The notes below the pieces were generated by a model. It saw only the letters and a program-made list of their open reading frames with translations. It was not told the origin of the DNA and did no database searches. Both the position numbers and the translations under genes were made by a program. A stretch of 35,678 bases of DNA from a virus, in the IMG/VR virus record IMGVR_UViG_3300042455_000289, positions 1 to 35,678 of that record, one strand, 5' to 3'. This document shows positions 1-35,678 of the stretch, one piece after another; within the stretch, counting starts at the first letter, position 1, and the number at the start of each line of letters is the position of its first letter.

Positions 1-18
1 GATTATTGTTATTTTGTT

Positions 19-60
19 ACATATATATTATCGTTTTTGATTCGTGTTCATTTTGTAAGC
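19..60 (-). promoter_or_regulatory. 42-bp repeat, copy 1 (putative leftward promoter)
   Basis: This copy begins acatatatattatc and ends ttcattttgtaagc, with the shared TCGTG/TCGTA block in the middle. It aligns without gaps to the copies at 142, 1185 and 1256. Read leftward, each copy runs from CTTACA to GATAATATATGT. By analogy with copy 3, which sits just upstream of a leftward gene, this copy may drive a gene beyond the left edge. Confidence 0.5.
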
Positions 61-141
61 ACTTTTTGAGTGAAAATAGAAAATAGTTAACTATAGTGTA
101 GGACGGAGTCTACTCTTTCGACAGTGTTTCAGTGCCAGACT

Positions 142-183
142 ACACATATATTATCAAATTACCGTCGTAATGTTATTGTAAGG
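142..183 (-). promoter_or_regulatory. 42-bp repeat, copy 2 (putative leftward promoter)
   Basis: Begins acacatatattatc and ends atgttattgtaagg, with TCGTA in the middle. It aligns without gaps to the other three copies and lies 123 bp from copy 1. The conserved parts are the ATATTATC core, the CGTA block and the TTGTAAG end. A promoter or operator role is inferred from the placement of copies 3 and 4. Confidence 0.5.
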
Positions 184-198
184 GGTTTTTAGGTGAAT

Positions 199-219
199 GC
201 TATACGCGTTGCTATACAC
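199..219 (+). repeat. GCTATAC iteron pair (left block)
   Basis: GCTATACGC at 199-207 and GCTATACAC at 211-219 are spaced 12 bp, about one helical turn. Three further copies with similar spacing occur at 1301-1333, in the same order relative to the 42-bp repeats. Such helically phased iterons usually bind a protein, either an initiator or a regulator, but the binder is unknown. Confidence 0.5.
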
Positions 220-249
220 TTTGTGTAAGGTTCCGATGGAACACTTTGT

Positions 250-306
250 AAAAGTGTGACATTAGCTCATTAAGTTAATAATATAGTAGGCTAACGTCGC
301 ACTTTT
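250..306. terminator. Conserved hairpin A, possible terminator of the leftward genes
   Basis: The left arm aaaagtgtgacattagc (250-266) pairs with gctaacgtcgcactttt (290-306), with one wobble and one mismatch and a 23-nt AT-rich loop. It starts immediately after the stop of the gene at 309-524, where a terminator for the leftward operon would lie. A copy of the same length is at 1653-1706, upstream of the rightward genes, so the role may be more than termination. Confidence 0.5.
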
Positions 307-308
307 TA

Positions 309-524
309 TTATAGGTTTTCTATCTCTTTTTTAACTTCATTCCAATTTATATCCTGACCGTAGCATTCGTATTTACTGCATCCATTTTTTTCTTTTAATA
401 TCTCATCAATTGCTATTAATGCACATTGTTTGGCTTCATCAGTATCTAAATAGTTTTCAGTTTGATGTGAATATAAATTTACATATCTATAAACTAACTC
501 TTCTGCTTTTTCTTTTGGTGTCAT
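309..524 (-). CDS. Small phage protein of unknown function (71 aa)
   Basis: A 71-residue acidic, helical protein (MTPKEKAEELV...). Its middle stretch KQCALIAIDEIL and its end WNEVKKEIENL resemble small proteins I know from Bacteroidota phages and prophages, but no function is known to me. It is the last gene of a leftward set of three. The gene upstream stops 3 bp before its start, so the two are probably translated from one message. Its stop abuts hairpin A. Leftward orientation, small size and a separate control region suggest an early gene, which is inference. Confidence 0.7.
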   Translation of the reverse strand: MTPKEKAEELVYRYVNLYSHQTENYLDTDEAKQCALIAIDEILKEKNGCSKYECYGQDINWNEVKKEIENL

Positions 525-527
525 ATC

Positions 528-740
528 TTATTTGTTTTTAAATTGTTCGTTGTAATATTGTTTGCCATTTCTTGAATTATAATAATACCTATCTATATAA
601 GCATTATCGTAAGCATCAATAATCTGTTGCTTTTCCATTTCTTTGGCTTGTTCAAGAATAGCTCTAATTGCTAATTGATGTCCGCTTGGAATTAATTGTT
701 CTAATTGCTCTACTGCAAACTCTACTGCTGTTGGTTTCAT
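528..740 (-). CDS. Small phage protein of unknown function (70 aa)
   Basis: A 70-residue protein. The N-terminal half is helical (AVEFAVEQLEQLIP), and the stretch EQAKEMEKQQIIDAY is followed by a Tyr/Asn-rich tail ending NGKQYYNEQF. The EMEKQQIIDAYD...GEQYYNE pattern recurs in many phages and prophages of Bacteroidota. No catalytic motif is visible. It is the middle gene of the leftward set. The leader read leftward, aaacaaataagattATG, is A-rich as expected for this host group. Confidence 0.7.
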   Translation of the reverse strand: MKPTAVEFAVEQLEQLIPSGHQLAIRAILEQAKEMEKQQIIDAYDNAYIDRYYYNSRNGKQYYNEQFKNK

Positions 741-802
741 AATCTTATTTGTTTTACATTATTATTATCATTATTCACTCGTATTTAGTTAGTAGAAGAG
801 AC

Positions 803-1153
803 TTATTCAGCCTCAACTACTTCTAACACTTCAACCGTAGCCAAATGTCTTACATTACTTGGCATATCGGTAGATTGTGACCAATATTCTCTTTTAATCC
901 AACAAGGCATAAGATTAAGTTTAGGTAACATCACTTTTAAAACCTCGTCATGATTGTAAGTTATACGTTGATTCTTGTTATTAACAAAGGTTATGATTTG
1001 ATTACGACCTAACCATGACTTTCTTACTACAAAGTTAGCTCTTTCGATTGGTGGATAGATTAAAGCCAAGTCTTCTGGGCTTAATTTAGAGATAGCTTCA
1101 GCGATTAACTCTTTACTTGATTTTACAACTTCGTTTGTTACTTGATTTTTCAT
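803..1153 (-). CDS. Hypothetical protein, first gene of the leftward set (116 aa)
   Basis: A 116-residue protein that I do not recognise. The N-terminal third is helical (SSKELIAEAISKLSPEDLALIY). The centre is basic and beta-like (FVVRKSWLGRNQIITFVNNKNQRITYN), and the C-terminus is acidic (VEVLEVVEAE). The start is an ATG at 1153 with an AT-rich leader. A 42-bp repeat ends 31 bp upstream and a second lies further upstream, so this gene probably receives the promoter of the leftward operon. No domain can be named. Confidence 0.65.
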   Translation of the reverse strand: MKNQVTNEVVKSSKELIAEAISKLSPEDLALIYPPIERANFVVRKSWLGRNQIITFVNNKNQRITYNHDEVLKVMLPKLNLMPCWIKREYWSQSTDMPSNVRHLATVEVLEVVEAE

Positions 1154-1184
1154 ATTATTATATTTAATTTGTTATTACTTAGTT

Positions 1185-1226
1185 ACACTTATATTATCAA
1201 TTAGACTTCGTATTCTTATTGTAAGA
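1185..1226 (-). promoter_or_regulatory. 42-bp repeat, copy 3 (putative promoter of leftward operon)
   Basis: Begins acacttatattatc and ends ttcttattgtaaga, with TCGTA in the middle. It lies 31 bp upstream of the ATG at 1153 of the first leftward gene, which is the expected place for a promoter firing leftward. The leftward reading is CTTACA near the start and GATAATATAAGTGT at the end. It does not match the Bacteroidota TTTG/TAnnTTTG promoter cleanly, so a phage-specific polymerase or factor is possible. Confidence 0.55.
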
Positions 1227-1255
1227 ACTTCTTAACCATTTGGTGCTTGTTGCTT

Positions 1256-1297
1256 ACATATATATTATCAAATACCATCCGTACTCAGACTGTAGGA
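1256..1297 (-). promoter_or_regulatory. 42-bp repeat, copy 4
   Basis: Begins acatatatattatc and ends ctcagactgtagga, with CCGTA in the middle. It is the most diverged copy in its 3' third. It lies 71 bp from copy 3, giving the leftward operon two tandem elements, just as copies 1 and 2 are paired in the left block. Confidence 0.5.
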
Positions 1298-1300
1298 AAT

Positions 1301-1333
1301 GCTATACGCAAATGCTATACATTTGCTATACGC
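1301..1333 (+). repeat. GCTATAC iterons x3 (right block)
   Basis: GCTATACGC at 1301, GCTATACAT at 1314 and GCTATACGC at 1325 are spaced 13 and 11 bp. They start 4 bp after the fourth 42-bp repeat. In the left block, the iteron pair starts 16 bp after the second repeat, so the order is conserved. Confidence 0.5.
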
Positions 1334-1602
1334 TTCGCGTGTTACCACGCTCCACGTATCGGTCTCCATACACATCACGTATCGATTCATTATAATAAAC
1401 ACACAGCAATACATTATAACAAACAAACGGCGCTCACAGCAGCTCCAGTGTTCTCCTAGCAATAGCCAGATCATACGCCATGCGTACCGGAAAAGGCAAA
1501 ACATTTCGGAAAGAACCAAAAAAGGTCCGGGGGGTGGGTAAAATCAAAGTCGTTTTCTTTCTGGGCGGTGCAGGCCAAAACAGGGTTGTAACCCCTTTAT
1601 TA

Positions 1603-1610
1603 TATATTTG
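1603..1610 (+). promoter_or_regulatory. Possible Bacteroidota-type -7 box for the rightward genes
   Basis: TATATTTG matches the TAnnTTTG -7 consensus of Bacteroidota housekeeping promoters. A clear TTTG -33 box at the usual 19-20 bp is absent; the nearest is GTTG at 1585-1588, too close. If used, transcription would start near 1617 and place hairpin B in the 5' leader of the first rightward gene. Confidence 0.3.
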
Positions 1611-1652
1611 TAATAATATTTTTTTCCACAACCACATATATTATTATTATAT

Positions 1653-1706
1653 AAAAGTGTGACGTTAGGTAGTTATATTAAATAAATAGCAGGCTAATGT
1701 CGCACT
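1653..1706. repeat. Conserved hairpin B, second copy of the 54-bp hairpin
   Basis: The left arm agtgtgacgttag pairs with gctaatgtcgcact across a 23-nt loop. From the first arm to the final ACT it is 54 bp, exactly as in hairpin A, and the two align without a gap. The arms differ from copy A mainly at wobble-tolerant positions (A versus G on one side, C versus T on the other), so pairing is kept. It lies about 50 bp upstream of the first rightward gene. Confidence 0.55.
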
Positions 1707-1759
1707 GTAAGATTGGTTAACTATGCGTGATTGTATATACTATATTAAACGTTCAGATT

Positions 1760-2035
1760 ATGGAATATACTTTTGGTATACAGTCACCTTTATTGAAGCA
1801 GAAACTATCTCCTATTGCGGCTAAGGCAAAGGCGAATAGAGATTTGGCGTATGCTAAGACGGATGATAGAACGGCAAAGAAGGCACATGCACAAAGAATG
1901 CATCGTAAGAATCCTGGTAAGAAAGGTATGGACTATGATCATGAAGATGGTAGGTTTGAATCTGTAAAACAGAACAGAGGAAATGAGGGTGAGGGTACAA
2001 AAAAAGAAAGTGGTAAAAATTATAAAGTAAAATAA
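1760..2035 (+). CDS. Small basic protein with an SP-motif N-terminus (91 aa)
   Basis: I place the start at the ATG at 1760 (MEYTFGIQSPLLKQKLSP), because the longer frame would begin at a GTG at 1727 with an unrelated hydrophobic leader. The N-terminus carries SPLLKQ and LSP, short motifs similar to the SPMKK/SPMKQ elements in neighbouring small proteins. The rest is strongly basic and rich in Lys, Arg, His and Ala (RTAKKAHAQRMHRKNPGKKG), with a hydrophilic C-terminus. No enzyme motif is visible. A virion-associated or DNA-binding small protein is plausible from charge and location next to fibre genes, but this is not shown. Confidence 0.65.
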   Translation: MEYTFGIQSPLLKQKLSPIAAKAKANRDLAYAKTDDRTAKKAHAQRMHRKNPGKKGMDYDHEDGRFESVKQNRGNEGEGTKKESGKNYKVK

Positions 2036-2036
2036 G

Positions 2037-2498
2037 ATGGCAATAATTCCAGCAGATGAAAAAGTCTTTATGGTAGACAAACGCACTAACACAGTTTACG
2101 GTGGTAGTGCGGCGTTACAAGCAATGCAACAATGGTACACAATGCAAGATGTAATTGATACAGTAGGAGCGGGCTCGCCTTATAGAGAATATTATGGAAT
2201 AATTCGTGTAGTTGGAGCAACACCAACTGTAGTGGAATTTCAAAATACTATTGGCGCTCCATTAACTTTTACAAACACAGCAACTGGTGAATATATTATT
2301 TCATTTGGTTCAGAAGTTTTTATCTCTACTAAAGTTTTTTCAATTGCAAATAGCGGAGTTGGGGGAGCGGCAAATCTTCAGGTTATTGGTGGTGGTCCAG
2401 ACGCTGGAAAGTTTAGACTTTATACCTATGATATTAGTGGTGCGCTTTCTAATACGCAAAGTAATCCAACTTGTATAAATATTCGAGTTTATAACTAA
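2037..2498 (+). CDS. Putative small virion/fibre-associated protein (153 aa)
   Basis: The N-terminal 40 residues (ADEKVFMVDKRTNTVYGG, then MQQWYTMQDVIDTV) look like the docking segment that begins many flavobacterial phage fibres. The remaining 110 residues are Gly/Thr/Ser-rich beta-type sequence without Cys clusters. It starts one base after the previous stop. A head- or tail-fibre component is the likely role, by composition, N-terminal pattern and proximity to two further fibre-type genes. I do not recognise a named family. Confidence 0.55.
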   Translation: MAIIPADEKVFMVDKRTNTVYGGSAALQAMQQWYTMQDVIDTVGAGSPYREYYGIIRVVGATPTVVEFQNTIGAPLTFTNTATGEYIISFGSEVFISTKVFSIANSGVGGAANLQVIGGGPDAGKFRLYTYDISGALSNTQSNPTCINIRVYN

Positions 2499-2511
2499 TA
2501 AATAAAAAGAT

Positions 2512-2850
2512 ATGTACGGAAAAGGCATTGGTCCTCAGGGCCTAGGGACAAGCAAGAATAATGGGTATACGATTGGAGAAGCTAAAGGATGCAAATGTAA
2601 AGGTATGTGCCAATGTGGTAAAAGCCCAATGAAGAAGTTAAAGGATCTAAGCGGCGACGGTCAAGTTACCCAAAAAGATGTTTTAATTGGTAGAGGCGTT
2701 TTAGGTTCTCCTGCAAAGCAAATGATTAAAAGAGCAGATGGCTCTACGTCAAAAAGAGGATTGTGGGATAATATAAGAGCTAATAAAGGGTCTGGTAAAA
2801 AGCCAACTAAGGAAATGTTGAAAGAGGCAAAGAAAATAAAAAACAAGTAA
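2512..2850 (+). CDS. Small basic protein with Cys cluster and one EF-hand loop (112 aa)
   Basis: Residues 27-36 form a Cys cluster (CKCKGMCQCG), directly followed by SPMKK at 38-42. Residues 45-56 (DLSGDGQVTQKD) fit the 12-residue EF-hand calcium loop, with Asp, Ser and Asp at positions 1, 3 and 5, Gly at 6, Val at 8 and Asp at 12. The C-terminal part (MIKRADGS...KRGLWDNIRANKGSGKKPT) is a pattern I know from small proteins of many aquatic phages, with no known function. The A-rich leader aataaataaaaagatATG supports the start. Calcium or metal binding is inferred from motifs only. Confidence 0.65.
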   Translation: MYGKGIGPQGLGTSKNNGYTIGEAKGCKCKGMCQCGKSPMKKLKDLSGDGQVTQKDVLIGRGVLGSPAKQMIKRADGSTSKRGLWDNIRANKGSGKKPTKEMLKEAKKIKNK

Positions 2851-2851
2851 A

Positions 2852-3202
2852 ATGAAACCAACTATACTAAAGCATTTTGCTGGTAACAACAAGATGGTAA
2901 AAGATAATTGCGGATGCGATGATTCTCCAATGAAGCAAACTGCTGCTTGGACCCGCAAAGAAGGTAAAGATCCTAAAGGGGGGTTGAATGCTAAAGGTGT
3001 TGCAAGTTACAGAAGAGAGAACCCTGGATCAAAGCTGCAAACGGCTGTAACAAAAAAACCATCGGAATTGAAAGCGGGTAGTAAAGACGCTAAAAGACGT
3101 AAGTCGTTTTGCGCTAGAATGTCCGGTATGCCAGGCCCTATGAAGAAACCAAATGGAGAACCAACAAGAAAAAAGCTTGCATTAGACAAGTGGAACTGTT
3201 AA
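2852..3202 (+). CDS. DUF6321-like small phage protein (116 aa)
   Basis: The central run AAWTRKEGKDPKGGLNAKG, followed by SYRRENPGSKLQTAVT and KRRKSFCARMSGM, is the hallmark of a conserved phage family of unknown function that I recall as DUF6321. The protein is very basic and ends in a conserved-looking ALDKWNC. N-terminal CGCDDSPMKQ again has a Cys pair followed by the SPMK motif seen in the gene before it. It starts one base after the previous stop, so the two are probably co-translated. The role is unknown; late-gene location suggests a virion or assembly function. Confidence 0.7.
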   Translation: MKPTILKHFAGNNKMVKDNCGCDDSPMKQTAAWTRKEGKDPKGGLNAKGVASYRRENPGSKLQTAVTKKPSELKAGSKDAKRRKSFCARMSGMPGPMKKPNGEPTRKKLALDKWNC

Positions 3203-3213
3203 ACAAATAAACA

Positions 3214-3531
3214 ATGGCAATATTATACAGCTATCCAATAGCATCACCTGCACTTACAGATTTATTATTAGGAACTCATATAGATCCTGAGAGACCGCAA
3301 GACGGGAATCCTACTAAATCTTTTCACATATCAGATGTGGTAAACTTAGTATCTAACACAACTGTTAGTAATCCAACAGCGACAGCACTTAGCCTAGCTA
3401 CATTGAATGCGTTGTATCCAAGTGCAATGATAGGGTTCAAAGTGCAATGTGCAAACCCTGCTGTATTAAAAATATATGAAAAAACTAATACTACTGCTTG
3501 GGTATCTTATACTATAGCAATAGTAGCATAA
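3214..3531 (+). CDS. Small fibre-docking-type protein (105 aa)
   Basis: The N-terminal half (YSYPIASPALTDLLLGT...NPTKSFHISDVVNLV) is the docking pattern that opens many flavobacterial phage fibres and resembles the start of the next gene (YYPVSGTVVDQDLFLGT). The C-terminal half (ATLNALYPSAMIGFKVQCANPAVLKIYEKT) is a small beta domain ending at residue 105. It may be a stand-alone docking or cap protein of the fibre. Leader aaacaaataaacaATG is a typical A-rich start. Confidence 0.6.
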   Translation: MAILYSYPIASPALTDLLLGTHIDPERPQDGNPTKSFHISDVVNLVSNTTVSNPTATALSLATLNALYPSAMIGFKVQCANPAVLKIYEKTNTTAWVSYTIAIVA

Positions 3532-3540
3532 AACAAATAA

Positions 3541-6500
3541 ATGGCAATAGGTAATTATTATCCAGTAAGCGGTACTGTCGTAGATCAGGATTTATTTTTA
3601 GGTACAAAAGCGGGTAATAACAATACTGTTAACTATACTGCGCAAACTGTAGCTAATTATTTAAATACGAATTCTAAGATAGCAATTGGTGGACAAATAT
3701 CATTTAGATTTGATATATCCCCTAATATACCTAAAACAATATCTTTCAGCGGCGGTGGTGGAAGCGGAACTCCTTTCGCTAGTATAACACAATTAATAGT
3801 TTCTGGAATAGATTTATCTAGTACGGATATAACTATTTTCTTAAATTATTTAAACGGTAGTGAAATACTATTAGCGCAGCAAAATCAACCAAATTTATTT
3901 GGTAACTATAAAATAACCGGTTACACTCAAATTGGTACATCTAACTTCTATACTTTAGATTTACAGTTTATAGGTGGTAACGGAACTATTACAGAAAATA
4001 CATATTATAATATAAGTTCTTTTGTGCTATCAAGTGGTATTGATGTACCTACGTTAAACCAAGTATTAACTGCTGGGAACACATCGGTAATAGACGCTAA
4101 GGTTGGTAACTTATATTCTTACGATAATTTAAATGTTGACTATGGTATAGTTCAGTTCTATGATGGCGGCGTTTCTTTAAAAGCAGCAACTACAAATAAT
4201 TTATTATTTTATAACGATGCAACCGGTTCGGTAAGCTTTAGCAATGGTACATATTTACCCACTCTGAATTTTGCTGGAGTTGGTAATAACGTTTATACTT
4301 TTCAAAATGCAAATGGTACATTAGCATTCTTAAGCGATATACCTTCGCTAAGTGGGTATGTACCTACATCAAGAACTTTAACAATAAATGGAACATCTTA
4401 TGATCTTACAGCAAATAGATCATGGAGTGTTGGGACTGTTACATCAGTTGGATTATCGATGCCTCCCGCATTTAATGTTTCGAGTAGTCCAGTTACTGGA
4501 TCAGGAACAATAGCGGTTACAGGGGCCGGTGTCGCAAGTCAATATATAAGAGGGGATGGTACTCTCGCTAATTTTCCAACATCAACAGGTGGAGGGGCAT
4601 CTGTTTCATATTACTTAAATGGTAGTATATCTCAGGGTACAATAGGAGGCGTTGCATATAAGGAAATGAATAGCGTTCCCGTAATTGGAGCAGGTACAGA
4701 TTTCACTATTAATGCAGATGGATATATTGCTCAGTTTATTACAGATGTAGGAGACCCAAATAAATTATTAATACCGGGTGGTAATTGGAATTTTGAAACT
4801 TACTTTAGTGCTTCATCAGGCGGAGGTTCTCCGCGATTCTATGTTGAATTATATAAGTATGACGGTACTACATTCACACTAATTGCTTCTAATTCAGCAT
4901 CGCCAAGATTAATCACAGATGGAACAAATATAGAGGCTTATTTTAGTGCTTTAGCGGTCCCGGCTACTACATTGCTTGTAACAGATAGATTAGCGGTTAG
5001 ATTCTATGTTATTCATAGCGGTAGAACAATTACTATGCATACTGAGAATAGTCACTTATGCCAAGTTATAACAACATTCTCTTCAGGGTTAACAGCATTA
5101 AATGGGTTAACTTCTCAAGTGCAATATTTTGCAGTCGGAACATCAGGTACAGATTTTAATATATCCTCTGCCACTGATACGCATACATTTAATTTACCAA
5201 CTGCATCGGCAGTAAATAGAGGAGCTTTAAGCTCTGCTGATTGGACTGCGTTTAATTCAAAAGCTTCCGCAAGTGGAACAACAAACTACGTTGCTAAATT
5301 CACAGGAGCTACTGCTATCGGCAATAGTCAGATATTTGACAATGGAACTAACGTAGGTATTGGTATTGCATTGCCTGAAGCAAAATTAGAAGTTGTTGGT
5401 TCTTCATCATCAGGATTACAAGAAGTTTTAAGATTAAGAGGCACAGAAGCTGGAGGGGCAGTTCAAGGAGGTCCATACATATCTCTTAGACCTGTTAATA
5501 CAGACCCACTGCTTAAGAATTGGGAATTAGCAAGAGTCGCAGCATCTTCTGTCGCTTTCTCTTATGCGTCTAATTTATTATTTTATACAAATACAGGGGT
5601 AGCTTATACGGATATAACTGAGAAGATGCGTATTAGCTCTTCTGGGAACGTAGGTATTGGCACGACAGCACCAGGCGCAAGACTTGATGTAAGAGCACAA
5701 GGTGCGTTATCTACCGACATAGCTTTTAAAGTTCGAAATAGTACTGATACGGCTGATTTTATAGCTGTTAATGGATTAGGTAATGTTGGCATTGGGACTA
5801 CAGCTTCAACAGAAAAATTAACTGTTTGGAATGATACGGCTGCCTCAATAGGAATACACACAAACAGAGAAATCGCTGGGGACTTAGCAATTTTAAGATT
5901 TAGTACAGTTACAAATGGCGATGCTGATGCAAGAAAAAAAGGAGCTATTTTCTTCAAAGCTAATGGAACTGGAAATGGTAGAGGAGATTTGCAATTTGCG
6001 GTAAATAATGCTGCTGATAGCAGCAATGCTGGAGTTGCAAATGCTGTAATGACATTACAATCTGACGGTAACGTAGGAATAGGAACAGCAGCTCCAACTA
6101 CTAAACTTCAAGTATCTGGAGACGCAAATGGTATTTTATCTCTTGGTCGTTTTGAAAATACAAATGTAGGAAATGCAGTACAATCAAGAATCCAAGTAGT
6201 TTCCGGAACCGCAACTGCACAAATTCAAATGTTTGGCTCAGGTCATTCGACTACTCCACGTTTATTTAGGCTAAGTGGTTCGAGCGATGGTGGAGATATG
6301 TATTTAGCAACTGGAGGAGTTGATAGACTTGCTATTACCTTAGCTGGTAACGTAGGTATTGGAACAACAGCTCCTGTAGTTAAGTTAGCAGTGGCTGGAA
6401 CAACTACAGATACATTAAGGATAGGGCAGACTGAAAACTTAACAGGCAACAAATATATGGTGCTTGGAATGAACGTGGCGAGCCAGTATGCACAAATAGA

Positions 6501-7554
6501 AGCAACTCGTTATGGCGAAGCATACCTGCCAGTTGTAATTAATCCATCAGGTGGAAATGTAGGGATTGGAACGACAACTCCAGTAGCAAGATTACACGTT
6601 GCAGCTCAAGGAGCATTATCTACCGACATAGCTATACGAGTTCGAAATAGTGCAAACACAGCGGATTTATTTAATGTTAATGGAAATGGGAACGTTGGTA
6701 TTGGAACGACAACTCCAGCAAGTATTCTGGATGTTCAGAGCACTGCTGCTGCGATAGGTACTACGTTGAAAGTTTCAAACACAAGCGCATCTGGGGGTAA
6801 TTACTTACAACTTGATAGAGCAACTAATTCAAGAGTAAACGCTTTAAACTTTAGTACAGCGGGTGTAGAGGATTGGTCATTAGGTATATTAAGAAATACC
6901 GGTAGCGCTACACAAATATTTAGCTTAAGTTATCAGACCGCTGGTAATATAAATTCAACTGGATTTGCAGTAACTAATACCGGCAACGTAGGTATTGGAA
7001 CAATTTCACCAAGTGTTAAATTACATACAGTTGGAGATGGTTTATTCTCAAGTAATACAAATACGAATTTAACAATAAATTCAAACGGAGGTGTTTCTAT
7101 ATTAACTTTAACAACAGCGGCAGGAGCCCAATCAATATACGGGGGTGTAGGAGGTTTAAATAATATGGACTTCTATACCGCAAGCGGATTTAGAATGCGT
7201 ATAGACCCTACAGGTAATGTTGGTATTGGCACGTCAACTCCGCAAGGTAGACTTGATGTAAGAGCTCCAGGAGCATTAACAATTGATACTGCTTTTAGAG
7301 TTAGAAATAGCGCTGACAGTAATAACTTAATAATTATTAACGGAGCAGGTGGAATTGGAGTTGGAACAACATCTCCGCTACCATCTGCGGTATTAGATAT
7401 TAATTCAACAACTCAAGGATTCCTTCCTCCGAGAATGACAAACGCACAAAGATTAGCAATATCATTGCCAGCGGTTGGATTAATGGTTTATTGCACAGAT
7501 GCAACGGAAGGATTATACATATATAAATCAACAGGTTGGACATTCATAATTTAA
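3541..7554 (+). CDS. Large tail/receptor fibre with GNVGIGT repeats (1337 aa)
   Basis: A docking segment lies at residues 1-50. A beta-rich shaft follows, containing NGTSYDLTANRSWSVGTVTSVG near 280-300 and LNGLTSQVQYFAVGTSGTDF...NRGALSSADWTAFNSK near 520-580, both widespread in flavobacterial phage fibres. From about residue 600 to 1285 there are roughly ten units of the type GNVGIGT-xx-P-xx-K/R-L-x-V. The end SAVLDINSTTQGFLPPRM...GLMVYCTDATEGLYIYKSTGW is the usual C-terminal tip of this fibre class. Three units carry a longer 123-bp cassette. It most likely forms a trimeric fibre that contacts the host surface; the exact receptor cannot be told. No S74-type autoproteolytic chaperone domain is evident. 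Confidence 0.85.
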   Translation: MAIGNYYPVSGTVVDQDLFLGTKAGNNNTVNYTAQTVANYLNTNSKIAIGGQISFRFDISPNIPKTISFSGGGGSGTPFASITQLIVSGIDLSSTDITIFLNYLNGSEILLAQQNQPNLFGNYKITGYTQIGTSNFYTLDLQFIGGNGTITENTYYNISSFVLSSGIDVPTLNQVLTAGNTSVIDAKVGNLYSYDNLNVDYGIVQFYDGGVSLKAATTNNLLFYNDATGSVSFSNGTYLPTLNFAGVGNNVYTFQNANGTLAFLSDIPSLSGYVPTSRTLTINGTSYDLTANRSWSVGTVTSVGLSMPPAFNVSSSPVTGSGTIAVTGAGVASQYIRGDGTLANFPTSTGGGASVSYYLNGSISQGTIGGVAYKEMNSVPVIGAGTDFTINADGYIAQFITDVGDPNKLLIPGGNWNFETYFSASSGGGSPRFYVELYKYDGTTFTLIASNSASPRLITDGTNIEAYFSALAVPATTLLVTDRLAVRFYVIHSGRTITMHTENSHLCQVITTFSSGLTALNGLTSQVQYFAVGTSGTDFNISSATDTHTFNLPTASAVNRGALSSADWTAFNSKASASGTTNYVAKFTGATAIGNSQIFDNGTNVGIGIALPEAKLEVVGSSSSGLQEVLRLRGTEAGGAVQGGPYISLRPVNTDPLLKNWELARVAASSVAFSYASNLLFYTNTGVAYTDITEKMRISSSGNVGIGTTAPGARLDVRAQGALSTDIAFKVRNSTDTADFIAVNGLGNVGIGTTASTEKLTVWNDTAASIGIHTNREIAGDLAILRFSTVTNGDADARKKGAIFFKANGTGNGRGDLQFAVNNAADSSNAGVANAVMTLQSDGNVGIGTAAPTTKLQVSGDANGILSLGRFENTNVGNAVQSRIQVVSGTATAQIQMFGSGHSTTPRLFRLSGSSDGGDMYLATGGVDRLAITLAGNVGIGTTAPVVKLAVAGTTTDTLRIGQTENLTGNKYMVLGMNVASQYAQIEATRYGEAYLPVVINPSGGNVGIGTTTPVARLHVAAQGALSTDIAIRVRNSANTADLFNVNGNGNVGIGTTTPASILDVQSTAAAIGTTLKVSNTSASGGNYLQLDRATNSRVNALNFSTAGVEDWSLGILRNTGSATQIFSLSYQTAGNINSTGFAVTNTGNVGIGTISPSVKLHTVGDGLFSSNTNTNLTINSNGGVSILTLTTAAGAQSIYGGVGGLNNMDFYTASGFRMRIDPTGNVGIGTSTPQGRLDVRAPGALTIDTAFRVRNSADSNNLIIINGAGGIGVGTTSPLPSAVLDINSTTQGFLPPRMTNAQRLAISLPAVGLMVYCTDATEGLYIYKSTGWTFII
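5680..5802 (+). repeat. 123-bp fibre cassette, copy 1 of 3
   Basis: Encodes RLDVRAQGALSTDIAFKVRN followed by a variable stretch and LGNVGIGTTA. Copies 2 (6589-6711) and 3 (7249-7371) have the same length and reading phase without indels. Copies 1 and 2 share the exact run ttatctaccgacatagct. Confidence 0.7.
6589..6711 (+). repeat. 123-bp fibre cassette, copy 2 of 3
   Basis: Encodes RLHVAAQGALSTDIAIRVRN, a variable stretch, then GNVGIGTTT. It is the same length and phase as copies 1 and 3. Confidence 0.7.
7249..7371 (+). repeat. 123-bp fibre cassette, copy 3 of 3
   Basis: Encodes RLDVRAPGALTIDTAFRVRN, a variable stretch, then AGGIGVGTTS. It is the last repeat before the conserved fibre tip. 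Confidence 0.7.
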
Positions 7555-7567
7555 AAACAAATAAAAA

Positions 7568-7876
7568 ATGGGACTATTAGTAAGTGCTACGGCAGAAAAA
7601 AAGATTTTAATTCAAGGAACAGAAATTGAATTACCAAGTGTTTATGCTCGTTTAGAGTATGGAGCAAGAGCAAACGGTGTAACATTAGAAATTGCAGCTT
7701 CTACTTATGAAAGCAAAGATGCTTACGAAAGCGGGGCAAGTATATTATTAACAGATGTGCCAATGTCAAATATAACTGTAGAGTTAGAAGAAGGACAAAT
7801 GCAAGATTTATCAAGTGCTGAATTGTATTCTAAAGCAGGATATGAAGAATTAGGTTACTCTGTAGAGGTATTGTAA
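7568..7876 (+). CDS. Hypothetical protein after the fibre (102 aa)
   Basis: A 102-residue acidic protein with regular beta-type sequence (EIELPSVYARLEYGARANGVTLEIAAST), ending ELYSKAGYEELGYSVEVL. There is no signal peptide, membrane segment or catalytic motif. It sits between the large fibre and the lysis genes, and its stop overlaps the next start (TAATG), so it is translationally coupled to the holin candidate. A small structural or fibre-associated role is possible; I do not recognise a family. The A-rich leader ttaaaaacaaataaaaaATG suggests strong translation. Confidence 0.65.
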   Translation: MGLLVSATAEKKILIQGTEIELPSVYARLEYGARANGVTLEIAASTYESKDAYESGASILLTDVPMSNITVELEEGQMQDLSSAELYSKAGYEELGYSVEVL

Positions 7877-8058
7877 TGAGTAAAGAGCAATTAGATATAT
7901 TATTAAATAAATGGGTAAGTAGGAAACTGTCCGTTTTTATAGTAGCATGCGCTGGATTATTCTCAGGATATTTAACCTCATCTGATTGGGTTATTATATC
8001 AACTGCATATATAGGCATTCAAGGATTTACGGATATTGTTAATAAAATTAAAAGATAA
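7876..8058 (+). CDS. Holin-like small membrane protein (60 aa)
   Basis: The first 17 residues are hydrophilic (MSKEQLDILLNKWVSRK). They precede a hydrophobic span (LSVFIVACAGLFSGYL, about 18-33) and a second weaker one (WVIISTAYIGIQGF, about 38-51), with a basic tail KIKR. Size, two membrane spans and the position just before a peptidoglycan-enzyme candidate and a spanin make it the best holin candidate. The DWVIISTAYIGIQG pattern resembles small membrane proteins of other Bacteroidota phages. Both ends overlap neighbours by TAATG. Confidence 0.6.
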   Translation: MSKEQLDILLNKWVSRKLSVFIVACAGLFSGYLTSSDWVIISTAYIGIQGFTDIVNKIKR

Positions 8059-8258
8059 TGGATCAATGCAGTCTGCGTGTTTATGGTTTAAACACATTAA
8101 CCCTCATAATGAGTCTAACAAATTTGGAAGCAAGCCTAAAAATACTATTATTGATAATATCAATAGTGTATACCTCAATGAAAATATTCGATTGGTTAAT
8201 AATTAAAATAAAAGGAAATAAAAATGCAGATAACAGTAAAGAGACTACACAAGACTGA
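8058..8258 (+). CDS. Second small membrane protein of the lysis cassette (66 aa; start uncertain)
   Basis: One clear membrane span (ASLKILLLIISIVYTSMKIF) is followed by a hydrophilic basic tail (KIKGNKNADNSKETTQD). This architecture fits a second holin, an antiholin or a pinholin-like protein. The start at 8058 overlaps the previous stop (TAATG). The internal ATG at 8109 (MSLTNLEASL, 49 codons) gives a cleaner protein, and similar small phage proteins begin there, so either start may be used. A dual start, as in lambda S, is conceivable but unproven. The 3' end overlaps the next gene by 35 bp. Confidence 0.5.
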   Translation: MDQCSLRVYGLNTLTLIMSLTNLEASLKILLLIISIVYTSMKIFDWLIIKIKGNKNADNSKETTQD

Positions 8259-8610
8259 TACATCTACAATAGGGGAACTATCGATCGATGGGCTATTCGA
8301 ATGTTACACATTAGAGGATGTTGAACGCTCAGTAAAGATTAAGAATGAAACAGCAATACCTAAAGGTACTTATAAAGTAATAATAAATCAATCTAATAGA
8401 TTCAAAAGATTATTGCCTTTATTAATTGATGTGCCTGGTTTTGAGGGGGTTCGTATACATAGTGGTAATTCAAACCATGATACAGAAGGTTGTATACTTG
8501 TTGGAAGAACACGCTCTAAAGATTTTATAGGGCAATCAAGAAAAGCATTTGAAAAATTATTTAAAAAAATGCAAGCGGCCAAAAATATAACCATAACTAT
8601 ATTATCATAA
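8224..8610 (+). CDS. DUF5675-family protein, putative endolysin-position enzyme (128 aa)
   Basis: The run AIPKGTYKVIIN, SNRFKRLLPLLIDVPGFEGVRIHSGNS and DTEGCILVG identifies the DUF5675 family found in phages and prophages. His79 and Cys90 lie in an H-S-G-N...D-T-E-G-C arrangement that recalls the His...Cys active site of L,D-transpeptidase/YkuD folds. The biochemical activity of this family is not established to my knowledge. Lying between two small membrane proteins and a spanin, it occupies the endolysin slot, and no lysozyme, amidase or CHAP gene is seen elsewhere in the window. A role in peptidoglycan cleavage or remodelling is inferred. It has no signal peptide, so it would need the holin for release. 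Confidence 0.7.
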   Translation: MQITVKRLHKTDTSTIGELSIDGLFECYTLEDVERSVKIKNETAIPKGTYKVIINQSNRFKRLLPLLIDVPGFEGVRIHSGNSNHDTEGCILVGRTRSKDFIGQSRKAFEKLFKKMQAAKNITITILS

Positions 8611-9098
8611 TGAAAAAGATTATATTATTATTTTTAATCATATTAACATCTTGCGCAAGTAGACAAGTTCAAGTAGATAAATTAGACGTAAAGAAAGATA
8701 GTGTAGCTGAAACAAAAGTTACAGTTACAACTATAGAAAACGAAATAAAAACAGATTCTACAAACATAGTTACAACTATTGATAGTAGTGAGATTACAAT
8801 CACCCCGATTGATACATGTAAAGAAATTATAGTAGAAGGCAAAGTTTATAAAAACGTTGTTTTAAAGATAAAAAAAAATAAAGTTAATACTTTATATACA
8901 AATAACAAAACAGAGTCTAATAATAAGCGTATGGACTCCGTAGCGACTGTTAAGGTAAATAAAACAGAAAAGATTTCTGGTAAAAATAAAACTATAGATA
9001 GAAAAGCTAATTACTGGTGGATCCTATGGTTAATTTTATTAATATTAACATTATATCAATTATGGCGAAACAGACTGTCGTTGCTAAAATTATTGTAA
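8610..9098 (+). CDS. Unimolecular spanin candidate (162 aa)
   Basis: The N-terminus is a lipoprotein signal (MKKIILLFLIILTSC), with the lipidated Cys at residue 15. A hydrophilic Thr/Lys/Val-rich linker of about 115 residues follows. The C-terminus has a transmembrane segment (YWWILWLILLILTLYQLW, about 135-152) and basic residues after it. An outer-membrane lipid anchor plus an inner-membrane helix in one chain is the u-spanin layout known from phage T1 gp11. Spanins fuse or disrupt the outer membrane in the last step of lysis of Gram-negative hosts. Position directly after the endolysin candidate agrees. The start overlaps the previous stop (TAATG). Confidence 0.75.
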   Translation: MKKIILLFLIILTSCASRQVQVDKLDVKKDSVAETKVTVTTIENEIKTDSTNIVTTIDSSEITITPIDTCKEIIVEGKVYKNVVLKIKKNKVNTLYTNNKTESNNKRMDSVATVKVNKTEKISGKNKTIDRKANYWWILWLILLILTLYQLWRNRLSLLKLL

Positions 9099-9196
9099 AG
9101 GACATATCTAGACCAGGTGTTCATGCAAAAACAAAATCATCTAAAATAAAAACTTCTAAGCTATATAAAAAAGCATATAGAGGCCAAGGAAAGTAA
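9062..9196 (+). CDS. 44-aa basic protein nested across the spanin 3' end
   Basis: The frame starts at an ATG at 9062 in a different phase from the spanin and overlaps its last 37 bases. It encodes MAKQTVVAKIIVKDISRPGV, then HAKTKSSKIKTSKLYKKAYR and GQGK. The S-R-P-G-V-H-A-K-T-K-x-S-K...Y-K-K-x-Y-R-G-Q-G pattern is one I know from very small proteins of Bacteroidota phages, which is why I call it a gene despite its size. It is strongly basic. The function is unknown; nucleic-acid binding or a virion-internal role would suit the charge. Confidence 0.65.
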   Translation: MAKQTVVAKIIVKDISRPGVHAKTKSSKIKTSKLYKKAYRGQGK

Positions 9197-9250
9197 AAGT
9201 CCTAAAAAACAGGTGATATATAAGTTATATCAATTTAATCAAATAAAATT

Positions 9251-10798
9251 ATGTCAGACGCAATAGTCAAAAACTTAAGCTTTGGAAAAGAAGCGAGTGA
9301 TAAAGTATTTGCTGGAATAGAAAAATTATCTAGAGCGGTTAGTTCTACTCTAGGAGCCAGTGGTAAATGTGTTTTATTAGAAGACGGAAATGGTCGTCCA
9401 GTTATTACTAAAGATGGTGTTTCAGTTGCTGATTCAATTATTCTTTTAGATCCTGTTGAAAATATGGGAGCTACACTTTTAAAAGAAGCAGCTAGAAAAA
9501 CAGTTAGAGAAGCGGGGGATGGAACTACAACAGCAACAGTATTAGCGCACGCCATTTTAAAGAACGCTTACGCTATTGAGAATCCTAATGCTAGGAAGAT
9601 CAAAGAAGGTATTAATAAAGCAGTTGAAAATGTAATAAAGTATCTTGATGATATGTCTATAAAAGTAGACGATAATATGCTAGATCAAATTGCTACCATT
9701 TCAACTAATAATGATCCTGAGTTAGGTAAGTTAGTGGGAGATGCTTTTAGATCAGTTGGTAACACTGGAATCGTAATGATGGAAACATCGGCAGAGCCAG
9801 AATGTAGCTTACAAGTTGTTGAAGGAGTTCAATGTTCAATGGGTTTAAAGAATTCACACTTTATTACCAATCAAAAAAATAAAACTGCAGAGTTAGATAA
9901 CCCTTTGGTTTTATTAGTTGAATCTCCAATAGAGAATATAAGACAGATACAATCTGTTTTAGAATACGTTATAAAGAACAATAAGTCTTTACTTATAGTT
10001 GCAGATATGGAGCAAGTTCCATTATCAGCTTTGGCAATGAATAAGTCTAAAGGAAATATAAAAATAAATGTTATTGATGCTCCGGTTTACGGAGTTAATA
10101 GAAAAGAGATATTCGATGATCTTGCTTTATTAACTGGTGCAACTTTAATAAACGAAGATCTTGGTGATGATCTAGATTTAATACAGCCAGACGTATTAGG
10201 CAGTTGTATTAAAAGTATAACAAACTATGAAGAAACAATTCTTCACGTTGGTGAAACATCAAATGAGATATTAGAGATTATTGAGGATATTAAAAAGTCT
10301 TTAACAGAATCTAATCACAGTCATCAAGTAATAAAATTAGAAAAAAGATTAGCAAGACTAACAGCTAAGATTGCTGTTGTAAAAGTTGGTGCTAATTCAG
10401 AAATAGAATTAAAAGAAAAAGCAGATAGAATAGAAGATGCAATTTGTGCAACTAAAGCGGCTATTAAAGAAGGTATTGTGCCAGGCGGAGGAATTGCTTT
10501 ATTGAATGCTTCACATAATATAGATACTTTTTCAGTTGGAGAAGAAATACTATTAGATTCTATTAGAGCACCTTTTAAAACTATATTAGACAATGCGGGT
10601 ATTGATTATGCTCCGTTGGAAACAATATCGAAAATTGGGTATGGGCTTAATGTTATAACAGGTGAAACTGTAGATATGATTAAAGCAGGAATTATTGATC
10701 CTTTATTGGTGACAAAAAGTGCTTTAAGAAATGCAGCTTCTGTAGCAACTACAATATTGTCAACAGATTGTGTAATTAATAACTTACGCGTATCATGA
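9251..10798 (+). CDS. groEL: Phage-encoded chaperonin GroEL (515 aa)
   Basis: A full-length group I chaperonin, which folds client proteins inside an ATP-driven double ring. The ATP-site motifs are present: TKDGVSVA with Asp55 (E. coli Asp52), GDGTTTATVLA with Asp90 (Asp87), and RIEDAICATKAA with Asp396 (Asp398), followed by VPGGGIALL. The chain is shorter than the usual 545-550 residues, mainly because it ends at TDCVINNLRVS and lacks the Gly-Gly-Met tail that lines the cavity floor of bacterial GroEL. In the apical binding surface, GYLSPYF of E. coli corresponds to GLKNSHF here. It overlaps groES by 4 bp (ATGA). Phage GroELs are known from some giant phages and from virioplankton. Help in folding capsid or fibre proteins is inferred. 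Confidence 0.92.
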   Translation: MSDAIVKNLSFGKEASDKVFAGIEKLSRAVSSTLGASGKCVLLEDGNGRPVITKDGVSVADSIILLDPVENMGATLLKEAARKTVREAGDGTTTATVLAHAILKNAYAIENPNARKIKEGINKAVENVIKYLDDMSIKVDDNMLDQIATISTNNDPELGKLVGDAFRSVGNTGIVMMETSAEPECSLQVVEGVQCSMGLKNSHFITNQKNKTAELDNPLVLLVESPIENIRQIQSVLEYVIKNNKSLLIVADMEQVPLSALAMNKSKGNIKINVIDAPVYGVNRKEIFDDLALLTGATLINEDLGDDLDLIQPDVLGSCIKSITNYEETILHVGETSNEILEIIEDIKKSLTESNHSHQVIKLEKRLARLTAKIAVVKVGANSEIELKEKADRIEDAICATKAAIKEGIVPGGGIALLNASHNIDTFSVGEEILLDSIRAPFKTILDNAGIDYAPLETISKIGYGLNVITGETVDMIKAGIIDPLLVTKSALRNAASVATTILSTDCVINNLRVS

Positions 10799-11055
10799 AA
10801 GCAATAGGTAGAAATTTAATTATACAAAAGTTAAAAGAAGGTACAACCGTCACAAAAGGCGGTTTGATGCTTTCTGAGAATCAAAGAGAAGATATTAGAT
10901 ATGTTGAAGCAAGTGTTTTGTCAATAGGAGATGAAGTTGTTGGAGTTAAAGAAAACGATAAGATATTCTTTGATAGACATGCAGGCCACAAGATAGAAAT
11001 TGGCAAAGAGATATATCATGTTATAAAATTAGCCGATGTCGTTATTGTTTTATGA
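10795..11055 (+). CDS. groES: Phage-encoded co-chaperonin GroES (86 aa)
   Basis: This is the lid protein that caps the GroEL ring. The N-terminus (AIGRNLIIQKLKEGT) is the first strand of the GroES fold. TKGGLML (residues 21-27) matches the mobile loop that carries the hydrophobic contact tripeptide (IVL in E. coli, LML here). The later part VLSIGDEVVGVKENDKIFFD...HVIKLADVVIVL has the typical GroES order, although K-x-G-D is replaced by K-E-N-D. At 86 residues it is about ten shorter than E. coli GroES. The start overlaps the groEL stop and the stop overlaps the next start (both ATGA), so the three genes are translated together. Confidence 0.88.
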   Translation: MKAIGRNLIIQKLKEGTTVTKGGLMLSENQREDIRYVEASVLSIGDEVVGVKENDKIFFDRHAGHKIEIGKEIYHVIKLADVVIVL

Positions 11056-11510
11056 AACGATTAGAAGCTGCAGATGTCAAAGAGCTGGGGTTATTAAAAC
11101 ATTATAGAATAATACGCAGATGGGCATGCAAGAATAACGATTTAACGGATGCTGATTTAGAACTGTTAATCTATTTTGATTGCATGGACTTCTTTACAAA
11201 ACAGGATTATAAAATAGGTACATACGCATATAGTTGGGACAATAAACGCTGGAACAGTTTATTAAAAGAAGGTTGGATAGTGGTTTGGAGAAATAGAAAC
11301 CATACAACTCAAAAATACAATATATATAAAGTTTCATTTAAGTGTAAACAACTAATAAATAAAATGTACCGTATAATGCTGGGGAAAGAAGATATACCAA
11401 CTGGCCGCAGAAATACAATAATGAAAGGAAAAACATATATGGATACGGTAGCAATAACGGCCATAGAAAATGTAAATAACGATAAAACAAGAAACAATAA
11501 TGGATATTAA
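11052..11510 (+). CDS. Winged-helix (MarR-like) putative DNA-binding protein (152 aa)
   Basis: LTDADLELLIYFDCM (31-45) fits the first helices of a MarR-type domain. WDNKRWNSLLKEGWI (62-76) fits the recognition helix and the first strand of the wing, VVWRNRNHTTQKYNIYKVS the wing, and KCKQLINKMYRIMLG the last helix. The N-terminal LEAADVKELGLLKHYRIIRRW is conserved in related phage proteins as I remember them. The tail beyond residue 112 is polar and probably flexible. It follows groES with a 4-bp overlap. It could regulate late genes or be a virion-associated DNA-binding protein; the sequence does not decide between these. Confidence 0.6.
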   Translation: MKRLEAADVKELGLLKHYRIIRRWACKNNDLTDADLELLIYFDCMDFFTKQDYKIGTYAYSWDNKRWNSLLKEGWIVVWRNRNHTTQKYNIYKVSFKCKQLINKMYRIMLGKEDIPTGRRNTIMKGKTYMDTVAITAIENVNNDKTRNNNGY

Positions 11511-11736
11511 CACACGACCACAATTGCCATATAACGATATTAGCCCTAAAGCTTTCTCAAACCAAGAAGCTATAGTTGGTATGTATGGGCAAGCAAATCC
11601 AGGAACTTTTACTAGAACTGTTGGAAATACTAATATGGTAAAATCAATGGATATGACAGCCGGTCAAGATATGCCAGTTCCTCCTCCTATGGGAGTGGAC
11701 ACACCGATAACTCCTAACTACGACTTAAACTATTAA
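11500..11736 (+). CDS. Small unknown protein, Pro/Met-rich (78 aa)
   Basis: A 78-residue low-complexity protein (RPQLPYNDISPKAFSNQEA, later SMDMTAGQDMPVPPPMGVDT) without a recognisable domain. It overlaps the previous gene by 11 bp. Its Pro, Asn, Thr and Met content resembles flexible virion peptides of neighbouring small genes. It is probably a minor virion or assembly protein, but nothing in the sequence proves that. Confidence 0.55.
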   Translation: MDINTRPQLPYNDISPKAFSNQEAIVGMYGQANPGTFTRTVGNTNMVKSMDMTAGQDMPVPPPMGVDTPITPNYDLNY

Positions 11737-11738
11737 TC

Positions 11739-11957
11739 ATGAATTTAAACATCAAAAAACACCCAAACGACATTCACGATAAGACTGCTGCTGAGTCAGG
11801 GGTAGGAGCAAATGCTCTATGGAATGGTCCTTTTAATACGGACTCTTTGCCAAAAGGTAAAGGTTCAAGCTCTGGAATAACTGGAATTATATTAAACAAC
11901 GATAAGCCACAGTATAGTGGGCTACCAATAACTGAAAAAGCTAAAGGTAGATTTTAA
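11739..11957 (+). CDS. Small unknown protein (72 aa)
   Basis: A 72-residue hydrophilic protein (MNLNIKKHPNDIHDKTAAES, then GVGANALWNGPFNTDSLPKG and ending AKGRF). There are no membrane segments, Cys residues or catalytic motifs. It starts 2 bp after the previous stop, in the run of small late genes after the chaperonins. I do not recognise it. The basic Lys/Gly tail is shared in style with neighbouring small proteins. Confidence 0.55.
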   Translation: MNLNIKKHPNDIHDKTAAESGVGANALWNGPFNTDSLPKGKGSSSGITGIILNNDKPQYSGLPITEKAKGRF

Positions 11958-11999
11958 TATTATTCCTTTATAATTAAAAACAAAACTAAAAACTTTAAA

Positions 12000-12281
12000 A
12001 TGAAAAAACCAGTAGCTAAAAAAATTACAGAAAAGAAAACAGGAGAAAAGTATGCTTCTAAAGCAGCAATGATGAAACACGAAAAAGGTGAATCAAAAGC
12101 TGAAATGAAAAAAGAATACGGTAAAGTTAAACCTGCTGCAAAGCAAATGAAAACTCCGGCTAAAATGAATTCGCCAATGCAAATGAAATCAGCCGCTTAT
12201 ATGAAGATGGCAGATAAAATGGCACCAGCTAAAATGAAGGCAGCTGATAAAAAAGCTCCTATGAAAATGAAAAAATGTTAG
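12000..12281 (+). CDS. Lys/Met-rich very basic protein (93 aa)
   Basis: By hand count about 28 Lys and 14 Met in 93 residues. The N-terminal half contains KYASKAAMMKHEKGESKAEM, a pattern I associate with small basic proteins of flavobacterial phages. The C-terminal half is a degenerate repeat of the type PAKM/APMKM (PAKMNSPMQMKSAAY, APAKMKAADKKAPMKMKKC). It contains the SPM motif seen in other small proteins here. The charge suggests binding to packaged DNA or to an acidic virion surface. The A-rich leader aaaactttaaaATG and an extended AT-rich stretch after the gene suggest good expression. Confidence 0.65.
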   Translation: MKKPVAKKITEKKTGEKYASKAAMMKHEKGESKAEMKKEYGKVKPAAKQMKTPAKMNSPMQMKSAAYMKMADKMAPAKMKAADKKAPMKMKKC

Positions 12282-12329
12282 TAATAACATTCTTTATATA
12301 TATATAAACAAAAACAAAAAAACAAAAAA

Positions 12330-12602
12330 ATGGCAAAATTTATCCAAATCCCAACTACTGTAGCTGGGTCACCAAACATCTTATTTAACGCAGACGTTAT
12401 TAGCGCGGTTTCTTTCCTTACTGCTACTACATTTGCAGTTTATGCACAATCAAAAGTATTTACATTCACAACTAGTGCTGCTGGTGCTGCTGGGACTGTA
12501 GCTGCAATCTACAAAGCTATCTTAGCTGTAAATGGACCAGTTTTAGTAGACGTTGTAATGCCTACTGGTGTTACTATCGCTGCTCTACCTGTAGTATCCT
12601 AA
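12330..12602 (+). CDS. Small Ala/Val/Thr-rich protein, candidate decoration protein (90 aa)
   Basis: A 90-residue beta-type protein rich in Ala, Val, Thr and Ile (FIQIPTTVAGSPNILFNADV; later VLVDVVMPTGVTIAALP) with no Cys. Its leader is almost pure A and C (aaaaacaaaaaaATG), and a strong terminator follows 14 bp after the stop. Its codons lean to C-ending Phe, Ile and Tyr forms like those of the capsid gene. Together these suggest a highly made virion protein, for example a capsid decoration or small fibre subunit. I do not recognise a specific family. Confidence 0.55.
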   Translation: MAKFIQIPTTVAGSPNILFNADVISAVSFLTATTFAVYAQSKVFTFTTSAAGAAGTVAAIYKAILAVNGPVLVDVVMPTGVTIAALPVVS

Positions 12603-12616
12603 TTATTTATTTTAAA

Positions 12617-12642
12617 TCCCCTATAGAGTAATTTATAGGGGA
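12617..12642 (+). terminator. Terminator hairpin after the 90-aa protein
   Basis: tcccctata (12617-12625) pairs perfectly with tatagggga (12634-12642) around an 8-nt loop, in otherwise very AT-rich DNA. An aatttaataattta run follows. The symmetric AT flanks could let it work in both directions. Confidence 0.75.
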
Positions 12643-12667
12643 ATTTAATAATTTAAACCGTATAAGA

Positions 12668-12982
12668 ATGGCATTTAAAATGACGGGTCCACCTTACAAT
12701 ATGGACAACACACCTATTTATAGTACGGACATGGATGATAATATTTTAGGCATGGCTCAGAATAATGGAACTATACTTATTAATAAAGATATGTCTCCAT
12801 TAGAATTAAAAAAGAATAAGACAATAGAACACGAAAAAGTTCATATTGATCAAATGAAAAGAGGCGATCTGGATTACACAGACACTCACGTAATTTGGAA
12901 AGGAAAAAAATACAAAAGATCTTCTATGAAAGAAGGATCTAAAAAGTTACCTTGGGAGATGGAAGCTTATAAAAAGCAGTAA
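12668..12982 (+). CDS. Mini HExxH putative metallopeptidase (104 aa)
   Basis: Residues 55-59 are HEKVH, a zincin HExxH signature in a helix (NKTIEHEKVHIDQMKRG). A possible third ligand lies in LPWEMEAYKK (Glu97 or Glu99), where small phage zincins often have an E-x-E-A-Y type motif. The rest is short: an N-terminal MTGPPYNMDNTPIYSTDM, a strand GTILINK before the helix, and TDTHVIWKGKKYKR after it. It could cleave virion proteins or be an inactive structural relative. Activity is inferred from the motif. It follows a terminator and has its own leader. Confidence 0.6.
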   Translation: MAFKMTGPPYNMDNTPIYSTDMDDNILGMAQNNGTILINKDMSPLELKKNKTIEHEKVHIDQMKRGDLDYTDTHVIWKGKKYKRSSMKEGSKKLPWEMEAYKKQ

Positions 12983-13026
12983 ATACACGTAATAATAATA
13001 TTATATAAATCTAATATTATTTAATT

Positions 13027-13386
13027 ATGAAAAAAGTATTTTTAATCATCGCAATTGCATTATTTAGTTTAAACACTTTTGCTCAAGAAAAAATTAATCC
13101 AAATGATTTAGTTGGATATTGGAGACCAAGCGAAGAAACAACACAACTTTTCTTCTGGAAAGATTTAAGCGGTAATTTGCAAATGCAAGAAATTTGCGGA
13201 TCAACTGGGGATCCATTAGATTTGCTTACGCTAAGAGTTGAAGAAACATATGTGTTTGCTTCTACACTATTTAAAGCTAATTCTTGGTTAACCAATTGTA
13301 CTTATACACTTGTTAATAAATCTACATTGAAATGTGTTATTACCGGAAGTGGATCAGGAACAGTATATTATACAAAGATTAAATAA
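13027..13386 (+). CDS. Secreted/periplasmic protein with Sec signal peptide (119 aa)
   Basis: The N-terminus MKKVFLIIAIALFSLNTFAQ is a textbook Sec signal peptide of flavobacterial type, with cleavage likely after TFA. The mature part of about 100 residues begins with NPNDLVGYWRPSEETTQLFF, which recalls the first strand of lipocalin-like 'GxW' domains. It contains two Cys residues (EICGS and TNCTY) that could form a disulfide in the periplasm, and a third in LKCVI. It differs from its neighbours, which are cytoplasmic virion-type proteins, and looks like a host-derived cargo gene. Roles such as superinfection exclusion or envelope modification are guesses. Confidence 0.6.
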   Translation: MKKVFLIIAIALFSLNTFAQEKINPNDLVGYWRPSEETTQLFFWKDLSGNLQMQEICGSTGDPLDLLTLRVEETYVFASTLFKANSWLTNCTYTLVNKSTLKCVITGSGSGTVYYTKIK

Positions 13387-13411
13387 CAATAACAAATAAT
13401 TTAAAAACAAA

Positions 13412-13954
13412 ATGGCATACACTCAAAAACCAGGTAGAGGTAACAACGCAAAAACAGGTAATGGCTTACCTAGTCCGTTTATGCAAGAAGATAAATACGG
13501 AGCATTTGGTAAAGATTTATCAAAAGGTAATCCTTATGAAAAATGGGATACTAATAACCCAAGCTTTAAAGCTAGAAAGTTTACTGAAAAATCAGGAATG
13601 CTTGATAGTATTGCAACCGCTAAGAAAGCAATAGAATTTGGCATTGGAAAAAGAGAAGCTGGTAAAATGGGTAATATAGCTGCTAATGCTGTAAGAGCAA
13701 ATAGAGGTAATGCTGATTTAAATGTTACTGTTAAAACAGTACCTGGAGGAGAAGAATACAAACAAAAAGTTAAGCCAGAAATTAATCCAAGAACTGGTGC
13801 AAAAGTAAAAGTAGTTCCTCCTACTAAAATGAAAGTAAGCAAAAAAACTGCTTATGACATTAAAGAAGCTAGCAATCAAAAATTAAAAGCAAGTGCTAGA
13901 AAAAATTACGCGGAGAATGCTCAGGCAGCAATGAAAAACAAAATGAAAAAATAA
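13412..13954 (+). CDS. Basic protein of unknown function (180 aa)
   Basis: A strongly basic 180-residue protein. The N-terminus is Gly/Pro/Asn-rich and disordered (QKPGRGNNAKTGNGLPSPFM). A helical middle follows (MLDSIATAKKAIEFGIGKREAG, ANAVRANRG), then a Lys-rich tail ending MKNKMKK. No catalytic motif is seen. It starts after an A-rich leader (aatttaaaaacaaaATG) and its stop is followed at once by the next ATG. It resembles internal or head-associated small basic proteins of other phages only in composition. Confidence 0.6.
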   Translation: MAYTQKPGRGNNAKTGNGLPSPFMQEDKYGAFGKDLSKGNPYEKWDTNNPSFKARKFTEKSGMLDSIATAKKAIEFGIGKREAGKMGNIAANAVRANRGNADLNVTVKTVPGGEEYKQKVKPEINPRTGAKVKVVPPTKMKVSKKTAYDIKEASNQKLKASARKNYAENAQAAMKNKMKK

Positions 13955-14203
13955 ATGAAAAATCTATCAACAACAGGTTATAAAAAGAATAGTCCTGATA
14001 AAGATAGACCTTATAATGTAATACCTAGCGGGGAAATCACAATGAAAAACGTAGGTTTCCCCGTTTTGGGTATTGATAATGAAGGCAATTCTAAAATTAT
14101 GGAGCCAGGTAAAGATTATTCTTTTCCGGGTAATACAGTTTTAGAATTTAAACTCAATACAAAAAACAAAAATAAAATATACAATAAAATATTTAAAAAA
14201 TAA
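13955..14203 (+). CDS. Small conserved phage protein (82 aa)
   Basis: The core GYKKNSPDKDRPYNVIPSGE, ITMKNVGFPVLGIDNEGN and MEPGKDYSFPGNTVLEF is a pattern I know from small proteins of Bacteroidota and aquatic phages, with no known function. The tail is poly-Lys/Asn (KLNTKNKNKIYNKIFKK). It abuts the previous stop with no gap and is 2 bp from the next start. A virion role is plausible because such genes usually lie next to the spike base gene, as here. Confidence 0.65.
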   Translation: MKNLSTTGYKKNSPDKDRPYNVIPSGEITMKNVGFPVLGIDNEGNSKIMEPGKDYSFPGNTVLEFKLNTKNKNKIYNKIFKK

Positions 14204-14205
14204 TT

Positions 14206-14472
14206 ATGGGACAATACGGAAATCAACCAGACTTTGCGACTACTGTAGGAACAGTGGCTAGCTTACCATTAACAGGCATTAAGTCTGCGGCTATATATAT
14301 TGGAGCAGTAGTTGATCCATTGCTTAATACTACAATAACAGTAAGGCCAGTTGGGAATACTACAGATGTGACATTCTCAGGGTTAACTAGTGGCACATTT
14401 CTACCAGTTATTGTTTCGGGTATTACATCGGCAACTAACGTTTCTGCTGCAAATATTTTATTAGTATACTAA
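14206..14472 (+). CDS. Putative spike-base-type virion protein (88 aa)
   Basis: MGQYGNQPDFATTVGTVAS opens the chain. The beta-sandwich-like sequence SAAIYIGAVVD..ITVRPVGNTTDVTFSGL and SGTFLPVIVSGITSATNVSAANILLVY resembles small head-spike-base proteins of other phages, which have the same order of a G-x-Y-G-N-x-x-D-F start and an F-L-P-V motif. It directly precedes two spike genes (1-bp gap), which supports a base or adaptor role. The family assignment is from memory. Confidence 0.6.
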   Translation: MGQYGNQPDFATTVGTVASLPLTGIKSAAIYIGAVVDPLLNTTITVRPVGNTTDVTFSGLTSGTFLPVIVSGITSATNVSAANILLVY

Positions 14473-14473
14473 T

Positions 14474-16321
14474 ATGATAAATATAGGGATTGGAGTAAGT
14501 TGGGCTAAGTCTTTATATAGCGTGGCTAATAATATTATTGCTAACTTTAGAGCAAGAGTATTATCATATCCAAATAGTATATTTGAAGCTGGACCTTGCT
14601 TAGATGCAACATTGGAAGAATTAAATGCGGTAGGATTATTAGACGATGCTTCACTTATTGTTACACCTAATGCGTACAATGAGGGAGTATTATATGACGT
14701 TATCCCTAATACACCTCTTGGCGATATGGATGTTGTTCGTGCTACAACAGCAACGAGAGTAAATAGTTCGGGATTGATTGAAGTAGTTCCGAGAAATTTA
14801 ATTACATATAGTAATGATTTTACAAATGCAGCTTGGATAAAAACAAGTGGTGCGTCAATAACTGCAAATTCGGTTATTGCTCCAAATGGAACAATGACTG
14901 CCGATACTTTAAACGTTGCGGTAGCTACTTATTCGGGAATATATCAAAATCTTGGAAGTTTAAGTGGACAAAATACAATTAGTATTTATGCTAAAAAAGG
15001 AACAAAAGATTTTTTATATTTTATAAATTTACAAGGAAGTACAACAGCCGTTTGGTTTAATATTAGCAACGGAACATTAGGCACGGTTTCAAGTGGTTAT
15101 ACTGCTACAATAACTGACGTTGGTAATAGTTGGTATCGTTGCACTTTAAGTCAATCCGTTAGTGCAACAAGTTACTTTCAATTAGGTTTAAGCGATTCAG
15201 ACGGTTCTGTTACTCCTACAAGTACGGGAACAGCTTACATTTGGGGTGCTCAATTAGAAGCTTTTTCAACAGCAACAGAATATTTCCCTACAACAACACG
15301 TTTAAATATACCTCGTATTGATTACACAAACGGAAGTTGTCCGAGTTTATTGGTAGAGCCACAAAGAACAAATTTATATTTTCCGTCAATTCCCTCTTCA
15401 TCAGGTGGTGGAACATATACTTTGAACGATGCAATTTCTCCCGACGGAACACAAAACGCATCATCTTTTGTACCAAGTGGATTTGGTGTTGTTTATTCTA
15501 ATTCAATAAGTACAACAGTGCAAACTTACACTTTCAGCGTTTATTTAAAAGGAACTGTTAATGGCCAAAAAGTTGGATTAGGCGATAATGGAAATATATT
15601 AAATAATTTTACAATAACAACGTCTTGGCAAAGATATACTTTCACTTTTACAGGTAGTGTTCAAAATACTCCTTTTTATCTTTTATCAGGTAATTATTTT
15701 AGTCCCGCTGAAAATAATAAGTTTTATATTTATGGCGCTCAATTAGAAGTAGGCTCATACGCCACTTCACTGATACCGACTCAAGCATCTTCAGTAACTC
15801 GTAACGCTGATGTTATTTCTAAAACAGGAATAAGTAGTTTAATAGATAGTCAACAAGGTGTTTTATTTATGAACATAAAAGCTTTATCTGATAATTATGA
15901 CTCACAAAGTAGTTTTATTGGATTAACAAGTGGAACATTCGCAGATACTATACAATTATATTATACTTCAACAAGATTAGGCGGATTGTTTAGAAGTAAT
16001 TTCAATAGTTCAGATGTTTTTGTAATATCATCAACAATTAATACATTTAATAAAGTTGCTTTAAGATGGGTTGGAACTACTTTTTCAGTTTTTGCAAATG
16101 GTGTTTTAATTGGAACTCGAACATTAACTCAATTACCAATAAATAAATTAAACACATTTATAACTAATGATGGTAATGGTGGAAGCCCTTTTAGCGGTAA
16201 TATTGATTCTATTCAAATTTACAAAACACCTCTAACAGACGAACAATTAACTTTACTTACAGGAGACTTATACGATAGTTATTCTGAAATGGCGAATAGT
16301 TTAAATTATATCTTAGAATAA
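14474..16321 (+). CDS. Head/tail spike with carbohydrate-binding-like and LamG-like domains, paralog 1 (615 aa)
   Basis: Residues 1-85 are a distinct N-terminal segment that probably docks to the virion. The conserved VRATTATRVNSSGLIEVVPRNLITYS follows, then a carbohydrate-binding-like beta domain (about 110-275, with AWIKTSGASITANSVIAPNG and YIWGAQLEAFSTATEYFPTT). A second similar domain lies at about 300-440 (YIYGAQLEVGSYATSLIPT). A concanavalin/LamG-like domain (about 455-600, ALRWVGTTFSVFANGVLIGT and IDSIQIYKTPLTDEQL) ends the chain. This composition is typical of 'phage head spike fibre' proteins that bind surface glycans. The stop overlaps the start of a paralog by one base. Confidence 0.78.
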   Translation: MINIGIGVSWAKSLYSVANNIIANFRARVLSYPNSIFEAGPCLDATLEELNAVGLLDDASLIVTPNAYNEGVLYDVIPNTPLGDMDVVRATTATRVNSSGLIEVVPRNLITYSNDFTNAAWIKTSGASITANSVIAPNGTMTADTLNVAVATYSGIYQNLGSLSGQNTISIYAKKGTKDFLYFINLQGSTTAVWFNISNGTLGTVSSGYTATITDVGNSWYRCTLSQSVSATSYFQLGLSDSDGSVTPTSTGTAYIWGAQLEAFSTATEYFPTTTRLNIPRIDYTNGSCPSLLVEPQRTNLYFPSIPSSSGGGTYTLNDAISPDGTQNASSFVPSGFGVVYSNSISTTVQTYTFSVYLKGTVNGQKVGLGDNGNILNNFTITTSWQRYTFTFTGSVQNTPFYLLSGNYFSPAENNKFYIYGAQLEVGSYATSLIPTQASSVTRNADVISKTGISSLIDSQQGVLFMNIKALSDNYDSQSSFIGLTSGTFADTIQLYYTSTRLGGLFRSNFNSSDVFVISSTINTFNKVALRWVGTTFSVFANGVLIGTRTLTQLPINKLNTFITNDGNGGSPFSGNIDSIQIYKTPLTDEQLTLLTGDLYDSYSEMANSLNYILE

Positions 16322-18030
16322 TGGCACAGACAAGTTTAATAATAGGAGATACAAATTGGGCAGTAAAAGAAGATAGCCTATTGGGATATAATGTTATTCA
16401 AAATAAGTATTTACCAATACCTATAGATACCGTACGTGCTACTACAGCTACACGAGTAAATGAACAAGGGTTAATTGAGATTGTACCAAGAAACTTAATT
16501 GAATATAGTGAACAACTTGATAATGCAGTTTGGATTAGAACTAATTTAACTGTAACTCCGAACGCGACTACTGCTCCAAACGGAACATTAACTGCTGAAA
16601 AATTAATTCCAACTGTAACTAACGATTTACATATAACCGAAAGTAGTGTAGTTTCTTTTGTTAGTGGTAGTATATATACTTTTAGTTTCTATGCAAAAAG
16701 AGCTGAAGATAATTTCATTCAAATTACAGCTTCATCTTCTTTGCTATCAACAAGAGCAAATTTTAATTTATTAAATGGTACTTTAGGATTTGTAGATAGC
16801 GGTATAACCGCTACTATTACACCTATTAATAATGATTGGTATAGATGTACCGCTTCTTTTGTTGCGGCTGCTACAGGTAATTTTAGAATGGTTTTATGTA
16901 ATATACCAGCTTCAACTTCTGCTCGTTTTGCAACTTTTGCAGGTAATGGAACTTCAGGCGTTTTTGTTTGGGGTTGCCAAGTTGATAATGGCTCAGTTGC
17001 TACAGAATACTTTCCTACAACTAATAGATTAGATATACCACGTATTGATTATTCAACAGGTACAGCTGCGCTTTTGGTGGAATCTGGTCGGACAAATTTA
17101 GCTACAAATAGTGACGGAAATGTAAGTACATATGGTTCAGCTATAAATGTTACTAATGCATCGAGTTCTTTTAATTCATTCACAAATGCAATACAATTTC
17201 CAAGCACAGGTTTAGCTTTATCTTATAAGTCAGTAGTTACAACAGCACAAACATACGCTATTTCTGTTTTTATAAAAATGGATGATAATTCAGTTCCAAT
17301 ACTTTCAGCAAGTCAAACAACAGGGAATTTTTGTTTAGTTATAGCGGGAGCCATTGCTACAAATAATTTAAAAGTTGAAAGTTATGGTAACAATGTTTAT
17401 AGATTAAGTGCAACAGCAACAAGTGGAGCAGTTAATATTAATAATGGTTTAATTAGATACGATACACAAGTATTAAAATCTTTTAAAATTACAGGAATAC
17501 AATTAGAAGCTGGCGCTTACCCAACATCGTACATACCTACATTAGCAAGTTCTGTGAGCCGTAATTCTGATTTGATTTCTAAAACAGGAGTTAGCGGTTT
17601 AGTTGGAACTGAATTTACTATATTTTTTGATGGTTTTGAAAGTATTGGAGGAAGTAGTAGTAGATATATTGTTTTAAAAGGGAGCGGAGGGCTTTATGCA
17701 AATTTAATAATTATTGAACAAACGCCAACAAATTTAATAGCTGCTTTTGTTAATGATAACAGCTCGTCGAGTGTATTTGCTTCTTATTCCTCTCAATTAA
17801 CAAGTGGGCAAAGAGTTAAATTTGCTCTAAGATGTAAAAATAACGATTTTGCATTTTATGTAAATGGGCAATTAAGAAATGCCCAAGCAAGCGGAACAGT
17901 GCCTACAACTTCAACTTTATATTTAGGATATTATCCTGACTATGCAGATAATTATAATATAATAAATTCATCCGTAATTTATAATTCAGCTTTAACAAAT
18001 GCAGAAATGGCACAATTAACAACACTATAA
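16321..18030 (+). CDS. Head/tail spike with carbohydrate-binding-like and LamG-like domains, paralog 2 (569 aa)
   Basis: It has the same domain order as the preceding gene: VRATTATRVNEQGLIEIVPRNLIEYS, a carbohydrate-binding-like domain (FVWGCQVDNGSVATEYFPTT), a second one (ITGIQLEAGAYPTSYIPTLA), and a LamG-like end (FALRCKNNDFAFYVNGQLRN...NSALTNAEMAQL). The N-terminus (MAQTSLIIGDTNWAVKEDSL) is short and unrelated to paralog 1, so the two may dock at different places or on different partners. The DNA is clearly diverged, so the duplication is old. The two genes overlap by one base and are probably made in a fixed ratio. Confidence 0.78.
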   Translation: MAQTSLIIGDTNWAVKEDSLLGYNVIQNKYLPIPIDTVRATTATRVNEQGLIEIVPRNLIEYSEQLDNAVWIRTNLTVTPNATTAPNGTLTAEKLIPTVTNDLHITESSVVSFVSGSIYTFSFYAKRAEDNFIQITASSSLLSTRANFNLLNGTLGFVDSGITATITPINNDWYRCTASFVAAATGNFRMVLCNIPASTSARFATFAGNGTSGVFVWGCQVDNGSVATEYFPTTNRLDIPRIDYSTGTAALLVESGRTNLATNSDGNVSTYGSAINVTNASSSFNSFTNAIQFPSTGLALSYKSVVTTAQTYAISVFIKMDDNSVPILSASQTTGNFCLVIAGAIATNNLKVESYGNNVYRLSATATSGAVNINNGLIRYDTQVLKSFKITGIQLEAGAYPTSYIPTLASSVSRNSDLISKTGVSGLVGTEFTIFFDGFESIGGSSSRYIVLKGSGGLYANLIIIEQTPTNLIAAFVNDNSSSSVFASYSSQLTSGQRVKFALRCKNNDFAFYVNGQLRNAQASGTVPTTSTLYLGYYPDYADNYNIINSSVIYNSALTNAEMAQLTTL

Positions 18031-18031
18031 T

Positions 18032-18403
18032 ATGGAAATTTATAAATTAAACTATGCAGACCCAAATGCTGCAACAGCTGATTTAATAGCTAAAGGAGTA
18101 TATGTTGAAATTACAGACTTAAATGGCGAGCCTCAATTAGTTTATGCTAATGGAACTCAAGCTGTAGTAGATATAGGACAAATTGTAAAAGTACCAGGAG
18201 AGTATGACGACCAAGGGAATGTGATTGTTGAACCTATCTATTATGATGGTGTATTCTACGATGTAATGACAACTGAGGTGGTTGACTTTGGAACCAATGA
18301 AGTGTTCCCTGTTGATTGCGTTCATTCTTTTATGGGTTATGCTCAAAACGCTGATGGACCAGTAGATGAACCATTACAGGTAATTATGCCGAAAAACAAG
18401 TAA
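18032..18403 (+). CDS. Unknown protein following the spikes (123 aa)
   Basis: A 123-residue acidic protein (MEIYKLNYADPNAATADLIA, later VVDIGQIVKVPGEYDDQGNV and YYDGVFYDVMTTEVVDFGTNEVFP). It starts one base after the spike gene. Position right after fibre or spike genes is often held by fibre-assembly chaperones or spike-associated proteins. Proteins beginning with a similar MEIYKLNY...AAxADL...GVY pattern occur in other phages of this kind. No function is known to me. Confidence 0.6.
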   Translation: MEIYKLNYADPNAATADLIAKGVYVEITDLNGEPQLVYANGTQAVVDIGQIVKVPGEYDDQGNVIVEPIYYDGVFYDVMTTEVVDFGTNEVFPVDCVHSFMGYAQNADGPVDEPLQVIMPKNK

Positions 18404-18446
18404 TTAAATAAGTATAATAACAATAAACAATTAAATTAAATAAAAA

Positions 18447-18701
18447 ATGGAAGTAGTAAAACAGATTACAAAAGAACAATTAGAAAAAATTACAACGCAA
18501 CAAAAAGATCTTCAAGCGTTATTAACTAACATTGGATTATTAGAATCCCAAAAGCATAGATTCTTACATCAAATTGCAGAGGTTAATAAAACAATCGAAG
18601 ACTTTAAAACTGAATTGCAAGAAGAATATGGACCAATCAATATTAGTTTAGAGGATGGTTCTTATACTGAGATTGAAGAAGAAGTTAAAGAAACTGAATA
18701 A
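18447..18701 (+). CDS. Coiled-coil protein (84 aa)
   Basis: About 60 residues of nearly continuous heptad-like helix (ITKEQLEKITTQQKDLQALL, ESQKHRFLHQIAEVNKTIED) are followed by GPINISLEDGSYTEIEEEV and an acidic tail. Small coiled-coil proteins of this kind, with the NINLE-D/T-G end, are common in late regions of Bacteroidota phages. The role is unknown. Leader ttaaattaaataaaaaATG is A-rich, and the stop overlaps the next start (TAATG). Confidence 0.65.
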   Translation: MEVVKQITKEQLEKITTQQKDLQALLTNIGLLESQKHRFLHQIAEVNKTIEDFKTELQEEYGPINISLEDGSYTEIEEEVKETE

Positions 18702-18928
18702 TGAATTCAGTAATTAGAAAAATAAGTATAGGCGTTGATTATAAAAATGAAGCAATGCATTATTCTGTAGGCCAGCAGGTTTACGGAGGACATGAGATTG
18801 CATGCATTTTAGTAGATGAGCAAGATTCATCGTATAATGTTTATATAAAGAAAGAAGACGAAGTAATGCCATGGAAGAAGTTTAATCATAACATGGCAGT
18901 ATCTGTAGAATACGATTTAGAATACTAA
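18701..18928 (+). CDS. Small conserved phage protein (75 aa)
   Basis: The start MNSVIRKISIGVDYKNEAMH, followed by YSVGQQVYGGHEIACILVDE and KKEDEVMPWKKFNHNMAVSV, is a pattern I know from small proteins next to packaging genes in Bacteroidota phages. It is predicted to be beta-rich, without Cys clusters or a membrane segment. Both ends overlap neighbours by TAATG, so it is made together with the coiled-coil protein and the GroES-like protein. The function is unknown. Confidence 0.65.
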   Translation: MNSVIRKISIGVDYKNEAMHYSVGQQVYGGHEIACILVDEQDSSYNVYIKKEDEVMPWKKFNHNMAVSVEYDLEY

Positions 18929-19533
18929 TGCAAAGTGTATTTAACTTTATTGTAAAGCCCGTCGGTGATAGGTACAATAACAAAGTTAAAGTAGACGACA
19001 AAGAACTAATACTAAATACAAAAATAGAAAGTTTTAAATCAGTGAATAAATTAGCGGAGGTAGTTTCTACACCGCTAGCTTATTCTACTAATATTAAAAA
19101 AGGAGATTTAGTAGTAATACATCACAATGTATTTAGAAGGTTCTACGATATTAGAGGAAATCAAAAAGACAGCCGTTCATATTTTATGAATGATTTGTAT
19201 TTTTGTGATCTAGATCAAATCTACTTGTATAAAAATGAAGGTAAATGGGAAACATTTGGAGACAGATGCTTTATTAAACCATTAAAAAATATAGATTATT
19301 TAAAGCTCGATAAAGAGCAAAGGCTTATTGGTATACTAAAATACGGAAATGAGTCCTTAAACAAGCTTAAAATCAATCCTGGTGACCTGGTTGGATATAC
19401 TCCAGATGGTGAATGGGAATTTATAATTGATGGTGAGCGGTTATATTGTATGAAATCTAATGATATTGTAATTAAATATGAATATAAAGGAAACGAAGAG
19501 GAATACAACCCAGGTTGGGTACATAGTATATAG
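18928..19533 (+). CDS. Protein with two GroES-like domains (201 aa)
   Basis: Two halves each read like a GroES-type beta fold. First half: FIVKPVGDRYNNKVKVDDKE, a loop, AEVVSTPLAYSTNIKKGDLV, VIHHNVF, and DLYFCDLDQIYLYK. Second half (from about residue 108): GDRCFIKPLKN, LIGILKYGNESLNKLKINPGDLV, GYTPDGEWEFIIDGERLYCM, and SNDIVIKYE. The order of the V-K-P start, a variable loop, V...I-x-x-G-D-x-V and a final D-I-x-x-x-x strand is that of GroES. No clear mobile-loop tripeptide is seen. The family is frequent next to phage packaging genes as I remember it. It could be an assembly factor rather than a true co-chaperonin. Confidence 0.55.
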   Translation: MQSVFNFIVKPVGDRYNNKVKVDDKELILNTKIESFKSVNKLAEVVSTPLAYSTNIKKGDLVVIHHNVFRRFYDIRGNQKDSRSYFMNDLYFCDLDQIYLYKNEGKWETFGDRCFIKPLKNIDYLKLDKEQRLIGILKYGNESLNKLKINPGDLVGYTPDGEWEFIIDGERLYCMKSNDIVIKYEYKGNEEEYNPGWVHSI

Positions 19534-20077
19534 GCATATAAGACACGATAAAAACGAACCCTTTTATATCGGGATAGGTTCTGAAAGAAGAAGCAAAGAT
19601 ACAGGCGTTCGTAGAAGTATTATGTGGAATAATATAATTGCTAAATCATCTTATGACATAGAAATTCTTTTTGAAAATTTAACTTGGGATCAAGCATGTT
19701 TAAAAGAAAAAGAATTTATTGCTATTTACGGCCGCAAAGATAAAAAAACGGGTAGTTTATGTAATATGACTGACGGAGGCGACGGCGCTCCTGGCCAAAT
19801 TCATTCGGAAGAAACAAAAATAAAAAGAGCTCTAGCAATAACAGGAGAAAAGCATGGAATGTATGGTAAAACACATACTGATATATTGAAAGCAAAATGG
19901 TCTAAAGAAAGAAGTAGAGAAAAACATTTTCTTGCAAGGAAAGTGCTTAATACCGAAACAAATAAAATATTTAATTGTGTAAAAGACGCTTCTGAATTTT
20001 ATTCTATTAATTATAGTACTTTATGTAGTTGGTTAAATAAATCAAGACCTAACAAAAGTAATTTTATTTATATTTAA
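19478..20077 (+). CDS. GIY-YIG homing-type endonuclease with NUMOD-like domains (199 aa)
   Basis: The catalytic GIY-YIG domain starts at residue 14 (GYIVYRHIRHDKNEPFYIGIG), with Arg37/38, the Glu in KEKEFIAIYG (Glu79) and Asn96 (SLCNMTDGG) as further active-site positions. QIHSEETKIKRALAITGEKHGMYGKTHT resembles DNA-binding NUMOD3 repeats, and VLNTETNKIFNCVKDASEFY with STLCSWL resembles a NUMOD1/helix-turn-helix end. It is a free-standing selfish nuclease gene. Its 5' end overlaps the GroES-like gene by 56 bp in another frame, and residues 1-12 are simply a read of that gene's end. The start at 19478 is therefore the first available ATG, not a conserved one. Confidence 0.8.
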   Translation: MNIKETKRNTTQVGYIVYRHIRHDKNEPFYIGIGSERRSKDTGVRRSIMWNNIIAKSSYDIEILFENLTWDQACLKEKEFIAIYGRKDKKTGSLCNMTDGGDGAPGQIHSEETKIKRALAITGEKHGMYGKTHTDILKAKWSKERSREKHFLARKVLNTETNKIFNCVKDASEFYSINYSTLCSWLNKSRPNKSNFIYI

Positions 20078-20081
20078 TTTT

Positions 20082-20357
20082 ATGGAAATAAAAAAAGCAA
20101 AACAAGCAATTATACAGGCGGGTAAAGAAGCAGTTGATGAATTAATTAAAGTGGCTAAGTCTCCAATATTAATGGGTAATGAAGATGATCCAGAACCTGA
20201 AAAATTGAAGAATGCTGCTGCCACAAAAAAGCTGGCTATATTTGATGCTTTTGAAATCCTTAGTAGGATTGAAGAGGAAGAAAGAATGTTAGAAGATAGC
20301 GAAAAAGAACCAACGGCAAAAACGTTTAAAGGTTTCGCAGAAGGGAGATCCAAATAA
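20082..20357 (+). CDS. Putative terminase small subunit (91 aa)
   Basis: An all-helical 91-residue protein (KKAKQAIIQAGKEAVDELIK, then LKNAAATKKLAIFDAFEILS and RIEEEERMLEDSE) ending KTFKGFAEGRSK. It immediately precedes the large terminase and overlaps it by one base (TAATG), the standard place for the small subunit that recognises DNA for packaging. The sequence shows no obvious helix-turn-helix, so the assignment is mostly by position, length and the similar sequence of such genes in related phages. Confidence 0.65.
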   Translation: MEIKKAKQAIIQAGKEAVDELIKVAKSPILMGNEDDPEPEKLKNAAATKKLAIFDAFEILSRIEEEERMLEDSEKEPTAKTFKGFAEGRSK

Positions 20358-22576
20358 TGTACGAAAATACTTTATTCAAGGTTTTACCTGATTATATCAA
20401 GTCAAGTGTTTTAAAGAAAGAGAATAGGCTTAAAACATGGAAGTACGGCTATAATAAACAACACGATATAGTTGTTATAAGTAAGACCGGAAAGATTGGC
20501 GAAATATACGAGATTCAAAATCTAAAGATTGCTTTACCTCTAATAGAGGATTCATACCAAAGAAGCCCGAAAAAAGAATTACAATATTGGGAGCAATTAG
20601 AAGTACCTAAGGAGTTAATTAAAATAAAGAATGTATTCGATTGGAATAAATATCCGGATGCATTTAAAGAGAAGTGGTACGATTACATTGACAATGAATT
20701 CAGATACAGAGACGAAGGTTTCTCATTTTATAGTAATGGAACTCCTACATATATAACAGGTACACATTACATGTACCTACAATGGAGTAAAATAGATGTT
20801 GGTGCCCCAGACTTTAGAGAATCAAATAGATTGTTCTTTATATTTTGGGAAGCTTGCAAAGCGGATTACAGATGTTACGGAATGTCTTATTTAAAGAATA
20901 GACGTTCTGGATTTTCATTTATGTCTTCCGCAGAACTAGTTAACCAAGCTACTATGTCAAGTGACTCAAGATTTGGTATACTATCTAAATCAGGTAGCGA
21001 TGCTAAAACGATGTTCACTGATAAGGTTGTACCAATATCAATTAACTACCCGTTCTTCTTTAAACCTATCCAAGATGGTATGGATAGACCTAAAACAGAG
21101 TTAGCATATAGAGTGCCAGCTTCTAAGTTTACAAGAAAGAAATTAGATAATAATGAAAACCCTGAAGAACTTGATGGTCTTGATACAACAATTGACTGGA
21201 AGAATACAGGAGATAACTCTTATGATGGGGAAAAGCTAAAGCTTTTAGTTCATGATGAAAGTGGTAAATGGCTTAAACCTGATAACATATTAAATAACTG
21301 GAGGGTTACTAAAACTTGTTTAAGATTAGGTAGTCGTATTATCGGTAAGTGTATGATGGGTTCGACATCAAATGCTTTAGATAAAGGAGGAGAGAATTTT
21401 AAGAAACTTTATTACAACTCAGATGTTACGAAAAGAAACGCCAATGGACAGACTAGCTCAGGATTATATAGTTTGTTCATACCTATGGAATGGTCCTACG
21501 AGGGATTCATTGATACTTATGGCTTACCTGTCTTCCACACTCCAGAAAAACCAATCAAAGGAATCGACGGAAACGAAATTGAAATAGGTGTTATTGAGCA
21601 CTGGCAGAATGAAGTTGATGGTTTAAAGTCAGATTCAGATGGTCTAAATGAATACTACCGACAGTTTCCAAGAACAGAACAACACGCATTTAGAGATGAA
21701 ACAAAACAATCGTTGTTTAATCTTACAAAAATATACGAGCAAATTGATTATAATGCAGACCTACGTTACTCTGGTGTTTTAACACGAGGGAACTTCCAAT
21801 GGGATAACGGCATACTAGATACAAGAGTAAGCTTTTATCCAAATAAAGACGGTAGGTTCATAATCTCTTGGGTACCACCTAAACATATGCAAAACCGCGT
21901 AATAATAAAGGATGGGTACAAATATCCTGGTAATGAGCACTGTGGCGCATTTGGATGTGATAGTTACGATATATCCGGGACAGTTGACAATAGAGGATCG
22001 AATGGATCTCTTCATGGGTTAACAAAGTTTTCAATGGAAGACGTACCAGCAAACCATTTCTTTTTAGAATATATTGCAAGACCTCAGACAGCTGAAATAT
22101 TCTTTGAAGAAGTTTTAATGGCTTGTGTATTTTACGGTATGCCAATACTTGCAGAGAATAACAAAGCAAGACTATTATATCATTTCAAAAGAAGAGGCTA
22201 TAGAGGATTCTCAATGAATAGACCTGATAAAGTATGGAATAAGTTATCTCCAGCTGAAAAAGAAATTGGAGGTATACCAAACTCAGGACAAGATATTATA
22301 CAAGCCCACGCAGCAGCAATTGAAACTTACATAGAAAATTATGTAGGAGATTTAGGGGATTCATATGGAGATATGTATTTCCAAAAAACATTAGAAGATT
22401 GGGCAAGGTTCAACATAAACGATAGAACAAAGCATGATGCTTCGATAAGTTCTGGGTTAGCTATAATGGCATGTAATAAACACATGTATACGCCAACTAG
22501 CAATTTCCAAAAGGATAAGACTCCTTTAAACTTTAAAAGATATAATAATGAAGGTTATAGTTCAAAAATAATATAA
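20357..22576 (+). CDS. terL: Terminase large subunit (739 aa)
   Basis: This is the DNA-packaging motor ATPase and nuclease. The ATPase part has a deviant Walker A-like loop KNRRSGFS (180-187), a Walker B stretch LKLLVHDES with Asp300-Glu301, and a coupling motif MGSTSN (334-339). The RNase H-like nuclease part has Asp535 in FGCDSYDIS, Glu600 in ILAENN and Asp694 in KHDASISSG. The N-terminal YITGTHYMYLQWSKID before the ATPase core is characteristic of large terminases of crAss-like and related aquatic phages. At 739 residues it is longer than the common 500-600. It sits between the small subunit (1-bp overlap) and the portal (3-bp gap). Confidence 0.88.
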   Translation: MYENTLFKVLPDYIKSSVLKKENRLKTWKYGYNKQHDIVVISKTGKIGEIYEIQNLKIALPLIEDSYQRSPKKELQYWEQLEVPKELIKIKNVFDWNKYPDAFKEKWYDYIDNEFRYRDEGFSFYSNGTPTYITGTHYMYLQWSKIDVGAPDFRESNRLFFIFWEACKADYRCYGMSYLKNRRSGFSFMSSAELVNQATMSSDSRFGILSKSGSDAKTMFTDKVVPISINYPFFFKPIQDGMDRPKTELAYRVPASKFTRKKLDNNENPEELDGLDTTIDWKNTGDNSYDGEKLKLLVHDESGKWLKPDNILNNWRVTKTCLRLGSRIIGKCMMGSTSNALDKGGENFKKLYYNSDVTKRNANGQTSSGLYSLFIPMEWSYEGFIDTYGLPVFHTPEKPIKGIDGNEIEIGVIEHWQNEVDGLKSDSDGLNEYYRQFPRTEQHAFRDETKQSLFNLTKIYEQIDYNADLRYSGVLTRGNFQWDNGILDTRVSFYPNKDGRFIISWVPPKHMQNRVIIKDGYKYPGNEHCGAFGCDSYDISGTVDNRGSNGSLHGLTKFSMEDVPANHFFLEYIARPQTAEIFFEEVLMACVFYGMPILAENNKARLLYHFKRRGYRGFSMNRPDKVWNKLSPAEKEIGGIPNSGQDIIQAHAAAIETYIENYVGDLGDSYGDMYFQKTLEDWARFNINDRTKHDASISSGLAIMACNKHMYTPTSNFQKDKTPLNFKRYNNEGYSSKII

Positions 22577-22579
22577 TAG

Positions 22580-24988
22580 ATGATTTATACAAACACTAAT
22601 AGTTCTTTCCCTACCCAAGTAGTATCAGATGAAGAAAAGCAAAGTCTTGAATATGGAATTCTAGTTGCTAGGGCTATTGAAAACGAATGGTTTCGTGGAG
22701 ATAGAGTTGGAGCTGGAACCGGTAATAGATGGGGATCAAACTGGCAAAACTTTCACAATTTACGTTTATATGCAAGAGGTGAACAATCTGTACAAAAATA
22801 CAAAGATGAATTGTCTGTTAATGGCGACTTATCGTATCTTAATTTAGATTGGAAACCTATTCCTATTATACCTAAGTTCGTAGACATCGTTGTTAATGGT
22901 ATATCTAATAAGAACTATGAGATCAAAGCTTATGCCGAAGATCCAGAAGCTGTTCAAGCTAAAACAAAATATGCTGAAGGTATTATAAGAGATATGATGG
23001 CAAAAGACTTATTAGATAGCATCCAATCTAAATTGGGTGTTAATCTATATAATAGTCCAAACCCTAAAGACTTACCTGAAACAAAAGAAGAATTAGAAAT
23101 TAAATTGCAATTAGATTACAAACAAGCGATTGAAATTGCAGAAGAAGAAGTAATAAACCAGATATTAGATCGTAATAGATATACTCTAATCAATAGAAGA
23201 CTTAATTATGATTTAACTGTATTAGGTATTGCAGCGGCTAAAACAAACTGGAATGAAGCCAATGGTGTTGTTCTTGAGTATGTTGACCCCGCTAACCTTG
23301 TTTATTCTTATACAGAGGATCCAAACTTCGAAGATATATATTATGTAGGAGAGGTTAAGTCAGTAGCATTAGAGGAGCTTAAAAAAGAATTCCCGTATTT
23401 AACAGATGATGAATTAAGAGAAATAGAAAAATACCCGGGGAATGCTAATTATACTCGCGACTATTATGGAACTGATGCAAATGATAATACTGTTCAAGTA
23501 TTATATTTTGAATATAAAACATATTCTAATCAGGTGTTTAAAATTAAACAAACCGAAAATGGATTAGAAAAAGCGCTTGAAAAACCGGATACATTTAATC
23601 CGCCAGCCAATGACAATTTTGAAAGAATATCAAGATCAATCGAGGTATTGTATTCAGGCGCAAAAATATTAGGATTTAACAAAATGCTTAAGTGGGAACT
23701 AGCTGAGAATATGACTAGACCACTTGCGGATACTACAAGAGTAGAGATGAATTATACTATCTGTGCTCCTAGAATGTATAAAGGAAGAATTGAATCATTA
23801 GTAAGCCGTATAACAGGGTTTGCGGATATGATCCAATTAACACATTTGAAACTACAACAAGTACTATCAAGAATGGTGCCTGATGGAGTATTCGTCGATG
23901 TTGATGGATTAGCGGAAGTTGATTTAGGGAACGGTACAAACTATAATGCTGCAGAGGCATTAAATATGTATTTCCAAACAGGTAGTATTGTTGGTAGATC
24001 AATGTCACAAGATGGAGGCCAAAATCCAGGTAAAGTGCCAATCCAGGAATTACAAACATCGTCAGGTAATGCTAAGATAAGTTCTTTAATCAGTACTTAC
24101 CAATATTACTTACAAATGATACGTGATGTAACCGGGTTAAACGAAGCAAGAGATGGTAGTACGCCAGACAGAGATGCTTTAGTTGGGTTACAGAAAATGG
24201 CAGCAGCAAGTTCAAACACTGCAACACGTCACATATTACAATCAAGTTTATTCTTAACGTTAAGATTATGTGAGAATATTGCTTTAAGAATTAAAGATTC
24301 ATTAGGATTCCCATTAACTCGTAAAGCACTTATTGAAAGTATATCGGTTTCAAATGTAGAAACATTAAAAGAGATAGAGAATTTAAACTTGCATGATTTT
24401 GGTATCTTCTTAGAATTAGAACCTGAAGAAGAAGATAAAGCACAATTTGAACAAAACATTCAGATTGCTTTACAATCAGGGGGAATTGATTTAGAAGATG
24501 TAATTGATCTAAGACAAATTAAGAATTTAAAACTAGCTAATCAATCTTTAAAATATAAGAGAAAGAAAAAGTTAGAAAGAGATCAAGCAAATCAACAAGC
24601 AAATATTGCGGCGCAAGGTCAAGCAAATGCGCAAGCGTCAGAAGCAGCAGCATTAGCCGAAGTACAAAAGCAACAAGCTTTAGCGCAAACTGAGATTCAA
24701 ATATTACAATCTAAATCTCAATTTGAAATACAAAGAATGCAACAAGAATTAATGCTTGAGAAACAAAGAATGGCAGTGAAGTTTGATTACGACATGCAAC
24801 TTGCCCAGATGCAATTAGGTGTTGCTCAACAAAAACAAGCTCAAGCAGAAGATCGTAAAGATCAAAGAACAAAGATACAAGCCACACAACAATCAGAATT
24901 AATAGACCAAAGAAAAAATAATTCATTGCCAAAAGACTTTGAAGGAAGTGAAGATGGATTCGATCTATCACAGTTTGGTCCACAATAA
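22580..24988 (+). CDS. Portal protein (802 aa)
   Basis: The length (about 800) and position after the large terminase fit the portal of crAss-like phages. The core includes GNRWGSNWQNFHNLRLYARG near the N-terminus, KFVDIVVNGI, YEIKAYAEDPEA and, in the wing region, YVDPANLVYSYTEDPNFED. RDVTGLNEARDGSTPDRDAL fits the crown/stem part typical of this portal class. Residues from about 665 to 775 form a long Gln/Ala-rich coiled coil (barrel) before an acidic tail. It forms the dodecameric ring through which DNA enters and leaves the head. Confidence 0.85.
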   Translation: MIYTNTNSSFPTQVVSDEEKQSLEYGILVARAIENEWFRGDRVGAGTGNRWGSNWQNFHNLRLYARGEQSVQKYKDELSVNGDLSYLNLDWKPIPIIPKFVDIVVNGISNKNYEIKAYAEDPEAVQAKTKYAEGIIRDMMAKDLLDSIQSKLGVNLYNSPNPKDLPETKEELEIKLQLDYKQAIEIAEEEVINQILDRNRYTLINRRLNYDLTVLGIAAAKTNWNEANGVVLEYVDPANLVYSYTEDPNFEDIYYVGEVKSVALEELKKEFPYLTDDELREIEKYPGNANYTRDYYGTDANDNTVQVLYFEYKTYSNQVFKIKQTENGLEKALEKPDTFNPPANDNFERISRSIEVLYSGAKILGFNKMLKWELAENMTRPLADTTRVEMNYTICAPRMYKGRIESLVSRITGFADMIQLTHLKLQQVLSRMVPDGVFVDVDGLAEVDLGNGTNYNAAEALNMYFQTGSIVGRSMSQDGGQNPGKVPIQELQTSSGNAKISSLISTYQYYLQMIRDVTGLNEARDGSTPDRDALVGLQKMAAASSNTATRHILQSSLFLTLRLCENIALRIKDSLGFPLTRKALIESISVSNVETLKEIENLNLHDFGIFLELEPEEEDKAQFEQNIQIALQSGGIDLEDVIDLRQIKNLKLANQSLKYKRKKKLERDQANQQANIAAQGQANAQASEAAALAEVQKQQALAQTEIQILQSKSQFEIQRMQQELMLEKQRMAVKFDYDMQLAQMQLGVAQQKQAQAEDRKDQRTKIQATQQSELIDQRKNNSLPKDFEGSEDGFDLSQFGPQ

Positions 24989-25020
24989 GAATACATTAAC
25001 CAATTTTATATTATCATATT

Positions 25021-26208
25021 ATGTCAGAACAAGTAAAACAAGAGGGGGAATTCAAATTACAAAAAAAGAGATCTCCCATGAAAAAGTTAGTTAATTCTAA
25101 TGAAATTTCAAAAGTAGACTTAAGAACAAATAAAACACCAGAAGATGCCGTTCAAATCGAAAACACAGATGAAAGCATGTTGGGCACAAAACAACCCGAA
25201 TTGGGATTGCAAGAAGTGGAGCAAGGAAACGAAGAACATCAAACAGTTACCGTTCAAGCTACAGCCCAAGAAGAAGTAACAACAGTAATACAAGAGATTA
25301 CTCAAGAAGAAGTTGATACTACAACCGCAACACTCGTTGAAGAGGCAAACAAAGCTATTGAGGTACAAGAAAATACAGGTAAGCCATTACCAGAAAATAT
25401 TAATAAGCTTGTTGCTTTCATGGAAGAAACAGGCGGAACAGTTGAAGACTATGTAAGATTAAGCTACGACTATTCTACTATTGACAGTGAGGCTTTACTA
25501 AAAGAATATTATAAAAAATCAAGACCACATTTAGATTCCGAAGAGATTCAATTTTTAATGGAAGATGAATTTAGTTATGATGAAGATTTAGATGATGAGC
25601 GAGACATCAGAAAAAAGAAACTCGCGTTTAAAGAAGAAGTTGCAAAAGCCAAAAACTTTTTGGAAGACCTTAAAGGAAAATATTACGACGAGATCAAGTT
25701 GAAACCGAGCGTATCTAAGGAACAACAAAAGGCAATGGACTTTTTTAACCGATATAATGAAGAACAGGCAAACGCAGAAGCACTGCATTCAAAGTTCAAG
25801 AATGAGACTAAAGGTTTTTTCTCACAAGAATTCAAAGGTTTTGATTTCAAATTAGGAGAGAAAAATTTTAGATATGGAGTTCAGAACACAGAAGCAGTGG
25901 CTGATAAACAGTCAAACATAAACAACCTAATCAAGAAGTTCTTGAATGATAAAGGTGAAATTGTTGACATGAAAGGTTATCATAAAGCTATGTATGCTGC
26001 CGAGAATGCGGATACTATTGCAAATCATTTTTACGAGCAAGGCAAAGCTGATGCTGTAAAAGACATTGTTGCAAAATCCAATAACATAACCAATACGCCA
26101 AGAGTATCTCCGGCTAATACTGGTTTTATAAATGGGTTCAAAGTTAAAGCTATAAACGGCATTGATTCTTCTAAATTAAGAATACAAACAAAAAAATTTA
26201 ACAATTAA
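25021..26208 (+). CDS. Putative scaffolding protein (395 aa)
   Basis: It lies between portal and major capsid, the usual scaffold position. The chain is highly charged and acidic (EDEFSYDEDLDDERDIRKKK), helical and without a globular-domain signature. The first 20 residues carry KKRSPMKKLVN, the SPMK motif also found in small basic proteins of this window. The middle EEANKAIEVQENTGKPLPENINKLVAFMEETGG and the basic end (VKAINGIDSSKLRIQTKKFN) fit a capsid-binding scaffold tail. No protease motif is present, so cleavage during maturation, if any, must come from elsewhere. Confidence 0.68.
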   Translation: MSEQVKQEGEFKLQKKRSPMKKLVNSNEISKVDLRTNKTPEDAVQIENTDESMLGTKQPELGLQEVEQGNEEHQTVTVQATAQEEVTTVIQEITQEEVDTTTATLVEEANKAIEVQENTGKPLPENINKLVAFMEETGGTVEDYVRLSYDYSTIDSEALLKEYYKKSRPHLDSEEIQFLMEDEFSYDEDLDDERDIRKKKLAFKEEVAKAKNFLEDLKGKYYDEIKLKPSVSKEQQKAMDFFNRYNEEQANAEALHSKFKNETKGFFSQEFKGFDFKLGEKNFRYGVQNTEAVADKQSNINNLIKKFLNDKGEIVDMKGYHKAMYAAENADTIANHFYEQGKADAVKDIVAKSNNITNTPRVSPANTGFINGFKVKAINGIDSSKLRIQTKKFNN

Positions 26209-26220
26209 AACTAAAAAACT

Positions 26221-27687
26221 ATGGCTAATGTAACTCCACAGTTTGGGACAATTAAACCGTCTCAAAAACAACAAGCGCTAGAGACCAATTACTTAAACTT
26301 TACAAACGGAAGTGGTAATGATTTCGCGCAACAATATTTACCAGAAATCTACGAAGCAGAAGTAGAGCGTTACGGAAACAGAACATTATCTGGATTCTTA
26401 CGTATGGTAGGTGCTGAAATGCCTATGTCTTCTGATCAGGTAGTTTGGTCTGAACAAAATAGATTACACATTGCTTACAGAGATGTAACATGTGCTTCAG
26501 CTACAACTTTAACTTTTTTAACTGGTAATACTGGTGCTAACTTTGTAAACAACGTTATCTCTGTAGGACAAACTTTAGTAGTTATGAGTCCTTCTACTGG
26601 AAGAGAACTTAAAGTTTATGTTACAGCTTCTACAGCAGATGCTGCTACTGGAACTGGCGGCGCTATTAGCCCTGCGGTTATTACTGTTAAACCTTACACT
26701 CAGTTAGATTTAACTACTGGAGCAGGTAACACTGTAAACTTTACTGGAGCAACAGATCTTAAAATCTTTGTTTACGGTTCTGAATTCAAAAAAGGTACTA
26801 CAGATGCTTCTTTAAACTCTGTAACTCCTTCTTTCACTCAATACAGTAACTCTCCAATTATCATCAAAGAGAAATACCAAATTTCTGGTTCTGACACTGC
26901 TCAGATTGGATGGGTTGAAGTTGCTACTGAAGATGGAGCTAGCGGATTCTTATGGTATTTGAAAGCTGAATCTGAAACAAGATTACGTTTTGAAGATTAC
27001 TTAGAAATGTCTGTTATTGAAGGTGAATTAGTTTCTGGTGGTTCTACTTTATTAAGTGGTAACAACATCAAAGGAACTGAAGGTCTTTTTGCTGCAGTTA
27101 GAACTAGAGGTAACATTGTAAATAACTTTACTGCTGCTGCTGGTTTATCTGACTTTGATTCAATCTTGAAAAACTTAGATACTCAAGGAGCTATTGAAGA
27201 AAACATGTTCTTCTTAAACAGAGCTACTTCTCTTGACTTCGATGATATGTTGGCTTCTTTATCTTCTGGTGCTGCTGGAGGTGTTGCTTACGGTTTATTC
27301 GAAAACTCTGAGCAAATGGCATTGAACTTAGGATTCTCTGGATTCAGAAGAGGTTCTTACGATTTCTACAAAACTGACTGGAAATACTTAAATGATGCAT
27401 CTACTCGTGGAGGTATGAATACTACATCTATCGATGGTATCCTTATTCCTGCTGGAACATCTACTGTATACGATCAACAATTAGGTACTAACATCCGTAG
27501 ACCTTTCTTACACGTTCGTTACAGAGCTAGTCAAGCTGATGACAGAAGAATGAAAAACTGGATCACTGGATCTGTTGGAGGTGCTTACACTTCTGATCTT
27601 GATGCAATGCAAGTACACTTCTTGTCTGAAAGATGTTTAGTTACACAAGCAGCTAACAATTTCGTATTGTTTACTTCTTCAAACTAA
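26221..27687 (+). CDS. Major capsid protein (488 aa)
   Basis: A 488-residue protein after the scaffold candidate and followed by a strong terminator. The opening KPSQKQQALETNYLNFTNG, EIYEAEVERYGNRTLSGFLR and SDQVVWSEQNRLHI, and the end VHFLSERCLVTQAANNFVLF, are typical of HK97-fold capsid proteins of crAss-like and related Bacteroidota phages in size and pattern. The codon choice is unusual for the window: many C-ending Phe, Tyr, Asn and Asp codons, plus frequent AGA and GGA. This fits very high expression. No N-terminal delta domain is visible, so scaffolding is probably supplied by the gene before it. Confidence 0.85.
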   Translation: MANVTPQFGTIKPSQKQQALETNYLNFTNGSGNDFAQQYLPEIYEAEVERYGNRTLSGFLRMVGAEMPMSSDQVVWSEQNRLHIAYRDVTCASATTLTFLTGNTGANFVNNVISVGQTLVVMSPSTGRELKVYVTASTADAATGTGGAISPAVITVKPYTQLDLTTGAGNTVNFTGATDLKIFVYGSEFKKGTTDASLNSVTPSFTQYSNSPIIIKEKYQISGSDTAQIGWVEVATEDGASGFLWYLKAESETRLRFEDYLEMSVIEGELVSGGSTLLSGNNIKGTEGLFAAVRTRGNIVNNFTAAAGLSDFDSILKNLDTQGAIEENMFFLNRATSLDFDDMLASLSSGAAGGVAYGLFENSEQMALNLGFSGFRRGSYDFYKTDWKYLNDASTRGGMNTTSIDGILIPAGTSTVYDQQLGTNIRRPFLHVRYRASQADDRRMKNWITGSVGGAYTSDLDAMQVHFLSERCLVTQAANNFVLFTSSN

Positions 27688-27698
27688 TATGTGGTGAT

Positions 27699-27727
27699 AT
27701 TACCCCTGTTGAATTTACGGGGGTAAT
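27699..27727 (+). terminator. Terminator after the major capsid gene
   Basis: attacccc (27699-27706) pairs with ggggtaat (27720-27727). The stem can be extended outward with gtgat...attac with a bulge, and an AT-rich run containing cctttt follows. It lies 11 bp after the capsid stop. It probably ends or attenuates the capsid transcript. Confidence 0.7.
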
Positions 27728-27766
27728 TATTACCTTTTAAAACAAATTATTAAATTATATTATATT

Positions 27767-28648
27767 ATGGCAATAGCAAAAAAACAAACAGCACCAAGCA
27801 GTGCAAAATCACAAGTTACAGTACAAGACGTTGATATGGTTAATGAAATAGAAGTTAACGAACCTACACTGGTAATTGATGAAAAAAAATACGCAAAAAA
27901 AGATTCTGTACCGACCTGGGAAATAAAAGATAGAACTTACTTGTTAGCGGATAATAATTCTCCTATAACATATACATTACAAGGTAAGCATACTCTTAGA
28001 TACCCATTATTGTGGTTTGACAAAAAAACAGGTCAACAAGAAGAAATAAGATATGCGACAAATCAAAATTCGCCATTAGTTAGCGAACAAAAAGGTCAAG
28101 TAACATTAGGGCACATTATCTTTGAGGAAGGTGTTTTAAATGTTCCAAAAGAAAAGCAAAACTTACAAAAGCTATTATCTTTATATCACCCTGGATTAGG
28201 AAATAAATATACAGAATTTGATCCTACAATGGAAGCTGAAGATGATTTAGATTATTTAGAGATGGAAGTTGAAGCAATGAATATGGCCTTTGAAATGGAC
28301 ATCGATGCTGCAGAAGCAATTGTTCGTGTGGAAGTTGGATCTAGAGTTAATAAAATGAGTTCTAAAGAAATAAAAAGAGACTTATTATTATTCGCTAGAA
28401 AGAATCCTTCTTTGTTCATTGAGTTAGCAAACGATGAAAATGTTCATCTTAGAAATTTAGCTATTAGAGCTACAGAATCAAATATAATAAAACTATCACA
28501 TGATCAAAGAACATTTATGTGGGGAGAGAATGATAGAAAATTGATAACTGTACCATTTGATGAAAATCCATACTCAGCGATGGCTGCATTCTTTAAAACT
28601 GATGAAGGTATTCAAGTCTTCCAGTCGATAGAGAAAAAATTAAAATAA
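27767..28648 (+). CDS. Virion protein of unknown function after the capsid gene (293 aa)
   Basis: The N-terminal 55 residues are disordered and Lys/Val/Gln-rich. VPTWEIKDRTYLLADNNSPI and KHTLRYPLLWFDKKTGQQEE begin a beta-type domain. Residues 150-240 are acidic and helical (YLEMEVEAMNMAFEMDIDAA, KEIKRDLLLFARKNPSLFIE). The end FMWGENDRKLITVPFDENPY and FFKTDEGIQVFQSIEKKL looks like the C-terminus of head-completion-region proteins of crAss-like phages as I recall them. Placed between two terminators, it may be transcribed separately. The role is unknown. Confidence 0.6.
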   Translation: MAIAKKQTAPSSAKSQVTVQDVDMVNEIEVNEPTLVIDEKKYAKKDSVPTWEIKDRTYLLADNNSPITYTLQGKHTLRYPLLWFDKKTGQQEEIRYATNQNSPLVSEQKGQVTLGHIIFEEGVLNVPKEKQNLQKLLSLYHPGLGNKYTEFDPTMEAEDDLDYLEMEVEAMNMAFEMDIDAAEAIVRVEVGSRVNKMSSKEIKRDLLLFARKNPSLFIELANDENVHLRNLAIRATESNIIKLSHDQRTFMWGENDRKLITVPFDENPYSAMAAFFKTDEGIQVFQSIEKKLK

Positions 28649-28666
28649 TACGTAATACTAATATAT

Positions 28667-28690
28667 AGGCGGTGGCTAAGGTTACCGCCT
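28667..28690 (+). terminator. Terminator hairpin with GGCGGT stem
   Basis: aggcggt (28667-28673) pairs with accgcct (28684-28690) around a 10-nt loop. Short AT arms (atata/taatat) can extend it. It lies 19 bp after the stop of the preceding gene. It is the most GC-rich stem in this part of the window. Confidence 0.7.
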
Positions 28691-28713
28691 TAATATTATA
28701 ATAAAAATAACAG

Positions 28714-29439
28714 ATGGCAATAAGTGTAGATACGGTTTATAGAACCGTTTTATTAATCATAAATAAGGAGCAAAGAGGTTATATAACTCCTGATGAATTT
28801 AATAAAACAGCAACTCAAGTACAGCTTGAAATATTTAACGATTACTTTGACAGTTTAAATCAACAAATCCGTGTGCCGGATAATGATACAGAGTATGCTG
28901 ATCGTGTAAAAAATTTACAACAAAAAATTGCAATCTTCCAAACAGACGGGGCGTGTGCTCCTATAGCAGGTGGATTTAATATACCAGCAGTAAATGACTT
29001 TTATAAGTTAGGTACTGTAATATATAATGATGACAAAGAAGTTCAATACGTTCAACCAAATGAACTATTAGAGCTTAACCTATCGCCAATTACTAAACCT
29101 ACAAAGTATTGGCCAGTATATACCTTTAAAGATTTTATAATCAAGGTATACCCAACAACGATAACTTCTGGAATTACTTGTACTTATGTTAGAAAGCCCG
29201 CTGATCCAAGATGGGGTTTTACAACTTCTGCACCTAACTATCAATATGTATATAATTCTACACAATATAACGCAATCTCAAACCCTACTGGATCTCAGAA
29301 TTTTGAGTTGCATCCAATAGAACAAACTAATTTAATAACTAGAATATTACTTTATTCAGGTATAGTTATTAAAGATCCACAAATTGTACAAATCGCTGCG
29401 CAACAAGTGCAAGCAGAAAGTATTAATTCAAAAAGCTAA
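28714..29439 (+). CDS. Head-tail connector / ring protein (241 aa)
   Basis: MAISVDTVYRTVLLIINKEQ, RGYITPDEFNKTATQVQLEI and FNDYFDSLNQQIR form a helical N-terminal domain that I know from connector-region proteins of crAss-like and aquatic podovirus-type phages. The beta-rich middle (DFYKLGTVIYNDDKEVQYVQ, IIKVYPTTITSGITCTYVRK) and FELHPIEQTNLITRILLYSG end the chain. By order (portal, capsid, unknown, this gene) it should be a ring protein stacked under the portal. The next gene starts 6 bp later. Confidence 0.65.
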   Translation: MAISVDTVYRTVLLIINKEQRGYITPDEFNKTATQVQLEIFNDYFDSLNQQIRVPDNDTEYADRVKNLQQKIAIFQTDGACAPIAGGFNIPAVNDFYKLGTVIYNDDKEVQYVQPNELLELNLSPITKPTKYWPVYTFKDFIIKVYPTTITSGITCTYVRKPADPRWGFTTSAPNYQYVYNSTQYNAISNPTGSQNFELHPIEQTNLITRILLYSGIVIKDPQIVQIAAQQVQAESINSKS

Positions 29440-29445
29440 TAAAAG

Positions 29446-30690
29446 ATGCCGACACCAAATGACGGTTTAATTACCGAAACAAACAGACAATACTACGAAG
29501 GAGCACAGGGGTTTATTGCTAGTGGTACCGAAAGAGTTTTTATTACAACATTTAATACAGATTTGATATTTGGCAGCTACGATCCAAATAATACTAACTA
29601 TGCTTTAAACAACTTTAAAGTATATCAAAGCCCATACGGAACCCCAGGAACATTTAATGAAATAATTACCGCATATACGGTAGCGAATAATGTAATAACA
29701 CTTCCTACTAATCCAGCAGCTGGTACTTATATTGTTGTACAATTAAAAGTTTTAACTGGTGGAAATTACGGAGATCCAAATGATCCTGCAACATTAGCTT
29801 ATGGTAACACCGTAGAGGACAATTATGGAGGTTATGCCTACATATCTTTAAATGATGTTATTAATAATTTTATGGTTGCTTACGTGGGTCCTGGTAAGCT
29901 AATAACGGATGTTAAAAGAACAGATGTTATATTTCATGCTAAGAGGGGATTGCAAGAATTCAGTTATGATACTTTAAAGAGTGTTAAGTCTGTAGAGTGG
30001 AATATACCTCACAGTTTAAGTTTACCAATACCGCAAGATTATGTTAACTATGTAAAATGTTCGTGGGTTGATAGACATGGTATTAAACACATTATTTATC
30101 CTACTACATTAACAAGCAACCCAACTCAACCAAATGTTCAAGATTCTTTAGGTAATCCAGTTCAGGATAACTTTGGTAATAACATTGACGGAGTATCATT
30201 AACTGATGAGCGTTGGGGACATAATAATATAGATTTTATATTAAACGATATTGTTTGGAATGGCGACGCATTTGCTTATGATGATTATGGTTATGGCTAT
30301 GGCTATGGCTATGGTGGTACATATGGCAGAAGATACGGGGGAGATCCACAATATATGAACTTTAACGGAACATTCACTATAAACGAAAGAGAAAATAAAT
30401 TTTCATTTAGTAGTGATCTTGTTGGAGCTTTAATAATATTAGAATATATATCTGATGGATTAGCTTATGACATGGATACTAAGGTTCCTAAGATGGCAGA
30501 AGAAGCTATGTACCTACACATATTACATAGTATATTAAGTGTACGCTCAAGTTCTCCTGAATACTTAGTTCAAAGATTTAAAAGAGAAAGATTTGCAGCA
30601 TTAAGAAATGCTAAGATAAGATTATCAAATATCAAGTTAGAAGAGATTACTCAAGTAATGAGAGGTAAGTCTAAATGGATTAAACACTAA
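29446..30690 (+). CDS. Connector/tail ring protein (414 aa)
   Basis: MPTPNDGLITETNRQYYEGA opens the chain and FNTDLIFGSYDPNNTNYALN, then NNFKVYQSPYGTPGTFNEII, form a beta domain as in T7-gp7.3/tail-fibre adaptor-like regions. KRTDVIFHAKRGLQEFSYDT and IPQDYVNYVKCSWVDRHGIK are the best conserved parts of this protein in related aquatic phages. Residues near 280-295 are a Tyr/Gly run (DYGYGYGYGYGG), probably a surface loop. The end (KMAEEAMYLHILHSIL...KRERFAALRNAKIRLSNI) is helical. The position directly before the stabilisation protein supports a role in the tail/connector. Confidence 0.65.
   Translation: MPTPNDGLITETNRQYYEGAQGFIASGTERVFITTFNTDLIFGSYDPNNTNYALNNFKVYQSPYGTPGTFNEIITAYTVANNVITLPTNPAAGTYIVVQLKVLTGGNYGDPNDPATLAYGNTVEDNYGGYAYISLNDVINNFMVAYVGPGKLITDVKRTDVIFHAKRGLQEFSYDTLKSVKSVEWNIPHSLSLPIPQDYVNYVKCSWVDRHGIKHIIYPTTLTSNPTQPNVQDSLGNPVQDNFGNNIDGVSLTDERWGHNNIDFILNDIVWNGDAFAYDDYGYGYGYGYGGTYGRRYGGDPQYMNFNGTFTINERENKFSFSSDLVGALIILEYISDGLAYDMDTKVPKMAEEAMYLHILHSILSVRSSSPEYLVQRFKRERFAALRNAKIRLSNIKLEEITQVMRGKSKWIKH
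30284..30314 (+). repeat. TATGGY microsatellite in the 414-aa gene
   Basis: Five or more in-frame copies of TATGGT/TATGGC code for the Tyr-Gly run. A period of 6 bp means length changes keep the frame. Confidence 0.7.
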
Positions 30691-30694
30691 ATAA

Positions 30695-33600
30695 ATGGCA
30701 GAAGTAAAAAATAGTTTCCTACAATCTAAAATGAATAAAGACCTAGATGATAGGCTTATTCCTAATGGAGAATATAGAAACGCTTTAAACATATCAGTAG
30801 GTAAGGCAGAAGACAAAGATGTCGGAGCCCTAGAAGCTGTGCTTGGTAATGATTTAGTAGTCAGTACTGACAATAGTAATTTAGTATGTATTGGCCAAGT
30901 TGCTGATAATCAAAACAATAGAGTATTCCAATTCTGGACAGATTATACGGATACAAATAATACGTTGATTCCTCCTACATCAGGTGATATGCGTATAACC
31001 GTTTATGATGCTAGTTCTCTTGAATTAAGAACATTAGTCTCTGGTCCATTTTTAAATTTTGCTACAAATAGTCAATATAGAATATTAGGAGCAAATATTT
31101 TAGAAGATTTATTATTTTGGACTGATAATAGAAATCAACCTAGAAAAATAAATATAACAAGCGCGTTTTCTGATTCGTCTTATTATACAGATGAGGTACA
31201 AATATCTGTTGCAAAGTATTATCCTGTATCACCAATAAGCGTTTATTTAGATATACCTGTTACTACAATAAGTGTCTCTACTAATCCTACTAGTCAATCG
31301 GTATCTTTTACGGTTTCTTTAGCGGATGCTGCTAAATTAAATATTGGTATGCAGTTGATAACTACTGCGTCTTCACCTGCATTGGGATTAAATGATTATG
31401 CGGTAATAACAAATTTAGATAAAGCAACTGGTGTAGTTATTGTTTCCGTTCCTTCTACAACCACTATTCCATCAGTTTCGGTATTGCGTTTCTATGGAAC
31501 ATCAATGACTGATAAAGCAGATGAGGCTAATTGGCCAGGGGACCCAAACTATTTAAAAGATAAATATATAAGATTTAGTTATAGATATAGATTTGATGAT
31601 GGTGAGTATTCTTTAATGGCTCCTTTCACGCAAATATTATTTGTACCAAACCAAAACGGTTATTTTCTAAATGGAGATGAGGATGCTGCTTATAGAAGTA
31701 CGATCGTATCTTGGATGGAGAACTATATAAATAATATAGAATTATTTATAGAATTACCGGATGCAGCAGACAATATGGAAAATTCATATAAGATAAAAAG
31801 CATCGACATTTTATATAAAGAATCCGATGCCTTATCTATAAAAGTATTAGAAACTGTAAGCACTAATGAAATAATACTAGAAGCAGGATCTACAAATAAC
31901 TATGTATATACATACAGATCTCAAAAACCATATAAAACATTACCAGAATCTCAAACAGTAAGAGTATATGATAAAGTTCCTGTTAGAGCAAAAGCTCAGG
32001 AGGTTGTTGGTAACAGAGTAATATATGGAAACTTTATTAATAAGAGCACTCCGCCTGCAAGTATAAATTATAATTTAGCCGTAACTAAAAAGAATAGTTC
32101 TTTTACCAGTTGGGCAGAATACCCTAATCATACATTAAAACAAAATAGAAACTATCAAGCCGGTATAGTACTAGCTGACAAGTTTGGACGTCAATCTGCT
32201 GTTATATTATCATCAAATGATGTTGGTCAAGCTGGTTCCGGTTATGACTTAGTTGGTTCAACTATATATTCTCAATATTATGCTCAAAGTTCTAGCTTAA
32301 ATGTTAAAGAATGGAGAGGTAATACTTTAGCAATGATTATTAATTCACCTATAGTATCTTCTATAAATGAAGGAGCTGGAACTCCTGGATTGTATGCTAT
32401 CGTTTCAGGAAGTATACTTGGAAGCAGTGATGGTTTTCAAATTACAGCGGGCGTTGTTTCTGCAAACTCATATACATTAACCTTAACAGGAGGGACAGCG
32501 CAAAAAAACATACCTAGTATCGGAAATTATTTAAGAGGTAAATATACTGATTATGTAAAAATTACAAATGTTCAAGCTTTCCCGTTTACAACACCGCCTA
32601 CCCCCCCAACGCCACTGCCTAATCCGCCTTCTGGGCAATATAGAATAACAACGGATGGTGAAATAAATGCTATTTATAATTATAATAGTGCCAATATACC
32701 AGATATTAAGTATTCTTATAGTTTAAACCAATTAGGTTGGTATTCTTATAAAATAGTTGTAAGACAACAGCAGCAGGAATATTATAATGCTTATCTACCT
32801 GGAATACTTAATGGATACCCTATGTTTCAAACAACAAGTGCAGGTAACCCAACAATATTCCCATTAAATGAAGAAAATAAAACTGCGCATACTGTTTTAT
32901 TAAATGATAATATAAATAAAATACCTAGAGACTTAGCGGAAGTTGGTCCAGACCAAAAACAATATAGAAGTAGTGTTGAAATATTTGGTAGAGTAGAAAA
33001 TTTATTAAGTGCTGTAGCTCCTTACTATGCTACAAATAAGCAATATTACCCAGCTAAAAAAGCGGATGTGGTATCTACTATCGCATCGTCTTCAGACTTA
33101 AATTTTTTACCTACAAATTCGCCGGACAATGTGAACGGAACTGCTTCCAATAATTTTTATCAACTAAGCACTACTCCAATCATTGCAAGAATATCAACGG
33201 TAAATAAAATAGGTGTTATAGCTAGCGATCAACCAACCGCTACTCCACCGCTTGCAATAGATACAATGAACCCTTTCTTAAGCGTTTATGAAACATCCCC
33301 GGTTGTATCATTACTTGATATATTTTGGGAAACGTCTTCTTCTGGATTAATATCAGATTTAAATGCTGATGTTTTAACAGGAAGTGATATTGCAGTAGGA
33401 TTTGACAATTTAGTGTTTGATCATAACGAATTTCAAGAAGTTAGCGGTGCTGGAGATCCAGAAGATTATGGAGAACAAACATCTCCATATATAACAGGAT
33501 ATTTTTCACCAGTTAATAGCCTAGGTGTTGCTATAAATGTAGACAGTATGTCAATGACCGTTGCCGATTTAACAGGAGCAAACAGAAGTAGCGATTTCGA

Positions 33601-34762
33601 ATTAATAAGAATAACTTCAGGTATACACACCGGCGAATTTACTATTAAAATAAAAACACCATTTGTTTATTTAATAGATGCTACTATAAAAGAAAATTAT
33701 ATATTTACTTTTAATATTATAGATAGTACTAATGGTAACACAACTTTAACAGCCATTAATCAATTAAATAATTCTTACCCAGTAATATCTTATCCAACTT
33801 ATCAGGATCCAATAGAGGTATTTAATATTGATGATTTGATAGCTGGACCTATCTTATCATGTGCTGGAATTAATGGAGCTCCAAATGTTGCTGGAAATCC
33901 TTCATTTAATACTCAACAACAACAATGGTCTATGACTAGCTCAACACCCGGATTCTCAACTTACTTTAGTATAGATCAAGTTACTGGTGTTATTAGCTTA
34001 ATAGATATAACAGTTCCAATTGACGTTAGCTTTAATGCAACAATTAGGCTTACGGACGCATATAATTTCACTACAGGTACTCCTGGTGCAGGTTCATTAT
34101 ATTCTGAAAGAAATATAGTTTTTTATGCTCCTCTTGTTAATAATTATTGTGCTGATTGGGATAGTGATGTTCTTACTAATGCTAATATTCCGCCGGAAGA
34201 AGAAAACATTGTTATTGGGCAATTAAATTTTTGGAAATTAATGCAACCAGGAGAGACTATAGACGATGTTAATAGTTCAGTACGCGTAACCGGGTACACT
34301 GCTATTGGAGGTGCTTTTTACGCAACAGATATAGGCGATGGAAATTTTGCTTTTACTAGTGGTAGTTTCTACGGAACTTTTGGCTTTACAGTGAATCAAG
34401 GATCAAATACAAATCCCGTTGACACTTTACAAATAAGCGGTAGCATTAGAACCTCTTCAGGAAGAACAATACCAATAGATATACAAGATCAATATACAGT
34501 GTCTAGTAGCAGAAGTTCAAGTAATAATTCATGTACAATTTACATTCCGGCTGTTAACAAAAACTGGAGATTAGTAAATGACAATGCTACTACAAGCATT
34601 AGATGGCAAGCTCTTTTATCAAGCGGCGGAACAATAATAGGTGGTATATTAGCACCTGGCAATACCGTAAGTAGCGCTTTCTATGGAGGTACTTACACTT
34701 GTATAAAAGAAAACTCATTAACTTATGGCTCTGGAGGTACTCCAACGTACTCTGCTTGCTAG
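30695..34762 (+). CDS. Giant tail stabilisation/muzzle-type protein (1355 aa)
   Basis: The N-terminus (KNSFLQSKMNKDLDDRLIPN, then GEYRNALNISVGKAEDKDVG and ALEAVLGN) is the opening of the P22-gp10-like beta-propeller stabilisation proteins of crAss-like phages. FQFWTDYTDTNNTLIPPTSG, DLLFWTDNRNQPRKINITSA and YIRFSYRYRFDDGEYSLMAP follow, with the repeated W-T-D-x-N-R-x-P-R-K-I-N blade pattern. Residues 830 to the end are less typical: Pro/Ser/Thr-rich beta domains with cadherin-like segments (FSIDQVTGVISLIDITVPID). It should close the tail tube and hold receptor-binding parts. It ends with an ORF-terminal TAG and is followed by a 32-bp gap. Confidence 0.75.
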   Translation: MAEVKNSFLQSKMNKDLDDRLIPNGEYRNALNISVGKAEDKDVGALEAVLGNDLVVSTDNSNLVCIGQVADNQNNRVFQFWTDYTDTNNTLIPPTSGDMRITVYDASSLELRTLVSGPFLNFATNSQYRILGANILEDLLFWTDNRNQPRKINITSAFSDSSYYTDEVQISVAKYYPVSPISVYLDIPVTTISVSTNPTSQSVSFTVSLADAAKLNIGMQLITTASSPALGLNDYAVITNLDKATGVVIVSVPSTTTIPSVSVLRFYGTSMTDKADEANWPGDPNYLKDKYIRFSYRYRFDDGEYSLMAPFTQILFVPNQNGYFLNGDEDAAYRSTIVSWMENYINNIELFIELPDAADNMENSYKIKSIDILYKESDALSIKVLETVSTNEIILEAGSTNNYVYTYRSQKPYKTLPESQTVRVYDKVPVRAKAQEVVGNRVIYGNFINKSTPPASINYNLAVTKKNSSFTSWAEYPNHTLKQNRNYQAGIVLADKFGRQSAVILSSNDVGQAGSGYDLVGSTIYSQYYAQSSSLNVKEWRGNTLAMIINSPIVSSINEGAGTPGLYAIVSGSILGSSDGFQITAGVVSANSYTLTLTGGTAQKNIPSIGNYLRGKYTDYVKITNVQAFPFTTPPTPPTPLPNPPSGQYRITTDGEINAIYNYNSANIPDIKYSYSLNQLGWYSYKIVVRQQQQEYYNAYLPGILNGYPMFQTTSAGNPTIFPLNEENKTAHTVLLNDNINKIPRDLAEVGPDQKQYRSSVEIFGRVENLLSAVAPYYATNKQYYPAKKADVVSTIASSSDLNFLPTNSPDNVNGTASNNFYQLSTTPIIARISTVNKIGVIASDQPTATPPLAIDTMNPFLSVYETSPVVSLLDIFWETSSSGLISDLNADVLTGSDIAVGFDNLVFDHNEFQEVSGAGDPEDYGEQTSPYITGYFSPVNSLGVAINVDSMSMTVADLTGANRSSDFELIRITSGIHTGEFTIKIKTPFVYLIDATIKENYIFTFNIIDSTNGNTTLTAINQLNNSYPVISYPTYQDPIEVFNIDDLIAGPILSCAGINGAPNVAGNPSFNTQQQQWSMTSSTPGFSTYFSIDQVTGVISLIDITVPIDVSFNATIRLTDAYNFTTGTPGAGSLYSERNIVFYAPLVNNYCADWDSDVLTNANIPPEEENIVIGQLNFWKLMQPGETIDDVNSSVRVTGYTAIGGAFYATDIGDGNFAFTSGSFYGTFGFTVNQGSNTNPVDTLQISGSIRTSSGRTIPIDIQDQYTVSSSRSSSNNSCTIYIPAVNKNWRLVNDNATTSIRWQALLSSGGTIIGGILAPGNTVSSAFYGGTYTCIKENSLTYGSGGTPTYSAC

Positions 34763-34794
34763 TAATAATACAAAAAAACAAGTAATTATTAAAT

Positions 34795-35678
34795 ATGTCA
34801 GCTACTATAGAAATAAAATATTATAATTCTTTTTGGTTAAAGAAAATGGCTACTATCACTGCTGTTAGTGCTGTCAATCCTAATTCTCCAACACCAGCTC
34901 CAAATACGGCAGCTTCTGTTGGAGCATCAACTATTGGACAAAGTACTTTAACTATAACGAATGCTGCAGCGGCTAGCGTTGGAATAGGACAATCTATAAG
35001 TTATACTATATCAAGTGTTATATATACTTACACTATAATATTAAAGACTTTAAGTGGTGCAAATACAATATTAACGCTATCAAGCCCTATAACCGGAGCA
35101 AATGTGCCGGGTGGTACTATATTAACATTCGGTGAGATAGATAATAATGCGTGGTTACCTAGTCGTTATGAGTCTACACCAGATAGAGATTGGTATATAG
35201 AAGAATCAAGGATTAGAGGTGGCTATGAAAACACATCGGTTGATTTAGGTGTTAAAGCTTACATAGTAGAAGATTCCCCTCAAAGAGAAAAGTTGCCAAG
35301 TACTTTAATATATTCTGGTGTATTTAATTCAAGAACAGGTGTTAATAATACCAATCAGTTCTCTGTAGCTGATGATATTACAAGAACAGTTGATCCTGCG
35401 CAAGGTAGTATACAAAAGCTTTATGCAGAAGATACCAACTTAATAATATTCCAAGAATTAAAAGTAAGTAGAGCTTTAATAGATAAAGATGCAATATACT
35501 CTGCTGAAGGGCAGCCAATGACAACATCTGGATCTATGGTTATAGGCCAAGTTCAATCTTATGCTGGTAATTATGGAATAGGATCTCATCCTGAAAGCTT
35601 TGCGGTATATGGATATAGAAAATACTTTGTTGACAATTATCAAAATGTAGTATTACGTTTATCTCAGGATGGTATAAC
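34795..35678 (+). CDS. Tail structural protein, 5' part only (at least 294 aa; runs off the window)
   Basis: The ATG at 34795 opens a frame that stays open to the window end. It begins MSATIEIKYYNSFWLKKMAT. A Thr/Ala/Ser-rich insert of about 90 residues follows (SAVNPNSPTPAPNTAASVGA). Then come RDWYIEESRIRGGYENTSVD, LGVKAYIVEDSPQREKLPST, GVFNSRTGVNNTNQFSVADD, DPAQGSIQKLYAEDTNLIIF and PESFAVYGYRKYFVDNYQNV, which are strongly conserved parts of a virion structural protein of crAss-like and aquatic phages. It probably works with the protein before it in the tail. The 3' end lies outside the window. Confidence 0.75.
   Translation, partial: MSATIEIKYYNSFWLKKMATITAVSAVNPNSPTPAPNTAASVGASTIGQSTLTITNAAAASVGIGQSISYTISSVIYTYTIILKTLSGANTILTLSSPITGANVPGGTILTFGEIDNNAWLPSRYESTPDRDWYIEESRIRGGYENTSVDLGVKAYIVEDSPQREKLPSTLIYSGVFNSRTGVNNTNQFSVADDITRTVDPAQGSIQKLYAEDTNLIIFQELKVSRALIDKDAIYSAEGQPMTTSGSMVIGQVQSYAGNYGIGSHPESFAVYGYRKYFVDNYQNVVLRLSQDGI

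Follow-up and report, generated by a model that had tools for sequence, protein, structure and literature searches.

A predicted exported calycin-like protein encoded by an optional gene of phage contigs, with relatives in Bacteroidetes genomes

What is the role of a small, apparently exported protein whose gene lies among the virion genes of a phage? The question is raised by an open reading frame at positions 13027-13386 (+) of a stretch of viral DNA, IMG/VR record IMGVR_UViG_3300042455_000289, whose full 35,678 nucleotides are called the window here. A preliminary description had presented the product as a host-like secreted protein, and an ATG-initiated frame of 119 amino acids is indeed found at exactly those coordinates. 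The window's protein, which matches no Pfam or PHROGs model, belongs to a family that recurs in uncultivated phage contigs, swaps a domain at a conserved joint, and is common to Bacteroidetes genomes in which its genes stand side by side. To our knowledge, exported phage accessory proteins are known mainly from enterobacterial model phages.

The phage and the predicted barrel protein

The terminase large subunit encoded in the window is 65% identical to that of an unclassified podovirus from Manatee Spring (MW202828, 60,850 bp) and 45% identical to those of Flavobacterium phages of the genus Elemovirus. It matched 87 records in all, 68 of them from Flavobacterium, 15 from Cellulophaga, two from Tenacibaculum, one from Maribacter, and one from an unclassified phage. 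GroEL and GroES are encoded at 9251-11055 (+), and both are likewise annotated in MW202828 and Elemovirus. These genes place the window in a podovirus that has GroEL and is related to Elemovirus. Seven of eight related virus records viewed whole measure 63.6-66.9 kb and the eighth 52.9 kb; the window, at 35.7 kb, therefore probably represents about half of a full genome. The Manatee Spring relative, together with lake-like names among the metagenome-assembled genomes (MAGs) described below, suggests a freshwater origin. The gene at 13027-13386 is absent from both reference phages, MW202828 and the Elemovirus phage.

The first 19 residues of the protein, MKKVFLIIAIALFSLNTFA (13027-13083, +), read as a signal peptide with presumed cleavage before Q20. 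They include two lysines and a hydrophobic core with a Kyte-Doolittle mean of 3.06 over its best 11 residues, and they end in T-F-A before a Q. An Ala-Gln junction is the usual signal end in Bacteroidota, and [AS]Q falls at residues 17-23 in 89 of 92 distinct proteins from phage contigs. These features support an export signal of the signal-peptidase-I type. In three relatives (L042, L070, and L130) an uninterrupted hydrophobic N-terminal anchor replaces the cleavable signal and, on inferred topology, would stay uncleaved. The preliminary description had called this the only cleavable Sec signal in the window, which holds for signal peptidase I among the 42 genes compared, but not for lipoprotein signals, one of which, MKKIILLFLIILTSC, begins the product of 8610-9098. 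That gene (+) combines an LTSC lipoprotein signal with a C-terminal hydrophobic segment and by eye resembles a one-protein spanin. It is preceded by a DUF5675 gene (8224-8610) and two small hydrophobic reading frames, and the four together likely form a lysis cluster (7568-9098).

The mature domain (13084-13383, +) was modeled with AlphaFold2 from residue 21 onward, on an alignment of 70 family members, as a short helix and an eight-stranded calycin-type barrel (mean pLDDT 95.5, pTM 0.85). The calycin signature, as set out in passages of PMC7521688, pairs a GxW motif on strand 1 with a basic residue on the last strand. Here GxW occupies residues 30-32, on strand 1, and Lys117 lies on the last strand; across the family the motif is present in 70 of 70 members, as is a basic residue at mature position 97 (Lys in 61, Arg in 9). 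Structural comparison by VIA-align gave Z scores of 9.5 to 11.4 among the matches listed, mostly to designed barrels and avidins, with a designed barrel at the top (Z 11.4, rmsd 2.4, 96 aligned) and pallilysin TP0751 at Z 9.9. Foldseek searches with the barrel model returned nothing at E <= 0.001 (best E 1.9e-3), and neither did a search of BFVD at the same threshold. The resemblances to streptavidin (1mk5; Z 10.6, rmsd 2.6, 92 aligned) and to Cap15 (7n35; Z 10.3, rmsd 2.2, 86 aligned), at 14% identity, are likenesses of fold only; Cap15 is tethered to the membrane on its cytoplasmic side, and no PADLOC defence model matched the window's protein at E <= 0.1. By sequence, the best solved structure is BT_0846 of Bacteroides thetaiotaomicron (PDB 2m4l), a remote match with a profile E value of 0.0024 over positions 2-64 and a single-sequence E value of 0.13. 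In excerpts of PMC7521688 this protein is an eight-stranded calycin relative of TP0751 and is called uncharacterised, and the literature that we found reports no occurrence of it in phages. On model and signature together, the mature part is a member of a calycin-like family.

The export signal and the predicted compact barrel, which has no lipobox, support secretion of the window's protein to the periplasm, as had been proposed, the three anchored relatives being the exceptions. The preliminary description had also pointed to cysteines suitable for a periplasmic disulfide. The window's protein does have three (Cys57, Cys91, and Cys103), but among the 92 phage-contig proteins the mature parts of 25 lack Cys altogether, 40 have one, 16 have two, and 11 have three, which rules out a disulfide as a feature of the family.

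Our first collection comprised 70 distinct proteins, 56 from viral contigs and 14 from bacteria; in a later one, also of distinct proteins, viral contigs contributed 92, counting the protein of the window, and bacterial genomes 15. A scan of IMG/VR with a single protein found 30 loci, and a scan with an alignment found 58, one of which is a fragment of 23 residues. The exact pattern of the leader, the conserved DNA before the start codon, occurs in 31 IMG/VR contigs. Seeds of the first scan included MKKVFLII, biasing it toward members with the conserved signal, and the pattern scan is biased toward the leader; elsewhere the mature domain and another gene served as queries instead. When the 70 members were compared with family libraries, matches were weak and scattered, with at most seven members hitting any one Pfam family. 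Among the papers listed by searches of the open-licence PMC literature, none describes the family. Among 53 pairs at 80-99.5% nucleotide identity, which are not independent of one another, dN/dS of the mature part lies between 0.000 and 0.358; values this low indicate that the protein has been maintained by purifying selection. With 70 distinct members and such low ratios, the gene is real, beyond what chance would produce.

An optional cassette with an exchangeable mature half

The preliminary description had placed the gene alone, behind a terminator-led segment. It is not alone: it follows the gene at 12668-12982 by 44 bp and precedes that at 13412-13954 by 25 bp in a tight plus-strand array. 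The upstream neighbor (12668-12982, +) encodes 104 residues without a signal peptide and contains the motif HExxHx[DN]Q, which is present in 55 of 55 relatives. Its AlphaFold2 model (pLDDT 84.1) has as top Foldseek matches the small zinc peptidases selecase, IrrE/PprI, and abylysin, with E values of only 0.3-0.9; it is possibly a phage mini-metallopeptidase of the minigluzincin type. A relative of this gene lies within 700 nt upstream in 55 of 58 rows (the window and 57 loci); the exceptions are L001 and L009, whose contigs are cut before that point, and L085. The downstream neighbor (13412-13954, +) encodes a basic protein of 180 residues and variable length, and a related gene comes next in 52 of 58 contigs. 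By eye, a stem CCCCTATA...TATAGGGG can be recognized at 12604-12650, between 12330-12602 and 12668-12982. It was not listed by a terminator scan of the window; probably it is the terminator that the preliminary description meant, and it stands before the upstream gene.

Presence of the barrel gene was counted in contigs carrying a relative of the gene at 11052-11510. The set consists of the best 80 of 571 matches to that gene, less eight that were set aside as too short (one of them with the barrel gene). The barrel gene is present in 53 of these 72 contigs and absent from 19, as counted from plus-strand ATG reading frames of at least 50 residues at a profile E <= 1e-3, a procedure that very divergent or cut copies could escape. 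The HExxH gene occurs in 61 of the 72, and 51 of those 61 have the barrel gene as well; it is kept in 10 of the 19 contigs that lack the barrel gene and is missing from two of the 53 that have it. Two of the ten (L131 and L148) have clean sites, where the HExxH gene is followed directly by the basic gene and an apparent leader start remains between them, while the other eight have different genes at the site.

Immediately before the start codon lies an AT-rich conserved element, CGTAATAATAATATTATATAAATCTAATATTATTTAATT (12988-13026, +), containing an inverted repeat, AATAATATTA/TAATATTATT, that is perfect in the window. The last 33 bases of the element have one site in the window at up to three mismatches, where zero are expected. 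Its core, [CT]GT[AG]ATA, is found within 50 nt upstream of 88 of the 92 phage copies, of none of the 15 host copies, and of 22 of 1,011 other plus-strand reading frames, suggesting that the phage-specific element provides dedicated control of the gene. An RNA hairpin was considered and set aside, since RNAalifold on 21 leaders predicted zero pairs despite the perfect inverted repeat in the window; we therefore treat the element as acting at the level of DNA. A general late promoter does not explain the whole element, which has a single site in the window. A shorter core, at up to two mismatches, has nine sites there against 1.2 expected, and the element may be a degenerate phage promoter. Scans of the window for sigma-70 promoters and for terminators gave results near the level of shuffled sequence. 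Taken together, the comparison of contigs shows an optional accessory cassette that, in phage contigs, comes with its own upstream element.

Mean pairwise nucleotide identity rises from 0.75 in the region of the upstream gene to 0.85 in the leader, then falls to 0.74 over the signal peptide, 0.62 over the mature domain, and 0.49 downstream (53 contigs and 1,378 pairs, after dropping from 57 both L085 and three contigs with less than 300 nt upstream). Profiles in 60-nt steps, drawn for three chosen sets of contigs, locate the joint. L021 matches L010 at every position between -600 and +59, and between +180 and +359 it resembles L017 at 93-100%. L016 is 83-100% identical to L002, a near-identical relative of the window, from -600 to +59, and 48-65% identical to it from +120 to +359. 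The opposite arrangement is seen in L026, identical to L025 from +120 to +419 yet only 33-47% identical to it from -600 to -361. Because nearly identical upstream DNA is joined to different mature domains, the leader and signal region is a recombination joint; these alignments show that recombination at this conserved joint exchanges the mature half.

Mantel tests on the 29 of 56 contigs that have all seven genes show that similarity of the mature domain is correlated with that of the next gene, 13412-13954 (r 0.37, p 0.0005). Correlation is not clear for the upstream gene 12668-12982 (r 0.15, p 0.09), for 11052-11510 (r 0.21, p 0.055), or for 18701-18928 (r 0.09, p 0.15). By this measure, and in the identity profiles, changes in the downstream neighbor tend to accompany those in the mature domain.

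Relatives in Bacteroidetes genomes

Homology searches of bacterial genomes bore out the term host-like. In GTDB genomes, 23 stretches match the search pattern, and six of these encode relatives, 53-57% identical over the mature domain and in what look like chromosomal surroundings, in five MAGs titled Bacteroidetes or Flavobacteriaceae. Searching the five carrier MAGs whole raised the number of copies to 14. Of 199 genomes drawn from the same genus, five have copies, four of them already known; another 199, drawn around a second carrier, yielded four, all among these five. In a sample of 299 genomes from the same family, copies were found in the starting genome only.

Copies adjoin one another at five of the six first-found loci: two to three stand side by side in L098 through L102, and in L103 two copies are split by one gene. 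Directly after the array in L099 (where the contig end cuts it), L100, L101, and L102 comes a gene for an export-type protein of 651-660 residues. The one in L100 has a Trypsin_2 domain (E 5.4e-26), and those of the other three loci are 83-87% identical to it. L098 and L103 lack a trypsin-like gene after the copies, and in G422 the same island, complete with its protease, contains zero family copies. A family search found a DUF885 gene beside the copies in L098. A 431-residue membrane protein was considered as a dedicated partner and dropped, because it occurs in 14 of 199 genomes, just three of which have copies. L103 (5711-6580) and L228 (2890-3738) encode export-type proteins of 289 and 282 residues, 75% identical to each other, the former lying between two family copies. 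Their HG and C motifs, read by eye, are what we take to be a resemblance to clan CD peptidases; searches of Pfam and PDB found nothing convincing for them.

Reading of translations names methionyl-tRNA synthetase and superoxide dismutase around L126, and RimM and a tRNA methyltransferase around L127. The idea that the bacterial copies are prophage remnants was rejected, as no phage genes were seen around them and the neighbors read as chromosomal housekeeping genes. Mis-binning of a contig into a MAG may account for host copies; the L102 contig is 195 kb long. On gene surroundings and sequence similarity, the comparison shows a family common to phages and Bacteroidetes chromosomes.

Phage and host members are interleaved in phylogenetic trees. 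A tree built on 70 mature domains requires, for its 14 host rows, eight label changes, at least four of which are forced by well-supported branches. Of the host copies, one from L103 forms a pair with phage L029 (100/100), one from L100 falls inside a group of nine rows that are otherwise phage (96/88), and one from L098 inside a group of 13 rows that are otherwise phage (98/90). A quick tree of 107 rows needs nine changes, at least three of them forced, and constraining its 15 host rows to a single clade lowers the log-likelihood by 219 (p-AU 5e-205), by which a single host clade is rejected; the trees rest on 99 columns for many rows, with long branches meeting, and the p-value is meant for groups named before the tree is seen. 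From the interleaving we conclude that genes either crossed between phages and bacteria on more than one occasion or represent old paralogues sorted in both. The nesting of host copies inside phage groups suggests that some moves went from phage to host, though the trees are unrooted.

One locus stands apart. L085 encodes two adjoining export-type proteins (7320-7706 and 7935-8297), one of which is a family member, and the other, just upstream, has by eye a GxW-like stretch, YYGHWETN. This contig has no other gene cluster in common with the other contigs and lacks the leader element; it may belong to a separate phage lineage that shares this trait.

Candidate functions

The preliminary description had noted that periplasmic proteins of phages can block superinfection or alter receptors. 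The reading that we put first, with a probability of about 0.38, is that the protein is a periplasmic binder for superinfection exclusion. The barrel would be released into the periplasm during infection and bind one component of the host envelope; so bound, it would occupy or jam an envelope protein needed by incoming related phages, as Llp does to FhuA. A swap of the mature barrel would change the target and leave expression and export as they are, and in hosts this binder would exist in captured or ancestral form. In favor of this reading count the export signal with the barrel fold, the phage-specific upstream element, the optional presence, the cassette swap, purifying selection, and the interleaving of host and phage rows. 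Exclusion ranks slightly above protease inhibition, since small periplasmic proteins serving this purpose have evolved in phages, T5 Llp among them, and since exchange of a binding domain under fixed expression fits a changing target. Llp is characterized in parts of PMC9586334 as a small periplasmic phage protein that acts on the envelope receptor FhuA in superinfection exclusion; the likeness to the protein in the window lies in size, compartment, and a target in the envelope, the last of these being proposed here. The T4 antiholin RI, with its cleavable signal, and T4 Spackle are further precedents.

Several observations lower the probability of exclusion. Llp is lipidated, whereas the signal in the window ends in FAQ without a lipobox Cys. 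For 47 of the 92 proteins, similarity of the mature domain was compared with similarity at the C-terminus of a large reading frame upstream, and the correlation is weak (r 0.10, p 0.004, mean identity 0.25); that frame was picked by size and is only presumed to be a tail fibre. So weak a correlation also counts against exclusion. The trypsin-like gene after host copies at four of six loci would suit inhibition or immunity no less well than exclusion. A search of 50,697 isolate phage records, in which no cultivated phage with the barrel gene was found, gave two matches at chance level (E 5 and 7), neither to an exclusion protein, and showed no sequence relation to Llp or any known phage exclusion protein. 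We know of no exclusion protein with such chromosomal relatives. If exclusion is correct, the family would offer an entry to the receptors and superinfection rules of Bacteroidota phages. In a more speculative and doubtful version, the chromosomal arrays would be libraries of exclusion genes, captured repeatedly from different phage lineages and kept as periplasmic defence, and phages, keeping the leader fixed, would swap nothing but the mature barrel, either to reach another target or to escape the library. Defence and counter-defence would then be built from one exchangeable periplasmic domain.

The strongest rival to exclusion, though less likely, is a periplasmic protease inhibitor, a barrel that would block a host envelope protease and guard either the proteins of the phage or the infected cell up to lysis. 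It owes this rank to the gene order in hosts and to the lipocalin-like inhibitors already described. Host copies directly precede the trypsin-like exported protein in L099, L100, L101, and L102, and its presence in L099 as well led us to weight inhibition up and exclusion down. In passages of PMC2873492, staphostatins are lipocalin-like, and Bfi1A, Bfi1B, and Bfi4 of Bacteroides fragilis are putative staphostatin-like inhibitors of 116-138 residues, predicted for the periplasm or cell membranes and encoded beside proteases, partly on mobile elements. The barrel family differs from them on two counts: at E <= 1 its 70 members match 20 Pfam families, none of which is an inhibitor family, and the phage gene has no exported protease next to it. 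Inhibition is further weakened by the two host loci without the trypsin-like gene, L098 and L103, and by the G422 island, where the protease stands without any copy.

The same arrays could instead hold orphan immunity genes directed against periplasmic toxins of competitors, the phage copy shielding the infected cell from its neighbors until lysis. The adjoining paralogues of L098 through L102, the near-adjoining pair of L103, and an island of mostly unnamed proteins would suit such a role, but we consider it unlikely, as no toxin or secretion gene was recognized among the scanned neighbors, where PADLOC matched the protease domain and, weakly, one specificity subunit. Either inhibition or immunity would make the family a new class of phage-carried envelope effectors.

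Binding of a small molecule, by a scavenger or carrier of the lipocalin or avidin type useful late in infection, would fit a fold common to avidins and lipocalins; fold alone shows no function, however, and the designed barrels among the best structural rows mark the match as generic, so we regard this role as improbable. Still harder to credit is a regulator of lysis timing like the T4 periplasmic antiholin RI, which has a cleavable signal according to sections of PMC8385771: an export-type phage protein with such a signal has that precedent, but 4 kb separate the gene from the lysis-like cluster, and some contigs lack the gene while keeping its neighbors. A virion component with a processed N-terminus is very improbable even though the surrounding genes look structural, given the Sec-type signal, the chromosomal homologues in bacteria, and the optional presence of the gene. 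Among the genes that follow, two fibre-like genes lie side by side at 14474-18030 (+) and encode proteins of 615 and 569 residues that form one similarity cluster; many related contigs have just one such gene or none.
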